Shown piece by piece: positions 1 through 64,000 of a stretch of 64,000 bases of DNA. A program made the translations under genes and the position numbers. Origin of the DNA: Pseudomonas sp. MPC6 (GTDB lineage: Bacteria; Pseudomonadota; Gammaproteobacteria; Pseudomonadales; Pseudomonadaceae). The stretch spans positions 6,475,001 through 6,539,000 of the forward strand of contig NZ_CP034783.1 of assembly GCF_006094435.1 (NCBI RefSeq), in the 5' to 3' direction. The stretch's first letter is position 1, and each line of letters starts with the position of its first letter. The notes under the pieces are model-generated. The model did no database searches and had not been told where the DNA came from. It worked only from the letters and a program-made list of their open reading frames with translations.

Positions 1-434
1 GGCACGAACATGTAGGCCAGCGTTGCAACGACGCCCACGCCCAGAATGCCCGCCAGACCGTAGGCGCCACGGCCCGCAGCCGCGCCGGAGGCACGCACCA
101 GGGTCGGGTAGATCAACGCGACAACCAGGCCGATCACGGCGAAAGTCAGCACCCGCGAAACCAGCGGCCAGTATTCGAACCCGGCATCCCATACCGCCCA
201 GATCGCCGTCAGGATCAACGCCAGGCCATACAGCCATGCGCCCTGCGGTTTACGCCGGGCGATCATCAGCCCGGACACCAGCATCGCCAGGCCCATCAGC
301 AGGAAGTACGCGCTGCCGCCGAGCGAAATCAGATAGCCACCGCCACCGGCCAGGCCAAGTCCGATCAAGGCGATCAGGACACCCAACCCCAGTAGCAACC
401 ATTTGCTGCCGCCGGCAGCCCCAGAATTATTCAT
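1..434 (-). CDS. gcd: Membrane-bound PQQ-dependent glucose dehydrogenase, N-terminal part (cut by window edge)
   Basis: Only the first ~144 codons are present; the gene runs off the left edge. Reading leftward from ATG at 434 the protein starts MNNSGAAGGSKWLL and continues as alternating hydrophobic helices with GGGGYLISLGGSAYF and MIARRKPQGAWLYGLAL. This is the N-terminal membrane anchor typical of the PQQ glucose/quinate/shikimate dehydrogenase family, which holds the periplasmic beta-propeller at the inner membrane and passes electrons to ubiquinone. The propeller and PQQ-binding residues lie outside the window, so glucose versus quinate specificity cannot be settled here. Glucose dehydrogenase is favoured because the whole PQQ biosynthesis set lies 4 kb away. 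It is divergent from the Lrp-type regulator gene. Confidence 0.75.
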   Translation of the reverse strand, partial: MNNSGAAGGSKWLLLGLGVLIALIGLGLAGGGGYLISLGGSAYFLLMGLAMLVSGLMIARRKPQGAWLYGLALILTAIWAVWDAGFEYWPLVSRVLTFAVIGLVVALIYPTLVRASGAAAGRGAYGLAGILGVGVVATLAYMFV

Positions 435-609
435 GTCGAAAATTTTCCCCATTTGTGACAAGCGCGAAATAATGTACGAACTGGTTACTTATGGCAAATT
501 GTCGCAGGTAAAAATGGCATGAACGGTACTGAGCCTAGATCAAACATCCGGGTGAGGAGATGTGCCTGTAACATGCTTGCCCTTTGCTGCGTGCCGCTGG
601 AGCCCGACC

Positions 610-1071
610 TTGCCTGACATCCGTCCACCCGCCCTCGACGAAATCGACCGCCAATTGATCGCGGCCCTGCAAATCAATGCCCGCGAAAGCGTGGCCATGC
701 TTGCCCGGCAACTGGGGATTGCCCGCACGACCGTGACCTCGCGGCTGGCGCGACTGGAAAAAGCCAAAGTAATCACCGGTTATGGTGTGCGTTTGGGGCA
801 GCGGCTGGTGGATGGTGGATTGCAGGCGTATGTCGGGATCACGGTGCAGCCGCGATCCGGCAAGGAAGTGTTGCGTCGACTCAGTGCCATGGCTCAGGTA
901 CAGCAGCTGTGTGCGGTGAGTGGCGAATTTGATTATGTTGCGTGGTTGCGCACTGACTCGCCGGAGCAGCTGGATCAGTTGCTGGATCAGATTGGCAGTG
1001 TGGAGGGGGTGGAGAAGACGACGACTTCGATCATCTTGAGCAGCAAGATTGATCGGGGACAGCCGGTTTAA
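610..1071 (+). CDS. Lrp/AsnC-family transcriptional regulator
   Basis: About 153 residues. The N-terminal helix-turn-helix (LDEIDRQLIAALQINARESV, then QLGIARTTVTSRLARLEKA) is followed by an AsnC ligand-binding ferredoxin-like domain with the GEFDYVAWLRT segment. These are the two parts of the feast/famine regulators that sense amino acids. I chose the TTG at 610 because GGAG at 599-602 lies 7 bases before it; a GTG at 562 in the same frame would add 16 residues that do not look family-like. It is codirectional with davB, 180 bp upstream of it, so it is most likely the local activator of lysine catabolism. That role is inferred from position. Confidence 0.85.
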   Translation: MPDIRPPALDEIDRQLIAALQINARESVAMLARQLGIARTTVTSRLARLEKAKVITGYGVRLGQRLVDGGLQAYVGITVQPRSGKEVLRRLSAMAQVQQLCAVSGEFDYVAWLRTDSPEQLDQLLDQIGSVEGVEKTTTSIILSSKIDRGQPV

Positions 1072-1122
1072 GCATCGTCCAATGTGGGAGCATTGATCAG
1101 TGTGTAGCGATAGATCGTCATA

Positions 1123-1141
1123 TTGATTAATTAATTAGCAA
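1123..1141. promoter_or_regulatory. AT-rich near-palindrome upstream of davBA, candidate Lrp-type operator
   Basis: TTGATTAATTAATTAGCAA is a nearly perfect 19-bp palindrome in otherwise GC-rich DNA, 110 bp upstream of davB and just after the Lrp-family gene. Lrp/AsnC proteins often bind AT-rich imperfect palindromes. The assignment is by position and composition only. Confidence 0.4.
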
Positions 1142-1204
1142 AACGACGACACTTTGCGTCTTATTAACGTGTTCTACGCTCTCTAGAATGGCTGTCATCT
1201 TTTC

Positions 1205-1211
1205 CTATACT
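1205..1211 (+). promoter_or_regulatory. Candidate -10 element (CTATACT) for davBA
   Basis: CTATACT exactly matches the extended -10 preferred by RpoS and is also acceptable to RpoD. It sits about 40 bases before the davB ATG. I see no convincing -35 hexamer at the usual distance. Confidence 0.35.
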
Positions 1212-1251
1212 CAGATGCGCATTCCGCGTCGGGTCGCCAGCAAGGTCAGCC

Positions 1252-2949
1252 ATGAACAACAACAATCGCCATCCTGCAGACGGTAAAAAACCAGTCACCG
1301 TTTTTGGTCCGGACTTTCCCTTCGCCTTCGACGACTGGATCGAACACCCGGCTGGCCTGGGCAGCATTCCTGCGCACAATCACGGTGCCGAAGTGGCGAT
1401 TGTCGGCGCCGGGATCGCCGGGCTGGTGGCGGCTTACGAACTGATGAAGCTGGGCCTCAAGCCCGTCGTCTATGAAGCCTCGAAAATGGGCGGTCGCCTG
1501 CGTTCCCAGGCGTTCAACGGCGCCGAAGGCATCATCGCCGAACTCGGCGGCATGCGTTTCCCGGTGTCGTCCACCGCGTTTTATCACTACGTCGATAAAC
1601 TCGGCCTGCAGACCAAACCTTTCCCGAACCCGCTGACCCCGGCTTCGGGCAGCACCGTGATCGATCTGGAAGGCGAAACCCATTACGCCCAGAAGCTGGC
1701 GGATCTTCCTGCACTGTTCCAGGAAGTGGCCGACGCCTGGGCGGATGCCCTGGAAGCCGGTTCGCAGTTCTCCGATATCCAGCAAGCGATCCGCGACCGC
1801 GACGTGCCACGTCTCAAAGAACTGTGGAACACCCTGGTGCCGTTGTGGGACGACCGCACCTTTTACGATTTCGTCGCCACCTCCGAAGCGTTCGCCAAAC
1901 TGTCGTTCCATCACCGCGAAGTGTTCGGCCAAGTCGGTTTCGGCACCGGCGGCTGGGATTCGGACTTCCCCAACTCGATGCTGGAAATCTTCCGCGTGGT
2001 GATGACCAACTGCGACGATCACCAGCACCTGGTGGTCGGTGGCGTGGAACAAGTGCCGCTGGGTATCTGGCGTCATGTGCCGGAACGCTGCGTGCACTGG
2101 CCCGAGGGCACCAGCCTCAGTTCACTGCACCGTGGCGCGCCGCGCTCCGGCGTGAAGAAAATTGCCCATGCCCCCGACGGGCGCTTTACGGTCACCGACA
2201 ACTACGGCGACACCCGCGAATACGCGGCGGTGCTCACCACCTGCCAGAGCTGGCTGTTGACCACCCAGATCGAGTGCGACGAAAGCCTGTTCTCGCAAAA
2301 GATGTGGATGGCCCTGGACCGCACCCGCTACATGCAGTCGTCGAAAACCTTCGTGATGGTCGACCGCCCGTTCTGGAAGGACAAGGACCCGGAAACCGGC
2401 CGCGACCTGATGAGCATGACCCTCACCGACCGCCTGACCCGCGGCACGTACTTGTTTGAAAACGGCAAGTTCGCCAACGGCGACGATAAGCCGGGGGTGA
2501 TTTGCCTGTCGTACTCATGGATGAGCGACGCGCTGAAAATGCTCCCGCACCCGGTGGAAAAACGCGTGAAGCTGGCGCTGGATGCCTTGAAGAAGATCTA
2601 CCCGAAAGTCGACATTGCCGCACGGATCATCGGCGACCCGATCACCGTGTCCTGGGAAGCCGACCCGCATTTCCTCGGTGCTTTCAAAGGCGCCCTGCCC
2701 GGCCACTACCGCTACAATCAGCGGATGTACGCGCATTTCATGCAGGCCGACATGCCGGCCGAGCAGCGCGGTATTTTCATCGCCGGCGACGACGTTTCAT
2801 GGACGCCGGCCTGGGTCGAAGGCGCGGTGCAGACCTCGCTCAATGCCGTGTGGGGCATCATGAAACACTTTGGCGGTGAAACTCACGCCGAGAACCCGGG
2901 CCCAGGCGATGTGTTCAACGAGATCGGTCCGATCGCCCTGCCCGAGTAA
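1252..2949 (+). CDS. davB: L-lysine 2-monooxygenase
   Basis: 565-residue flavin monoamine oxidase. It oxidatively decarboxylates L-lysine to 5-aminovaleramide, the first step of the Pseudomonas aminovalerate route, in the cytoplasm. The FAD dinucleotide motif GAGIAG is at about residues 52-57, with the acidic ribose-binding residue in VVYEAS and GGRLRS after it. The C-terminal AGDDVSWTPAWVEGAV segment closes the FAD site as in amino-acid oxidases. The N-terminal NRHPADGKKPVT and length match P. putida DavB as I recall it. The ATG lies 12 bp upstream-coupled to davA (stop to start), so the two genes form an operon. Tryptophan 2-monooxygenase is the nearest alternative, excluded mainly by the davA neighbour. 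Confidence 0.92.
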   Translation: MNNNNRHPADGKKPVTVFGPDFPFAFDDWIEHPAGLGSIPAHNHGAEVAIVGAGIAGLVAAYELMKLGLKPVVYEASKMGGRLRSQAFNGAEGIIAELGGMRFPVSSTAFYHYVDKLGLQTKPFPNPLTPASGSTVIDLEGETHYAQKLADLPALFQEVADAWADALEAGSQFSDIQQAIRDRDVPRLKELWNTLVPLWDDRTFYDFVATSEAFAKLSFHHREVFGQVGFGTGGWDSDFPNSMLEIFRVVMTNCDDHQHLVVGGVEQVPLGIWRHVPERCVHWPEGTSLSSLHRGAPRSGVKKIAHAPDGRFTVTDNYGDTREYAAVLTTCQSWLLTTQIECDESLFSQKMWMALDRTRYMQSSKTFVMVDRPFWKDKDPETGRDLMSMTLTDRLTRGTYLFENGKFANGDDKPGVICLSYSWMSDALKMLPHPVEKRVKLALDALKKIYPKVDIAARIIGDPITVSWEADPHFLGAFKGALPGHYRYNQRMYAHFMQADMPAEQRGIFIAGDDVSWTPAWVEGAVQTSLNAVWGIMKHFGGETHAENPGPGDVFNEIGPIALPE

Positions 2950-2961
2950 GAGGAATCCGAA

Positions 2962-3756
2962 ATGCGCGTAGCCCTTTACCAATGCCCACCCTTGCCCCTG
3001 GAGGTTGCCGGCAATTTGCAACGCCTGCATCAACTGGCGCTGGAGGCCAAGGGCGCCGACTTGCTGGTGCTGCCGGAGATGTTCCTGACCGGCTACAACA
3101 TCGGCCTCGATGCGGTCAGCGTGCTGGCGGAGGTGTACAACGGGGAGTCGGCGCAGCAGATCGCGCGCATCGCCAAGACCGCGGGGATTGCCATTTTGTA
3201 TGGCTATCCCGAGCGCACTGAAGACGGACAGATCTACAACGCCGTGCAATTGATCGACGCCCAGGGCGAACGCCTGTGCAACTACCGCAAGACGCATCTG
3301 TTCGGCGATCTCGATCGCTCGATGTTCAGCGCGGGCAAGGATGACTTGCCCTTGGTCGAGCTCAATGGCTGGAAGCTCGGCTTCTTGATCTGTTACGACC
3401 TGGAGTTTCCGGAAAATGCCCGGCGCCTGGCCCTGGCCGGTGCCGAACTGATTCTGGTACCCACGGCCAACATGATTCCCTACGACTTCATCGCCGATGT
3501 CACCGTGCGCGCCCGGGCCTTCGAAAACCAGTGTTATGTGGCCTATGCCAACTACTGCGGACACGAAGGCGACATCCACTACTGCGGCCAGAGCAGTATC
3601 GCCGCGCCGGATGGCAGCCGCATTGCCCAGGCCGGCCTCGATGAAGCACTGATCGTCGGCGAGCTGGATCGCCAGTTGATGGTCGATTCCCGCGCTGCCA
3701 ATCGCTACCTCCTCGATCGCCGCCCCGAGCTATACAGCGACCTGCACAAGCGCTGA
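2962..3756 (+). CDS. davA: 5-aminovaleramide amidohydrolase (nitrilase superfamily)
   Basis: 264-residue carbon-nitrogen hydrolase converting 5-aminovaleramide to 5-aminovalerate and ammonia. The nitrilase triad is visible: Glu39 in LPEMFLTGYN, Lys110 in NYRKTHLFGD and Cys144 in LICYDLEFPE. The ATG has GAGGAA at 2951-2956. Only 12 bp separate it from the davB stop, so the two consecutive steps are almost certainly cotranscribed. The later steps (davD, davT, glutarate) are not in the window. Confidence 0.92.
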   Translation: MRVALYQCPPLPLEVAGNLQRLHQLALEAKGADLLVLPEMFLTGYNIGLDAVSVLAEVYNGESAQQIARIAKTAGIAILYGYPERTEDGQIYNAVQLIDAQGERLCNYRKTHLFGDLDRSMFSAGKDDLPLVELNGWKLGFLICYDLEFPENARRLALAGAELILVPTANMIPYDFIADVTVRARAFENQCYVAYANYCGHEGDIHYCGQSSIAAPDGSRIAQAGLDEALIVGELDRQLMVDSRAANRYLLDRRPELYSDLHKR

Positions 3757-3861
3757 TCCACTTGAGGAATGTGCTCGATGAGTTTGCCCTGCCGCGTGGA
3801 AATTCATTGAGAACGCCCCCTGATCCGCTAGCATTAGCGCTTCTCTGTTCTGGAAGTGCTC

Positions 3862-6291
3862 ATGCCTGCGCTGAATCACCCCCGCCTTCACACTGAAACC
3901 CTGGCCAACGGCCTGCGGGTGACGTTGCGTCATGCGCCCGAATTGAAGCGTTGCGCTGCGGCGTTGCGCGTGGCCGCGGGCAGCCATGATGTGCCGCTGG
4001 CCTGGCCTGGCCTGGCGCACTTTCTTGAACACCTGTTGTTCCTCGGTACCGAGCGATTTCCGGCAGGCCAAGGCCTGATGGCTTACGTACAAGGTCACGG
4101 CGGGCAGGTGAATGCGCAAACCTGTGAACGCACCACCGACTTCTTTTTTGAAGTGCCCCTGCAGGCGTTCAGCGGTGGGCTGGAGCGACTGTCAGACATG
4201 CTCGCGCATCCGCGCATGAACCCGGACGATCAGCGGCGGGAACGGGAAGTGCTGCACGCAGAATTTGTCGCCTGGTCTCGGGATGCGACAGCCCAGCGAC
4301 AATTTTCGCTGTTTGATGGCGTTTGCGCCGCTCACCCGTTGCGTGCGTTTCATGCGGGTAATCGCTATAGCCTGCCGCTGCCGCAGAGCGGGTTCCAGCA
4401 GGCACTGAAGGATTTCCATCAACGGTTTTATCAGACCGGGCAGATGACGCTGAGCCTGGCGGGGCCGCAGAGTATCGATGAGTTGAAGTCGATGGCGCAA
4501 AGCGTTGGCGCTGTCCTTGCGCCAGGAAAACAAGTCCCGCAACAACCCCCAGTGCCGCTGATGGCGTCTTCCAGTAATAGTTATAAACAGGCCGGCGAGG
4601 GTCGGCTGGACCTGTTGTTTGCCTTCGAAGCGCTGCCGGATTCATCGGCCGAAGCCTTGGCATTCCTGTGCCATTGGGTGAACGCGGCAAAACCCGGGGG
4701 GCTGCTCGCGGTATTGCGCGCCAGCGGGATGGCCGACAGCCTGAAAGCCGCGCCGCTGTACAGGTTCAATGGGCAAGCGTTGCTGCACATCGAATTCACC
4801 TTGCCCAACCAGGCAGCCCACGCCGGGATCCGCGAGCAGTTACTGGACTGGCTGGGCTTTTTTGCCTCTGTTCAGGACTGGAGCGCATTGCGCGAAGAAT
4901 ACGCTGCCCTGTTGCAACGACAGCAGCAAGTCAGCACGGCCCTGCAACTGGCCCGGCTGGACAGCGAGCAGCTTGAGCGCGGTTTATCCGACCAGGGTGC
5001 CGTCGCCCTGAAGCAGATCCTCCAGCAAATGGGCGCTGTGGATAACTTCAGCCACCCATGGCAACTGCCGACAGCCAACCCGTTTTTATCCACCGAACCT
5101 CAAGCGCCGAGTGCCGGACTGATCCGCGGCCAGACCAGTAAACACCGTGGTCTGCGAACCTTTGCCCAGGATCGCACGCGCAGTCGCCGCGAACACTCGC
5201 CGATGCACTTCAGCCAGGCCTTGCCGGATAACACCGCGCAAGGCGCCGTATACCTGCGTTGGCGCCTGGACTCGGCGCCTTGCAGCAAGCTTCAATCCGC
5301 ACTGGAACACCATCTGCAACCCTTGCGTGACGATGCTCGGCAGGCGGGTGTCGAGTTTTCTCTCAGCGCTTCGGGCAATGAATGGCTGTTGAAGATGACC
5401 GGACTGCAGGAGCCGATGCCGGTAGTCCTCGAGCATGCGTTGAAAGAACTGACAAAGGCGGCTATCGATGTCTCACCAGCGACATCGACAAGCACCCCGC
5501 TGATGCCGATTCGGCAGCTGCTCAAGGCACTGCCTGAGCGCTGCCTTGCGCACACCGCCGAAACGGGCGACTGGCAGCAGCTTTGGACGAATGCGCGCTG
5601 GGCGGGTCTGGCGACCGGCTTGTCCGCCCGGACTCAAGCGGCGATGGGCCTGGCCTTGAGCCGTGTACCGGGCAACCCGGACACTCAACTGACGCCCCTG
5701 TCATCGATCGGCGCACAGCTATGGCACTGCATCGACACCGACTCCAGCGAGCACGCGCTATTGCTCTTCTGCCCGAGCGCAACCCGGGACATCGCCGACG
5801 AAGCCGCCTGGCGCTTGCTCGCTCACCTGTGCCAGACCCCCTTCTACCAACGCCTGCGGGTAGAGCTGCAACTGGGCTATGCCGTCTTCAGCGGCCTGCG
5901 CCAGGTTCATGGGCAGACCGGGCTGCTATTCGGCGTGCAATCACCCAGCGTTGCGCCGGTGGACCTGCTGGGGCACATCGAACAGTTCCTGAACGCCTTG
6001 TCAGGGCTGATCGATGGCATCGATGACTTGGCCTTCGTCGCCCAACGCCAAGCCTTGGCCGATCAGTTCGTCAGCACCGCGCTGCCCGTCGCTCAGGCTG
6101 CCGAACTATTGTGGCAGGGCAAACTGGCCGGCCACTCGTCGGATTATCTGACCCAATTGCCCGAGGCGATTCTGCAGATCGACCGCGCCACCCTGCTCAA
6201 TGCCATCCGGCGACTGAACAAGGCAAACGGAGGCAGGCGCTGCCTGGCCAACAGCGCAGTGCCGGGTGCGCCCTGGCAAGCGGCAAACTGA
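3862..6291 (+). CDS. pqqF: PqqF, M16-family zinc peptidase of PQQ biosynthesis
   Basis: 809 residues from ATG 3862, which has GGAAG at 3852-3856 (a GTG two codons upstream is less likely). Inverzincin motif HFLEH (His53, Glu56, His57) marks the active N-terminal M16 domain; the second half is the inactive partner domain usual for this insulinase-like family. PqqF, with its partner PqqG where present, cuts the modified PqqA peptide to release the Glu-Tyr product. As in other fluorescens-group strains it stands before pqqA on the same strand, separated by 156 bp, so pqqA probably has its own promoter. Confidence 0.9.
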   Translation: MPALNHPRLHTETLANGLRVTLRHAPELKRCAAALRVAAGSHDVPLAWPGLAHFLEHLLFLGTERFPAGQGLMAYVQGHGGQVNAQTCERTTDFFFEVPLQAFSGGLERLSDMLAHPRMNPDDQRREREVLHAEFVAWSRDATAQRQFSLFDGVCAAHPLRAFHAGNRYSLPLPQSGFQQALKDFHQRFYQTGQMTLSLAGPQSIDELKSMAQSVGAVLAPGKQVPQQPPVPLMASSSNSYKQAGEGRLDLLFAFEALPDSSAEALAFLCHWVNAAKPGGLLAVLRASGMADSLKAAPLYRFNGQALLHIEFTLPNQAAHAGIREQLLDWLGFFASVQDWSALREEYAALLQRQQQVSTALQLARLDSEQLERGLSDQGAVALKQILQQMGAVDNFSHPWQLPTANPFLSTEPQAPSAGLIRGQTSKHRGLRTFAQDRTRSRREHSPMHFSQALPDNTAQGAVYLRWRLDSAPCSKLQSALEHHLQPLRDDARQAGVEFSLSASGNEWLLKMTGLQEPMPVVLEHALKELTKAAIDVSPATSTSTPLMPIRQLLKALPERCLAHTAETGDWQQLWTNARWAGLATGLSARTQAAMGLALSRVPGNPDTQLTPLSSIGAQLWHCIDTDSSEHALLLFCPSATRDIADEAAWRLLAHLCQTPFYQRLRVELQLGYAVFSGLRQVHGQTGLLFGVQSPSVAPVDLLGHIEQFLNALSGLIDGIDDLAFVAQRQALADQFVSTALPVAQAAELLWQGKLAGHSSDYLTQLPEAILQIDRATLLNAIRRLNKANGGRRCLANSAVPGAPWQAAN

Positions 6292-6403
6292 TCATTACCG
6301 GTACTGCAATGAGCTTTCTCAAAGATTCGCGGCCAATCTTTCTGAAATTTTGAGTAACATAGCCGCCTAACTATCTGAACATCTCCGACTGGAGGTGGAC
6401 TAT

Positions 6404-6547
6404 ATGTATAGGTATCAGCTGTCCCATCTACCTGAAAGGAGCATTCCATGTCCTGGTCCAAACCTGCTTACATCGACCTGCGTATCGGCTTCGAAGTCAC
6501 CATGTACTTCGCAAGCCGCTAAGTTCTGCCGTTTAGGTGGAGAATGA
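6404..6547 (+). other. Short open frame with strong ribosome-binding site overlapping pqqA out of frame
   Basis: GGAGG at 6391-6395 is followed after 8 bases by ATG at 6404, opening a 47-codon frame that overlaps all of pqqA in a different frame and stops at 6545-6547. The Shine-Dalgarno is at least as good as that of pqqA (GAAAGGAG at 6434-6441). The peptide (start MYRYQLSHLPERS) resembles nothing I know. It could be a regulatory upstream frame or chance. Confidence 0.25.
6448..6522 (+). CDS. pqqA: PQQ precursor peptide PqqA
   Basis: 24-residue peptide MSWSKPAYIDLRIGFEVTMY plus FASR. Glu16 and Tyr20, spaced E-x-x-x-Y, are the residues joined and converted to pyrroloquinoline quinone. GAAAGGAG at 6434-6441 gives a good ribosome-binding site. 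It is bound by PqqD, crosslinked by PqqE, then cleaved and oxidised. A stem-loop after the gene probably keeps its transcript more abundant than the downstream enzyme genes. Confidence 0.97.
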   Translation: MSWSKPAYIDLRIGFEVTMYFASR

Positions 6548-6552
6548 TGTGT

Positions 6553-6579
6553 AACGCCTCGGTTCGCCGAGGCGTTTTT
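6553..6579 (+). terminator. Rho-independent terminator or attenuator between pqqA and pqqB
   Basis: AACGCCTCGG-TTCG-CCGAGGCGTT forms a 10-bp stem with a UUCG tetraloop, followed by further T residues to 6579. It lies 30 bp after the pqqA stop and before pqqB on the same strand, so it probably ends most pqqA transcripts while allowing readthrough. Confidence 0.85.
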
Positions 6580-6608
6580 ATTTTCAGTGTAGAAATGATG
6601 GAGCAGCC

Positions 6609-7520
6609 ATGTTCGTCCAGATTCTAGGTTCCGCCGCTGGCGGAGGCTTCCCCCAGTGGAACTGCAATTGCGCGAATTGCGCAGGTTTTCGTGACGGCAG
6701 CCTGCGGGCCAAGGCACGGACCCAGTCGTCCATCGCGATTTCCGATGACGGCGTGAACTGGGTGCTGTGCAATGCCTCGCCAGACATCCGTGCCCAGCTC
6801 CAGAGCTTCGCGCCCATGCAACCGGGCCGCGCCCTGCGCGATACCGGGATCAGTGCGATCATCCTGATGGACAGCCAGATCGACCACACCACCGGCCTGC
6901 TCAGCCTGCGCGAAGGGTGCCCGCATCAGGTCTGGTGCACCGACATGGTCCACGAAGACCTGACTACCGGCTTTCCGTTGTTCACCATGCTGACCCACTG
7001 GAATGGCGGGCTGGGCTGGAACCGCATCGAACTCGACCGCAGCTTCACCATCCCGGCCTGCCCGAGCCTGCGCTTTACCCCGCTGCCCCTGCGCAGCGCC
7101 GCGCCACCGTACTCGCCACACCGCTTCGACCCGCACCCGGGCGACAACATCGGCCTGATCGTCGAAGACCTGAGCACCGGCGGCAAGCTGTTCTACGCCC
7201 CGGGCCTGGGCAAGGTCGATGCGCCGCTGCTGGAAATCATGGCCGGCAGCGATTGCCTGCTGGTGGACGGCACGATGTGGGACGACGACGAAATGCAGCG
7301 TCGGGGCGTCGGCACTCGCACCGGCCGGGAAATGGGCCACCTGGCACAGAACGGCCCCGGCGGCATGCTGGAAGTGCTGGAGCAACTGCCCAAGCCGCGC
7401 AAAGTGCTGATTCACATCAACAACACCAACCCGATTCTCGATGAGGACTCGCCGGAGCGGGCGGAGCTGGGTCGGCGCAAGGTTGAAGTGGCGTATGACG
7501 GCATGAGTATTGTGCTGTGA
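6609..7520 (+). CDS. pqqB: PqqB, metallo-beta-lactamase-fold PQQ biosynthesis enzyme
   Basis: 303 residues, the standard family length. N-terminal [20 protein letters not shown] is the PqqB signature, with a CNCANC cysteine cluster. The fold is that of metallo-beta-lactamases ([16 protein letters not shown] region); the family is reported to hydroxylate the tyrosine ring of the crosslinked intermediate. Its stop overlaps the pqqC start (GTGA), showing translational coupling. Confidence 0.96.
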
Positions 7521-8269
7521 CTGACATCGCAATGTCCCCCGCCGAATTCGAAGCAGCCCTGCGGGCAAAGGGCGCCTACTACCACATCTACCACCCCTAT
7601 CACGTGGCAATGTACGAAGGCCGGGCGACCCGCGAGCAGATCCAGGGCTGGGTCGCCAACCGCTTTTACTATCAGGTGAACATCCCACTGAAGGACGCCG
7701 CCATCCTCGCCAACTGCCCGGACCGCGAGATCCGCCGCGAGTGGATACAGCGCCTGCTGGACCATGACGGTGCCCCCGGCGAAGACGGCGGCATCGAGGC
7801 CTGGCTGCGTCTGGGCCAGGCCGTCGGCCTCGACCCGGATCAATTGCGCTCCCAGGAGCTGGTGCTGCCCGGCGTGCGTTTCGCCGTGGACGCCTACGTC
7901 AACTTCGCCCGCCGCGCCAGTTGGCAGGAAGCCGCAAGCAGCTCGCTGACCGAACTGTTCGCGCCGCAGATCCACCAATCGCGCCTCGACAGCTGGCCGC
8001 AGCATTACCCGTGGATCGACCCGGCTGGCTACGAGTATTTCCGCACCCGCCTGGGTCAGGCGCGCCGGGATGTCGAACATGGTCTGGCGATCACGCTCGA
8101 GCACTACAAGACCCGGGAAGGCCAGGAGCGCATGCTGGAAATTCTCCAGTTCAAACTGGACATTCTTTGGAGCATGCTCGATGCCATGAGCATGGCCTAC
8201 GAACTGAACCGCCCGCCGTATCACAGCGTGACCGGGCAACGGGTCTGGCATAAAGGAATCACCCTATGA
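7517..8269 (+). CDS. pqqC: Pyrroloquinoline-quinone synthase PqqC
   Basis: 250 residues from GTG 7517, overlapping the pqqB stop; an ATG at 7532 is a possible alternative start. PqqC is the cofactor-less oxidase that performs ring closure and the final eight-electron oxidation to PQQ. The all-helical heme-oxygenase-like fold is recognisable from [19 protein letters not shown] and [17 protein letters not shown]. It overlaps pqqD by 4 bp. Confidence 0.96.
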
Positions 8270-8541
8270 GTTTCGACCGCAGCAAGACCCCGACCTGGCG
8301 TCCCGGCTATCGCTTCCAGTACGAACCGGCACAGAAAGGCCATGTGTTGCTCTATCCGGAAGGCATGATCAAACTCAATGAAAGCGCAGCCTTGATCGGC
8401 GGCCTGATCGACGGCGAGCGGGATGTCGCGGCGATCATCACCGAACTGGACGCGCAATTCCCCGGCGTGCCCGAGCTCGGTGAAGACATCGAGCAATTCA
8501 TGGAGGTCGCCCGTGCTCAGCACTGGATCGAACTTGCCTGA
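8266..8541 (+). CDS. pqqD: PqqD, precursor-binding chaperone (RiPP recognition element)
   Basis: 91 residues with winged-helix-like pattern ([20 protein letters not shown], then [19 protein letters not shown]). PqqD binds PqqA and presents it to the radical SAM enzyme PqqE; it is the founding member of the RiPP recognition elements. Separate gene here, not fused to PqqC or PqqE as in some bacteria. It overlaps both neighbours. Confidence 0.96.
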
Positions 8542-9688
8542 TTCCGTTTCAGCCAAGTTACCGCCCAAACCCGAGATCGGCCTGCCGCTGTGGCTGCTGG
8601 CCGAGCTGACGTATCGCTGCCCGCTGCAATGCCCGTACTGCTCCAACCCGCTGGATTTCGCCGAGCAAGGCAAGGAGCTGAGCACCGAACAGTGGATCAA
8701 GGTGTTCCGCGAAGCGCGGGAAATGGGCGCGGCGCAGTTGGGTTTTTCCGGGGGTGAACCGCTGGTGCGCCAGGACCTCGCCGAGCTGATCCTTGAAGCG
8801 CGCAAGCTGGGCTTCTACACCAACCTGATCACCTCGGGCATCGGTCTCACCGAGCAGAAAATCAGCGACTTCAAGAAGGCCGGCCTGGACCACATCCAGA
8901 TCAGCTTCCAGGCCAGCGACGAGCAGGTGAACAACCTGCTGGCCGGTTCGAAAAAAGCCTTCGCGCAGAAACTGGAAATGGCCCGCGCGGTGAAAGCCCA
9001 CGGCTATCCGATGGTGTTGAACTTCGTCACCCACCGGCACAACATCGACAAGATCGACCGCATCATCGAGCTGTGCATCGCCCTTGAAGCCGACTTCGTC
9101 GAACTCGCCACCTGCCAGTTTTACGGTTGGGCGCAGCTCAATCGGGTCGGCCTGTTGCCGACCAAGGAACAACTGGTCCGCGCCGAACGTGTCACCAATG
9201 AATATCGCGCCAAGCTGGAAGCCGAAGGGCATCCGTGCAAACTGATTTTCGTCACCCCGGACTATTATGAAGAACGCCCGAAAGCCTGCATGAACGGCTG
9301 GGGCAGCATTTTTCTGACCGTCACGCCGGACGGAACCGCCCTGCCTTGTCACGGCGCCCGACAGCTGCCGGTGCAATTTCCCAACGTGCGCGACCACAGC
9401 ATGCAGCATATCTGGTACGACTCGTTCGGCTTCAACCGTTTTCGCGGTTACGACTGGATGCCCGAGCCGTGCCGCTCTTGCGACGAGAAAGAAAAAGACT
9501 TCGGCGGCTGCCGTTGCCAGGCGTTCATGCTCACGGGTGACGCGAGCAACGCCGACCCGGTGTGCAGCAAGTCGCACCATCACGGCGTGATCCTCAAGGC
9601 CCGCGAAGAAGCCGAGCACGCAACCCAGACCATCGAACAACTGGCCTTTCGCAATGAACGAAATTCACGCCTCATCGCCAAAAGCTGA
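8513..9688 (+). CDS. pqqE: PqqE, radical SAM PqqA crosslinking enzyme
   Basis: About 391 residues from GTG 8513, chosen because GGAGG at 8502-8506 lies 6 bases upstream; the frame opens further left but inside pqqD. The radical SAM motif CPLQCPYC (Cys36, Cys40, Cys43) binds the catalytic 4Fe-4S cluster. A C-terminal SPASM region with [23 protein letters not shown] and CSKSHHH supplies ligands for auxiliary clusters. It forms the carbon-carbon bond between Glu16 and Tyr20 of PqqA. It overlaps pqqD by 29 bp and the next gene by 35 bp. Confidence 0.95.
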
Positions 9689-11477
9689 ACCCTTCAGCGC
9701 CGCCAGAGCCGTCGCCGCCGGTGTCGACTTTGCCGAATTGCAGCTCGGCCGGCATGGACTGTTCTGGAACGAGTACCGCCCCGAAGATGCCGCCTGCCGC
9801 CTCTGGCAGTGGCGCGACGGCCAGGCCCATTGCCTGACGCCGCCGGGTTTCAGTGTGCGCAGTCGAGTGTACGAATACGGCGGTGGGGCGTTTTGCCTGA
9901 CCGATGACGGAGTCGTTTTCGTCAACGAGGCCGACCAGCAGCTGTATCGACAGTCGCTCACCGGCGAGCCTGAGGCGCTGACGTCAAACGAGTGTCGCTA
10001 CGGCGATCTGCAGTTCGCCGACGGGCGGGTGCTGGCGGTTGAAGAGTACCGTGACCGGCATCGTCTGGTGGCCATAAACCTGCTGGACGGGGCGCGACAC
10101 TTACTGGCCGAAGGTGCGGATTTTTACGCCGCACCGACCCTGAGTCCGGATGCTCGCCGCCTGGCCTGGATCGAATGGCGCCGCCCGGACCAGCCATGGA
10201 CCGCGACCCGCCTGATGGTTGCCGAACGCCAGGGCGATGGCGGTTATGCCCAGCCGCGCTGCGTGGCCGGCGATGGCGTTCAGGAGTCGTTGCAACAGCC
10301 TCGGTTCGATGCCGGCGGCCGGCTGTTTTGCCTGACCGATCGCGGCGGCTATTGGCAGCCTTGGATGGAATCGGGCGATGACCTGAGCCCTTTGCCCAGC
10401 GCCGCAGCCGACCATGGGCCGGCACCGTGGCAACTGGGCGGATGCACCTGGCTGCCACTGGGCGAAGGCCGCTATCTGGCAAGCTGGACCGAAGGCGGTT
10501 TTGGCCGGCTGGGACTTGGCGGTGACAAGGGAGAGGATTTCACCGGCGACTACAGCCGCTTCCGCCACCTCGCCCTGGACGAGCAGTTCATTTACTGCAT
10601 CGCCGCGTCGCCGATCAGCCCGGCGGCGGTGATTGCCATCGATCGCAGCACCCGCCAGGTCAAGGTGCTGGCCGGCGGTGTCGCGCCATTGCCTGCCGAA
10701 CAGATCAGCCTGCCGCAAACCCTGCGCTATCCGAGCGGCTCGGGCCAAGCCCATGGCTTCTTCTACCCGGCGATGAGCGGGAAGGCGAAACCGCCCCTCG
10801 TGGTGTTCATCCACGGCGGCCCGACCTCGGCCTGCTACCCGATGCTCGACCCGCGTATCCAGTACTGGGCGCAACGCGGCTTCGCCGTGGCCGACCTCAA
10901 TTACCGCGGCAGCAGCGGCTACGGCCGGGCTTATCGCCAGGCGCTGCATTTGAGCTGGGGCGATGTCGATGTCGAAGATGCGTGCGCGGTCGTCACCTAT
11001 CTCGCCGAGCGTGGGCTGATCGACGGTGACCAGGCGTTTATTCGTGGCGGCAGCGCCGGCGGCTACACCACCCTTTGCGCATTGGCCTTCCACCAGGTCT
11101 TTCGCGCTGGCGCCAGCCTGTATGGCGTCAGCGATCCTGTCGCCCTTGGCCGTGCGACCCACAAGTTCGAAGGCGACTATCTGGATTGGTTGATCGGTGA
11201 TCCGGTCGTGGATGCCGAACGTTACGCCGCGCGAACGCCGCTGCTGCACGCGGGCAACATCAGTGTCCCGGTGATTTTCTTTCAAGGTGAACTGGATGCC
11301 GTGGTGGTGCCGCAACAGACACGCGACATGGTCGAGGCGCTGCAGAAAAACGGCATCCCGGTTGAAGCGCATTATTACGCGGACGAACGCCATGGTTTCC
11401 GCAAGGCCGGCAATCAGGCCCATGCGCTGGAGCAGGAGTGGTTGTTTTATCGGCGGGTGATGGCGCTCGCGGTCTGA
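9654..11477 (+). CDS. pqqM: S9 family prolyl oligopeptidase-like peptidase of the pqq operon
   Basis: 607 residues: N-terminal beta-propeller followed by an alpha/beta hydrolase domain. Serine nucleophile Ser467 in RGGSAGGY, Asp548 in QGELDAVV and His580 in ERHGFR form the triad. In fluorescens-group pqq operons this position is held by pqqM; a role in processing PqqA or its remnants is plausible but not established here. The ATG overlaps the pqqE end by 35 bp and has no clear Shine-Dalgarno, suggesting translational coupling. A REP pair follows the stop. Confidence 0.8.
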
Positions 11478-11511
11478 AGTCTGCGCTTGGCGCAGGAATT
11501 GTGGCGCCTCA

Positions 11512-11605
11512 TTCGCGAGCAAGCCCGCTCCCACACTTGATCTCGGTCGCACACAAATACTGTGCTCACTGAAGATCTAATGTGGGACCGGGCTTGCTCG
11601 CGAAA
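11512..11605. repeat. REP doublet after the pqq operon
   Basis: Inverted pair: TTCGCGAGCAAGCCCGCTCC at about 11512 and its complement form GGGCTTGCTCGCGAA at about 11590-11605, with ~45 bp between. Typical intergenic REP of fluorescens-group Pseudomonas. Confidence 0.85.
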
Positions 11606-11629
11606 GCGATCTATCTGACGCAGATGAAC

Positions 11630-11788
11630 TCAGCGTTTGGCAATGATGTACACCGCATGCACGATCCCCGGAATATAACCGCACAACGTCAGCAGAATAT
11701 TCAGCCAGAACGCGCCAGCAAAACCGACCTGCAGGAACACACCCAGTGGCGGCAACAGAATGGCGATGATGATTCGAATAAAGTCCAT
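11630..11788 (-). CDS. YqaE/Pmp3-family small membrane protein
   Basis: 52 residues, read leftward from ATG at 11788: starts MDFIRIIIAILLPPLGVFLQ and ends IIAKR. Two hydrophobic helices around residues 4-28 and 30-50, with the family hallmarks LPPLGVFLQVG, FWLNILLTLCGYIPG and HAVY. Pmp3 proteins are stress-linked inner membrane proteins of unclear mechanism. GGAG about 5 bases upstream fits the start. It stands alone between the pqq operon and the aminotransferase gene. Confidence 0.9.
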   Translation of the reverse strand: MDFIRIIIAILLPPLGVFLQVGFAGAFWLNILLTLCGYIPGIVHAVYIIAKR

Positions 11789-11997
11789 GGGGCAGCTCCT
11801 GGTTGAGGTTGGCTCGTGTGAGCCTACACCTTATCGACCCATACCGTTCGTCAGGGTTCAGTATCGTCGCAGTCCGGGCATCGAACCTTGACGGCAAAGG
11901 CTGCCGACAAAAAAACGCCCCGCGCCAAAAGAAACAAGCGCGAGGCGATGCGTTATACCGCGAGACGGTTCGGTATTTCGTGCAGGACCGAGTCTGA

Positions 11998-13281
11998 TCA
12001 GACCGCAATCCCTTTGCGGCACTGCAGTTGCGCGGTGCGCACACGGGAGAAGGCACGCGCCAGGCGCAGAAGCATGTCGTCGATGTTGGCCTTGCTGACG
12101 GTCAGGGCCGGGGTAAAGCGCAGGCAATCGGGTTGCGGGGCGTTGAGCAGCAGCCCTTCGTACAGCGCAGCTTTGACGACGTTGTCCGCCGAATCGTCAG
12201 ACAACGTCAGCCCCCAAAGCAGCCCCTGCCCACGTAATTCGCCGTGGCCGTAGCGATGGGCCAATCGAGCCAGGCCGTCGCGCAGGTGCTGGCCGGTATC
12301 GCCGACATTCTCGAGAAAAGCCTTGTCCTGCACACTGTCGAGTACGGCAAGACCGGCCGCCGTCATCAGCGCATTGCCATGGTGAGTGCCCATCAGCTCG
12401 CCGATATCGAAACAGCAGGCCTTGCCCCGCGCCAGCAACGCCGCCAATGGCACGCCCCCGCCCAGGCCTTTGCCGAGCACGACGATATCGGCCCGCACTC
12501 CGTAGGACTGTTCGGCGAGCAACGTGCCGCAGCGACCGACCCCGGTTTGCACTTCGTCAAGGATCAGCAGGATCCCCAGTTCACGACACAGCCGCTCGAC
12601 CCCCTTGAGGTAATGCGCGGTGGCCGGAATCACCCCGGCTTCGCTCTGGATCGGCTCCAGCATGATTGCCACGGTCCGGGCATCCACGGCCGCGTGCAGC
12701 GCCGCAAGGTCATTGAACGGAACGTGACTGAAGCCTGGCAGTTGCGGCTCGAATCGATTGATCAAGCTGGAACTGTCCGACGCCGATATCGTCGCGAGAC
12801 TACGCCCGTGGCAACCGTTATTGGCCACGATGATTCGCGAGGCACCACCGCGATGCTGCTGTCCCCACTTGCGTGCCAGCTTGATCGCCGCTTCGCAGGC
12901 TTCACTGCCACTGTTGAGCAGGTACGCCTGGTCACTGCCGGTACTGGCGCACAAGCGCTGGGCGAGGTTGAGCATCCCGCGGTTATGCAGACCGAAACCG
13001 GGGTTGATCAGCGACCGGGCTTGCGCCGCGAGGGCATTGACCAGTGCCGAAGGACTATGCCCGAGGCTATTGGCGCCTACACCCTGTGAGAAATCCAGGT
13101 ACGCGCGGTCTTCGCTGTCCCACAACCAGGAGCCCTGGCCGCGCACAAACACCTGTTTCGGCCGCTCGACACTGGGCATCAGGCACTCACTGGTGAGGTT
13201 GTCGCCCTTGGACGGCGGGTGGTCGTCAACGGCCAAGTCATCAAGACTCGGTGGATTGCGCCGCAAGTTGAACAAATTCAT
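11998..13281 (-). CDS. Class III PLP-dependent aminotransferase (acetylornithine aminotransferase-like)
   Basis: 427 residues. Phosphate-binding LLNSGSEACEAAIKLAR, the Asp242 motif LILDEVQTGVGR and Lys271 in VLGKGLGGGVP (Schiff base) are all present, so the enzyme should be active. It resembles the ArgD/GabT group, which transfer omega-amino groups to 2-oxoglutarate. The specific substrate cannot be read from sequence. A ~55-residue N-terminal extension precedes the usual VRGQGSWLWDSEDRAYLDF start of the fold. The divergent LysR gene 169 bp away is the likely regulator. P. aeruginosa PA0530 is the probable counterpart from memory. Confidence 0.85.
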   Translation of the reverse strand: MNLFNLRRNPPSLDDLAVDDHPPSKGDNLTSECLMPSVERPKQVFVRGQGSWLWDSEDRAYLDFSQGVGANSLGHSPSALVNALAAQARSLINPGFGLHNRGMLNLAQRLCASTGSDQAYLLNSGSEACEAAIKLARKWGQQHRGGASRIIVANNGCHGRSLATISASDSSSLINRFEPQLPGFSHVPFNDLAALHAAVDARTVAIMLEPIQSEAGVIPATAHYLKGVERLCRELGILLILDEVQTGVGRCGTLLAEQSYGVRADIVVLGKGLGGGVPLAALLARGKACCFDIGELMGTHHGNALMTAAGLAVLDSVQDKAFLENVGDTGQHLRDGLARLAHRYGHGELRGQGLLWGLTLSDDSADNVVKAALYEGLLLNAPQPDCLRFTPALTVSKANIDDMLLRLARAFSRVRTAQLQCRKGIAV

Positions 13282-13450
13282 CTGCCCAAACCTCGTGTGA
13301 GATTTTTTGCCTTACCTATGTAAACACCATCGGTATAAACGGTATTCATCGCGCTCTTTGGCCCTGCAAGCCTTGTGAATGCGGTTAGACTAGGCTCAGA
13401 CAAGACGTTGGACCATTTCGATTTCACAGCATTTTCGATAAGCATTACTT

Positions 13451-14368
13451 ATGGATTTCAAGCAACTGCGTTATTTCGTCGCGGTCTATGAAGAGGGCCA
13501 TGTGGGCCGGGCCGCCGAGCGACTGTCAATCTCCCAGCCCGCGCTTTCCCAGCAGATTCGCCATCTCGAACAGAACCTGGATGTGAGCCTGTTCGAACGC
13601 AGCAGCAAACGTCTGCTGCCAACCCTGGCCGCCCACACGCTGTACAACCACGCGCTGCCGTTGCTTGATGGCCTGCAACGGGCGCGCGAAGCCTTGGGTA
13701 ATTTCAAGGGGCAGGCGCTACGCACCCTGGCCATCGGTGTGTTGCAGACCGTCCATACCAGCCTGGTACCACAGATGCTCGAACGCGTGCGCAAGGCGCA
13801 GCCGCATCTGGTGGTGCAGATCTATGAACTGACGGGGCTGGAAATCGAGCGACGGCTGCTCAACGGTTCGCTGGATATCGGCATCAGCTACTTGCCGCCC
13901 CGTCAGCCCGGCCTGCACGGTGTGCTGCTCTACGAAGACGAACTGACCCTGGTCATCCCGGCGGACCACCCATTGCGCGAATTCAAGAAAGTGTCCATGA
14001 GTCAGGCCGCGGAGTTGCCGATGTTGCTGCTGGGTGAAGAGTTCCAGGTACGACAGATCTGGCAAACGCAACTGGCCAGCCTGGGACGACGTCCGCAGGT
14101 GCAGGCCGAACTGAACAACATGGCGGGGATTCTCGACAGCCTGCCCCACACCCGGCTGGCGACTGTCCTTCCCGGACGCTCGCAGAGGGCGCTCGGGAAC
14201 AACCAACTGCTATGGAAACCACTGACCGAGCCGCGGGTGCCATTGAAAGTCGGGTTGGTGTGTCGGGACGTGCAGCGTCAACAAGCCTCGCTGGCGTTGT
14301 TGCGGACCTTGCTGGAAGAGGTGATGAACGGACCGGATGACCGCCTGGACAACTCGCCCTCCCTGTAG
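13451..14368 (+). CDS. LysR-family transcriptional regulator
   Basis: 305 residues. N-terminal winged helix-turn-helix MDFKQLRYFVAVYEEGHVGR with RLSISQPALSQQIRHLEQ, then a periplasmic-binding-protein-like effector domain from about residue 90 (LAIGVLQTVHTSLVP). It resembles the CynR/CbbR subgroup. Divergent from the aminotransferase gene, with both promoters in the 169-bp gap; regulation of that gene and of itself is inferred. Confidence 0.9.
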   Translation: MDFKQLRYFVAVYEEGHVGRAAERLSISQPALSQQIRHLEQNLDVSLFERSSKRLLPTLAAHTLYNHALPLLDGLQRAREALGNFKGQALRTLAIGVLQTVHTSLVPQMLERVRKAQPHLVVQIYELTGLEIERRLLNGSLDIGISYLPPRQPGLHGVLLYEDELTLVIPADHPLREFKKVSMSQAAELPMLLLGEEFQVRQIWQTQLASLGRRPQVQAELNNMAGILDSLPHTRLATVLPGRSQRALGNNQLLWKPLTEPRVPLKVGLVCRDVQRQQASLALLRTLLEEVMNGPDDRLDNSPSL

Positions 14369-14402
14369 GGGTCAGCTGAACACTTTTCAATCGCGCAAAG
14401 AA

Positions 14403-14423
14403 AACCCCGCCGAAGCGGGGCTT
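14403..14423. terminator. Bidirectional terminator between the LysR gene and the acyl-CoA dehydrogenase gene
   Basis: CCCCGC-CGAA-GCGGGG stem flanked by AAAA on the left and CTTT on the right, 35 bp after the LysR stop. On the minus strand the stem is followed by TTTTCTTT, so it also fits the leftward fadE transcript. Between 14424 and 14605 I see only a weak hairpin (TGTAAG at 14575, CTTACA at 14587). Confidence 0.75.
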
Positions 14424-14605
14424 TGCAGACTTTTCCCTGACATCCTTTTCACTCCGCCGTCCTGGCAGAATCCTACGTGTCCGTGTTGTTGCTTTGCGCT
14501 TCCTGCGCGACGTCCATAAGCAGTAGATTAACTATGGATCCAATTTTCGACTATGGGAAAACAGCATCACGCTTTGTAAGAGATTGCTTACATGGCGTTA
14601 CCGGG

Positions 14606-16384
14606 TCAGAACTGGGCAGCATCGAGCAAAAACAGCGATTCGCTACCGGCCTGCACCGATGCGCTCAACGAATGAATACGCGGCAACAAGCGCGCGAAAT
14701 AGAACCGCGCCGTGCCCAGTTTGCTGGCGTAGAAATCGTCCTGCGCTTCTTTGCCCAAGGCCGCCTTGGCCATCAGTGCCCACATGTAGGCATAGGCCAC
14801 GTAACCGAAGGTTTGCAGGTACTCGACCGAGGCGGCGCCGATTTCGTTCGGGTTGTGTTTCGCCCGGTCGAGCAACCACGCGGTCAATTCGTCGAGGGTG
14901 GTCACCGCGTCGTTCAGCGGCTGGGTGAATTCGGCGAGGTCTGGGCTGGCGGTCGCGGTGAAATGGCGGATTTCGTCGGCGAACAGGCTGTAGAACGCCC
15001 CGCCCGTGCCGACGATCTTGCGGCCGACCAGGTCCAGCGCCTGAATGCCATTGGTGCCTTCGTAGATCTGGGTGATGCGCACGTCGCGCACCAGTTGCTC
15101 CTGGCCCCACTCGCGGATGTAACCGTGGCCGCCGAATACCTGCTGGCCGTGGATCGTGGTTTCCAGGCCGAGATCGGTGAGGAACGCCTTGGCCACCGGG
15201 GTCAGCAAGGCGACCAGGTCTTCGGCGCGTTTACGGGTGGTGGCGTCTTCGCTGAATTTGGCGGTGTCCAGTTGCATCGCCACATAGGTGGAGAAGGCCC
15301 GCCCGCCTTCGTTCGAGGCTTTCATGGTCAGCAGCATGCGACGCACGTCCGGGTGGACGATGATCGGGTCGGCGACCTTGCCCTGGTTTTGCGCGCCGGT
15401 CGGCGCACGGCTTTGCAGGCGATCGCGGGCGTATTCCACGGCGTTCTGGTAGGAGCGCTCGCCGCTGGCCAGGCCCTGGATGCCGACGCCCAGGCGCTCG
15501 TAATTCATCATGGTGAACATCGCCGCCAACCCTTTGTTCGGCTCACCGACCAGGTAACCCACGGCTTCGTCGAAGTTCATCACGCAGGTCGCGGAGGCCT
15601 GGATGCCCATCTTGTGTTCGATCGAGCCGCAGTTGACCGGGTTGCGTGCGCCCAGGCTGCCATCGGCGTTGACCATGAACTTCGGCACCAGGAACAGCGA
15701 AATGCCTTTCGGCCCCGCCGGTGCGTCCGGCAGCTTGGCCAGCACCAGGTGGATGACGTTCTCGGTCAGGTCGTGTTCACCGCCGGTGATGAAGATTTTG
15801 GTGCCGCTGACCTTGTAGGAACCGTCGGCCTGAGGCTCGGCCTTGGTACGGATGATCCCCAGGTCGGTCCCGGCGTGCGGCTCGGTCAGGCACATCGAAC
15901 CGGCCCAGACCCCGGCGTACATGTTCGGCAGGTAGGCAGCTTTCAGCTCGTCACTGGCGTGGGCGTTGATCGACAGACAAGCGCCGGCGGTCAGCATCGG
16001 GTACAGGCCGAACGACAGGCTGGCGGAGTTGACCATTTCCTCGACCTGGGCCGAGACCGCCTTGGGCATGCCCATGCCACCGTAGGCGGGATCGCCACCG
16101 ACACCGACCCAACCACCCTGCGCGTAAGTCTGGTACGCCTGCAGGAAACCGGCCGGGGTGGTGACGACTCCGTCCGCCCAATGGCAGCCTTCTTCGTCAG
16201 CCGCACGGCTCAACGGCGCGATGCTTTTGCTGGTGACCTTGCCGGCTTCTTCGAGAATGGCTTCGACGGTTTCGGCATCCACGGTCTCGGCCAGCGCCGG
16301 CAGTTCGGCCCAGAGTCTGGCGACCTCGAAGACTTCATTGAGGACGAAGCGCATATCGCGCAGGGGCGCTTTGTAGTCAGCCAT
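14606..16384 (-). CDS. Acyl-CoA dehydrogenase (FadE type, ~600 residues)
   Basis: 592 residues starting [20 protein letters not shown]. Bacterial long acyl-CoA dehydrogenase architecture: short N-terminal extension, N, middle (MCLTEPHAGTDLGIIRTKA, FAD and substrate contacts) and C domains with IYEGTNGIQALDL, and the extra C-terminal domain of this subfamily. Catalyses the first, FAD-dependent step of beta-oxidation, passing electrons to ETF. It has its own 5' region with an inverted repeat and REPs. By order it corresponds to PA0508, reported as the medium-chain enzyme FadE2; chain length here is inferred. Confidence 0.9.
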   Translation of the reverse strand: MADYKAPLRDMRFVLNEVFEVARLWAELPALAETVDAETVEAILEEAGKVTSKSIAPLSRAADEEGCHWADGVVTTPAGFLQAYQTYAQGGWVGVGGDPAYGGMGMPKAVSAQVEEMVNSASLSFGLYPMLTAGACLSINAHASDELKAAYLPNMYAGVWAGSMCLTEPHAGTDLGIIRTKAEPQADGSYKVSGTKIFITGGEHDLTENVIHLVLAKLPDAPAGPKGISLFLVPKFMVNADGSLGARNPVNCGSIEHKMGIQASATCVMNFDEAVGYLVGEPNKGLAAMFTMMNYERLGVGIQGLASGERSYQNAVEYARDRLQSRAPTGAQNQGKVADPIIVHPDVRRMLLTMKASNEGGRAFSTYVAMQLDTAKFSEDATTRKRAEDLVALLTPVAKAFLTDLGLETTIHGQQVFGGHGYIREWGQEQLVRDVRITQIYEGTNGIQALDLVGRKIVGTGGAFYSLFADEIRHFTATASPDLAEFTQPLNDAVTTLDELTAWLLDRAKHNPNEIGAASVEYLQTFGYVAYAYMWALMAKAALGKEAQDDFYASKLGTARFYFARLLPRIHSLSASVQAGSESLFLLDAAQF

Positions 16385-16481
16385 GGCAAACCTCGCAAGA
16401 TCTAAACAGGTGAGTCGTAGGGATGTCTCTTTCGTTGAGGCCGAGTGTACCCCAACAACTTTTACGACACATAGGGTCAGT

Positions 16482-16511
16482 CAGTGACCGTTTTGTTATT
16501 TTTGGTCACTG
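16482..16511. promoter_or_regulatory. Inverted repeat upstream of the acyl-CoA dehydrogenase gene, candidate operator
   Basis: CAGTGACC and GGTCACTG are perfect 8-bp inverted arms separated by 14 AT-rich bases, about 100 bp upstream of the ATG at 16384. The spacing fits a dimeric regulator. No known motif is recognised. Confidence 0.4.
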
Positions 16512-16536
16512 AATATCCAGGGATGACACAGCCCGC

Positions 16537-16636
16537 TGTAGGAGCAAGCTTGCTCGCGATGGTCGTCAACGATAACGCGTGCTGACTGGATAACCGCGGC
16601 GCCCTTGAGTCCTTCGCGAGCAAGCTCGCTCCTACA
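16537..16636. repeat. REP doublet between two acyl-CoA dehydrogenase genes
   Basis: CTGTAGGAGCAAGCTTGCTC (16536 on) and GCGAGCAAGCTCGCTCCTAC (about 16615-16635) are oppositely oriented REP units 50 bp apart. The rest of 16385-16697 holds the inverted repeat and a degenerate third unit near 16660-16697. Confidence 0.8.
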
Positions 16637-16697
16637 TAAACGCGGTGCACTCGGGTCCATCGCCGGAACGCTGCCCGGAGCGAGTTCGTGCCTACAT

Positions 16698-18494
16698 TTA
16701 AAGCGCGAACAACTCCGCCGGCAGCTGCATCAGGCAATCGCTACCCGCCTCGATAGCAGCCCGATGCGCGGCGGTGCGTGGCAACAATCGCTTGAAGTAA
16801 AACTCGCTGGTCGCCAATTTGCCCTTGCAGTAATCGGCATCGCCACTGCCGTCGTCGAGCTGCGCCTGAGCCACCAGCGCCATACGCAGCCACAGATAAC
16901 CCAGGATGATGTAACCGCTGTACATCAGATAATCCACCGATGCAGCACCGACCTCATCCGGATTTTTCATCGCGGCCATGCCGACTTTGGTGGTCAACTC
17001 GCCCCATTGCTGATTCAGTTCGTTGAGCTGCGCCACATAGCTGGCGAGCTGCGGATGCCCGGCGTTGGCGGCGCAGAATGTGTGGACGATCCTGGTGAAT
17101 CCGCGCAACAGCTTGCCCTGGCTACCAAGCACCTTTCGTCCGAGCAAGTCCAGCGCCTGAATCCCGTTGGTGCCCTCGTAGATCGGCGCGATCCGGCAGT
17201 CGCGGACCAACTGCTCCATCCCCCATTCACGAATGAAACCGTGACCACCGAACACCTGCATGCCGTGGTTGGTCACCTCCAGGCCCGTGTCGGTCATGAA
17301 GGCTTTGCAGATCGGCGTCAGGAACGCCAATACGTCTTCGGCCTCTTGCCGTGCGCCAGCGTCCGGGTTCAGATGCGCGGTATCCAGCCATTGCGCGGTG
17401 AAGTAGGTCAGCGCCCGATTGCCTTCGTTGAAGGCTTTCATGGTCAGCAACATCCGGCGCACATCCGGATGAACGATGATCGGGTCGGCGACTTTCTCCG
17501 GTGCTTTCGGGCCGGTCAGCGAGCGCATCTGCAGACGGTCATTGGCGTATTGGATGGCCCCCTGGAAACTCGCCTCGCCCAGGCACAGCCCCTGCATTCC
17601 GGTGCCAAGGCGCGCATGGTTCATCATGGTGAACATGCAGTTGAGGCCCTTGTTCGGCTCACCGATCAAAAAGCCCTGGGCCCCGTCGAAGTTGAGCACG
17701 CAGGTGGCCGAGGCCTTGATCCCCATTTTGTGTTCGATCGAACCGCAGGACACCCCGTTGCGCTCGCCCGCCTCGCCTTGGGCATCGGGCAGGAACTTGG
17801 GCACGATGAACAGCGAAATGCCCTTGGTCCCGGCCGGCGCATCCGGCAGCTTCGCCAGCACCAGGTGAATGATGTTATCGCTCATGTCGTGTTCGCCGGC
17901 GGAGATGAAAATCTTGCTGCCGGAGATCGCGTAACTGCCATCGGTCGCCGGTACGGCGCGGGTCTTGATGATGCCCAGGTCAGTGCCGCAATGGGCTTCG
18001 GTCAGGCACATGGTGCCGGTCCATTGGCCGGCGGTGAGTTTGCTCAGATAGGTCTGCTTTTGCGCGTGCGTACCGTGCGCGTGGATCGCCGACATCGCAC
18101 CGTGGGTCAAGCCGGGGTACATGCCCCAGGACGTATTGCTGGAACCGACCATCTCACTGATGACCAGGCCCAGGGAGCTGGGCAAACCCTGGCCGCCGTA
18201 GGTCGGATCCGCTGCCAGACCATGCCACCCGCCTTCAACGTATTGGGCGAAGGCCTGCTTGAACCCTGCAGGCGTCGTCACCACGCCGTTGTCGAAATGG
18301 CAGCCTTCTTCGTCACCGCTGCGGTTGAGCGGTGCGAGCACGTTCTCACAGAATTTCGCGCCTTCTTCAAGGATCGCATTGACCATGTCCGGGCTGGCAT
18401 CGGTGGCGCCCAGCGCGGCGTAGTGGCGGTGAAAGTCGAACACGTGGTCGATCAGAAAGCGCATGTCGCGCAGGGGAGCTTTGTACTCAGGCAT
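16698..18494 (-). CDS. Acyl-CoA dehydrogenase, second paralogue
   Basis: 598 residues from ATG 18494 (MPEYKAPLRDMRFLIDHVFD), with GGAGAAAT just upstream; the longer frame to 18551 lacks a ribosome-binding site. Same domain order as the flanking paralogues, with MCLTEAHCGTDLGIIKTRA and [18 protein letters not shown]. The PAO1 counterpart by order is PA0507. Substrate chain length is unknown. It is separated from both neighbours by REPs or a terminator, so it is probably its own transcript. Confidence 0.9.
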   Translation of the reverse strand: MPEYKAPLRDMRFLIDHVFDFHRHYAALGATDASPDMVNAILEEGAKFCENVLAPLNRSGDEEGCHFDNGVVTTPAGFKQAFAQYVEGGWHGLAADPTYGGQGLPSSLGLVISEMVGSSNTSWGMYPGLTHGAMSAIHAHGTHAQKQTYLSKLTAGQWTGTMCLTEAHCGTDLGIIKTRAVPATDGSYAISGSKIFISAGEHDMSDNIIHLVLAKLPDAPAGTKGISLFIVPKFLPDAQGEAGERNGVSCGSIEHKMGIKASATCVLNFDGAQGFLIGEPNKGLNCMFTMMNHARLGTGMQGLCLGEASFQGAIQYANDRLQMRSLTGPKAPEKVADPIIVHPDVRRMLLTMKAFNEGNRALTYFTAQWLDTAHLNPDAGARQEAEDVLAFLTPICKAFMTDTGLEVTNHGMQVFGGHGFIREWGMEQLVRDCRIAPIYEGTNGIQALDLLGRKVLGSQGKLLRGFTRIVHTFCAANAGHPQLASYVAQLNELNQQWGELTTKVGMAAMKNPDEVGAASVDYLMYSGYIILGYLWLRMALVAQAQLDDGSGDADYCKGKLATSEFYFKRLLPRTAAHRAAIEAGSDCLMQLPAELFAL

Positions 18495-18672
18495 GGTTAT
18501 TTCTCCGGCAGCAGATGGCTCAAACCTACTGCCGCCCGCCAGGCCCCACAATCACTGTCCAGACGCTGAATGCGCGATCATCACTCAACCCGCAGCGGCG
18601 TTTTTTGTGCTCTGGAATGTGAGCCAGATTTTTGCGACTCAAGCGGCGCATCTGATTCACCGCGTCGTCTGG

Positions 18673-18696
18673 TTCGCCAGCAAGCCGGCTCCTACA
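18673..18696. repeat. Single REP unit
   Basis: TTCGCCAGCAAGCCGGCTCC followed by TACA, one unpaired REP, between the second paralogue's upstream region and the terminator of the third. Confidence 0.7.
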
Positions 18697-18703
18697 CGGG
18701 GCA

Positions 18704-18740
18704 CGAAAAAAGGCCGCTGCTCCCGAAGAAGCAGCGGCCT
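18704..18740 (-). terminator. Terminator of the fadE1-like gene
   Basis: On the minus strand AGGCCGCTGCT, an 8-base loop, AGCAGCGGCCT, then a run of T residues (AAAAAA at 18706-18711 on the plus strand). Lies 20 bp after the stop at 18761. Confidence 0.88.
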
Positions 18741-18760
18741 TGTGAAGAACCGCGTAAGGC

Positions 18761-20566
18761 TTAGTAGCCCAGTGCGAAGTCTTCTTCTTTCATGTCCATC
18801 AGGTTGCTGGCGCCCGACAGCATGGTTACCACGTGGGTGCGGGTACGCGGCAGGATGCGCTGGAAGTAGAAGCGCGCGGTCTGCAGCTTGGCGGTGTAGA
18901 ACGCCTCTTCCGAGGTGCCGGCAGCCAGTTTTTCGGCAGCCAGGCGCGCCATGTCAGCCCAGAAGTAGGCCAGGCAGGCGTAACCGGAGTACATCAGGTA
19001 ATCCACCGACGCCGCGCCGACTTCTTCGCGGTCTTTCATGGCCGCCATACCGACCTTCATGGTCAGCTCGCCCCATTCCTTGTTCAGCGCCGCCAATGGC
19101 TCGACGAACTCTTTGACCGCTTCGTTGCCTTCGTTGGTCTGGCAGAACTTGTGGACGATCCTGGTGAAGCCTTTCAGGGCTTCGCCTTGAGTCATCAGCA
19201 CTTTACGGCCCAGCAGGTCGAGTGCCTGGATCCCGGTGGTGCCTTCGTACAGCATCGAAATGCGGCTGTCGCGAACGTTCTGCTCCATGCCCCACTCGGC
19301 AATGAAGCCGTGGCCGCCGTAGATCTGCACGCCGTGGTTGGCGGACTCGAAACCGACTTCAGTCATGAAGGCTTTAGCGATCGGCGTCATGAACGCCAAC
19401 AGGGCGTCGGCTTTTTTCTTCTCTTCTTCATCCACGCCATATTTGACGATGTCGACTTGCTTGGCGGTGAAGTAAACCATCGCACGGTTGCCTTCAGCGA
19501 AGGCTTTCATGGTCAACAGCATGCGACGTACGTCGGGGTGCACGATGATCGGGTCAGCGGCTTTTTCCGGCGCTTTCGGGCCAGTCAGCGAACGCATTTG
19601 CAGGCGGTCCCGAGCGTATTTCAGGCCGCCCTGGAAGCCGATTTCGGCGTGGGCCAGACCTTGCAGTGCAGTGCCCAGGCGAGCGGTGTTCATAAAGGTG
19701 AACATGCAGTTCAGGCCTTTGTTCGCCGGGCCGATCAGGAAACCGGTGGCCGCGTCGAAGTTCATCACGCAGGTGGCGTTGCCGTGGATGCCCATCTTGT
19801 GTTCCAGGGAACCACAGGTCACGGCGTTACGCGCGCCGATCGAACCGTCGGCGTTCGGCATGAACTTCGGCACGATGAACAGGGAAATGCCTTTGGTGCC
19901 GGCCGGTGCATCCGGCAGGCGTGCCAGCACGATGTGGACGATGTTGTCGGCCATGTCGTGTTCGCCGGCCGAGATGAAGATCTTGGTGCCGGAGACTTTG
20001 TAGGAACCGTCGGCCTGAGGGTCGGCCTTGGTGCGCAGCATGCCCAGGTCGGTGCCGCAGTGCGGTTCGGTCAGGCACATGGTGCCGGTCCATTCGCCGG
20101 ACACCAGTTTGGTCAGGTAAGCCTCTTGCTGCTCAGGCGTGCCGTGCTCGGAGATGGTGTTCATCGCGCCATGGGACAGGCCTGGGTACATGCCCCACGA
20201 CCAGTTGGCCTCGCCGACCATTTCGCTGACTGCCAGGCCCAGAGACTCCGGCAGGCCTTGCCCGCCGTGCTCGACGTCGTGGGCCAGGCTTGGCCAGCCG
20301 CCTTCGACGAATTGCTTGTAGGCTTCCTTGAAACCCGTCGGGGTTTTAACGCCGGACTCGCTCCAGGTGCAGCCTTCGGTGTCACCCACGCGGTTCAGCG
20401 GAGCCAGTACCTGCTCACAAAACTTGGCGCCTTCTTCGAGAATGGCGTCAACCATGTCCGGAGTTGCGTCTGCACAAGCCGGAAGGCTCTGATAGTGCGC
20501 TTCGTAGCCGAGCAGTTCGTCACGAACGAAGCGAATATCACGCAAGGGGGCCTTGTAGTCAGGCAT
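18761..20566 (-). CDS. Acyl-CoA dehydrogenase, third paralogue (FadE1-like)
   Basis: 601 residues from ATG 20566 ([20 protein letters not shown]); the frame extends 32 codons further but into the operator region. [19 protein letters not shown] and [19 protein letters not shown] mark the catalytic core, and the C-terminal extra domain is present. By gene order it matches PA0506, reported as the long-chain enzyme FadE1. A PsrA-like operator about 65-75 bp upstream suggests induction by long-chain fatty acids. It carries its own terminator. Confidence 0.9.
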
Positions 20567-20628
20567 AGCGATAAACCTCTGCTGATGTAACCGGGAAATG
20601 AACGACCGCATTGATTTGTTGTGACGGT

Positions 20629-20655
20629 CAAACAGTTGTTTGAAACATACGTTTA
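20629..20655. promoter_or_regulatory. PsrA-like operator upstream of the fadE1-like gene
   Basis: CAAACAGTTGTTTG (20629-20642) fits the PsrA box CAAAC-N4-GTTTG exactly and is itself palindromic. It is followed directly by a second imperfect box, GAAACATACGTTTA (20642-20655). PsrA is the fatty-acid-responsive TetR repressor of beta-oxidation genes in Pseudomonas. The rest of the gap to 20793 shows nothing I recognise. Confidence 0.7.
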
Positions 20656-20793
20656 CCACCAAATCTTGTCAAGCGCCGATCTTTTGCCGTTCGTCATCAC
20701 GCCGCGTGAATGGCGGGCGTGCAGCCACGCCACGGCAGCGATGGGACCCATGGGCCATGCATGAAAGATTAGTTGAGGGATAAGGACTTACGC

Positions 20794-20822
20794 AGAAAAA
20801 CGCCGCGCAGGGTCGCGGCGTT
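20794..20822 (-). terminator. Terminator of the bio operon
   Basis: On the minus strand AACGCCGCG, a 6-base loop, CGCGGCGTT and then TTTCTGCG, 57 bp after the bioD stop. Confidence 0.85.
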
Positions 20823-20878
20823 GGCAGGTGAATTCAGCCAGGTGGGTTCAGCCAGGCGGGTTCAGCGAGGCGCAGCCC

Positions 20879-21559
20879 TCAATCCAGCAGATCCAACTGT
20901 AGATGCTCGGCCACCGCTTCGGCCGTCACCGATTTGAGTTTCGGCACGCGGCCAAGGCATGGCGCCGGGATTCGCTCGGCGAGTGTTGCCAGGTTCTCTT
21001 CCAGGCGCGCGGTTTTCGAATCGATGATATTGGCCACCCAACCCGCCAATTGCAGACCGTCCCGCGCAATGGCCTCTGCGGTCAGCAGCGCATGATTGAT
21101 GCAACCCAAACGCACACCAACCACCAGGATCACCGGCAGGTCCAGCGCCATCGCCAGATCCGACAGGTTGTTCTGATCCGCCAGGGGCACGCGCCAGCCG
21201 CCGGCGCCTTCGATCAGGGTGAAGTCAGCCTGCAGGTCGAGAAGCTCGCGCATCGGCGTCAACAGTGATTGCACGGTCAATACCACGCCAGCCTCCCGCG
21301 CCGCCAGATGCGGAGCGATCGCCGGTTCGAATGCCACCGGGTTGACCTGGGCATAGGTCAAAGGCACCGAGCATTGCGCCATCAACGCCAGCGCGTCGGC
21401 ATTGCGCAAGCCCTTGGGCGTGACGTCGCAGCCGGAAGCCACCGGCTTGCCCGCCGCCGTGCTCAAGCCTGCCAATCGCGCGGCATGCAGCAGGCCTGCG
21501 GCAATGGTGGTCTTGCCGATATCGGTGTCGGTGCCAGTGATGAAATAGGCTGCACTCAT
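20879..21559 (-). CDS. bioD: Dethiobiotin synthetase
   Basis: 226 residues. ATP-dependent carboxylation of 7,8-diaminononanoate to dethiobiotin. P-loop [10 protein letters not shown] at residues 8-17, [10 protein letters not shown] and the [10 protein letters not shown] motif are all present. Its ATG overlaps the bioC stop (ATGA), so it is the last gene of bioFHCD. BioA, the preceding step, is not in the window. Confidence 0.96.
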
Positions 21560-22368
21560 AATGGTTTCTCCAAAACGGCGTACACCACTTGATAAGTCGC
21601 CGGCAGACCTTCGGCCTGGCGAAACTGCTCATAGGCCTCGACCAGGCCGAGGATTCGCGCCCTGCCGGTCAAACCGCCCGGCCGACCGGGGTTCAGGTTG
21701 TGCGCACCCAGCGCCTTGAGTTCATGAGTCAGGCTGCGCACATCCGGGTAATGCAACACATGGGGACGGGTTTCCAGCTGCGCGACGGTCAACCCGCTGC
21801 CCGCGCAAAGCTGTTGATAAACCCCGAACTCACGGAAGCGATTGACGTGCACCATGCCGTCCACCTGACGCCAACTGTCTCGCAGTTCGTACAACGTACC
21901 CACGCACAGACTAGCAAATGCGAACATTCCGCCAGGTTTCAGCACTCGATGCGCTTCACTGAGCACCGCGGCGAAGTCTGCGCACCACTGCACCGCCAGG
22001 CTGGAGAAGATCAAATCGCAGGTCGAAGCCTGCAATGGCAGGCGCTCGGCATCCCCGGCGATGAAATGCGTGGCCCCACCCAGTGGCCGTGCGTGATTGA
22101 GCATACCTTCGGCGATGTCCAGCGCCACGCCGTGGCAGGCCGGGAAACGCTCGTTCAACGCCCGACTGAAGTGTCCGGTGCCGCACCCCAGGTCCAGCCA
22201 GCGACCGGGTACGAAGTCTTCCGGCAAGCGGTTCAACAACTGGCTGCCGACATCGCGCTGCAATTCGGCAACGCTGTCATAACTCGCCGCTGCGCGGGAA
22301 AAGGAGGCCGCCACCTGGCGCTTGTCAGGCAAGCCGCCGGGCAGGTTGGGAAAGGATAGATCAGTCAT
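21556..22368 (-). CDS. bioC: Malonyl-ACP O-methyltransferase
   Basis: 270 residues from ATG 22368 ([19 protein letters not shown]). SAM-binding motif [15 protein letters not shown], then [11 protein letters not shown] and [11 protein letters not shown], as in BioC. It methylates the free carboxyl of malonyl-ACP so that pimeloyl can be built by fatty acid synthesis. The start lies inside the end of bioH (8-bp overlap). Confidence 0.95.
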
Positions 22369-23092
22369 CGCCGAACTCATGCAAAAAGGCCTGGATCGCC
22401 CCCGCCACACCGTGGGGGTCTTCCAGAAGAAACGCGTGGCCGGCCCGTTCAATCAGGCCGATTTCGACATCCGGCAGCAACCCCAGCAGGGCTTGTGCGG
22501 CCTCGGCGGGAACCAGCCCGTCGAGCCCGGCGAACAGGTGCAATTGCGGGCCGCGGAATGCCTGCAGCGCTTGACGGGTATCCAGTTGCGCGAGCAGTTC
22601 CAGACCGTTTATCGCCACCGATGCACTGGTATGCGGCGCGCCGCCGAGCAACAGTCTCGATAACCCGCGCGGGTCTGCAGACCCCTGGGCGCAGAGCAGC
22701 GAAAAGCGTTTCAAGGTCGTGCGCGGTTCTGCCTTGCAGCCGGCCAGAAACGCGTCGAAGGTCTCGCCGGGCATCGCACTCGGCCATTGCTCATGGGCGA
22801 CGAAGCAAGGATTGCTCGCCAGGGTCAGCAAGCCGCAGCAACGATCGCCGCGGCGGGCCGCCAACTCGGTGGCGAGCATACCGCCGAGGGACCAGCCACC
22901 CAGCCAGGCGTCCTGAGGCACGGTCGAATCCAGCTCATCCAGCCATTCTTCAAGATCGCTCGATTCCAGTTCCGGCAACGGCTCGATCTCGACCCGCAAG
23001 TGTTCATCCAGCCCCTGCAATGCCGCGGCCAATGGTTCCAGCGGTGAAATCCCCAGGCCCCAGCCGGGCAGCAGAATCAGACGATCACGCAT
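22361..23092 (-). CDS. bioH: Pimeloyl-ACP methyl ester carboxylesterase
   Basis: 243 residues from ATG 23092 ([14 protein letters not shown]). Alpha/beta hydrolase with nucleophile Ser68 in GGWSLGG, Asp in FAGLDGLVP and His in [10 protein letters not shown]. It ends the BioC-initiated cycle by hydrolysing pimeloyl-ACP methyl ester. Overlaps bioF at its start and bioC at its end, so the four genes are tightly coupled. Confidence 0.94.
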
Positions 23093-24263
23093 GGTTTGGC
23101 TCCGGTCGCAGTTGTTGAAAACAATCGGCCAATCCATTCAACAATAGCTGCACCTGCGCCTCGCTGTGGGCAGCGCTCAAGGTCACGCGCAGTCGGGCGC
23201 TGCCGGCGGGCACGGTTGGCGGACGAATCGCTGTCACCATCAATCCGCGCTCGCGCAGCATCTGCGACAGTCGAACCGCACGCCCGGCATCGCCGATCAT
23301 GATCGGCTGGATCGGCGTGAAGCTGTCCATCAGTTCCAGGCCAATCTGCTCGGCACCCTGGCGGAACTGGCGGATCAGCGTGTTCAGGTGCTCACGTCGC
23401 CAGTGTTCGCTGCGCAGCAGTTCCAGGCTTTTCAACGTCGCGCAGGCGAGGGCCGGTGGCTGGCTGGTGGTGTAGATGTAGGGGCGGGCGAACTGGATCA
23501 GCGTCTCGATCAGCTCTTCGCTGCCAGCGACAAAAGCACCGGCCGTACCGAACGCCTTGCCGAGGGTGCCGACCAGTACCGGCACGTCGTCCTGGCTCAG
23601 GCCGAAATGCTCGACGATCCCGCCGCCATTGGCGCCTAGCGGACCAAAGCCGTGGGCGTCATCGACCATCAGCCACGCGCCTTTGGCCTTGGCCTCCCGG
23701 GCCAGCGCCGGCAGGTCGGCGATGTCGCCGTCCATGCTGAACACGCCGTCGGTGACCACCAGCGTGTTACCGGTGGCCTTCTCCAGACGTTTGGCCAGAC
23801 TCGCCGCGTCGTTATGCAGATAGCGATTGAAGCGCGCACCGGACAGCAGGCCCGCGTCCAGCAACGATGCGTGATTGAGGCGGTCTTCGAGCACCGTATC
23901 GCCCTGCCCCACCAGTGCGGTGACCGCGCCAAGGTTGGCCATGTAACCGGTGGTAAACAACAGCGCACGCGGGCGACCGGTCAGGTCGGCCAGCGCTTCT
24001 TCCAGCGCGTGATGCGGGCTGCTGTGGCCAATGACCAGGTGCGAAGCCCCGCCGCCGACGCCCCAACGGCTCGCACCGGCGCGCCAGGCTTCGATCACTT
24101 GCGGGTGATTGGCCAGGCCCAGGTAATCGTTGTTACAGAACGCCAGCAACGGCTGCCCATCGACCACCACTTCCGGGCCTTGAGGGCTTTCGAGCAGCGG
24201 GCGCTGGCGATAAAGGTTTTCGGCACGACGGGCAGCAAGGCGTGCGGCGAGATCGAAAGACAT
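23085..24263 (-). CDS. bioF: 8-amino-7-oxononanoate synthase
   Basis: 392 residues from ATG 24263 ([18 protein letters not shown]), with GAGG upstream. PLP enzyme condensing pimeloyl-ACP with alanine. Lys236 in [12 protein letters not shown] forms the Schiff base; DDAHGFG and [11 protein letters not shown] line the cofactor site. A REP pair separates it from bioB, so bioFHCD transcription depends on readthrough or on its own promoter. Confidence 0.95.
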
Positions 24264-24309
24264 GCAGGCCTCTGAGGTCAAATCACATAACTCAGGTGAA
24301 CACAATCCA

Positions 24310-24400
24310 TGTGGGAGCGGGCTTGCTCGCGAAAGCGGCGGCACCGTCGACATCAATGTTGAATGTCATACCGCTTTCGCGAGCAAGCCCGCTCCCACAT
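24310..24400. repeat. REP doublet between bioB and bioF
   Basis: GTGGGAGCGGGCTTGCTCGC (24311 on) and its inverted copy GCGAGCAAGCCCGCTCCCAC (about 24380-24399) with ~40 bp between; together they can form one long cruciform. Confidence 0.88.
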
Positions 24401-24433
24401 AGTTTTATATTCCAATCAAATCAACGGTGGCGA

Positions 24434-25489
24434 TCAAACAGCCGCGTTATAAAACTGCTCGCTGCTCTTCTGCTCAACCAAAGCCTGCTCGATCGCCGCC
24501 TGATGCACTTCGTCGGCGTGTTCTTCGCGCGCTTCCGGCAGGATGCCCAGGCGCGAGAACAGCTGCATGTCCTTGTCGGCCTGCGGGTTCGCGGTGGTCA
24601 GCAGTTTGTCACCGTAGAAAATCGAGTTGGCGCCGGCGAAGAACGCCAGGGCCTGCATCTGTTCGTTCATGGCTTCGCGGCCAGCGGACAGGCGCACGTG
24701 AGACAGCGGCATCAGGATGCGGGCGACGGCGAGCATGCGGATGAAATCGAACGGGTCGATGTCGTCGGCGTTTTCCAGCGGCGTGCCAGCCACCTTCACC
24801 AGCATGTTGATCGGGACCGACTCCGGATGCTCCGGCAGGTTGGCCAACTGGATCAGCAGATTGGCGCGGTCATCCAGCGACTCACCCATGCCGAGGATGC
24901 CGCCGGAGCAGATCTTCATCCCCGACTCACGCACATAGGCCAGGGTTTGCAGGCGCTCGCTGTACGTACGGGTGGTGATGATGCTGCCGTAGAATTCCGG
25001 CGAGGTGTCGAGGTTGTGGTTGTAATAGTCGAGGCCAGCCTGGGCCAGCGCTTCGGTCTGGTCCTGATCCAGGCGACCGAGGGTCATGCAGGTTTCCAGG
25101 CCCATGGCTTTCACGCCTTTGACCATCTCCAGCACGTACGGCATGTCTTTGGCCGACGGATGTTTCCAGGCAGCGCCCATGCAGAAACGAGTCGAGCCGA
25201 TGGCCTTGGCGCGAGCGGCCTCTTCGAGGACCTTCTGCACTTCCATCAGTTTTTCTTTTTCCAGGCCGGTGTTGTAGTGACCGGACTGCGGACAATATTT
25301 GCAATCTTCCGGGCAGGCGCCGGTTTTGATCGACAGCAGCGTCGACACCTGGACCCGGTTGGCGTCGAAATGCGCGCGGTGCACCGTCTGCGCCTGGAAC
25401 AACAGGTCATTGAATGGCTGAACGAAGAGTGCTTTGACTTCAGCCAAAGACCAGTCATGACGCAGGGTTGCAGTGGTGCTGGCGCTCAT
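24434..25489 (-). CDS. bioB: Biotin synthase
   Basis: 351 residues from ATG 25489, preceded by AGGAAA. Radical SAM enzyme inserting sulfur into dethiobiotin. CPEDCKYC (Cys59, Cys63, Cys66) binds the 4Fe-4S cluster; further family cysteines lie in RFCMGAAW and LETCMTLG for the sacrificial 2Fe-2S cluster. Divergent from comF across 92 bp. Confidence 0.96.
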
Positions 25490-25581
25490 GGGCGTTTCCT
25501 TTGTTTTATGCTTGGCAAGCGCCTGGGGATCGGAATATCCACAGGGCGACACGGATGTTTCAGCATATTTAAGGAAGAGCG

Positions 25582-26322
25582 ATGCGCTGTCAACCACGAT
25601 ACGACGGATCGGTTTACATCTGGTTAAAAAACGTACAGCACTGCTTGCTGTGCGGCGAAACGTCCGATGACGCGACACCCATTTGCACCGCCTGTGAAAC
25701 TGAGCTCCCCTGGCTCGGCGACCAATGTCAGACCTGCGCCCTGCCCTTGCCCGCCGCCGGCATGACGTGCGGCCAGTGCTTGAAGCAACCGCCGGCGTTC
25801 GAACGGGTCGCCGTTCCCTGGACCTACAGCTTTCCGGTCGACAGCCTGATCACCCGTTTCAAGCACAGCGCGAAATGGCCGTTCGGTCGCCTGCTCGCCG
25901 AACTGCTCGCCCGATTTCTACTGCATCGGTTCGATGAAGACCTGGATCGACCCGACACGCTGGTTCCGGTACCACTGGCGGCCAAACGCCTGCGCCAACG
26001 GGGTTTCAACCAGGCGGCGATGCTTGCCCGCTGGCTCGGCACCACCCTCGACATTCCTTGCGATGAAAGGCTGTTGCTGAGGGTCCAGGACACCAGCGCG
26101 CAACAGGCGCTGAAGGCCGCTGCCCGCAAAAACAACCTGCGCCATGCCTTCGCACTTGCCCCGGATGCACCGATCAAGGGTCGGCACCTGGCGCTGGTGG
26201 ATGACGTGCTGACCACCGGCGCCACGGCCCAGGCACTGGCCCGTCTATTGATGGACGCCGGCGCTGCACGGGTCGATGTCTATTGCCTGGCCCGAACCCC
26301 CAAACCCGGCGACACGGTCTGA
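25582..26322 (+). CDS. ComF-family protein (phosphoribosyltransferase-like)
   Basis: 246 residues. An N-terminal zinc-ribbon region (HCLLCGE, CTAC, CQTC, CGQC) is followed by a type I phosphoribosyltransferase domain with the PRPP loop [14 protein letters not shown] near the C-terminus. ComF proteins support DNA uptake in competent bacteria; in Pseudomonas the role is unproven. The start at 25582 lies downstream of the bioB promoter region; a later start near HCLLCGE is possible. Confidence 0.85.
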
Positions 26323-26339
26323 CCGAAGGACACAAACCC

Positions 26340-26393
26340 TGTGGGAGCCTCTGTGGCGAGGGAGCTTGCTCCCTCGCCACAGAGGCTCCCACA
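26340..26393. repeat. Long perfect palindromic REP
   Basis: Two perfect 26-bp arms (first begins TGTGGGAGCCTCTGTGGCGA) around a central TT. It differs from the other REPs of the window in having no spacer. It lies between comF and modE and could end comF transcription. Confidence 0.88.
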
Positions 26394-26471
26394 AGGATCG
26401 GGTCTGACTTGACTCCCGCAGCCCAAGCCGCCAACGTCACTCCCCATCACCACCGCCCAAAGCGTCTAGCC

Positions 26472-27236
26472 ATGTCCTTGCCTACGTTGTTGTCCCAGCA
26501 CATTGTCCGTCGTCCGCAGCGCATTGCCTTGCTGCAACACATTGCCGAACAGGGTTCGATCACCCGTGCCGCAAAAAGCGCAGGCCTGAGTTACAAGGCG
26601 GCGTGGGATGCCATCGACGAGCTGAACAACCTCGCGCAGAAACCGCTGGTAGAGCGCAGTGTCGGCGGCAAGGGCGGCGGTGGCGCCAGACTGTCCAGCG
26701 AAGGCGAGCGCGTCTTGCGCCTTTATCAAAAGCTGCAAGCGCTGCAGGCTCAGGTGCTGGAAGCTGCCGAAGATGCCAGCGACCTCGACCTGCTCGGTCG
26801 ATTGATGCTCCGGACCAGCGCGCGCAATCAATTGCACGGCAAGGTCGTGGCGATCGCGAGCCAGGGTCGCAACGACTTGATTCGACTGGAACTGGCCGAA
26901 GGCTTGGTCATCGATGCGCAGATCACCCACGACAGCACCCTGCGCCTGGAGCTGGAAAGCGGGATCGAAGTGGTGGCGCTGATCAAGGCCGGCTGGCTTG
27001 ACCTGCTCGGCCCCGAGGACGATCCAACGCCGGGAAACAATTGCCTGACAGGCGTCATCGAAGAAATCCTCGATGCCGAAGACGGTCCCAGCGAAGTGCG
27101 CATCGGCTTGCCCAATGGCCAGACCCTGTGTGCGCTGGCCGAACCGCTGCACTTGCGGAGCCGGGGCCTGGCCAAGGGTAAGGCGGTACGGGTGCAGTTC
27201 GCGCCCTCCAACGTTTTGCTCGGTACACCGCTCTGA
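26472..27236 (+). CDS. modE: ModE-type molybdate-responsive regulator
   Basis: 254 residues from ATG 26472. N-terminal winged helix (RIALLQHIAEQGSITRAAKS, GLSYKAAWDAIDELNNL, RSVGGKGGGGARLS) followed by tandem TOBE/MopI molybdate-binding repeats (SARNQLHGKVVAIA and NNCLTGVIEEIL). ModE with bound molybdate represses mod transport genes and tunes molybdoenzymes. No modABC lies nearby, so it acts in trans. Confidence 0.9.
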   Translation: MSLPTLLSQHIVRRPQRIALLQHIAEQGSITRAAKSAGLSYKAAWDAIDELNNLAQKPLVERSVGGKGGGGARLSSEGERVLRLYQKLQALQAQVLEAAEDASDLDLLGRLMLRTSARNQLHGKVVAIASQGRNDLIRLELAEGLVIDAQITHDSTLRLELESGIEVVALIKAGWLDLLGPEDDPTPGNNCLTGVIEEILDAEDGPSEVRIGLPNGQTLCALAEPLHLRSRGLAKGKAVRVQFAPSNVLLGTPL

Positions 27237-27294
27237 AACATTACCGTCACGATCGCTCTTTAAGGTGGCTGCAAAAACCCGCAGGGAGCCTGTT

Positions 27295-29196
27295 GTGAGC
27301 CTATTAGAAGAAAACCAGTCCACCGACCTCGAAACCATGGTCGGCCTCAGCCGTCGTGGCTTTATCAGCGCCGGCGCCCTGTGCGGTGCCGCGATGTTCC
27401 TCGGCGGCAACCTGCTGAGCCGTAGCGTGCTCGCTGCCAGTGTCAATGCAGGCACCGGCAAACTGTTGGGTTTTGACAGCATCCCCGCCGCTACCAGCGA
27501 CACCATCAGCTTGCCGCCTGGCTACAAATCCTCGGTATTGATCAGCTGGGGCCAGCCGTTGCAAAAGGACGGCCCGGCGTTCGACCCGAGCGGCAACGGC
27601 ACCGCCGAGCAACAGGAAGTCCAGTTCGGCGACAACAACGACGGCATGAGCCTGTTCGAGTTTCCTGCAGAGAAAGACCGGGCGTTGATGGCGATCAACA
27701 ACGAGTACACCAACTACCGCTACCTCTACCCCCACGGCGGCATGCCGCAATCGGCCGACGATGTGCGCAAGGCACTGGCCTGCGAAGGCGTGTCGGTGAT
27801 CGAGGTTCAGCGCAAGGACGGCCAGTGGCACTTCGTCCAGGGTTCGCGCTACAACCGGCGCATCCACGGTAACGCGCCGATCAGCCTGAGCGGCCCGGCC
27901 GCCGGCCATGAACTGCTGAAAACCAGCGCCGCCCCCCAGGGCAAGAACGTCCTCGGCACCTTCCAGAACTGCGCCAATGGCAAGACGCCCTGGGGCACTT
28001 ACCTGACTTGCGAAGAGAATTTCACCGATTGCTTCGGCAGCAGCCATGCCGAGCAAAAATTCGATGCCGCGCAGAAACGCTACGGTGTGGTGGCGGCCAG
28101 TAAAGAGATCAACTGGCATCAGCACGACGAGCGTTTCGACCTGGCGAAGAACCCGAACGAGCTCAACCGTCATGGCTGGGTGGTGGAAATCGACCCGTTC
28201 GATCCGCAGTCGACCCCGGTCAAGCGCACGGCCCTGGGCCGCTTCAAGCATGAAAATGCCGCCCTGGCCGAAACCAAAGACGGTCACGCCGTGGTGTACA
28301 TGGGCGACGACGAGCGCGGCGAATTCATTTACAAATTCGTCAGCCGCGACAAGATCAACCACCAGGACCCCAAGGCCAACCGCAACCTGCTGGACCATGG
28401 CACCCTGTACGTGGCGTGCTTCGACGCAGGCGACGGCAATGCCGATCACCCCAAGGGCCAGGGCGAATGGATCGAGCTGACCCACGGTAAAAACGGCATC
28501 GATGCCGGCAGCGGCTTTGCCGATCAGGCCGAAGTGCTGATTCACGCGCGCCTCGCCGCCAGCATGGTGAAAGCCACGCGCATGGACCGCCCGGAATGGA
28601 TCGTCGTCAGCCCCAGGGATGGCCAGGTCTACTGCACCCTCACCAACAACGCCAAGCGCGGCGAGGACGGCCAACCGGTGGGCGGGCCGAACCCGCGTGA
28701 GAAGAACGTCTACGGGCAGATTTTGCGCTGGCGCACCGACCGTGACGATCACGGTGCCAAGACCTTTTCCTGGGACTTGTTCGTGGTGGCCGGCAACCCG
28801 GCCCTGCATGCCGGCACGCCGAAGGGCGGCTCGTCCAACATCACGCCACAGAACATGTTCAACAGCCCGGATGGCCTGGGCTTCGACAACGCCGGGCGGC
28901 TGTGGATTCTGACGGATGGCGATTCAAGCAATGCGGGTGATTTTGCCGGCATGGGCAACAACCAGATGCTGTGTGCCGACCCGACGACCGGGGAAATTCG
29001 GCGCTTCATGGTTGGGCCGGTGGGCTGCGAGGTGACGGGGATCAGCTTTTCGCCGGATCAGAAGACCTTGTTTGTGGGGATCCAGCATCCGGGGGAGAAC
29101 GGTGGTTCAACATTCCCGGAGCATCTGCCCAATGGCAAGCCGCGGTCTTCGGTGATGGCGATCTCCCGGGAAGATGGCGGGATCGTCGGCGCCTGA
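27295..29196 (+). CDS. phoX: PhoX-family phosphatase, Tat-exported
   Basis: 633 residues from GTG 27295; AGGGAG at 27283-27288 supports this start. Twin-arginine signal LSRRGFISAGALCGA (Arg20-Arg21), then a DUF839/PhoX beta-propeller with TPWGTYLTCEENF, GRFKHENAALAE, YMGDDERGEFIYKF and SSNITPQNMFNSPDGLGF. PhoX enzymes are calcium- and iron-dependent periplasmic phosphatases that free phosphate from organic esters. I find no clear Pho box in the short upstream gap. A REP doublet follows. Confidence 0.88.
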   Translation: MSLLEENQSTDLETMVGLSRRGFISAGALCGAAMFLGGNLLSRSVLAASVNAGTGKLLGFDSIPAATSDTISLPPGYKSSVLISWGQPLQKDGPAFDPSGNGTAEQQEVQFGDNNDGMSLFEFPAEKDRALMAINNEYTNYRYLYPHGGMPQSADDVRKALACEGVSVIEVQRKDGQWHFVQGSRYNRRIHGNAPISLSGPAAGHELLKTSAAPQGKNVLGTFQNCANGKTPWGTYLTCEENFTDCFGSSHAEQKFDAAQKRYGVVAASKEINWHQHDERFDLAKNPNELNRHGWVVEIDPFDPQSTPVKRTALGRFKHENAALAETKDGHAVVYMGDDERGEFIYKFVSRDKINHQDPKANRNLLDHGTLYVACFDAGDGNADHPKGQGEWIELTHGKNGIDAGSGFADQAEVLIHARLAASMVKATRMDRPEWIVVSPRDGQVYCTLTNNAKRGEDGQPVGGPNPREKNVYGQILRWRTDRDDHGAKTFSWDLFVVAGNPALHAGTPKGGSSNITPQNMFNSPDGLGFDNAGRLWILTDGDSSNAGDFAGMGNNQMLCADPTTGEIRRFMVGPVGCEVTGISFSPDQKTLFVGIQHPGENGGSTFPEHLPNGKPRSSVMAISREDGGIVGA

Positions 29197-29203
29197 TGGG
29201 CCT

Positions 29204-29300
29204 CTTCGCGAGCAAGCCCGCTCCCACACTGGATATCCTGTGTGTCACAAATAGTGTGAACACCAATGATCCAGTGTGGGAGCGGGCTTGCTCGCGAAGG
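29204..29300. repeat. REP doublet after phoX
   Basis: TTCGCGAGCAAGCCCGCTCC (29205 on) and GAGCGGGCTTGCTCGCGAAG (about 29280-29299), inverted, ~50 bp apart; the outer flank CCACACTGGAT / ATCCAGTGTGG extends the inverted repeat inward. Confidence 0.88.
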
Positions 29301-29404
29301 CGTCAGCCCGGACAACACTCATCTCAAGCCCAACCCCTAAAGACACCCCGTCTGCGCTACCATGCTTGGCCGGACGCGGCAGCCTGCTGCGCGCAGGAGT
29401 CAGC

Positions 29405-30379
29405 ATGGCCCACCCGTTTGCAACCCTCACCCCAGACCTCGTGCTCGATGCCGTCGAAAGCATCGGCTTTCTCAGCGACGCGCGCATCCTGGCGCTCAAC
29501 AGCTACGAAAACCGTGTCTATCAGGTCGGTATCGAAGACTCCGAGCCGCTGATCGCCAAGTTCTACCGTCCGCAACGCTGGACCAACGAGGCGATTCTCG
29601 AAGAGCACCAGTTCACCTTCGAACTCGCCGAATGCGACGTGCCCGTGGTCGCGCCGATGATTCACAACGGTGCCAGCCTGCACGAACACAACGGTTTTCG
29701 CTTCACCCTGTTCCCCCGCCGTGGCGGCCGCGCGCCGGAGCCAGGCAATCTCGACCAGCTGTATCGCCTCGGCCAACTGCTCGGTCGTTTGCATGCCGTG
29801 GGCGCGACCAAGCCGTTCGAACACCGTGAAGCCCTCGGCGTGAAAAACTTCGGTCACGACTCGCTGACGACCTTGCTCGAAGGCAATTTCGTCCCCAAAA
29901 GCCTGCTGCCGGCCTACGAGTCCGTGGCCCGCGACCTGCTCAAGCGGGTGGAAGAGGTCTACAAGGCGACACCGCACCAGAACATCCGCATGCACGGCGA
30001 TTGCCACCCCGGCAACATGATGTGCCGCGACGAGATGTTCCATATCGTCGACCTCGATGACTGTCGAATGGGCCCGGCGGTGCAAGACATCTGGATGATG
30101 CTCGCCGGCGATCGCCAGGAATGCCTGGGCCAGTTATCGGAATTGATGGACGGCTACAACGAGTTCCACGACTTCGACCCGCGGGAACTGGCGCTGATCG
30201 AACCGCTGCGCGCCCTGCGCCTGATGCACTACAGCGCCTGGCTCGCCCGCCGCTGGGACGACCCGGCGTTCCCCCACAGCTTTCCGTGGTTTGGCAGCGA
30301 GCGGTATTGGGGGGATCAGGTGTTGGCGTTGCGCGAGCAGCTTGCTGCGCTCAATGAAGAACCACTAAAGCTTTTCTGA
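29405..30379 (+). CDS. srkA: Stress response kinase SrkA (YihE-like)
   Basis: 324 residues from ATG 29405 with AGGAG upstream. Aminoglycoside-phosphotransferase-like kinase fold: NSYENRVYQVGIEDSEPLIAKF (nucleotide loop and lysine), catalytic HGDCHPGNMMC and metal-binding DLDDCRMGP. SrkA is a Ser/Thr kinase that protects cells from envelope and oxidative stress and counters MazEF-type death in E. coli. Monocistronic between REPs. Confidence 0.9.
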   Translation: MAHPFATLTPDLVLDAVESIGFLSDARILALNSYENRVYQVGIEDSEPLIAKFYRPQRWTNEAILEEHQFTFELAECDVPVVAPMIHNGASLHEHNGFRFTLFPRRGGRAPEPGNLDQLYRLGQLLGRLHAVGATKPFEHREALGVKNFGHDSLTTLLEGNFVPKSLLPAYESVARDLLKRVEEVYKATPHQNIRMHGDCHPGNMMCRDEMFHIVDLDDCRMGPAVQDIWMMLAGDRQECLGQLSELMDGYNEFHDFDPRELALIEPLRALRLMHYSAWLARRWDDPAFPHSFPWFGSERYWGDQVLALREQLAALNEEPLKLF

Positions 30380-30390
30380 TTCACATGGAT

Positions 30391-30482
30391 CTGTAGGAGC
30401 CGGCTTGCTGGCGAAGAACGACAACGCGGTCTTATCTGTCGCACCGCGTGATCGTTCTTCGCTGGCAAGCCAGCTCCTACAG
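30391..30482. repeat. REP doublet between srkA and rarD
   Basis: CTGTAGGAGCCGGCTTGCTG (30391 on) and CGCTGGCAAGCCAGCTCCTA (about 30460-30479), inverted, with ~40 bp between. Confidence 0.88.
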
Positions 30483-30565
30483 GGATCAGCACACCCATGG
30501 ATCAGCACATCAAGACAAATCTCCTTACAATCCCTCTTTGTTAGCTACCTAAGCAAGGACTCTGC

Positions 30566-31453
30566 ATGCAAGCCGCCAACCCGCGTCGCGGGTACATTCT
30601 GGGCCTGAGTGCCTACATCATCTGGGGATTGTTCCCGCTTTACTTCAAAGCCATCGCCAACGTGCCCGCCGTGGAGATCATCATCCACCGCGTGCTCTGG
30701 TCCGCCCTGTTCGGCGCCTTGCTGCTGATGGTCTGGAAACATCCGGGCTGGTGGCGCGAGTTGCGTGACAACCCGAAACGCCTGGCGATCCTGGCCCTGA
30801 GCGGCACGCTGATCGCGGCCAACTGGCTGACCTACGTCTGGGCGGTGAACAACGACCGCATGCTCGAAGCCAGCCTCGGTTACTACATCAACCCATTGGT
30901 GAATGTCCTGTTGGGCATGCTGATCCTCGGCGAACGGCTGCGACGCATGCAGTGGCTGGCCGTGGGTCTGGCGGCAGCCGGCGTTGCACAGCAGGTGTGG
31001 CAAGTCGGCAGCCTGCCGTGGGTGTCGCTGGTGCTGGCGGTGACCTTTGGCTTCTACGGATTGATTCGCAAACAGGCCCCCGTCAAGGCGCTGCCGGGCC
31101 TGGTGGCGGAAACCTGGATGCTGGTGCCGATTGCCGTCGCCTGGTTACTGTTCAATCCAGCGGCGAGTAGCGCCCAGGCCGAGTTCTGGACGACCTCCGA
31201 AGCCTGGTGGCTGGTGGCTGCCGGGCCGGTGACGTTGATACCCCTGGTATGTTTCAACGCCGCTGCACGGCATTTGCCCTACACGACGCTCGGATTTCTT
31301 CAGTACCTGGCGCCGACGCTGGTGCTGTTGCAGGCCGTCCTGTTGTTTGGTGAACAGCTGTCGTCGAGCACACTGCTGGCGTTCATCTTTATCTGGGCCG
31401 GCCTGGCGGTTTACAGCATCGATGCGTGGATAAGTCTGCGTCGCCGCAGCTGA
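30566..31453 (+). CDS. rarD: EamA-family transporter RarD
   Basis: 295 residues with about ten hydrophobic segments in two EamA halves. RarD hallmarks: GYILGLSAYIIWGLFPLYFK at the N-terminus, ANWLTYVWAVNNDRMLEASL and GYYINPLVNVLLGMLILGER. An inner membrane drug/metabolite exporter named for chloramphenicol sensitivity in E. coli; substrate unknown. AAGGA lies before the ATG. Confidence 0.93.
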   Translation: MQAANPRRGYILGLSAYIIWGLFPLYFKAIANVPAVEIIIHRVLWSALFGALLLMVWKHPGWWRELRDNPKRLAILALSGTLIAANWLTYVWAVNNDRMLEASLGYYINPLVNVLLGMLILGERLRRMQWLAVGLAAAGVAQQVWQVGSLPWVSLVLAVTFGFYGLIRKQAPVKALPGLVAETWMLVPIAVAWLLFNPAASSAQAEFWTTSEAWWLVAAGPVTLIPLVCFNAAARHLPYTTLGFLQYLAPTLVLLQAVLLFGEQLSSSTLLAFIFIWAGLAVYSIDAWISLRRRS

Positions 31454-31474
31454 TCGAAAAACGTACAATCCTCC

Positions 31475-31499
31475 ACAGGCCACGTCTTTCGTGGCCTGT
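31475..31499. terminator. Stem-loop after rarD
   Basis: ACAGGCCACG-TCTTT-CGTGGCCTGT, a perfect 10-bp stem with a 5-base loop 22 bp after the rarD stop. No T run follows, so termination may be weak. Confidence 0.6.
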
Positions 31500-31516
31500 A
31501 TCGATCCTTCCCAAGG

Positions 31517-31663
31517 TTATCCACAGCGTGATCCCCGCCGTTTGTGCGCAACTTATTGAAACTGAACGTTTTTTGATCAGATGCTGAAGAAGCCCGGTCG
31601 ACGTGGCCTGGCGGGCTGTCTCTACAGGTTATCCACAGGCAGGTGCACGTTTAAACTGGATAA
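31517..31663. promoter_or_regulatory. Two exact DnaA-box sequences plus one partial copy
   Basis: TTATCCACA occurs at 31517-31525 and 31629-31637 on the plus strand, both in the context AGGTTATCCACAG. TTATCCA occurs once in the opposite orientation (31657-31663). They lie in the gap between convergent rarD and the ACT-domain gene. No AT-rich unwinding region accompanies them, so this is not an origin. Confidence 0.5.
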
Positions 31664-31666
31664 CCT

Positions 31667-32185
31667 TCAAGGCTCACTGCGCAATACCAGCTCCACCATC
31701 AGGTCGTCGGCCAGGGTTTCCAGGCGCGACTGCAATACATCCAGCGACAATGTCAGCGGCACCGCAAGTATCGCTTCGGCGTGAAACAACGGCTCGCTGC
31801 TCATTGGCGCCGGGCGTACCTCAGTCACCAGCTGCTCGAGGTTCACCCCCTGTTCGCTCAGCAAACGGGTAATGTCTCGGACGATCCCCGGCCGATCATT
31901 GCCCACCAGCTCCATCGCAATCGGCTTCCAGGTACAGGATTGCTCGATGCCACTTTCGGCAATCAGCACCCGAATGCCATGGGCGGATAATGCCTGCAGG
32001 GCGTCCACCAGTTCGTCGTAGGCTTCGGCTGGCACGCCCACCCGAAGAATCCCGGCGAACTGCCCGGCCATGCGCGACATTCGACTTTCCAGCCAGTTTC
32101 CGCCGTGCTCGGCGATGCACTGGGCGATGCGCTCGACCTGCCCAGGCTTGTCCGGAGCGATTACGGTGAGTACGAGGTGGTCCAT
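31667..32185 (-). CDS. Glycine cleavage repressor-like ACT-domain protein
   Basis: 172 residues from ATG 32185 (MDHLVLTVIAPDKPGQVERI). Two ACT domains, roughly residues 3-75 and 88-165 (ELVGNDRPGIVRDITRLLSE), with no DNA-binding domain, as in GcvR. GcvR-type proteins bind small ligands such as glycine and modulate GcvA activity by protein contact. In this window it is far from the glyA/sox genes. The exact partner is unknown. Confidence 0.82.
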   Translation of the reverse strand: MDHLVLTVIAPDKPGQVERIAQCIAEHGGNWLESRMSRMAGQFAGILRVGVPAEAYDELVDALQALSAHGIRVLIAESGIEQSCTWKPIAMELVGNDRPGIVRDITRLLSEQGVNLEQLVTEVRPAPMSSEPLFHAEAILAVPLTLSLDVLQSRLETLADDLMVELVLRSEP

Positions 32186-32267
32186 GGCGCAGCCCTCTTT
32201 ATCATGACTTTTGTTATAGAAGAGCAAGTATAGGCAAGGGGCGATTCTGTGTTGAATCGTCTGACGC

Positions 32268-32335
32268 CTTCGCTGGCAAGCCAGCTCCTACAGTTATCGC
32301 GCAAGGCCCTGTAGGAGCTGGCTTGCCAGCGAATG
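32268..32335. repeat. REP doublet
   Basis: TTCGCTGGCAAGCCAGCTCC (about 32269 on) and TGTAGGAGCTGGCTTGCCAG (32310 on), inverted with a ~20 bp gap. Confidence 0.87.
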
Positions 32336-32502
32336 AAGGCACCACCGATCTGATGCGAACAACAAATCGTGTACAAGTTTTGATATTTAACTGGAACAAT
32401 CTATTAGTTTTTTGAGAACATCCCGTTCCCCGACCTGACCGCAATGCGTCATAGGGTCGCAGAACGACGTAATTAGTCTAATTTTCACAAGCGCAATTCA
32501 TC

Positions 32503-32530
32503 ATGTAGTATGCCGCAGCGCGCACTACAT
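32503..32530. promoter_or_regulatory. Inverted repeat upstream of glcB, candidate operator
   Basis: ATGTAGT and ACTACAT, perfect 7-bp arms around 14 GC-rich bases, 200 bp upstream of the malate synthase start. No known regulator motif recognised. Confidence 0.35.
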
Positions 32531-32729
32531 AACGTGGATCGATGTCTGCCACAGGCGCAATCGCAACCCTGAAAGCCCCGTCATCAAGGCCTCAAGCCGT
32601 TGATTGGTCAAAACCCAGCCGCCCGCATGGCATGTACTGGTAGACGGGTTTGTGGTTTAAATGGCCAGAGGCTTCATTGTTAAATTGAAGAGCTGAAAAG
32701 CGAAATAGCTGAGCAGAGTGAGGCAAGCA

Positions 32730-34907
32730 ATGACTGAACACGTTCAAGTCGGTGGCCTGCAGGTCGCCAAAGTCCTGTTCGACTTCGTGAACAACGAAGC
32801 CATTCCCGGTACCGGCCTCACCGCCGATAAGTTCTGGGCCGGTGCCGACAAGGTCATTCATGACCTGGCGCCGAAGAACAAAGCCCTACTCGCCAAACGC
32901 GATGATTTCCAGGCTCGTATCGATGGCTGGCACCAATCCCGTGCCGGTCAACCGCATGACGCCGTGGCCTATAAAGCCTTCCTGCAAGACCTGGGTTATC
33001 TGCTGCCAGAAGTGGCCGATTTCCAGGTAACGACGCAAAACGTCGATGACGAAATCGCCCGCATGGCCGGTCCACAGCTCGTGGTGCCGGTCATGAACGC
33101 CCGTTTCGCGCTCAATGCCTCGAACGCCCGCTGGGGTTCGCTGTACGACGCGCTCTACGGCACCGACGCCATCAGCGAAGCTGACGGCGCGGAAAAAGGC
33201 AAAGGCTACAACAAGGTTCGTGGCGACAAGGTGATTGCCTTCGCCCGCGCCTTCCTCGACGAAGCGGCGCCATTGGCGGCCGGCACTCACGTCGATTCCA
33301 CCGCCTACAAAATCGTTGACGGCAAACTGGTGGTCGCCCTTAAAGGCGGCAGCAACACCGGCCTGCGCAACGATGCCCAGCTGATCGGCTTCCACGGCGA
33401 TGCAGCGGCACCGACCGCGATCCTGCTGAAAAACAACGGCCTGCACTTCGAAATCCAGGTCGACGCCAGCACCCCGGTCGGCCAGACCGACGCCGCCGGC
33501 GTCAAAGACATCCTGATGGAAGCCGCGCTGACCACCATCATGGACTGCGAAGACTCGGTCGCCGCCGTCGATGCCGACGACAAAGTGGTGATCTACCGCA
33601 ACTGGCTCGGCCTGATGAAGGGCGATCTGTCGGAAGAAGTGTCCAAGGGCGGTCAGACCTTTACCCGCACCATGAACGCCGACCGCACCTACACCGGTAT
33701 CGATGGCAAGGAACTGAGCCTGCACGGTCGTTCGCTGTTGTTCGTGCGTAACGTCGGTCACCTGATGACCATCGACGCGATCCTCGACAAAGACGGCAAC
33801 GAAGTGCCGGAAGGCATCCTCGACGGTCTGGTGACCAGCCTCGCGGCCATCCACAGCCTCAACGGCAACAATTCGCGCAAGAACAGCCGCACCGGCTCGG
33901 TCTATATCGTCAAGCCGAAGATGCACGGCCCGGAAGAAGCCGCGTTCACCAACGAGCTGTTCGGTCGCATCGAAGAGGTGTTGGGCCTGCCGCGCAATAC
34001 CCTGAAAGTCGGGATCATGGACGAGGAGCGCCGTACCACGGTCAACCTCAAGGCCTGCATCAAGGCCGCCAGCGAGCGCGTGGTGTTCATCAACACCGGC
34101 TTCCTCGATCGCACCGGCGATGAAATCCACACCTCCATGGAAGCCGGCCCGATGGTGCGCAAGGCGGACATGAAGGCCGAGAAGTGGATCGGCGCCTACG
34201 AAAACTGGAACGTCGATATCGGTTTGAGCACCGGCCTGCAAGGTCGCGCCCAGATCGGTAAAGGCATGTGGGCCATGCCGGACCTGATGGCGGCGATGCT
34301 GGAACAGAAAATCGCTCACCCGCTGGCCGGCGCCAACACCGCCTGGGTGCCTTCGCCGACCGCCGCGGCATTGCACGCGCTGCACTATCACAAGGTCGAT
34401 GTGTTCGCCCGTCAGGCCGAACTGGCCCAACGTGCGCGCGCGTCGGTCGACGACATCCTGACCATCCCGCTGGCGGTGAACCCGCAGTGGACCGCGGAAC
34501 AGATCAAGAACGAACTGGACAACAACGCCCAGGGCATTCTCGGTTACGTGGTGCGCTGGATCGACCAGGGCGTAGGTTGCTCGAAGGTGCCGGATATCAA
34601 CGACGTCGGCCTGATGGAAGACCGTGCGACCTTGCGGATTTCCAGCCAGCACATCGCCAACTGGCTGCGCCACGGTATCGTCACTGAAGATCAGGTCATG
34701 GAAAGCCTCAAGCGCATGGCGCCGGTGGTTGACCGCCAGAACGCCAATGACCCGCTGTACCGCCCGCTGGCACCGGACTTCGACAGCAACGTCGCCTTCC
34801 AGGCGGCGGTCGAACTGGTGGTCGAAGGCAGCAAACAACCGAACGGCTACACCGAGCCGGTTCTGCACCGTCGTCGTCGCGAGTTCAAGGCTGCCAATGG
34901 CCTGTAA
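32730..34907 (+). CDS. glcB: Malate synthase G
   Basis: 725 residues, the usual length of isoform G. Condenses glyoxylate with acetyl-CoA to malate in the glyoxylate shunt. Family segments: [53 protein letters not shown] and [15 protein letters not shown] chose ATG 32730 ([11 protein letters not shown]), preceded by GAGG. Monocistronic, closed by a strong terminator. It complements the acyl-CoA dehydrogenases and sources of C2 units. Confidence 0.97.
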
Positions 34908-34928
34908 CTGAGCACTGATGCTGGATAT

Positions 34929-34962
34929 AAAAAAGCCCTGATCGAAAGATCAGGGCTTTTTT
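34929..34962. terminator. Strong bidirectional terminator after glcB
   Basis: AAAAAAGCCCTGATC-GAAA-GATCAGGGCTTTTTT: 15-bp complementary arms, GNRA-type loop and T runs on both strands, placed between convergent glcB and the receiver gene. Confidence 0.95.
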
Positions 34963-34994
34963 GTCTGAGCAAGATCAAAAGATCTTTTAGCCGC

Positions 34995-35441
34995 TCACAA
35001 ATCCATTCCCAACTCATGCTTGACCAGCTCTAACAGCTTGCCGGTATCGACAGGCTTGAGCAAAAAGTCCACCACACTCAGATGCATGGCGGCGATCGCG
35101 TCTTTCACGTCGGCGTCACCGGAAACGATGATGAACGGCATGGCCGCCCGTACTGATTCACGTACCTGGCGGATCAAGTCCAGGCCATCGACATGTCCCA
35201 TTCGCAGATCGGTGATCACCAGGCCAATCGACGGCTTCTCGCTCAACATCTTGAGTGCGGTTTCGCCGCTGGCTGCGGTCATGCACCGAATGCCATCCAG
35301 GCCGAGAATCTCTGCCAGCAGCTCTCGCGCGTCTTTATCGTCGTCGACGATCAGCACCCGCTGCGGCGGCAAGTCAGGCTCGAGCATGACCGCACTCAGC
35401 GCTTCGCGCTCGGCGTCACTCAAAATATCGTGGTCGGACAT
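34995..35441 (-). CDS. Stand-alone response regulator receiver protein
   Basis: 148 residues. CheY-like domain after a ~27-residue N-terminal extension: acidic pocket Asp33-35, phospho-acceptor Asp78 in LVITDLRM, Ser107 and Lys129 in LLKPVD. No output domain, so it must act by protein-protein contact. No cognate histidine kinase is adjacent. Confidence 0.9.
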   Translation of the reverse strand: MSDHDILSDAEREALSAVMLEPDLPPQRVLIVDDDKDARELLAEILGLDGIRCMTAASGETALKMLSEKPSIGLVITDLRMGHVDGLDLIRQVRESVRAAMPFIIVSGDADVKDAIAAMHLSVVDFLLKPVDTGKLLELVKHELGMDL

Positions 35442-35700
35442 GGCTAACTCTACAGTTCAAATTCAATCACCTGACTCATTCGTCAGACATCGCCAGCAAG
35501 ACCTTCAATGTGCCCTTCGTCGGAAAGATCTCCTATAGCCAATGTAGGAGGCTTTTCTGAAAGTTGCGTCAGATATTTCCTAACTTCCACCCGCTGCACT
35601 TGCCGACCTAGACTTACGTCCAATGGGCACCCAGAGCGCAGGGGCCGACCATGGCTCAGTCATCCGACAACAACAATTCAAAAAGACTGCGGTAATGGTT

Positions 35701-37635
35701 ATGAGTAAAGCGGACGCCTTCACACAGGCAGGGAAAACCGCGGTGTTGCAAAACATCCAGGGCACTTTGCAATTTCTTTCGCGCTTCCCGCCCTTCAGCC
35801 AAATGGAACACGCCCACCTGGCGTACCTGGTCGAGCAATGTCAGCTGCGTTTTTATGCGCCCGGCGAGAGCATCATCAAGCCCGCCGATGGCCCGGTTGA
35901 GCATTTCTACATCGTCAAACAAGGCCAGGTCGTGGGTGAACGTCCCCACACGGCCAAAGGCGGAACTGAAACCACCTTCGCCATCACCACCGGCGAGTGT
36001 TTCCCCCTAGCCGCGCTGTTGGGTGAGCGCGCGACCCGCACCGAACACCTGGCCGCCGAAGACACCTTTTGCCTGCAGCTGAACAAGCTGGCGTTCATCA
36101 AACTGTTCGCGCTGTCCAGCGCGTTTCGCGACTTTGCCCTGCGCGGCGTCAGCAGCCTGCTGGATCAGGTCAACCAGCAAGTCCAGCAAAAAGCCGTGGA
36201 AACCCTGGGCACCCAGTACTCACTGAACACCCGGCTGGGTGATCTGGCCATGCGTCACCCAGTGACCTGCAGCCCCGCCACGCCATTGCGGGCCGCCGTG
36301 ACACTGATGCACGACCAGCAAGTCGGCAGCATCGTCATCGTCGACGAGCAGAAAGCCCCGCTGGGCATTTTTACCCTGCGCGACCTGCGCCATGTGGTGG
36401 CCGACGGCACGGACGACTTCAATGAAGCCATCGAGCGCCACATGACCCAGGCGCCGTTTTTCCTGTCGCCGGACCACAGCGCCTTCGACGCGGCGATCGC
36501 CATGACCGAACGGCACATCGCCCACGTCTGCCTGGTCAAGGACCATCGCCTGTGCGGCGTCGTGTCCGAGCGGGATCTGTTTTCCCTGCAGCGGGTCGAC
36601 CTGGTGCACCTGGCACGGACCATCCGCAGCGCCCAGCGCGTGGAAAACCTGGTGGCATTGCGCGGCGAGATTGGCCAACTGGTGGAGCGCATGCTGGCCC
36701 ACGGCGCGTCGTCGACCCAGATCACCCACATCATCACCCTGCTCAACGACCATACCGTGTGCCGGGTCATCGAGTTGACCCTCGCCGATAAAGGCGACCC
36801 CGGCATCCCATTCAGCTGGCTGTGCTTCGGCAGCGAAGGCCGCCGCGAGCAGACGCTGCACACCGATCAGGACAACGGCATTCTGTTCGAGGCCCGGGAC
36901 GCGGCCCATGCCGCCGAGATCCGCGGCAAGCTGTTGCCGATCGCCCAGCAGATCAACCAGAGCCTGGCGCTCTGCGGCTTCACCTTGTGCAAGGGCAACA
37001 TCATGGCCGGCAATCCCGAGCTGTGTCTGTCCCGGGCCGAGTGGGCGCGGCGTTTTGCGGCGTTTATCCGCGAAGCAACGCCGGAGAACCTGCTGGGCTC
37101 GAGCATCTACTTCGACTTGCGCGTGGTCTGGGGTGACGAGCAGGGCTGCGAGCAGCTGCGCCGGGGGATTCTCGAACAGGTCGAAGACAACCGGTTGTTC
37201 CAGCGCATGCTGGCCGAGAACGCCCTGCGCAATCGTCCCCCCGTAGGACGTTTCCGTGACTTCGTGCTGGCTCGCAAGCATGGCGAGAAAGCCACGCTGG
37301 ACCTGAAAATCCAGGGCCTGACCCCCTTCGTCGACGGCGCTCGCTTACTGGCACTGGCCCACGGGATCGAAACGAACAATACCCTGGAGCGCTTTCGCCA
37401 GCTGGTGGACAAAGAGGTCATCGATCGGCTGGACGGCGCGGCGTACGAAGAGGCTTATCACTTCATTCAGCAAACCCGCATGCAGCAACATCAGCTCCAG
37501 ACCCGGGAGAATTTGCCCCACTCCAACCGGGTCGACCCCGACAGCCTCAATCATCTGGATCGACGGATCCTGCGCGAATCCTTGCGCCAGGCCCAACGCC
37601 TGCAAAGCAGCCTGGCCCTGCGGTATCAGCTATGA
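35701..37635 (+). CDS. Cyclic-nucleotide-binding, CBS and DUF294 nucleotidyltransferase protein
   Basis: 644 residues. Order: cNMP-binding-like domain (about 25-150, with FYAPGESIIKPADGPVEHFY), paired CBS domains (about 175-300, VTLMHDQQVGSIVIVD and FDAAIAMTERHIAHVCLV), then a DUF294 nucleotidyltransferase-like domain with GSEGRREQTLHTDQDNG and a C-terminal helical partner. The layout is that of PII-uridylyltransferase-like signalling proteins with adenine-nucleotide sensing. The start is uncertain: ATG 35701 or 35695. It overlaps the exonuclease gene by 4 bp (ATGA), so the two proteins are made together. Confidence 0.85.
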   Translation: MSKADAFTQAGKTAVLQNIQGTLQFLSRFPPFSQMEHAHLAYLVEQCQLRFYAPGESIIKPADGPVEHFYIVKQGQVVGERPHTAKGGTETTFAITTGECFPLAALLGERATRTEHLAAEDTFCLQLNKLAFIKLFALSSAFRDFALRGVSSLLDQVNQQVQQKAVETLGTQYSLNTRLGDLAMRHPVTCSPATPLRAAVTLMHDQQVGSIVIVDEQKAPLGIFTLRDLRHVVADGTDDFNEAIERHMTQAPFFLSPDHSAFDAAIAMTERHIAHVCLVKDHRLCGVVSERDLFSLQRVDLVHLARTIRSAQRVENLVALRGEIGQLVERMLAHGASSTQITHIITLLNDHTVCRVIELTLADKGDPGIPFSWLCFGSEGRREQTLHTDQDNGILFEARDAAHAAEIRGKLLPIAQQINQSLALCGFTLCKGNIMAGNPELCLSRAEWARRFAAFIREATPENLLGSSIYFDLRVVWGDEQGCEQLRRGILEQVEDNRLFQRMLAENALRNRPPVGRFRDFVLARKHGEKATLDLKIQGLTPFVDGARLLALAHGIETNNTLERFRQLVDKEVIDRLDGAAYEEAYHFIQQTRMQQHQLQTRENLPHSNRVDPDSLNHLDRRILRESLRQAQRLQSSLALRYQL

Positions 37636-38339
37636 GCCTGTTTTCATGGCTGCGCCCGTCAGGCCCGATGCTCTCCGGCGACCTTCAACTGCGTCTGCAA
37701 CGCTTGCCGACGGCGGCCGCGCCGGGTGACTGCAGCCTGCGCGAACAGCGTTGGGTGGTACTCGACCTGGAAACCACCGGGCTGAACCTGAACAAGGATC
37801 GAGTACTGTCCATCGGCGCGGTGGTGATCGAGGATGGGGCGATCGACTTCAGCCAGCAATTCGAACGCACCTTGCAATGCAGCGAGCTCAAACTCGGCCC
37901 CAGCGTGTTGATTCACGGCCTGAGCCCCAGCGCAATCGCCGCCGGCAGCGACCCGGCCCACGCCTTGCTCGACTTCATGGAGTTTGTCGGTGACAGCCCC
38001 GTGCTGGCTTTTCATGCGCCGTTCGACCAACACATGCTCGGGCGCGCGTTGAAAGATCATCTGGGCCACAAGCTGCAACATCTGTTTTTTGATGTTGCGG
38101 ATATCGCGCCGCTCCTGTGTCCACAAGCGAATATTCGCGAGGCCGGGCTGGATGAGTGGATCGACTGGTTCAAGCTGGAGGTGTTCGAGCGGCACAACGC
38201 CAGCGCCGACGCACTGGCCACGGCAGAACTGGCGCTGATCCTGTTCAGCCGGGCGCGGCAGCAGCAGATTGATAGTCCGTTGGATCTGCAGCAGCGGTTG
38301 AGACAGTGGAAACGCAGGCAGCGCGCGCCGTCCTTCTAG
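37632..38339 (+). CDS. 3'-5' exonuclease, DEDD superfamily
   Basis: 235 residues. Exonuclease motif I LDLETTGLNLNKD (Asp45, Glu47), motif II FHAPFDQHML and motif III near ERHNASADALATAEL (HxAxxDA), as in DnaQ-like proofreading nucleases. Not part of a polymerase gene here. Translationally coupled to the DUF294/CBS protein, suggesting the sensor controls it or they act on one nucleotide substrate. Confidence 0.88.
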   Translation: MSLFSWLRPSGPMLSGDLQLRLQRLPTAAAPGDCSLREQRWVVLDLETTGLNLNKDRVLSIGAVVIEDGAIDFSQQFERTLQCSELKLGPSVLIHGLSPSAIAAGSDPAHALLDFMEFVGDSPVLAFHAPFDQHMLGRALKDHLGHKLQHLFFDVADIAPLLCPQANIREAGLDEWIDWFKLEVFERHNASADALATAELALILFSRARQQQIDSPLDLQQRLRQWKRRQRAPSF

Positions 38340-38361
38340 ATGCGCGGTGTCTGTTCCGGCC

Positions 38362-38458
38362 TCTTCGCCGGCAAGCCTGGCTCCTACAGGGTTATGGGTC
38401 GCCCACGAAATCGGCGAACGACTCAACATCCCTGTAGGAGCCAGGCTTGCCGGCGAAC
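38362..38458. repeat. REP doublet
   Basis: CTTCGCCGGCAAGCCTGGCT (about 38363 on) and CTGTAGGAGCCAGGCTTGCC (38432 on), inverted. Confidence 0.87.
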
Positions 38459-38545
38459 AACGATAACTCGGTCCCTCTGAACACAACCGGTCCAAACCAC
38501 CCGACCAGTGGCCAATTGCTTACCTCCCCCGCCTCTGCCACAATC

Positions 38546-38564
38546 GCGAATAATTCTCGTTAGT
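38546..38564. promoter_or_regulatory. Candidate Fur box upstream of the ECF sigma gene
   Basis: GCGAATAATTCTCGTTAGT matches 11 of 19 positions of GATAATGATAATCATTATC and is centred about 35 bp before the start codon. Iron control of this type of sigma gene by Fur is well established in Pseudomonas. Confidence 0.55.
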
Positions 38565-38590
38565 TAACACTTCCCAATCGGTGATACGGC

Positions 38591-39109
38591 GTGCCGTCAG
38601 TCCAAAGCCCCCAGAGTGAGCTCGTTGGCGCGTTGTATCGCGACCATCGCAGCTGGCTATTGGCCTGGCTGCGACGCAACGTGGCCTGTCCACAACGGGC
38701 CGAGGACCTGAGCCAGGACACCTTCGTCCGCCTGCTGGGCCGTGATGAACTCAAGGAACCTCGCGAACCGCGGGCGTTTCTGGTGGCGATCGCCAAGGGC
38801 CTGCTGTTCGACTATTTCCGCCGCGCCGCGCTGGAACAGGCCTACCTGACCGAACTGATGCTGATCCCCGAAGCCGAACAACCTTCGGTGGAAGAGCAAC
38901 AGCTGATCCTCGAAGACTTGAAAAACATCGACCGCCTGCTCGGCCAACTCTCGAGCAAGGCCCGGGCCGCGTTTCTCTATAACCGCCTCGACGGCCTCGG
39001 CCACGCGGAGATCGCCGAGCGCCTGGGCGTGTCGGTGTCGCGGGTGCGTCAATACCTGGCCCAGGGCATTCGTCAGTGCTACATCGCACTGTACGGTGAG
39101 CCGGTATGA
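38591..39109 (+). CDS. fiuI: Iron-starvation ECF sigma factor (FecI family)
   Basis: 172 residues from GTG 38591. Sigma region 2 (HRSWLLAWLRRNVACPQRAE, DLSQDTFVRLL, RAFLVAIAKGLLFDYFRRA) and region 4 (LDGLGHAEIAERLGVSVSRV) are present and no more, as in FecI-type ECF factors. It overlaps the FecR-type gene by 4 bp and should activate the receptor gene downstream when the siderophore is bound. The fiu name rests on gene order relative to creBCD as I recall it for PA0472-PA0470. Confidence 0.85.
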   Translation: MPSVQSPQSELVGALYRDHRSWLLAWLRRNVACPQRAEDLSQDTFVRLLGRDELKEPREPRAFLVAIAKGLLFDYFRRAALEQAYLTELMLIPEAEQPSVEEQQLILEDLKNIDRLLGQLSSKARAAFLYNRLDGLGHAEIAERLGVSVSRVRQYLAQGIRQCYIALYGEPV

Positions 39110-40077
39110 GCCCGGCCAGCTCCAAACCGGTGTCGGCGCAGGTGCTGGATGCCGCCATCGCCTGGCAACTGACCCTGGATGGCGGCAACCCGGTCGATCG
39201 CGAAGAATTCGCCAAGTGGCACGCCGCCCACGAAGAACATGCCCGGGCCTGGCGCCAACTGGGCATGCTCGATGCGCGCTTCAGCGTTGCCAACGGGCCG
39301 GCCCGCGCAGCCTTGCTGCAATCGCGCGAAAGCATTCGCCGACAGGTGCGCAAACTGGGCAGCGGCCTGGCGAGCGTCGTGGCCGTGATCGGCCTGGCGC
39401 TGTTCGCCGGTGATCGTTATCTGCCGCTCGACTATTGGCTGGCCGACCAGCGCACCGCCACTGGCGAGCAACGCACCCTGCGCCTGAGCGACGGCACGCT
39501 GGTCAGCCTCAACACCCACAGTGCCATGGACGTGCGCTTCGATGACAAGCAGCGGCTAATCATTCTGCAGGAAGGGGAAATCCTCGTCGAAACCGGGCAT
39601 GGCGATGCCCGGCCGTTCATCGTCGAAACCCGCGAAGGCAGCATGCGCGCACTGGGCACGCGGTTCCTGGTCAAGCGCGAGGAACAAGGCACGCGCCTGA
39701 GCGTACTGCAATCGGCGGTGGCCGCCCATCCGCAATCACGCCCTGAAGAACAGATTCTGCGCGAAGGCCAGCAAGTGCTGATACGCAACAACGGCCTCGA
39801 CCCGATCATCGCCCTCAACCTCGGTGCCGATGTCTGGACCCGCGGCATGCTGGTCGTGGACAACATGAGGCTGGAAGACTTGATCAAGGAACTTGGCCGT
39901 TATCGCCGCGGGCATCTGGGCGTTGCGCCCGAGATTGCCGACCTGCGAATCACCGGCAGTTTCCCGCTGCACGACACCGACCTGGCCTTGACCGCCTTGC
40001 TGCCGACCCTGCCGGTGCAGATCGAACAGCACACGCCCTGGTGGGTGACAGTGGCGAAGGCTCAAGCCAAGCCCTGA
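39106..40077 (+). CDS. fiuR: FecR-family anti-sigma factor/signal transducer
   Basis: 323 residues. N-terminal cytosolic sigma-binding DUF4880 domain (residues ~10-60, AIAWQLTLDGGNPVDREEF), one membrane helix around 88-105 (LASVVAVIGLALFAGDRYL), and periplasmic FecR domain (GEQRTLRLSDGTLVSLNTHS, IVETREGSMRALGTRFLVK) ending in a DUF4974 region that contacts the receptor. It carries the signal from the occupied TonB receptor to the sigma factor. Confidence 0.88.
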   Translation: MSPASSKPVSAQVLDAAIAWQLTLDGGNPVDREEFAKWHAAHEEHARAWRQLGMLDARFSVANGPARAALLQSRESIRRQVRKLGSGLASVVAVIGLALFAGDRYLPLDYWLADQRTATGEQRTLRLSDGTLVSLNTHSAMDVRFDDKQRLIILQEGEILVETGHGDARPFIVETREGSMRALGTRFLVKREEQGTRLSVLQSAVAAHPQSRPEEQILREGQQVLIRNNGLDPIIALNLGADVWTRGMLVVDNMRLEDLIKELGRYRRGHLGVAPEIADLRITGSFPLHDTDLALTALLPTLPVQIEQHTPWWVTVAKAQAKP

Positions 40078-40126
40078 GCAATGTTGTGCCTGCCAAGCCG
40101 CTTGTGTCTTGCGGTCAACACCAAAC

Positions 40127-40281
40127 CTGTAGGAGCCGGCTTGCCGGCGAAGGCGTCCTCATTGGCTATGCAAGGCTCGAGGCCGCCTTCGCTGGCAAGC
40201 CAGCTCCTACAGGGTTTTGCGTTGAACAGTAACGCTGTGAACATCACAGAACCTGTGGGAGCGTGGCTTGCCCGCGAAGAG
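40127..40281. repeat. Three REP units upstream of the siderophore receptor gene
   Basis: CTGTAGGAGCCGGCTTGCCG (40127 on), inverted TCGCTGGCAAGCCAGCTCCT (about 40189 on) and CTGTGGGAGCGTGGCTTGCC (40255 on). They fill most of the 320-bp gap between fiuR and the receptor; the remaining 110 bp before 40398 are AT-richer and should hold the sigma-dependent promoter. Confidence 0.85.
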
Positions 40282-40397
40282 GCCGGCAGCTTCACCGCAA
40301 TTGATGAATCGAAATTATTTTCATCCACCCCTGTCACTTTTGCATTCTCGTTCGGCACCTAGGCAATTGAGAAATATTTACATTCAGGAGCCGCCGT

Positions 40398-42836
40398 ATG
40401 TCCCGCTCGCTAGACACCTTGTTGCGCCCCGGTTTGCTGGCCGTCGCCATTGCCCTCTGTGCCCCTCTGGCCAGCGGTCAACTGATCGCCGCCGAACAGG
40501 CGTCCAGCGTTCGCGCCTACAACCTGCCGGCCGCGCCACTGGCCAGCACGCTGAACCAGATCGCCAGCCAGGCCGGCCTGGCGCTGTCGCTGAATCCATC
40601 CCTGGCGGCAGGCAAAACCTCGGCCCCTGTCCAAGGCCAGTTCGACGCTGCCGGCGCCCTGCGCGAAGCCCTGCGTGGCACCGGCCTGCAGCTGGAACAG
40701 AGCAGCGCTGGCACCTATAGCCTGGTGGCCGTGCCCGAGGGGGTGATGGCGCTGCCGGAAACCGCCGTCATCGGCGTGGAAAACACCGAGAGCGCCTGGG
40801 GCCCGGTGGAAGGCTACCTGGCCACCCGCACCGCCGCCGGCACCAAGACTGACACCGCCCTGGTCGAAGCCCCGCGTTCGATTTCGGTCGCCACCCGGCA
40901 GCAGATGGACGACCGCAAAGTGCAAAACATCGATGATGCCGTGCGCTACATGCCCGGGATCACCGCCAGCAGCTACGGCAGCGACACCCGCGCCGACTGG
41001 CTGCGGGTGCGCGGTTTCGAACCGACGCAATTCCTCGACGGCCTGCCGCTGCCCAAAGGCGTGTACGCCAACCCGAAACAGGAAACCTGGAACCTGGATC
41101 GCCTCGCCCTGCTGCGCGGCCCGGCTTCGTCGGTGTACGGCCAGACCCCGCCAGGCGGTTTGCTGGACATGGTCAGCCGCCGCCCCAGCGCCGAGTCGAG
41201 CAACGAAATCCAGGTGCAATACGGCAGCGACAACCATCGCCAGATCAACTTCGCCAGCACCGGCAAGATCGACGAGGAAGGCCGATTCCTCTACGGCCTG
41301 AGCGGCGTGATACGCGACAGCGGCACCCAGATCGACCACGTCGACAACAAACGCTACAACATTGCGCCGAGCCTGACCTGGAACATCGACGACGACACCC
41401 GCTTCACCCTGCTCACGCAGTTCACCCGTGACGATACCGGAACCACCAGTCAGTTCTATCCCATCCAGGGCACCAAGATCGACATGCCCTTCGGCAAGAT
41501 CTCCCACCACAAGAATCTGGGTGATCCGAATTACGAATACTACGACCGCACCTACTACGCACTGGGCTACGCCTTCGAACATCGGCTGAACGACGTATGG
41601 CAGTTCCGGCAAAATCTGCGCTACACCAAGTCTGATCTGTCGTTCCAGGCAATCACCGTCAACAGCTACTTCCCGGAGTTTGGACTGGTCGTCGACGATG
41701 AAGGCAATACCGGGCGGGGCACCACCAATGTGGACGAAGATATCAGCCAGTTCGCGGTGGATAACAATTTCCAGGGCGACTTTGCCACTGGCGATATCCA
41801 ACATACGCTGCTGATCGGGCTCGACCACCAGCGTAACAACACCAACTACACCTCAATCTTCGGTTCCGCCCCAAGCATCAACGTCAATCACCCGGAATAT
41901 GGCTTGCCGATCACACGCCCACCTCGCTCCGCAGCATTCTATGACTACGACCAAAAAACTCGTCAGACCGGACTGTACATCCAGGACCAGATGGCTCTGG
42001 ACCAATGGCGCCTGACCGTGGGTGGGCGTGAGGATTGGGTCCACACCGGGACTAAATTCTTTAACAAAGGCGATGCCACCAACACCGAGCGCGACAAGAA
42101 ATTCAGCGGCAACGCGGCAATCAGCTACGTGTTCGACAACGGTTTCGTGCCCTACTTGTCCTACGCCGAATCATTCCAGCCGACCAGCAACGCCACGGCG
42201 TCACCGACCGACTCGTTCAAGCCGACCGAGGGCAAACAATGGGAACTGGGCATCAAGTACCAACCGCCTGGCAGCAACACCCTGCTGACCGCTGCGGTGT
42301 ACAACCTGACCCAGAAAAACGTCTCCGTCACTACCACCAACTCGGACAACGTGCCGATCACCAGCCAAACCGGTGAAGTCAAAGTCAAAGGCCTGGAACT
42401 GGAAGCCGTTTCAGACGTGACCGACAACCTCAAGGTCATCGCCGCCTACACCCTGGCCAAGTCCGAAGTGCAAAAAGGCGACTTCAAAGGCAACCGCCTG
42501 CAACTGATGCCCAACCAACAGGCCTCGCTGTGGGCCGATTACACCTGGCACAACGGCGTGCTGGACGGCTTCGGCATCGGCGCCGGCGCGCGTTACACCG
42601 GCAATACCTACGGCGATCAGGGCAATACCTGGCTGGGCAAGGCCGACGCCTACACCGTGTTCGATGCAGCGGTGCATTACGACCTGGGGCGTCTGGATAA
42701 CAGCCTCAAAGGCGCCTCCCTGGCACTCAACGCGACCAACCTGTTCGACAAGGACTACATCTCCACCTGCGACAGTTTTTATTGCTACTACGGCGACCAA
42801 CGCAGTGTCGTCGCCAGTGCCACGTACAAGTGGTAA
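40398..42836 (+). CDS. fiuA: TonB-dependent siderophore receptor with signalling domain (ferrichrome type)
   Basis: 812 residues. Signal peptide (~1-32), secretin/TonB N-terminal STN signalling domain (~38-115, YNLPAAPLASTLNQIASQAG), plug (~150-270, VEAPRSISVATRQQMDDRK, LRVRGFEPTQFLDGLPLPKG) and 22-strand outer membrane barrel ending in a terminal aromatic (ATYKW). The late CDSFYCYYG loop with two cysteines is typical of hydroxamate receptors (FhuA, FoxA, FiuA). The STN domain fits signalling through the adjacent FecR protein. Ferrichrome is the probable ligand by synteny; ferrioxamine is the alternative. Confidence 0.85.
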   Translation: MSRSLDTLLRPGLLAVAIALCAPLASGQLIAAEQASSVRAYNLPAAPLASTLNQIASQAGLALSLNPSLAAGKTSAPVQGQFDAAGALREALRGTGLQLEQSSAGTYSLVAVPEGVMALPETAVIGVENTESAWGPVEGYLATRTAAGTKTDTALVEAPRSISVATRQQMDDRKVQNIDDAVRYMPGITASSYGSDTRADWLRVRGFEPTQFLDGLPLPKGVYANPKQETWNLDRLALLRGPASSVYGQTPPGGLLDMVSRRPSAESSNEIQVQYGSDNHRQINFASTGKIDEEGRFLYGLSGVIRDSGTQIDHVDNKRYNIAPSLTWNIDDDTRFTLLTQFTRDDTGTTSQFYPIQGTKIDMPFGKISHHKNLGDPNYEYYDRTYYALGYAFEHRLNDVWQFRQNLRYTKSDLSFQAITVNSYFPEFGLVVDDEGNTGRGTTNVDEDISQFAVDNNFQGDFATGDIQHTLLIGLDHQRNNTNYTSIFGSAPSINVNHPEYGLPITRPPRSAAFYDYDQKTRQTGLYIQDQMALDQWRLTVGGREDWVHTGTKFFNKGDATNTERDKKFSGNAAISYVFDNGFVPYLSYAESFQPTSNATASPTDSFKPTEGKQWELGIKYQPPGSNTLLTAAVYNLTQKNVSVTTTNSDNVPITSQTGEVKVKGLELEAVSDVTDNLKVIAAYTLAKSEVQKGDFKGNRLQLMPNQQASLWADYTWHNGVLDGFGIGAGARYTGNTYGDQGNTWLGKADAYTVFDAAVHYDLGRLDNSLKGASLALNATNLFDKDYISTCDSFYCYYGDQRSVVASATYKW

Positions 42837-42908
42837 TTGCTTGATCTGACACGCTCGATACCCAGGCCGTCCTACGAGGACGGCTTTGGTATTTCTGAAG
42901 GCCATGAA

Positions 42909-44039
42909 ATGAAAAGTAAAACAATTCGCCGCTGGTCCTTCGTCCACACCTGGACCAGCCTGATCTGCACCGTGTTCCTGCTGATGCTGGCGCTGACCGG
43001 CCTGCCGCTGATCTTCCATCACGAGATCGACCACCTGTTGGGCGATGCCGCCGAGTTGAAGGCAATGCCGGCGGACACCCCGCAGCTGAACCTGCAGCAG
43101 TTGGTGCAGGCGGCCGAAAAACATCGTCCCGGCGAAGTCATGCAGTACTTCGGCTTCGAAGAAGACGAGCCCAACGCCGCGATCGCGATCATGGCGGCCA
43201 CGGCCGGCACCGAGCCGAACTCGTCGCACACCTTCATGCTCGACGCCCGCACCGGCGAAGCGCTGGAGATGCCGTCGGCCAACGGCGGTTTCATGATGGT
43301 GATGCTGCGCCTGCACGTGGACATGTTCGCCGGCCTGCCGGGCAAGCTGCTGCTGGCGTTCATGGGGCTGCTGTTCGTGGTCGCGATCGTCTCCGGCACC
43401 GTGCTTTACCTGCCGTTCATGCGTCGCTTGAAATTCGCCACCGTGCGCCAGGACAAATCCACCCGCCTGCGCTGGCTCGACTTGCACAACCTGATCGGCG
43501 TGGTCACCCTGACCTGGGCCCTGGTGGTCGGCGTGACCGGCGTCATCAGCGCCTGCGCCGACCTGCTGATCGCCGCCTGGCGCAACGACAGCCTCAGCGC
43601 CATGATCGCACCGTACCGCGATGCGCCAGCGCTGACGCAACTCGCTCCGGCGACACGTTTGCTCGACATCGCCAAAGACGTCGCGCCCGGCATGCAACCG
43701 GACTTCATCGCCTTCCCCGGCACCCGGTTTTCCAGCGAGCACCATTACGCCGTGTTCATGAAAGGCAGCACGCACCTGACTTCGCATCTGTTGACACCGG
43801 TGCTGATCGACGCCAGCACCCTGCAAGTCACCGCCGTGGCCGAACGGCCGTGGTACATGGACGCCATGGGCATGTCGCAGCCCCTGCACTTCGGTGATTA
43901 CGGTGGCATGCCGATGAAAATCCTCTGGGCGACCCTGGATGTGCTGACCATCATCGTGCTCGGCAGCGGTGTTTACTTGTGGGTCGTGCGGCGCAAGGCC
44001 GCCAGACCTGTCCATGAAAACGCGGAGGCTCAAGCGTGA
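42909..44039 (+). CDS. PepSY-domain inner membrane protein (siderophore-iron reductase type)
   Basis: 376 residues from ATG 42909. Four membrane helices (about 15-40, 155-180, 205-230, 350-370) and paired PepSY regions. Conserved histidines in FVHTWTSLICT, FHHEIDH, LRLHVDMFAG and LDLHNLIG are the candidate heme ligands of this family. It follows a hydroxamate receptor gene by 72 bp. FoxB-type homologues help release iron from ferrioxamine or ferrichrome at the inner membrane; that role is inferred from context. Confidence 0.85.
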   Translation: MKSKTIRRWSFVHTWTSLICTVFLLMLALTGLPLIFHHEIDHLLGDAAELKAMPADTPQLNLQQLVQAAEKHRPGEVMQYFGFEEDEPNAAIAIMAATAGTEPNSSHTFMLDARTGEALEMPSANGGFMMVMLRLHVDMFAGLPGKLLLAFMGLLFVVAIVSGTVLYLPFMRRLKFATVRQDKSTRLRWLDLHNLIGVVTLTWALVVGVTGVISACADLLIAAWRNDSLSAMIAPYRDAPALTQLAPATRLLDIAKDVAPGMQPDFIAFPGTRFSSEHHYAVFMKGSTHLTSHLLTPVLIDASTLQVTAVAERPWYMDAMGMSQPLHFGDYGGMPMKILWATLDVLTIIVLGSGVYLWVVRRKAARPVHENAEAQA

Positions 44040-44215
44040 AGCCACGGCAGTCGAACTTCTGGAAGGTCTTCGCCACGCCCACGGTCATTGCCCTGCTCAG
44101 CGGCGCGGGGTTGTTTGCCGCGTTGCTGGGCGACGGCGTATGGGATGCCTTGAGCTGGCTGGGGCTGGGCGTCCCCGCAATCCTAGCCCTTCGCGGCTTG
44201 ATGCAACGCCCCTGA
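44036..44215 (+). CDS. Small membrane protein of the siderophore operon
   Basis: 59 residues from GTG 44036, overlapping the PepSY stop (GTGA). Starts MKPRQSNFWKVFATPTVIAL and has two hydrophobic helices (about 14-32 and 38-53) with a short charged N-terminus. No named domain. Coupled translation suggests it is a subunit or helper of the PepSY protein. Confidence 0.8.
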   Translation: MKPRQSNFWKVFATPTVIALLSGAGLFAALLGDGVWDALSWLGLGVPAILALRGLMQRP

Positions 44216-44240
44216 CGTTTTGCATGGTCATCACATCCCC

Positions 44241-44336
44241 CTGTAGGAGCCGGCTTGCCGGCGAAGGCGCCCTAGAGCCTGGCGCAAGATTCGAAGACGC
44301 ATTCGCCGGCAAGCCGGCTCCTACAGAGTTCGGTTC
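44241..44336. repeat. REP doublet
   Basis: CTGTAGGAGCCGGCTTGCCG (44241 on) and TTCGCCGGCAAGCCGGCTCC (about 44312 on), inverted, 45 bp apart. Confidence 0.88.
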
Positions 44337-44387
44337 GCGAAAATTACGCGCTATGCTGCCGACACTGCCACTGACCGAGACGCTGCC

Positions 44388-45017
44388 ATGTCCGCCCCAA
44401 GCATGACCCTCTACCACAACCCCCTATCGCCCTTCGTTCGCAAAGTCATGGTGCTGCTCCACGAAACCGGCCAACAAAACCGCGTGGCCCTGCAAAACTG
44501 CGTGCTGACGCCAGTCGACCCGGACCTTGCACTGATCGGCGACAACCCCCTGGGCAAAATCCCGGCCCTGCGCCTGGCCGACGGCAACGTCATCCATGAC
44601 AGCCGGGTCATCCTCGACTACCTCGACCACCAACACGTCGGCAACCCCCTCATCCCCCGCGACGGCTCGGCCCGCTGGCGGCGCATGACCCTCGCCTCCA
44701 TGGCCGACGGGATCATGGACGCGGCGGTGCTGACCCGCTACGAAGTGGCCCTGCGCGCACCGGAAAAACACTGGGACGAATGGCTGGACGGCCAACGCGA
44801 CAAGATCCGCCGCACCCTGGCGCTGCTGGAAAAAGACGCGATCGCCGAGCTGACCAGTCATTTCGATGTGGCGGCCATCAGCGTGGCCTGTGCATTGGGT
44901 TATCTGGATTTGCGTCACCCGGACCTAGACTGGCGTGAAGCGAATCCCAAGCTGGCGGGCTGGTATTTCGAGGTGAGCCAGCGGCCGTCTATGTTGGCGA
45001 CGATGCCCAAGGTTTGA
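44388..45017 (+). CDS. Glutathione S-transferase family protein
   Basis: 209 residues. N-terminal thioredoxin-like domain (MTLYHNPLSPFVRKVMVLLH, NPLGKIPALRL, VIHDSRVILDYLD) and helical C-terminal domain with the ISVACALGYLDLRHPDLDW core and hydrophobic staple. Ser at the SPFVRK position is the probable glutathione-activating residue. Substrate unknown. Single gene between REPs. Confidence 0.9.
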   Translation: MSAPSMTLYHNPLSPFVRKVMVLLHETGQQNRVALQNCVLTPVDPDLALIGDNPLGKIPALRLADGNVIHDSRVILDYLDHQHVGNPLIPRDGSARWRRMTLASMADGIMDAAVLTRYEVALRAPEKHWDEWLDGQRDKIRRTLALLEKDAIAELTSHFDVAAISVACALGYLDLRHPDLDWREANPKLAGWYFEVSQRPSMLATMPKV

Positions 45018-45149
45018 CGCCAGCAAGAGCAGATTTATTGATGAGCATAAACAGCGGGCCAGATTTGAACCAAACAAAACTGTCCCGCTTCGTATTCTAA
45101 AAAACCGTCCTTACCTGCCATTATTTTTTGTGCTCGCCTCAACTTCCCT

Positions 45150-45175
45150 GTGGGAGCGAGCTTGCTCGCGATGGC
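45150..45175. repeat. Single REP unit
   Basis: TGTGGGAGCGAGCTTGCTCG followed by CGATGG, unpaired, in the gap after the GST gene and just before the end of the leftward DUF gene. Confidence 0.75.
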
Positions 45176-45189
45176 GGTATCACCGTCGC

Positions 45190-45552
45190 CTAATGACCTG
45201 GATCAGACTCAGCTTTCTTCATCCCCAGACAATCAATCGACCGATCAACCATGGCCTTGGCGATCTCCAGCAAATGCCAGACGGAAAACACCATGGCCCT
45301 GTCTGCGCCTTTGAGGTGCTCGCCGCACTGATAGGCGGTGACCGAGGCACAGCGCAGCAGGTCGGCGACATAGAGTTGGGTATCTTCGAAACTCACATCA
45401 TCACTGACGTTGTAGAACCGGAGCTCATCCGGTGCCGACGGTTGTTCGCCGGTCAGGTAGAAATCGATCGCCCGATAGAGTGCGGAGCGGTCTCTGGGCA
45501 GTTCGTCGTTTTCGGTTGGATTGGAAGGTGGATCGGGAACTGATCGTTTCAT
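45190..45552 (-). CDS. Small DUF3077/DUF6124-like protein of unknown function
   Basis: 120 residues from ATG 45552 (MKRSVPDPPSNPTENDELPR). The C-terminal half (VSFEDTQLYVADLLRCASVT, YQCGEHL, WHLLEIAKAMVDRSIDCLG) has the helical pattern of small Pseudomonas-restricted DUF families that occur in several copies per genome. Family assignment is tentative and no function is known. Its upstream region carries TTTAGTAGGC 40 bp before the start, the same core found upstream of the two Rhs-core genes. Confidence 0.7.
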   Translation of the reverse strand: MKRSVPDPPSNPTENDELPRDRSALYRAIDFYLTGEQPSAPDELRFYNVSDDVSFEDTQLYVADLLRCASVTAYQCGEHLKGADRAMVFSVWHLLEIAKAMVDRSIDCLGMKKAESDPGH

Positions 45553-45592
45553 CTGTGTTGCTCCTATTGCTACGTGGGAGCCGACACTTCTC

Positions 45593-45636
45593 GCCTACTA
45601 AACGATGGGTGGCAGCTGTGCGTAGGTTAGTAGGCC
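45593..45636. promoter_or_regulatory. Inverted TTAGTAGGC elements upstream of the DUF gene
   Basis: GCCTACTAAAC at 45593-45603 and GGTTAGTAGGCC at 45625-45636 are inverted copies of one 9-bp core (TTAGTAGGC). The copy read on the minus strand lies 40 bp upstream of the ATG at 45552. A degenerate third copy, GGCTACTAAACCC, lies at about 45748. The core is shared with elements at 49808 and 52237. Confidence 0.5.
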
Positions 45637-46139
45637 GGTCAATAGGAAACCCGGTGCATCCGAAGATGCCCCACACACAGCCGCCATATTCAATACCCGG
45701 CAACATTGCCGGGCATGAGCATGAAAACGCTATGCACCTATTGGTCCGGGCTACTAAACCCGATCACTGATGAGCAGTGACGGACGAAGACTAGGCACGG
45801 AAATCTGTCGGCGCAAGCGTGCGGAATAATCTAGGAAACGTCCTGCAAAGGGAAGGGATTAGCCCTGTAGGAAGCCTGTTTTTCCTGTAGGAAAACTTAC
45901 TTTTTTACGAGAGAAATCCTCTGTGCGAAGCAACGACGGAACAGATTTATTTAACCCGTTACCAGGCAGCTCCCCTCACTGACCCCTTGGTGAACAAACC
46001 CGCACACACTTCATCTTTGTGGAAGCGAGACCGGCTTGCCGGCGAAGGCACCAAACCGAATCTGCTGGAAACAACATCGCAACCCGCGTCGCCAACGCTT
46101 CCCCCTCCCGCTGATCTTCGCGCAATCCCACGGACCGGC
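45637..46139. other. Non-coding stretch between the DUF gene and creD
   Basis: No convincing gene. Contains a hairpin CCCGGCA-ACAT-TGCCGGG (45696-45713) without a T run, a degenerate TAGTAG element near 45748, two direct copies of CCTGTAGGAA at 45864-45873 and 45884-45893 (20-bp period) followed by AT-rich DNA, and a REP fragment (CCGGCTTGCCGGCGAAGGC) near 46031-46049. Confidence 0.5.
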
Positions 46140-47510
46140 TCATTCCACCGCCCCGATGTCGAACGCCAGTGGCTTGGCAGTCTTCTGCCCAACCCCATAC
46201 CAATCCAGTTTCCGCGTCAGCACCATAAACACGCCCAGCAACCCGAACAGCAACAGCGAGCCCATCAACAGCGCGTAATCCTCTGCACTCAACAACCCAT
46301 AGAGCAAGCCATACAAGGCCGCCAACCCGGCCGAAAAACTCAGCCCGTGACGCACGCTACGCAGTACGTGGCATACATAGAAGCCGATCAGCAACACACA
46401 GGCGCTCGCCGATAACAGATACGCCAAGGCAAAGCCGATATGTTCGGCAAGCGACAACAGCAGCAGATAAAACAACGCCAGGGCCACGCCGACCAGGGCA
46501 TATTGCACCGGGTGCACCGCCAGGCTTTTCAGCACTTCGAAGAGGAAGAAACCCGCGAACGTCAGGACAATAAACAACAGCGCGTATTTGATCGCCCGAT
46601 CGCTTTTCAGGTACTGGTCCACCGGGTCGATGAAGCTCACGCCAAAGCTGCGGCCGCTGAATGCTTCGCAACCGCTGCCCGACACGCAGCTGTTCAGGGC
46701 TTCTTGCAAGTTGGTGGAGAAAAACGAGGTTTGCCAACTGGCAGTGAACCCCAGGTCGGTGACTTCGCGCTGAGCCGGCAGGTAGTTGCCGATGAAGCTC
46801 GGATGCGGCCAGTTGGCGGCCAGCGATACCTTGCTGGTTTTGCCCACCGGCACGACTTGTAACTGACCGGTGCCTTGCAGGCGCAGGTCAAAACCAAAGG
46901 TCAGTTCCGTTGGCTGCCCGGCGTCCAGGGCCGGCAGCGTTACGTGTACGCCTTCACCCAACCAGCGAACCTGGGTGCCTGGAATGAAGTCCAGACGTTG
47001 GCCGTCCAGCTCCAGTTTCAAGGCGTTCTCGATGCCGCGAATATCGCTGATACCGACGGCAAGGAACGGCTGATCGAACTGGTAATCGTTGAAGTCTTCC
47101 TTGATCCCCAATTGCGCTGGCAGCGAAAAATGCCCACTGATGCGATTGTCGGCGTGGAACAATCGCGCTTCATAAATGCCCCGTTTACGCAGTTCAGTCT
47201 GAACCTGGCCATCGAGCTCGAAGCGCTCAGGCAGGAAATACAGGCGACCTCGTTCCTCACCGAGTTCCTGATAGCGCTGGTTGGTTTTCTCGTTGAGTTT
47301 CCAGGTGCGGACCACCTTGCGATAGGGCACCACCATCAGCGGGCCGCTCAGTAGTTGGCTGTAACTGGAGCTGCGGGCGATGTCTTCGAGCACGCCATCG
47401 CGCAGTTGCTGGCGGTCCTGGATTACGCCGCTGATCATCAGCAACGGGATGAGCAACAACAGCATCAGCAGGGCAATGGCCCCGAGTTTGAGGGTCAGGC
47501 TTCGGTTCAT
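46140..47510 (-). CDS. creD: Inner membrane protein CreD
   Basis: 456 residues. One N-terminal helix (~8-30), a large periplasmic domain (~31-310), then several C-terminal helices (~310-440), the CreD layout. Family segments: QDRQQLRDGVLEDIARSSSY, GPLMVVPYRKV, and HPVQYALVGVALALFYLLLL. It is the main output of the CreBC system; loss alters envelope integrity and beta-lactam response in Pseudomonas and Aeromonas. GGGAGCG precedes the ATG. It follows creC by 111 bp. Confidence 0.94.
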   Translation of the reverse strand: MNRSLTLKLGAIALLMLLLLIPLLMISGVIQDRQQLRDGVLEDIARSSSYSQLLSGPLMVVPYRKVVRTWKLNEKTNQRYQELGEERGRLYFLPERFELDGQVQTELRKRGIYEARLFHADNRISGHFSLPAQLGIKEDFNDYQFDQPFLAVGISDIRGIENALKLELDGQRLDFIPGTQVRWLGEGVHVTLPALDAGQPTELTFGFDLRLQGTGQLQVVPVGKTSKVSLAANWPHPSFIGNYLPAQREVTDLGFTASWQTSFFSTNLQEALNSCVSGSGCEAFSGRSFGVSFIDPVDQYLKSDRAIKYALLFIVLTFAGFFLFEVLKSLAVHPVQYALVGVALALFYLLLLSLAEHIGFALAYLLSASACVLLIGFYVCHVLRSVRHGLSFSAGLAALYGLLYGLLSAEDYALLMGSLLLFGLLGVFMVLTRKLDWYGVGQKTAKPLAFDIGAVE

Positions 47511-47621
47511 GGGACGCTCCCTGTTTGGATAGGGAGAGTCTGGTGTGGGGGTGTGGGGGTTTTATGTGGGGAATATGGAGACTGTGTGGAGACTGGGCCG
47601 GCGAAGGGGCGCAACTCGGTC

Positions 47622-49040
47622 CTAAGCCAGGCGCAACCTGACTTCAACCCCGCCCTCGACGTTACCGATACTCATTTCTGCGCCATGCAGCTTCACCACC
47701 TCCGCCACAAAGTTAAGCCCTAGCCCGGTGCTTTTACGTCCACTGTCCGGACGCGGCAGCGAGTAAAAACGCTCGCTCAGGCGCGGCAGCGCATAGTCGG
47801 GAATTGGCTCGGCCTGGTTGAACAGCCTGAATTCAACCCGGCCCCCAACCCGCTCGGCGCTGAATCGCAGCAGGCCCTGGGCCGGAGTGAAATCCAGGGC
47901 ATTTTCAAGCAGATTGCCCAGCGCCTGACGCAACAGGAAAGGTTCGCCAAACAGCTGCAGATCCGATGTGATCTGCTGTTCGACTCGCAACTGCTTGCCC
48001 TCGATCCGCGCCGCTTGCGCGCTCAACAACTCATCGACCAACGCCGCCAACGGCACCCTCACCCGCTCCTCCAACCCCTGCCGTTGTTCCACCTGCGCCA
48101 GGTTCAACAAGCGCTCGATCAACTGCTGCATCCGCGCACTTTCGCTGTCGATGTTGTCGACGAACCGTTGCCGCTGCGCTAACGGCATCTCGCCTTGCAG
48201 CAGCTCCGCCGCGCCACGAATCGCCGCCAGCGGGCTTTTCAGTTCATGGGTCAGCGTGTGGACATAACGCTCCACGTAAGCCTTGCCTTCAAGCTGGATG
48301 CGCATCTGCTCCACCGCTGTCGCCAACTGCTCCAGCTCGCCGCCACGATAGTGCGGCACCTCGACACGCCGACCTTCGCTGACCGCCTGCGCGTACATCG
48401 TCAACCGGCGCAACGCGGCGCTCAGCCACCACGACAACAGCGCGCCGAACAACAGGCCAAGGCCGATCAACCCGGCGCCGTACGCGAGCAATCGCCGTTC
48501 GGTGCGATCAACATAAGGTTGCAACGAGCTATTGGGTTTGGCCACGGTAACCACGCCGATGATCTGGTCGTTGTCGCGGATCGGCGCGCCGACGTGCATC
48601 ACCGAGGACTCGGGATCATCCGGATCGCTGCGGCTGGAGCGCGCACCGTATTCACCGCGCAGGGTCAGGTAGACGTCGTTCCAGCGCGAGTAATCCGCCC
48701 CCACCGCCACCCCGCTGGAGTCCAGTACCACGATGCCGTTGGCGTCGGTGACGTAAATGCGGTGGTTAACCTGATTCTTCGGCAACCCCCAAATGCTCGC
48801 CTTCGGTTGCCGCTCACCGTAGGCCTCGAGCAGTTGCGGCCAGCGGTTCTGATTGAGGGTGCCGGCCTTGAAGTCATCACGCAGAATCTCGGCCATCAGG
48901 TTGGCAGTGTCGACCAGGGTTTCTTCGGTGGATTGGCGCACGCCGGGGCGGATTTCCTCCATGACCGTGCTGAGCACGAAGTAACCGGTCAGGCCGATAA
49001 ACAGCACATAGACCAGGAAGATCCGGATCCCCAGCGGCAT
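47622..49040 (-). CDS. creC: Two-component sensor kinase CreC
   Basis: 472 residues from ATG 49040 (a TTG directly before it is also possible). Helices at ~7-25 and ~185-207 frame a periplasmic sensor region; HAMP follows, then HisKA with His265 in HTLTHELKSPLAAIRG and an HATPase domain (LGNLLENALDFTP, STGLGLNFVAEVVKLHG). The start overlaps the creB stop. Confidence 0.94.
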   Translation of the reverse strand: MPLGIRIFLVYVLFIGLTGYFVLSTVMEEIRPGVRQSTEETLVDTANLMAEILRDDFKAGTLNQNRWPQLLEAYGERQPKASIWGLPKNQVNHRIYVTDANGIVVLDSSGVAVGADYSRWNDVYLTLRGEYGARSSRSDPDDPESSVMHVGAPIRDNDQIIGVVTVAKPNSSLQPYVDRTERRLLAYGAGLIGLGLLFGALLSWWLSAALRRLTMYAQAVSEGRRVEVPHYRGGELEQLATAVEQMRIQLEGKAYVERYVHTLTHELKSPLAAIRGAAELLQGEMPLAQRQRFVDNIDSESARMQQLIERLLNLAQVEQRQGLEERVRVPLAALVDELLSAQAARIEGKQLRVEQQITSDLQLFGEPFLLRQALGNLLENALDFTPAQGLLRFSAERVGGRVEFRLFNQAEPIPDYALPRLSERFYSLPRPDSGRKSTGLGLNFVAEVVKLHGAEMSIGNVEGGVEVRLRLA

Positions 49041-49720
49041 CAACTGCGCTCCGGGCTGTAGCTATAACCCAGGCCGCGGTGGGTCTGGATTGGCTCGGCA
49101 TCAGCCTTCACCAGCCGCAATTTGGCGCGCACGCTTTTGATATGGCTGTCGATGCTGCGCTCATAACCGGCATCTGCGGCGACACCCAGCGCATCGAGCA
49201 ACTGCTCGCGGCTGAACACACGCTCGGGTCGCTCCAGCAGGCATTGCAGCAGACGAAATTCGTGACGGGTCAGGCTCAGCGACTGGTTGCGATAGCTGAT
49301 CTGCACACGCTCGCTGTCGATGCGAAACAATGCCGCAGAGGCCTCGGTCACGGCTCGTGGCGCCATGCGCTTGAGAATCGCCCTGACCCGCGCCGCCACT
49401 TCACGGGGACTGAACGGCTTGACGACGTAATCGTCCGCGCCGATTTCCAGACCCACCACGCGATCGATTTCCCCATCCCGGGCGCTGAGGAACATCACCG
49501 GCACTTCGCTGAACCGCCGCAGCTGCTTGCAGGTTTCGAAACCGCTGATGTCCGGCAAGCCAATGTCGAGAATGATCAGGTCCGCCGGAGTCTGGCGTTG
49601 ATGCTCAAGCGCCGCCGCGCCGAGACTCAACCAGGTCGTGGTGAAGCCCTCACCCTGCAGGGCGAAAATCAGGGTGTCGGCAATGGCGGCTTCGTCTTCG
49701 ACTATCAGGATATGGGGCAT
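49040..49720 (-). CDS. creB: Response regulator CreB
   Basis: 226 residues from ATG 49720 (MPHILIVEDEAAIADTL). Receiver domain with Asp52 and Lys101, then an OmpR-type winged helix (SLTRHEFRLLQCLLERPERV, SIDSHIKSVRAKL, THRGLGYSYS). CreBC responds to cell wall and metabolic cues and activates creD. No clear TTCAC-N6-TTCAC box is visible near creD here. Confidence 0.94.
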   Translation of the reverse strand: MPHILIVEDEAAIADTLIFALQGEGFTTTWLSLGAAALEHQRQTPADLIILDIGLPDISGFETCKQLRRFSEVPVMFLSARDGEIDRVVGLEIGADDYVVKPFSPREVAARVRAILKRMAPRAVTEASAALFRIDSERVQISYRNQSLSLTRHEFRLLQCLLERPERVFSREQLLDALGVAADAGYERSIDSHIKSVRAKLRLVKADAEPIQTHRGLGYSYSPERS

Positions 49721-49807
49721 GGCGTTCGAGCCCGGCAGTTGAGTGGGCGAACGGTGGACCAAGGTTGATACGACGTCAATCCGCAACGGAGGGTTAGAGG
49801 CTCGGAC

Positions 49808-49831
49808 CTAGCAGTTCTGTTAGTAGGCAAA
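49808..49831. promoter_or_regulatory. Palindromic element upstream of the first Rhs-core gene
   Basis: CTAGCAGTTCTGTTAG (arms CTANCAG/CTGNTAG around TT) followed by TAGGCAAA. The 24-bp block differs at only two positions from the one upstream of the second Rhs-core gene. It ends about 60 bp before the ATG at 49892. A separate hairpin (AAGGTCC/GGACCTT, 49854-49875) lies between it and the start. Confidence 0.65.
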
Positions 49832-49891
49832 AACTGAAAACAGTCTGATGCTGAAGGTCCGACTTTATGGACCTTGCCAGGAGCTCCGCCG

Positions 49892-50674
49892 ATGCCTTCG
49901 CACTCTCGCAAAACAATCCTGCTGGCTACCGATCAACAGCGCTCGGTGCTGAACGCGCTTGACTCGAATCGGCCTCGGCCCATCGCCTACACACCCTACG
50001 GTCATCGCCCACCGGAAAACGGCTTGCTCAGCCTGCTTGGGTTCAACGGCGAACTGCCGGACCCGTTGACCGGGCATTATCATTTGGGGAAAGGGTATCG
50101 ACAGTTCAACCCGGTGTTGATGCGGTTTAACAGTCCGGACAGTTGGAGTCCGTTTGGGGAAGGGGGGTTAAATGCGTATGGTTACTGCGGAGGCGATTCG
50201 ATTAATCGGAGTGATCCATCGGGACATTTTTGGGGGATTGGAAAGTTCTTCAGAAGGATTTTCGGGCGCGGACCTAAAGTAGCTAAAAATACAAACCCGG
50301 TATCAAAAACAGTTGCCCGTAGTAGCACCGAGGCATCAATGCCAAGTGGAGTAGCAAAGCCACCTCCTTTGTCCTCCCCAAAGATCGTTACCGATTTAAA
50401 ACCTCAAGATTATTACGCCGACCTGGATTATGGCCTCTTCGAACCGGCAAAAAAACCAGTCCCCCGCGTTCACGTACAGTATTTACATGACCCCAGGGAA
50501 AGGCTCGCTAACCTTGAGTCCGCAAGAATCAATGTATCCAAGAGACTCGCCTCCGACCGCCCCGGTGACAGAGAGAGGCGTCTAATCCTGCTAAATAACA
50601 TAGACAGCGACATTTCCGAACTCACTAAACAGGTAAATCAGATTCGCAATCCCCGCTCACCAATATCCATATGA
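49892..50674 (+). CDS. Orphan Rhs repeat-associated core protein, tip of unknown function
   Basis: 260 residues from ATG 49892 (GGAG at 49880-49883). It lacks the long YD-repeat shell of full Rhs proteins and starts at LLATDQQRSVLNA, then IAYTPYGHRP, GLLSLLGFNGELPDPLTGHY and FNPVLMRFNSPDSWSPFG, ending the core with NRSDPSGH at about 105-112. The ~148-residue tip has a basic stretch (KFFRRIFGRGPKV), a low-complexity linker and a probable coiled coil (RERLANLESARINVSKRL, LNNIDSDISELTKQVNQI). Tip codons are more AT-rich than neighbouring genes, a sign of transfer. No domain is recognised and no immunity-like gene follows. Confidence 0.8.
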   Translation: MPSHSRKTILLATDQQRSVLNALDSNRPRPIAYTPYGHRPPENGLLSLLGFNGELPDPLTGHYHLGKGYRQFNPVLMRFNSPDSWSPFGEGGLNAYGYCGGDSINRSDPSGHFWGIGKFFRRIFGRGPKVAKNTNPVSKTVARSSTEASMPSGVAKPPPLSSPKIVTDLKPQDYYADLDYGLFEPAKKPVPRVHVQYLHDPRERLANLESARINVSKRLASDRPGDRERRLILLNNIDSDISELTKQVNQIRNPRSPISI

Positions 50675-50705
50675 CGATCACAAAAGGACGTTAAATCTCG
50701 ATCGA

Positions 50706-51212
50706 TCAACAATCCGGCTTGTCCGCCGTAAACCGCCGAGCCGGATTCACCGCCGCCCCAAACTCACGCAACGCCTTGGCGCCAATCAGCAACGGATAAT
50801 TAAAGCTGCTGCGGTCGGTCAGGTTGACCTCAACCGTGCGTTTAACATTGCCCAGGCACAGCTCCAGATCAACCACTGGCCGCTTGGTGGGTGCAACGTC
50901 TTCGTCGTCATCGTCGCCTTCTTCGGAGCGGGTCTTGATCTTGCTGATCCGCGCGACCTTGTGCTCGTAGACCTTGTTGCTCGCGTCCTTGGTGCCGAGG
51001 CGGAAGCGCACCCATTCATCGCCGTCGCGGGTGAAGGTTTCGATGTCCTTGGCCGAGAGAGACGCGGTCAGGGCGCCGGTGTCCATTTTGGCCTTGAGCA
51101 CTTCGCCGCCGATTTCCGGCAAGGCGATGTATTCGTAGCGGCCGTAAAGGGTCGGCTCGGCGGCCAGGATTGGCAGGGCCACCAGGGAGAGCAATGCAAG
51201 GAGGGATTTCAC
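50706..51212 (-). CDS. Retropepsin-like aspartic protease (PF05618 type), secreted
   Basis: 168 residues from GTG 51212 (AAGGAAG upstream). Signal peptide VKSLLALLSLVALPILAAEP, then the retropepsin core with KMDTGALTASLSA (catalytic Asp in DTG) and the family ending NYPLLIGAKALREFGAAVNP. An acidic insert EEGDDDDEDVAP sits mid-protein. Related proteins were once annotated as ATP-dependent zinc proteases; RloA-type is the current idea in Pseudomonas. Neighbour of creB in PAO1 (PA0462) as I recall, so the first Rhs gene is an insertion between them. Confidence 0.83.
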   Translation of the reverse strand: MKSLLALLSLVALPILAAEPTLYGRYEYIALPEIGGEVLKAKMDTGALTASLSAKDIETFTRDGDEWVRFRLGTKDASNKVYEHKVARISKIKTRSEEGDDDDEDVAPTKRPVVDLELCLGNVKRTVEVNLTDRSSFNYPLLIGAKALREFGAAVNPARRFTADKPDC

Positions 51213-51295
51213 GTAATGGGCTTCCTTGGGGAGTTGGGGCAATGGGGTTTTAGACCGTCGCTCTTGAATTCGTTCGGCGTGGTTGAAGATCAAAA

Positions 51296-51360
51296 GATCG
51301 CAGCCTGCGCCAGCGCCTGCATAGGGATGGCGTACACCCTTGGCCAAGGCTGCGATCATA
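51296..51360. repeat. Inverted repeat of the GATCGCAGCCT type
   Basis: GATCGCAGCCT (about 51296-51306) and AAGGCTGCGATCAT (51346-51359) face each other across ~40 bp. This is a second intergenic repeat family known in fluorescens-group genomes, distinct from the REPs. Confidence 0.7.
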
Positions 51361-51393
51361 CCGCTGCCCAAGTGAAACATTCGTCACCCGATA

Positions 51394-51477
51394 CGGGAAA
51401 CCCTCCAGAACCGGGTCAACCAGCTCTGGATCGAAAAGGACCAGCGCATCGACGCCTTGCGCGTCGAGCGCCGCTGA
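51394..51477 (+). pseudogene. Possible remnant of a gene's 3' end
   Basis: A frame without start codon ending at TGA 51475-51477 encodes a charged amphipathic tail (RETLQNRVNQLWIEKDQRID). It looks like a real C-terminus more than chance, but is too short to be certain. It lies in the suspected rearrangement zone. Confidence 0.2.
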
Positions 51478-51478
51478 A

Positions 51479-52039
51479 TCAGCTACCGATGCCGGTGCCG
51501 ACACCCCAAATTCCGCCCAGGCTTTGCAGCAACGAACCGCCGACGCCCTGCTGACCGAAGTATTGCAGGATAAGCGGGGCAAACTGGGCGATCATGCCGG
51601 TGTCCATGCCCAAGGCGCTGAACGCATTGTTCAAGTCGTTGGTGTCCTTGACGGCGCCCAGGGCGTTGTCCAGGCCGGCCGCCTTGCCAGACGAACCCAG
51701 CAACCCGGCGAGCGCACCCAATTCACCACCGCCCGACAGTTTGTCGATCCCCGGTACACTTTTCGCCAGCTGCGAATAGTCGGTCGAGCTCAACTGGTTC
51801 TTCGCCAACCCCAACATCGCACTGGTGCCGCCAACGGCCTGTTGTGGCGTCACGTTCAATTGGCTGAGCGCACTCAGCAGACCGGCCGTCTCGGAAGTAG
51901 GCGCGGCCGTGGCGGCGGCGTTATCGCCTTTCATGCCGGAAATGGCATTGGCTGCATCGTTCAGGCTGAACTGGGCAAAGACCGGGCTGGCGGCCAGGGT
52001 CATGAGCGATGCCAGTGCAAAACCGCGTGAAATCCTCAT
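51479..52039 (-). CDS. DUF2780 exported protein
   Basis: 186 residues. Signal peptide MRISRGFALASLMTLAASPV (cleavage after VFA), then a Ala/Gly-rich helical region and DUF2780 features: LLSALSQLNVTPQQAVGGTS, AMLGLAKNQLSSTDYSQLAK, VPGIDKL, MIAQFAPLILQYFGQQGVGG. The family resembles VcgC/VcgE proteins of unknown role, probably periplasmic. Monocistronic. Confidence 0.85.
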   Translation of the reverse strand: MRISRGFALASLMTLAASPVFAQFSLNDAANAISGMKGDNAAATAAPTSETAGLLSALSQLNVTPQQAVGGTSAMLGLAKNQLSSTDYSQLAKSVPGIDKLSGGGELGALAGLLGSSGKAAGLDNALGAVKDTNDLNNAFSALGMDTGMIAQFAPLILQYFGQQGVGGSLLQSLGGIWGVGTGIGS

Positions 52040-52236
52040 TCAGACATCCTCTTGTGCCATGAAAACCGCCTGTTGCCAGACGGAAAAACTGCCGGTTTGA
52101 CCGGCTATTGGTCGACATGTTCCTCGATGCCACGTCCATTTTTGACCCACTCACGTAGATAAAATGTGAAACCCGAAAGCCTCGTGATGAATGGACCTTG
52201 TAACGAGGCCTGAACACCCGCGATGCCTCAGCGACC

Positions 52237-52260
52237 CTATCAGTTCTGCTAGTAGGCAAA
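52237..52260. promoter_or_regulatory. Palindromic element upstream of the second Rhs-core gene
   Basis: CTATCAGTTCTGCTAG followed by TAGGCAAA; two mismatches over 24 bp to the element at 49808. It ends about 52 bp before the ATG at 52312. A looser stem (GCCTCGT near 52179, ACGAGGC near 52203) lies just upstream. Confidence 0.65.
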
Positions 52261-52311
52261 CCCGGCGAGTTGCAGCACAGTGAAAATCTCAATCGAGGGG
52301 GAGCTCAATCC

Positions 52312-53406
52312 ATGCAGATCGACCGCGAAGCCCTGCTCTGCCGTTATCAGTACGACCCGCTGGATCGACTTGTTGATTACACGCTGTCAGCGAAAGCGAA
52401 TACCCGGCGTTTCTACCTCAAAGATCGACTGGTCACCGAAATTCAAGACGAGATCCAGCGTTCGATCATGCAGCACGAAGATCAATTGCTGGCACAACAA
52501 CAGCGCCAGACTGGCACCTTGGAAGTCAGCCTGCTCGCCACCGATCAACAGCGCTCGGTGTTGAGCGTACCCGATGCGTCTGGTCCGCGGCCGATCGCTC
52601 ACACACCTTACGGTCACCGCCCATTAGCGAGCGGTTTGCTCAGCCTGCTTGGCTTCAACGGCGAACAGCCGGATCCAGTGACAGGGTGTTATTTGCTGGG
52701 GAATGGGTATCGGGCGTTTAACCCGGTGTTGATGCGATTTAACAGCCCGGACAGTTGGAGTCCGTTTGGAATGGGCGGGTTGAATGCGTATGCGTATTGT
52801 GGGGGAGAACCGATACTCAGGAGAGACTCAACCGGGCACTTTTCATTCTTTCCTAAAGGATACAACCCCTTCAAAGGCCTCAGAAATATGCTGCGCTCCA
52901 AGGTTTCATCACCGCCTAAAGCCACATCGGTTGCCAGGTCCCCCATTAGCCCTACCAACAAAATGGCCTTAAACCTCGGCAGCGAGCATGAGCTGGTTGG
53001 ATACCATGGAACATCAGCGGAACATGCCAGAAAAATGCAAGTAACAGGACTGGACTCACGTTACATTGGCACAGGATCAGGAACTTTCTATGGCGACGGG
53101 TTTTATGCGACAACTGACATACACAAAGCGCTTCAGTACGCTAATGTTCGATCAGGAGCGTTTAACTCAAGTAACACCGAAGGTTTACTAGGAGTGTATG
53201 TAAAAAAACCCTCAGAAAAAATCTTAAACACACATTACAAATTCTTCCCCGAATCACGAGAACTATTAATAGACCCCTCCATATACAGAGATGTGCGAGT
53301 TGCCCCCGTCGAGCTTAGCTCTTACTCACCTCAACCAATTATCGAAGACATATTCAACATCCGATCAGGACGACCATCAACAGCAACCTCGCATTACAAA
53401 TACTAA
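52312..53406 (+). CDS. Orphan Rhs-core protein with ADP-ribosyltransferase-like toxin tip
   Basis: 364 residues from ATG 52312, preceded by GAGGGGGAG. One YD-type repeat (YQYDPLDRLVDYTL) and FYLKDRLVTEIQ precede the core GLLSLLGFNGEQPDPVTGCY to FNSPDSWSPFG. The usual DPxG at the core end is DSTG here (172-175). Tip residues ~228-345 have VGYHGTSAEHARKMQVTGLD, SGTFYGDGFYATTDIHKALQ and a later Glu-rich segment, the H-Y-E pattern of ADP-ribosyltransferase folds: His232, Tyr265 and probably Glu315 or Glu317. The tip DNA is visibly AT-rich. No immunity gene follows; fdhA is convergent. Role as effector or solitary toxin is inferred. Confidence 0.8.
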   Translation: MQIDREALLCRYQYDPLDRLVDYTLSAKANTRRFYLKDRLVTEIQDEIQRSIMQHEDQLLAQQQRQTGTLEVSLLATDQQRSVLSVPDASGPRPIAHTPYGHRPLASGLLSLLGFNGEQPDPVTGCYLLGNGYRAFNPVLMRFNSPDSWSPFGMGGLNAYAYCGGEPILRRDSTGHFSFFPKGYNPFKGLRNMLRSKVSSPPKATSVARSPISPTNKMALNLGSEHELVGYHGTSAEHARKMQVTGLDSRYIGTGSGTFYGDGFYATTDIHKALQYANVRSGAFNSSNTEGLLGVYVKKPSEKILNTHYKFFPESRELLIDPSIYRDVRVAPVELSSYSPQPIIEDIFNIRSGRPSTATSHYKY

Positions 53407-53460
53407 ATAGACACACATCCCACTCACACTAATGTTATTGCGGCGCACTACAAATAATTA

Positions 53461-53495
53461 TTGCAATTGGGCGACTTTAAGTCGCCCAATTGCAA
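53461..53495. terminator. 35-bp palindrome between the Rhs gene and fdhA
   Basis: TTGCAATTGGGCGACTT, one T, AAGTCGCCCAATTGCAA: perfect 17-bp arms. It lies 9 bp after the fdhA stop on the minus strand and is followed there by TAATTATTTG. Probably the fdhA terminator, shared with the convergent gene. Confidence 0.7.
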
Positions 53496-53504
53496 CCACA
53501 GCCC

Positions 53505-54704
53505 TTACGCCGCACTAAACAACTTATGCGGATCAATCACAAACTTCTTCGGCACACCCGCATCGAACTCGCCGTACCCACGTGGCGCGTCATCAAGGCT
53601 AATAACCTCAACCCCGACAATGTCGGCAATATGAATGCGGTCCCACATGATCGCCTGCATCAGCTGGCGGTTGTACTTCATCACTGGCGTCTGGCCAGTG
53701 TGGAAGCTGTGGGATTTGGCCCAACCCAGACCGAAGCGAATGCTCAGACTGCCCATTTTTGCGGCGGCATCCACTGCACCTGGATCTTCGGTGACGTAGA
53801 GGCCAGGGATACCGATCTTGCCAGCAACCCGAACGACGCCCATCAGGGAGTTGAGCACGGTGGCCGGGGCCTCGTGTTTCACGCCGTCATGGCCATGACC
53901 GCGTGCTTCGAAGCCTACGGCGTCGACGGCGCAATCCACTTCCGGCTCGCCCAGCAGTGCGGCGATCTGTTCGTGCAGCGGGGTGTCCAGGGACAGGTCG
54001 GCGATTTCAAAACCCTGGGCCTTGGCGTGTGCCAGGCGAACGGTGTTGACGTCGCCGATGATCACCACGGCCGCGCCCAACAGGCGAGCGGAAGCGGCAG
54101 CGGCCAGGCCGACGGGGCCGGCACCGGCGATGTACACGGTGCTGCCCGGGCCAACGCCGGCGGTGACTGCGCCGTGGTAGCCGGTCGGCAGGATGTCGGA
54201 GAGGCAGGTCAGGTCACGGATCTTTTCCATCGCACGGTCGCGATCGGGCAGTTTCAGCAGGTTGAAGTCGGCGTACGGCACCATGGCGTATTCGGCTTGG
54301 CCACCGGTCCAGTCACCCATGTCGACATAACCGTAAGCACCGCCGGGACGGGCCGGGTTGACGCTGAGGCAGACGCCGGTGTGCATCTCCTTGCAGGAAC
54401 GGCAGCGCCCGCAGGCGACGTTGAACGGTACGGAAACCAGGTCGCCGATTTGCAGGTTTTCGACGTCGCTGCCCTTCTCGATCACTTCACCGGTGATTTC
54501 GTGGCCCAGCACCAGACCGGTCTGAGCGGTGGTACGGCCGCGCACCATGTGCTGGTCGGAACCACAGATGTTGGTGGAAACCACACGCAGGATGACAGCG
54601 TGGTTAATCTTCCTGCCGCGCGGGTCCTGCATTTTTGGATAGTCGATTTTCTGTATTTCGACTTTGCCATTGCCGAGATACACCACACCACGATTGCCAG
54701 ACAT
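53505..54704 (-). CDS. fdhA: Glutathione-independent formaldehyde dehydrogenase
   Basis: 399 residues. Zinc-dependent NAD enzyme oxidising formaldehyde to formate without glutathione. Catalytic zinc ligands Cys47 (TNICGSDQHM) and His68 (LGHEITG); structural zinc Cys98, 101, 104, 112 (CGRCRSCKEMHTGVC); Rossmann motif AGAGPVGLAAAASA. Matches P. putida FdhA in length and N-terminus MSGNRGVVYLG. Its place after the sox genes fits removal of formaldehyde from sarcosine demethylation. Confidence 0.95.
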   Translation of the reverse strand: MSGNRGVVYLGNGKVEIQKIDYPKMQDPRGRKINHAVILRVVSTNICGSDQHMVRGRTTAQTGLVLGHEITGEVIEKGSDVENLQIGDLVSVPFNVACGRCRSCKEMHTGVCLSVNPARPGGAYGYVDMGDWTGGQAEYAMVPYADFNLLKLPDRDRAMEKIRDLTCLSDILPTGYHGAVTAGVGPGSTVYIAGAGPVGLAAAASARLLGAAVVIIGDVNTVRLAHAKAQGFEIADLSLDTPLHEQIAALLGEPEVDCAVDAVGFEARGHGHDGVKHEAPATVLNSLMGVVRVAGKIGIPGLYVTEDPGAVDAAAKMGSLSIRFGLGWAKSHSFHTGQTPVMKYNRQLMQAIMWDRIHIADIVGVEVISLDDAPRGYGEFDAGVPKKFVIDPHKLFSAA

Positions 54705-54805
54705 GCTTTCACCTCGATGTTGTTTTTATGGAGTCGCGTCGCCCGGTATCGGCGGCGCGTTGATTGCTCGGGTTGTTGCCTGTATGTCTTGTGTTGTCTG
54801 TTCGG

Positions 54806-54880
54806 GCCTCTTCGCGGGCAAGCCTCGCTCCTACAGTTGACCGCGTTGCCCTTGTAGGAGCGAGGCTTGCCCGCGAAGGC
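54806..54880. repeat. REP doublet between fdhA and purU
   Basis: TCTTCGCGGGCAAGCCTCGC (about 54809 on) and TTGTAGGAGCGAGGCTTGCC (54852 on), inverted. Confidence 0.87.
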
Positions 54881-54883
54881 GAT

Positions 54884-55741
54884 CTAAAGAACGACGGTTC
54901 TGTTGGCGTTCAAGAAGACCCTTCGTTCAATGTGATAACCCACGGCACGCGCCAAGGTCAGCCCTTCGATATCCCGCCCCTTGGCGATCAGATCTTCGGG
55001 GTAATGACTGTGGTCCACCGCCTCCACGCCCTGGGCGATGATCGGGCCTTCGTCCAGGTCGTTGTTGATGTAGTGCGCCGTGGCGCCGACCAGTTTCACG
55101 CCCTTGTTGTAGGCCTGGTGATACGGCTTGGCGCCCTTGAAACCCGGCAGCAGGGAGTGATGAATGTTGATCGCCTTGCCGTCGAGTTTGCGGCACAGCT
55201 CTGGCGACAGGACCTGCATGTAGCGGGCAAGAATGACCAGCTCGGCGCCGGACTCTTCGATCACTTGCCAGACCTGGCGCTCCTGGGACGGCTTGTCGTT
55301 CGGGTCCAGCGGGAAATGGTAGTAGGGAATCTGGTGCCAGTCGGCCAACGGCTTGAGGTCCGGGTGATTAGAGACCACGGCGGCCACGTCCATGGACAAC
55401 TGGCCGATGCGCTGGCGGTAGAGCAAGTCATTGAGGCAGTGATCGGCCTTGGAGACCATGATCACCACTTTCGGCCGGTAGTTCGGCGCGGTCAGTTCGA
55501 AGATCATGCCGAAGGCTTGGCCACGTTCTTCCAGGCCGGCGCGGAACGACTGTTCGTCGAAGCCGTCGGGCTGGCGAAATTCCACGCGAATGAAGAAACG
55601 GCCCGAGAGCCGATCATCGAAGGAATGGTGTTCGGTGACGTAGCAGCCCTGCTCGAACAGAAAGCGGGTCACCGCGTCCACGGTGCCGAGCACGCTTGGG
55701 CAGTCGGCGGTCAGAATCCATGTGTCTGGGGCGCGGCTCAT
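54884..55741 (-). CDS. purU: Formyltetrahydrofolate deformylase
   Basis: 285 residues from ATG 55741 (MSRAPDTWILTADCPSVLGT). N-terminal ACT domain (~8-85), then a formyltransferase-fold catalytic domain with Asn192, His194 and HHSLLPGFKGAKPYHQAYNK, and an Asp in NNDLDEGPIIAQ. Hydrolyses 10-formyl-THF to formate and THF, balancing one-carbon pools when sarcosine is degraded. Corresponds to purU2 of the PAO1 sox cluster. Confidence 0.95.
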   Translation of the reverse strand: MSRAPDTWILTADCPSVLGTVDAVTRFLFEQGCYVTEHHSFDDRLSGRFFIRVEFRQPDGFDEQSFRAGLEERGQAFGMIFELTAPNYRPKVVIMVSKADHCLNDLLYRQRIGQLSMDVAAVVSNHPDLKPLADWHQIPYYHFPLDPNDKPSQERQVWQVIEESGAELVILARYMQVLSPELCRKLDGKAINIHHSLLPGFKGAKPYHQAYNKGVKLVGATAHYINNDLDEGPIIAQGVEAVDHSHYPEDLIAKGRDIEGLTLARAVGYHIERRVFLNANRTVVL

Positions 55742-55786
55742 AGTGCGGTGACTCCTGTTGTTATGGGGCAACCGCTGCGCGGTTGA

Positions 55787-55880
55787 TCGCCGGCAAGCCG
55801 GCTCCTACAGGTTTGATGTCATCCGTGAAAATCCGGGACAACACGGTCCACTGCAGGAGCTGGCTTGCCAGCGAAGGCGA
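55787..55880. repeat. REP doublet between purU and soxG
   Basis: CGCCGGCAAGCCGGCTCCTA (55789 on) and CAGGAGCTGGCTTGCCAGCG (55854 on), inverted. Confidence 0.87.
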
Positions 55881-55882
55881 TC

Positions 55883-56515
55883 TCAGGCCTGGACGCTAAG
55901 CCCGTACTCGGCCGAAGCATCCTGCAACCACAACCACCAGTAATCCGAGAAGCTGCGACGGATCAGCAGTTCCCAGGTGTCTTCGGCGGTGTGGCGGATC
56001 ATCAGTTGCGACTTGGCAAACACCGTGCCCACCGCCTTGCCTACCGGAAAGCTGTTGGGGTGCACGTCGTAGCTGGTGGATTTCATCAGGACCTGGCGCA
56101 CGTTCGGGCCGCTCAGTTCGAGGAGCTGCTGGCCGCCGCTGACGTTGACGATGGCGATGTGCAGGTCGCCCAGCGCTTTACGCAGTTTTTGCTCGACGGC
56201 GAATTCTTCGCCAGTCGGCACGATCAGCAACCATTCATCCGGCCCCATCCATTGCAGGCTGGTTTCGCCTTTGACGATGACGGTCAGCGCACCTGGCAAT
56301 TCGATGCCCAAGGCTTTTTGCACGCCCGCGGCGAAGGCCGCATCGTGGCCGTCGCCACGAATGGTCAGGTGGCCGAGCAGTTTTTTCTCGCGCACGATCA
56401 CGCCGGCGCTTTTTCGACCCTTGCCCACCAGGCTGGCGAGGTCGGCATGATGCAACGACGATTCGGCCTTGGCCCCGGTGGTTGGGCGTTGTTGGTACAC
56501 ATTGGCTGCGGTCAT
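55883..56515 (-). CDS. soxG: Sarcosine oxidase gamma subunit
   Basis: 210 residues from ATG 56515 (MTAANVYQQRPTTGAKAESS). Small subunit of heterotetrameric sarcosine oxidase, related to the GcvT fold; LQWMGPDEWLLIVP, LELSGPNVRQVLMKSTSYDV and WLWLQDASAEYGL are family features. Separated from soxA by a REP doublet, unlike the tight soxB-D-A spacing. Confidence 0.93.
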   Translation of the reverse strand: MTAANVYQQRPTTGAKAESSLHHADLASLVGKGRKSAGVIVREKKLLGHLTIRGDGHDAAFAAGVQKALGIELPGALTVIVKGETSLQWMGPDEWLLIVPTGEEFAVEQKLRKALGDLHIAIVNVSGGQQLLELSGPNVRQVLMKSTSYDVHPNSFPVGKAVGTVFAKSQLMIRHTAEDTWELLIRRSFSDYWWLWLQDASAEYGLSVQA

Positions 56516-56570
56516 AAAGCACCTGTTCCTGAATTCTGTTGGTTCTAGCCTTGTGGTGGCTGAACTACCG

Positions 56571-56640
56571 CCTTCGCGAGCAAGCCAGCTCCCACATTTG
56601 ACCGCGTTCCCCTGTGGGAGCGGGCTTGCTCGCGAAAGCG
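56571..56640. repeat. REP doublet inside the sox operon (soxA-soxG)
   Basis: CCTTCGCGAGCAAGCCAGCT (56571 on) and CTGTGGGAGCGGGCTTGCTC (56612 on), inverted, between two subunit genes of one enzyme. Confidence 0.87.
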
Positions 56641-56670
56641 CCAGCCAGCCCACCACAGGACTCGAGATCA

Positions 56671-59600
56671 TCACACGTTCTGGCGATCACCCTTTGGATC
56701 GAAGAACACCGAAGAAACGATTTCCGCCTCGATCACGCTGCCGTCGGCCAGCGGTGCGAACACTCGCTCACCCATGCGCTTCAAGCCGCCCTTGACCACG
56801 CCCATGGCAAACGAATAGCCGAGGGAGTTGTGCAGGTAACTGGAAGTCACGTGACCAACCATGGTCATCGGGATGGTTTGCTTGGTGTTGAACACCAACT
56901 GCGCACCCTCTGGCAGCCATTTGGTCGGATCGATCGGCTTCAGGCCCACCAGCTGCTTGCGCTGATCACGCACGCAGTCTTCGCGGTTCATGCCACGCTG
57001 GCCAATCCAGGAGAACGGTTTGGTGCGACCGACACACCAGCCCATGTTCAGGTCATCCGGGGTCATCGAGCCGTCCGTGTCCTGCCCGACGATGATGAAA
57101 CCCTTCTCGGCCCGCAGCACGTGCATGGTTTCGGTGCCATAGGGGGTCAGGTTGTACTTCTTGCCAGCATCGACAATTTTTTCCAGCACGCCCATCGCAT
57201 AGTCGGCCTGCACGTTGACTTCGTACGACAGCTCACCGGTAAACGAAATCCGGAATACCCGCGCCGGCACACCGCCGACCAGGCCTTCTTTCCAGGTCAT
57301 GAACGGGAAGGCTTCGTTGCTGATATCGATGTCGGTGACTTCGCCCAGCAGCTTGCGGCTGTTCGGCCCGGACAGGGTCATGGTTGCCCAGTGATCCGTC
57401 ACGGACGTGAAGTACACCTTCAGGTCTGGCCATTCGGTCTGGTGGTAGATTTCCAGCCATTGCAGCACGCGCGCAGCGCCGCCGGTGGTGGTGGTCATCA
57501 CGAAGTGGTTGTCGGCGAGACAGGCGGTTACGCCGTCGTCGAAGACCATGCCGTCTTCTTTGCACATCAGGCCGTAGCGCGCCTTGCCCACGTCCAGCTT
57601 GGTCCAGGCGTTGGTGTAGATGCGGTTGAGGAACTCACGGGAGTCCGGGCCCTGGATGTCGATCTTGCCCAGAGTCGAAGCGTCCAGCAGGCCGACGCTG
57701 TCGCGCACGGCTTTGCATTCGCGCTTGACCGCGGTGTGCAGGTCTTCACCGTTTTTCGGGAAGTACCACGGACGTTTCCACTGCCCGACGTCTTCGAACT
57801 CGGCGCCATTCTTCACGTGCCAGTGATGCAGCGCAGTGAAGCGCACCGGCTCGAAGATGTGCCCACAGTGACGACCGGCCACGGCGCCGAAGGTCACCGG
57901 CGTGTAGTTCGGACGGAACATGGTGGTGCCCATCTGCGGGATGGTCACGTTCAGCGAGCGAGCGGCGATGGCCAGGCCGTTGACGTTGCCCAGCTTGCCC
58001 TGGTCGGTGCCGAAGCCCAGTGCGGTGTAGCGTTTGACGTGCTCGACCGATTCGAAACCTTCGCGGGTCGCCAGCTCGATGCCACCAGCGGTGACGTCGT
58101 TCTGGAAGTCGACGAATTGCTTCGGCGCTCGTGCAGAGTTCTTTTCATGAGGCACCTGGAACAGCGCCAGCGTCGGTTCTTCGACACGGCCCAGGGCTTT
58201 GGGCAAGGTGCCTTCGACCACACTGAAGCCGGCTTCGCTGGCCGCGCGAGCGCCACCCTCGAAACCATCGGCCAGGGAATCGCCGAGGCCGTAGACGCCG
58301 TTGATGCCACCGACACACACGCGTTTCTGCGGCGCTTCGCCCGGGACGAAACCGAGGATGTCGTCGCGCCAGATCGGCTTGCCGCCCAGGTGCGAGGCCA
58401 GGTGAACCACCGGGCTGTAACCGCCGGAACTGGCAACCAGGTCGCATTCGAGCCATTCACCCGGGCTGGTCACGGCGTGCGCCTTGACGTCGATCGCGGC
58501 AACGCGAGCTGCAGTCACGCGCTTGGTGCCGCGAGCCTCGATCACGGCACTGCCGGTCAGGATGCGGATGCCTTTGGCACGAGCTTCTTCAACCAAGGCG
58601 CCGCGCGGATTGCTGCGGGCATCGGCGATGGCCACCACTTGCAGGCCGGCATCGAGCCAATCCAGGGCAACGCGGTAAGCGTGGTCGTTGTTGGTCGACA
58701 GCACCAGTTTTTTGCCCGGTGCCACACCGTAACGACGGATGTAAGTCGACACTGCGCCGGCGAGCATGTTGCCCGGCACGTCGTTGTTACCGTAAACCAG
58801 TGGACGCTCGTGAGTGCCGGTCGCCAGCACCACACGCTTGGCGCGAACCCGGTGGATGCGCTGACGCACCTGGCCAATCGGTGCGCGATCGCCGAGGTGA
58901 TCGGTCAGGCGCTCGTGAATGGTCAGGAAGTTATGGTCGTGGTAACCGTTGACCGTGGCACGCGGCAACAGCAGCACGTCCGGGGTATCCTTGAGTTCGG
59001 CAATGACGCTGGCGACCCACTCGGTGGCAGGCTTGCCGTCGAGGCTTTCGCGGGAATCGAGCAGGCTGCCGCCGAACTCTTCCTGTTCATCCGCCAGAAT
59101 CACCCGGGCACCGCTGCGGGCAGCCGCCAGTGCAGCGGCCAGGCCGGCAGGGCCACCGCCGACGATCAGCACGTCGCAGTGCTGGTTCATGTAGTCGTAG
59201 GTGTCCGGATCGTTCTCGGTCGGCGAGCGACCCAAGCCTGCGGCCTTGCGGATGTACTTCTCGTAAGTCATCCAGAACGATTGCGGGTACATGAAGGTTT
59301 TGTAGTAGAAGCCCGGCGGCATCAGCTTGCCGCCGACCTTGCCGAGAATCCCCATCATGTCGTTGTTCACGCTCGGCCAGCCGTTGGTGCTGGTGGCGAC
59401 CAGGCCTTGATACAGCGCCTGTTGCGTGGCGCGCACGTTGGGAATCTGGGTGGCTTCGGTGGCGCCGATCTGCAGCACCGCGTTCGGCTCTTCGGCACCG
59501 GCGGCGAAGATGCCGCGCGGACGCGAATACTTGAAGCTGCGGCCGATGATATCCACACCGTTGGCGATCAGGGCGGCAGCCAGGGAGTCGCCTTCAAAAC

Positions 59601-59688
59601 CTTTGTAGCTCTGGCCGTTGAAGGTGAAGCTCAGCACTTTGTTGCGGTCGATCCGTCCGCCGTTGGACAGGCGATTGATCTGGCTCAT
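56671..59688 (-). CDS. soxA: Sarcosine oxidase alpha subunit
   Basis: 1005 residues from ATG 59688 (MSQINRLSNGGRIDRNKVLS). N-terminal ferredoxin-like domain, NAD-binding domain (DVLIVGGGPAGLAAALAAA, near residue 170), and C-terminal GcvT-like folate-binding half (~600-1005, SVGLLDASTLGKIDIQGPDS, AEKGFIIVGQDTDGSMTPDD). It passes the one-carbon unit to THF, giving 5,10-methylene-THF. Overlaps soxD by 4 bp. Confidence 0.95.
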   Translation of the reverse strand: MSQINRLSNGGRIDRNKVLSFTFNGQSYKGFEGDSLAAALIANGVDIIGRSFKYSRPRGIFAAGAEEPNAVLQIGATEATQIPNVRATQQALYQGLVATSTNGWPSVNNDMMGILGKVGGKLMPPGFYYKTFMYPQSFWMTYEKYIRKAAGLGRSPTENDPDTYDYMNQHCDVLIVGGGPAGLAAALAAARSGARVILADEQEEFGGSLLDSRESLDGKPATEWVASVIAELKDTPDVLLLPRATVNGYHDHNFLTIHERLTDHLGDRAPIGQVRQRIHRVRAKRVVLATGTHERPLVYGNNDVPGNMLAGAVSTYIRRYGVAPGKKLVLSTNNDHAYRVALDWLDAGLQVVAIADARSNPRGALVEEARAKGIRILTGSAVIEARGTKRVTAARVAAIDVKAHAVTSPGEWLECDLVASSGGYSPVVHLASHLGGKPIWRDDILGFVPGEAPQKRVCVGGINGVYGLGDSLADGFEGGARAASEAGFSVVEGTLPKALGRVEEPTLALFQVPHEKNSARAPKQFVDFQNDVTAGGIELATREGFESVEHVKRYTALGFGTDQGKLGNVNGLAIAARSLNVTIPQMGTTMFRPNYTPVTFGAVAGRHCGHIFEPVRFTALHHWHVKNGAEFEDVGQWKRPWYFPKNGEDLHTAVKRECKAVRDSVGLLDASTLGKIDIQGPDSREFLNRIYTNAWTKLDVGKARYGLMCKEDGMVFDDGVTACLADNHFVMTTTTGGAARVLQWLEIYHQTEWPDLKVYFTSVTDHWATMTLSGPNSRKLLGEVTDIDISNEAFPFMTWKEGLVGGVPARVFRISFTGELSYEVNVQADYAMGVLEKIVDAGKKYNLTPYGTETMHVLRAEKGFIIVGQDTDGSMTPDDLNMGWCVGRTKPFSWIGQRGMNREDCVRDQRKQLVGLKPIDPTKWLPEGAQLVFNTKQTIPMTMVGHVTSSYLHNSLGYSFAMGVVKGGLKRMGERVFAPLADGSVIEAEIVSSVFFDPKGDRQNV

Positions 59689-60014
59689 ACCTTCTCTCCC
59701 AGAGCCGTGGCGGCCGCTTTCGGGCTGTCGGTCTTGTCGGTGAATTGTGGCTTGGTGCCGATCTTGTAGGTTTCGAGAATCTCGTAGGTCACGGTGTCGC
59801 GGGTGGCGTTGAAATACTGACGGCAACCGGCGACGTGATCCCACAGCTCGTGGTGCAGACCGCGAGGGTTATCGCGGAAGAACATGTAGTCGCCCCACTC
59901 CTCGTCGGTGCAGCTGGCCGGGTCCAGTGGACGCGGGATGTGCGCCTGGCCGGAAGCGTGGAATTCCTCTTCGGAGCGCAGTTCGCCACAGTGAGGACAG
60001 AAGATATGCAACAT
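59685..60014 (-). CDS. soxD: Sarcosine oxidase delta subunit
   Basis: 109 residues. Zinc-binding small subunit: Cys6 and Cys9 in FCPHCG, His60 and Cys64 in LWDHVAGCRQYF, and FRDNPRGLHHELW. Needed for assembly of the heterotetramer. Overlaps soxA (ATGA) and follows soxB closely. Confidence 0.96.
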   Translation of the reverse strand: MLHIFCPHCGELRSEEEFHASGQAHIPRPLDPASCTDEEWGDYMFFRDNPRGLHHELWDHVAGCRQYFNATRDTVTYEILETYKIGTKPQFTDKTDSPKAAATALGEKV

Positions 60015-60028
60015 AGGGATTTCTCCTG

Positions 60029-61279
60029 TTAGTGGGCGACTGCTGCAGCGCCGTGTTCGTCGATCAACGCACCGTTGTGGAAACGGTCGATGGAGAAAGG
60101 TGCAGCCAATGGGTGCATTTCACCCTTGGCCAGGCTCGCGGCAAACACGTTGCCCGAGCCCGGTGTCGCCTTGAAGCCGCCGGTGCCCCAACCGCAGTTG
60201 AAGAACATGTTCGGTACCGGGGTTTTCGAGATGATCGGGCAGGCATCCGGCGTGGTATCGACGATGCCGCCCCACTGCCGGTTCATGCGCACGCGGGACA
60301 ACACCGGGAACATCTCGACGATGGCCTGGATGGTGTGTTCGATCACCGGGTACGAACCACGCTGGCCGTAGCCGTTGTAGCCGTCGATACCGGCGCCGAT
60401 CACCAGGTCGCCCTTGTCGGACTGGCTGATGTAACCGTGTACGGCGTTGGACATGATCACGCTGTCGATAATCGGCTTGATCGGCTCGGACACCAGCGCT
60501 TGCAGCGGGTGGGATTCGATCGGCAGGCGGAAACCGGCGAGCTTGGCCATGTGCCCGGAGTTACCGGCAGTGACCACGCCGACGCGCTTGGCGCCGATGA
60601 AGCCCTTGTTGGTTTCAACGCCGATGCACACGCCGTTTTCCTTGCGGAAACCGATCACTTCAGTCTGCTGGATCAGGTCGACGCCCAAGGCGTCAGCGGC
60701 ACGGGCAAAGCCCCAGGCCACGGCATCGTGACGGGCCACGCCGCCGCGACGCTGGACGGTGGCGCCCATTACCGGGTAGCGGGTGTTTTTCGAGCAGTCG
60801 AGGTACGGAATCTCGTCAGCCACTTGCTTGGCATCAAGCAATTCGCCGTCGACGCCGTTGAGGCGGTTGGCGCTGACCCGACGCTCGGAATCACGAATGT
60901 CCTGCAGGGTGTGGCAAAGGTTGTAAACGCCGCGCTGGGAGAACATCACGTTGTAGTTCAGGTCCTGGGACAGGCCTTCCCACAGTTTCATCGCGTGTTC
61001 GTACAGGTGCGCCGACTCGTCCCACAGGTAGTTGGAGCGCACGATGGTGGTGTTGCGCGCGGTGTTACCGCCGCCCAGCCAGCCTTTCTCGACCACGGCC
61101 ACATTGGTGATGCCGTGCTCCTTGGCCAGGTAGTAGGCGGTCGCCAGACCATGCCCGCCACCGCCGACGATGACCACGTCATAGACCTTTTTCGGGGTCG
61201 GCGTACGCCACATGCGCTGCCAGTTTTCGTGATGGCTGAGGGAGTGTTTGAAGAGGCCGAAGCCTGAGTAGCGTTGCAT
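60029..61279 (-). CDS. soxB: Sarcosine oxidase beta subunit
   Basis: 416 residues from ATG 61279 ([20 protein letters not shown]); an ATG two codons earlier is nearer to GGAG but gives an atypical N-terminus. FAD-binding [39 protein letters not shown]. Holds covalent FMN and non-covalent FAD and oxidises sarcosine to glycine, hydrogen peroxide and the one-carbon unit. Confidence 0.96.
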
Positions 61280-61302
61280 AGTCATTTACTCCAAAACCGC
61301 GC

Positions 61303-62556
<1,254 letters not shown>

Positions 62557-62747
62557 CGCGTCTCTCCCAGCGGCGGTGGTGCGCCATTCGTCTCGGTGAG
62601 GCACGTACCTTTCGGCAGTGCCCTTTGAATGCGATGGTATGACCGGCGCAGACAGGCCAAATGCCTACGGACGCCACGCAAAGGTGCGTTTACGACATGG
62701 CCCGAAATGGCACACTGAACACGATCTCCAATTCAGCAGAGCCCCCC

Positions 62748-62838
62748 GTAGGAGCGGGCTTGCCAGCGAAGGCGGTGTGTCAGTTAGTACATGTGTCGAC
62801 TGACACACCGCTTTCGCTGGCAAGCCAGCTCCTACAGG
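62748..62838. repeat. REP doublet upstream of glyA
   Basis: CGTAGGAGCGGGCTTGCCAG (62749 on) and TTTCGCTGGCAAGCCAGCTC (about 62812 on), inverted, with CGGTGTGTCAGT/ACTGACACACCG extending the stem inward. The 190 bp between it and glyA hold the operon promoter; I recognise no operator. Confidence 0.87.
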
Positions 62839-62839
62839 G

Positions 62840-63556
62840 TTAAGCGGCGAGCTTGCGGATGAGTAGCAGCAATAGAAAATGCAGTGGATACAAGGCATAC
62901 GCCCAACGCCGCATCGGTGGCGGCTTGAAATGCCCGGCATGTCGCAACAAGACCAGCCCCAGCAATGGCGCGACCAGACAAACGGCGATGCCCAGAATGG
63001 CAGTACCATTGCCGAGCCGGGCCGAGTAATACAGCACCTCCCACTGATTGGCCGCCAGGCACACCAGCCCCGGCAACAAGCTCAAATACCAGGGCCGCCT
63101 GACCACCAGCAACATTACCCACGGCAACAACACCCCGAAAAAACCGAACATCAGTCGTTCCGGGAACAGTGCCGCCAACACCACGGCAGCGACCGCCAGC
63201 AATCGCGATTGCACGAGCGGTTGCTGCCAGCCACGCGCCACCACCAGGCCCAGTGCCAGCGTGGGCAATACATTGAAGGTGTCGGGATCAGGGATGAACA
63301 GCCGGTAGGGAATCTCACTGATGGCACTGAACAGCAGCAACCACCCCAGATAACGCCACTGGCCGTCGGTGGTGGCGCTTGGGGCGCGCGACAGATTGGC
63401 CGCCATCGCCAGACAGAACCACGGGAACGCCAGCCTGCCGGGCACATACAGGATATCGACGGAATAACCGACATATCGCAGGTGATCGAGCACCATGCTC
63501 AATAGCGCCAGCCACTTCAGCAGATCCAGTGCCCCGTCCCGTTGAGTCATGTGCAT
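62840..63556 (-). CDS. TraX-family membrane protein
   Basis: 238 residues. About seven to eight hydrophobic helices; N-terminal RDGALDLLKWLALLSMVLDH is the TraX signature. TraX acetylates F pilin in E. coli, but chromosomal homologues like this have no assigned substrate. Start could be 63556 or the ATG two codons later. Between glyA and the threonine aldolase gene, as PA5414 is in PAO1 from memory. Confidence 0.85.
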   Translation of the reverse strand: MHMTQRDGALDLLKWLALLSMVLDHLRYVGYSVDILYVPGRLAFPWFCLAMAANLSRAPSATTDGQWRYLGWLLLFSAISEIPYRLFIPDPDTFNVLPTLALGLVVARGWQQPLVQSRLLAVAAVVLAALFPERLMFGFFGVLLPWVMLLVVRRPWYLSLLPGLVCLAANQWEVLYYSARLGNGTAILGIAVCLVAPLLGLVLLRHAGHFKPPPMRRWAYALYPLHFLLLLLIRKLAA

Positions 63557-63679
63557 AATTGCCCTGTATTTTTCTTACAGAAAGATCCCGTGTGCTCCCC
63601 GAACGACCTTCGGTAAAGTACGCACCATCATTGACCACGAAGCTCTTCATCATAAGAGCCTCGTTCACGGAAGCCGGCC

Positions 63680-64000
63680 ATGACCGACAAGAGCCAACAA
63701 TTCGCCAGCGACAACTACTCCGGTATCTGCCCTGAAGCCTGGGCTGCCATGGAACAGGCCAACCACGGCCACCAGCGCGCGTATGGCGACGATGAATGGA
63801 CCGCCCGCGCGGCCGATCAATTTCGCAAACTGTTCGAAACCGACTGCGAAGTGTTTTTCGCCTTCAACGGCACCGCCGCCAACTCCCTGGCCCTGTCGTC
63901 GCTGTGCCAGAGTTACCACAGCGTGATCTGCTCGGAAACCGCCCACGTCGAAACCGACGAATGCGGCGCACCGGAGTTCTTTTCCAACGGTTCAAAATTG
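63680..64000 (+). CDS. ltaE: Low-specificity L-threonine aldolase, N-terminal part (cut by window edge)
   Basis: First 107 residues (MTDKSQQFASDNYSGICPEA), running off the right edge. FASDNYSGICPEAWAAM, YGDDEWTARAADQFRKLF and VFFAFNGTAANSLAL are the start of the threonine aldolase fold; the PLP lysine lies beyond the window. Cleaves threonine or allo-threonine to glycine and acetaldehyde. Confidence 0.9.
   Translation, partial: MTDKSQQFASDNYSGICPEAWAAMEQANHGHQRAYGDDEWTARAADQFRKLFETDCEVFFAFNGTAANSLALSSLCQSYHSVICSETAHVETDECGAPEFFSNGSKL

Follow-up and report, generated by a model that had tools for sequence, protein, structure and literature searches.

Boxes of the las/lux type lie near position -42.5 of the promoters that they activate, and the GerE-type and truncated LuxR regulators consist of the DNA-binding domain alone. 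In P. aeruginosa, the motif reported for the las-rhl boxes of LasR and RhlR, which stand before scattered accessory genes, is the dyad CT-N12-AG (available part of PMC2018727). The lux box of V. fischeri reads ACCTGTAGGATCGTACAGGT (PMC4444344, in the portion at hand). LuxR solos of subgroup A are called most widespread in P. fluorescens species in the accessible text of PMC8546723, and this text reports no direct evidence of gene targets for the subgroup A member tested there. A LuxR-type box or regulator tied to Rhs-core genes was not found in the literature searched, which included the accessible parts of PMC5256989 and PMC5006985.

Here we describe a box of this class that precedes two orphan Rhs-core genes in 64,000 nucleotides of Pseudomonas sp. 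MPC6 (the window, G000:C4:6475001-6539000). The boxes, their spacing, their distribution over genomes, their linkage and their conservation were determined by computation. Genomes are given below as G numbers (G000 is the present one) and loci as L numbers. The relevant features of the window are:

45190..45552, minus strand: DUF6124 gene (Pfam), judged to lie outside the regulon
45593..45635, no strand assigned: separate inverted repeat GCCTACTAA...TTAGTAGGC upstream of the DUF6124 gene, not an A-box
49808..49823, plus strand: A-box 1, a LuxR/las-type palindrome, CTAGCAGTTCTGTTAG, matching the consensus of 81 non-redundant sites
49847..49852, plus strand: -10-like hexamer GATGCT of A-box 1, spaced as is fixed throughout the regulon (A41/T45 spacing rule)
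49892..50674, plus strand: orphan Rhs-core gene 1, 260 aa, TIGR03696
52237..52252, plus strand: A-box 2, CTATCAGTTCTGCTAG
52276..52281, plus strand: -10-like hexamer CACAGT of A-box 2, spaced as at A-box 1, with the A and T positions kept
52312..53406, plus strand: orphan Rhs-core gene 2, 364 aa, TIGR03696

The 24-bp blocks before the two genes (49808-49831 and 52237-52260), described in the original prediction as near-identical, indeed differ at only two positions, and both contain the predicted palindrome, CTANCAGTTCTGNTAG. The likely ATGs (49892 and 52312) lie 68 and 59 bp downstream of the palindrome ends. Genes 1 and 2 score 66.4 and 65.5 bits against TIGR03696, for which the cut-off is 32.5. 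Orphan Rhs-core genes are common, and the core part of gene 2 has a match at E<=1e-20 in 122 of 298 genomes. Over the 200 bp upstream the two loci share 0.57 identity, as shuffled sequence does, and are therefore not recent duplicates; recent duplication of the locus was named in the original prediction as an outcome that would refute it. The conserved unit is the 16-bp palindrome CTADCAGTTCTGHTAG, which we call the A-box. Its ends are the CT-N12-AG dyad that defines las/lux-type boxes, so the earlier statement that no motif of this form has been described fails at the level of the class (PMC2018727, available part). Compared to the las-rhl boxes, however, the inner bases are nearly invariant here (CAGTTCTG), most targets fall into a single class of genes, and a search of this genome gave no LuxI.

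The exact form CTANCAGTTCTGNTAG occurs ten times in this 7.22-Mb genome, against zero for the reversed control. When the pattern is relaxed (NN centre, one mismatch) there is no excess, with 13 places against 36 for its reversed control, and hence enrichment is confined to the exact TT-centred form. In 298 Pseudomonas genomes we counted 186 exact copies, against 8 for the reversed control; they are spread over 29 genomes with 1 to 26 copies each. TIGR03696 matches 17 places in the present genome. Nine of these are short orphan Rhs genes (open frames of 278-411 aa), each with an exact box in its locus, one of them inverted. The tenth place (3697846) ends a five-gene operon and an A-box at 3709423 lies in the upstream region of that operon, whereas the other seven show no A-box match within three mismatches in their loci of about 3.2 kb.

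The anatomy of the A-box was studied on 113 distinct sites out of the 186. A Rhs core lies on the same strand less than 500 bp downstream in 95 of them, at a distance of 340-389 bp in 76 cases, 180-239 bp in 18 and about 470 bp in one. For the Rhs genes this second test named in the original prediction also comes out in its favour: the A-box is far commoner upstream of Rhs cores than chance predicts. The 18 sites without a same-strand Rhs core within 500 bp include four inverted ones, with the Rhs gene on the other side and the box reading AA on the gene strand, one upstream of a Rhs operon, two with the Rhs gene further downstream (L056, L365) and one whose sole Rhs core lies 1.4 kb off on the opposite strand (L061). 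For the other ten, no Rhs core is present in the fetched stretch. Four of these A-boxes precede fibronectin-III proteins (L052, L059, L313, L315), and two more, at L065 and at one L323 site, stand before genes for large proteins that have no Pfam match and look like the first gene of the Rhs operon. Another adjoins a luxI (L055), and those at L071, L319 and the second L323 site are left without explanation; some sites, such as L071 and L055, look unrelated.

As a control, 80 of the 117 stretches of named records with a motif match were used. Among the matches listed, 21 of the 33 Pseudomonas sites have a Rhs core within 500 bp (four of the 12 misses coincide with a stretch end), compared with 0 of the 54 non-Pseudomonas sites, two of which are at a stretch end. 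A scan of viral sequences with the motif gave scattered matches among those listed.

Dropping sites that are at least 80% identical over 170 bp left 81 for a consensus, which reads [AC]CTADCAGTTCTGHTAG[TG] followed by a C at position 21 in 68 of the 81. The 40 bp upstream of the A-box hold almost no information. Downstream, A41 occurs together with T45 in 80% of the 81 sites against at most 21% at other offsets; these two bases matter most in a -10 hexamer that spans 40-45. The centre of the A-box is located 31.5 bp upstream of this conserved -10-like hexamer and would hence lie near -43 relative to the start site that the hexamer implies. The A-box is probably a class II operator for a regulator of the quorum-sensing LuxR type, a reading that we consider probable jointly with the regulator model given below.

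Twenty further Rhs regions with no listed exact site were taken from the upper part of the Rhs match list, five in genomes with the box and 15 in eight genomes without it; L502 among them also has a listed exact site, at a neighbouring gene. A diverged box (at least 11 of 14 letters) is present 353-410 bp before the core in 16 of the 20 regions and for 22 of the 39 core hits, for instance CTAGCAGTTTTGCTAG (G022, G026), CTAGTAGTTTTGCTAG (G155) and CTGTCAGTTCTGATAG (G201). Such a box occupies the corresponding place in 12 of the 15 Rhs regions of box-negative genomes, and at this threshold none was found before the Rhs core at L500, L504, L515 and L516. As background, shuffled 3.5-kb stretches reach 9-11 letters at any place on either strand and 12 letters once in 150. 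The Rhs box seems to be older than the exact A-box sequence and to have drifted by lineage.

A candidate for the protein that reads the A-box is encoded outside the window (G000:C4:3696157-3696441), approximately 1.6 kb from the terminal Rhs core of the box operon. It counts 94 aa and belongs to the LuxR family by its GerE domain (PF00196, E 2.8e-17), the only one found; an autoinducer-binding domain (PF03472) was not detected. Among solved structures LasR is closest, over residues 162-237 (E 9e-23), and databases name members of this HTH-only family, whose proteins have about 94 aa, 'LasR' or 'helix-turn-helix regulator'. Like the GerE-type and truncated LuxR regulators it has the DNA-binding domain alone, but it differs from them in being closest to the domain of LasR and in residing mostly at Rhs loci. 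Strong matches (E<=1e-40) occur in 21 of the 298 genomes, 20 of which are box-positive (the exception is G274). This amounts to 20 of 29 box genomes against 1 of 269 others (Fisher p 3e-23), a value obtained with genomes that are not phylogenetically independent, a cut-off placed after seeing the gap from 1.7e-42 to 4.5e-33 and a profile built on 19 genomes, each of them box-positive, which leaves the absence from box-negative genomes as the only independent test. At a loose cut-off (E<=1e-18), some HTH-only match is found in 95 of the 298.

As to linkage, a Rhs core lies within 2.1 kb in 13 of 23 regulator loci with the upstream box described below (as short open frames in G290 and G297). Without G232 and G275, in which a neighbouring box first drew attention to the regulator, 15 of 21 regulator loci have either an A-box (at most one mismatch) within 0.7 kb or a Rhs core within 5 kb; neither is present in the regulator stretch read for G274, G252, G038, G251, G205 and G160. 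Two genomes speak against the HTH-only model: G131, with 11 A-boxes, has no HTH-only match at E<=1e-18, and G172, with nine, has only a paralogue. The box-positive G223, which is 73% complete, also lacks an HTH-only match.

The regulator gene has a lux box of its own. This B-box, ACCTGTNANNTNTNACAGGT (ACCTGT-N8-ACAGGT), is present with 0 mismatches upstream of all 21 strong-match genes and is followed after 21 bp by TATAA in 21 of 21 genomes. Its centre lies 31.5 bp from the -10, the same as for the A-box. Both arms are identical to those of the V. fischeri lux box (PMC4444344, portion at hand), but here the gene behind the box codes for a regulator that has no autoinducer domain. Weaker relatives carry it with 0-1 mismatch in G006, G079, G129 and G126, which are box-positive without a strong match, and likewise in G022, G155, G026 and G106, with a less distinct -10 in the first three of these. 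Among further box-positive genomes, the weaker relative in G204 has a B-box with two mismatches, and in the relatives examined from G172 and G243 the best match has four mismatches or more (four in G172). Weaker HTH-only relatives in G009, G056, G066, G181 and G201 show B-boxes with 3-5 mismatches, whereas the paralogues in G057, G265, G081 and G015 and the second HTH-only gene of the present genome have none (6-7 mismatches). In the 2.63 Mb fetched, counted with overlaps, the matches with at most two mismatches that do not belong to HTH-only genes are singles at L436, L046 and L179 and a cluster at L319. G274, which also tells against the model, has the regulator and its B-box but neither an exact A-box nor, at E<=1e-20, a Rhs match. 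Drift in G022, G026 and G155 has affected the A-box and the HTH domain but not the B-box, which points to separate proteins as readers of the two boxes.

From these patterns we infer the following chain of control, including its direction. An autoinducer-type LuxR, of uncertain identity, would act at the B-box and switch on the HTH-only regulator. The latter most likely binds the A-box as a dimer and would thereby activate the toxin-like orphan Rhs-core genes, as putative effectors, together with a Rhs-repeat/Rhs-core operon; in relatives the targets would also include some fibronectin-III proteins. Given the B-box with the same -10 geometry before its gene, the regulator probably relays the signal of an autoinducer-type LuxR, and it may autoregulate at the B-box as well. 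Judged from the sequences, we believe that this account of the A-box as a LuxR-type operator, bound by an HTH-only protein that activates Rhs-core genes and relays the B-box signal, has a good chance of being right. For the Rhs-core genes, the enrichment, the nearly constant spacing and the conservation between genomes give strong support to the idea that one class of regulator governs a scattered accessory regulon; membership of the DUF6124 gene is not supported.

The same genome encodes one subgroup A LuxR solo (G000:C4:888135-888866), its only PF03472 protein found. This solo combines autoinducer and GerE domains with the expected neighbours, a ferredoxin-NADP reductase and a 23S rRNA methyltransferase (best NCBIfam names, below the equivalog cut-offs), in a genome without LuxI. 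It is a candidate for acting at the B-box, which would make the B-box gene a candidate target, different from the situation in the accessible text of PMC8546723. The solo (PpoR-type), or another LuxR with an autoinducer domain, could instead bind the A-box itself, leaving the HTH-only protein as a competitor or irrelevant. This agrees with its being the sole PF03472 protein here, with the presence of such proteins in 28 of the 29 box-positive genomes (exactly one in 15) and with the occurrence of the solo in G131 and G172, where the B-box regulator is missing. However, LuxR relatives of the solo occur in 236 of the 298 genomes (E<=1e-10), most without an exact box, and are too widespread to track the box on their own. 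Moreover, exact A-boxes occur in genomes with a best solo match as low as about 46% identical, and variant Rhs boxes are found in G022, G026, G155 and G056 though their sole PF03472 protein is of a divergent type. Finally, the solo loci of G000, G252, G264, G297, G198 and G205 (16-18 kb) contain neither a Rhs core nor an A-box with at most one mismatch, in contrast to most HTH-only loci. We therefore regard direct binding of the solo to the A-box as unlikely.

Two other leads were rejected. The divergent 240-aa LuxR (alignment A1) of G022, G026, G155 and others was discarded as the general regulator, as it is found at full length in 23 of the 298 genomes, of which only G126 is box-positive. 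A link with LuxI (PF00765) was discarded as well: it is present in 60 of the 298 genomes and six of the 29 box-positive ones (Fisher p 1). In 30 luxI loci the best match to the A-box is exact in one (G243), 12 of 14 letters in three, 11 letters in two and 9-10 letters in 24; 150 shuffled loci gave 9-11 letters, and 12 once.

A palindrome with an asymmetric TT centre, in the same orientation to the Rhs gene at 95 sites against four inverted, might also be a site for site-specific recombination that moves Rhs cassettes rather than a promoter element, and several arrays and the differing Rhs tails would fit this. Yet the spacing to the -10 is fixed, and the four inverted (AA-centred) boxes retain A41 and T45 in gene orientation, as expected of a palindrome bound by a dimer. 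Such spacing fits a dimeric activator and speaks against a recombination site; the same geometry at the B-box of the regulator gene argues in this direction too. A mobile cassette would also require boxes behind the Rhs genes, and none was noticed in the loci read. A recombination site is in our opinion very improbable.

The original prediction also assigned the DUF6124 gene to the same element through a shared core. Within 400 bp upstream of this gene there is no A-box or B-box (the best A-box match has six mismatches), and the TTTAGTAGGC found there forms one half of the separate inverted repeat, which is kept in the close orthologues L345 and L183 and absent at L318 and L152. With at most one mismatch, TTTAGTAGGC has six copies in the window against 0.99 expected, and 0 of 100 shuffles reach six. 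Three of these are at the DUF gene, one is in Rhs box 1 and two are elsewhere, whereas Rhs box 2 (GCTAGTAGGC) is not among them; the exact form occurs in the window at the DUF gene only (45593-45602, minus strand). The over-representation is thus mainly due to three copies of the gene's own repeat. All that the three loci have in common is TAGTAGGC, with six copies in the window, where the other Pseudomonas DNA that was fetched has about 1.8 per 64 kb. The two remaining copies (7574 and 61131) fall inside long open frames, in keeping with the original statement that the core is found nowhere else outside coding sequence. What holds of the shared core is the excess of the 10-mer; the palindrome is missing, the repeat is a different one and Rhs box 2 is not counted. 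The DUF6124 gene is probably outside the Rhs-box regulon. That it shares one element with the Rhs genes, as first proposed, is hardly credible despite the excess of the 10-mer and the DUF6124 relatives in several fetched Rhs-box loci, given that half of the copies are its own repeat, that this repeat is missing from two orthologues, that the gene lacks the palindrome and that the bases after TAG are variable in the A-box consensus.

Returning to the HTH-only protein as reader of the A-box, its full form would be a two-tier relay of quorum type, in which a LuxI-less PpoR-type solo acts on a lux box, the 94-aa regulator made from it acts on a private box, and unlinked Rhs-core genes respond. This extended version is tentative, and we lean slightly against it. 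If it is true, an A-box of its own would be what brings a new Rhs gene into the regulon, the regulator and the A-box would drift together between lineages under a constant upstream lux box, and a dispersed arsenal of orphan Rhs genes, with up to 26 boxes per genome, would stand under one command. The shared operator would offer a direct handle on when orphan Rhs-core genes are used, with a regulon that can be read from sequence. It also provides testable targets for the LuxR solos of subgroup A and for a family of small regulators that consist of the LasR domain only.

Rhs-repeat and Rhs-core parts can occur as separate genes behind a shared box, as seen in the following operon of the MPC6 genome (G000):

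L072 7321-19323 (G000:C4:3697321-3709323), minus strand: five-gene box operon

Here two slightly overlapping genes encode the parts separately, one an Rhs-repeat part of 1289 aa and the other an Rhs-core part of 277 aa; they come after the genes of three large proteins without Pfam match. The nearby HTH-only gene, a LuxR-type candidate regulator of about 94 aa, is adjoined by a response regulator gene.

An A-box, the 16-bp LuxR/las-type palindrome, is also present without an Rhs gene at L319 (approximately 2600-2760, genome G208). Two lux-box-like elements flank it, with one and two mismatches compared to the B-box (ACCTGT-N8-ACAGGT), and the gene downstream of this cluster shows a weak FabA match under the cut-off.

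A different element precedes the DUF6124 gene:

Window 45593-45758, upstream of the DUF6124 gene: three CTACTAA-type copies

Two of these form an inverted repeat, which is conserved in two close orthologues; possibly the copies are the operator of the DUF6124 gene itself. DUF6124 relatives were seen in L345, L318, L152, L183, L515, L596, L070, L473 and L122, several of the loci retrieved because they carry an Rhs box or the small regulator.

In Rhs gene 2, the C-terminal region (window 52980-53406) resembles, judged by eye, an ADP-ribosyltransferase-type domain; Pfam and a sequence search of solved structures gave no match.

Finally, a further HTH-only LuxR-type family was found:

L561-L567 (genomes G141, G070, G006, G079, G169, G037 and G044): open frames of 123-158 aa

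Its DNA-binding domain is also that of a LuxR of 240 aa (alignment A1) from other species, so that the family looks like the outcome of a sensor-domain loss.
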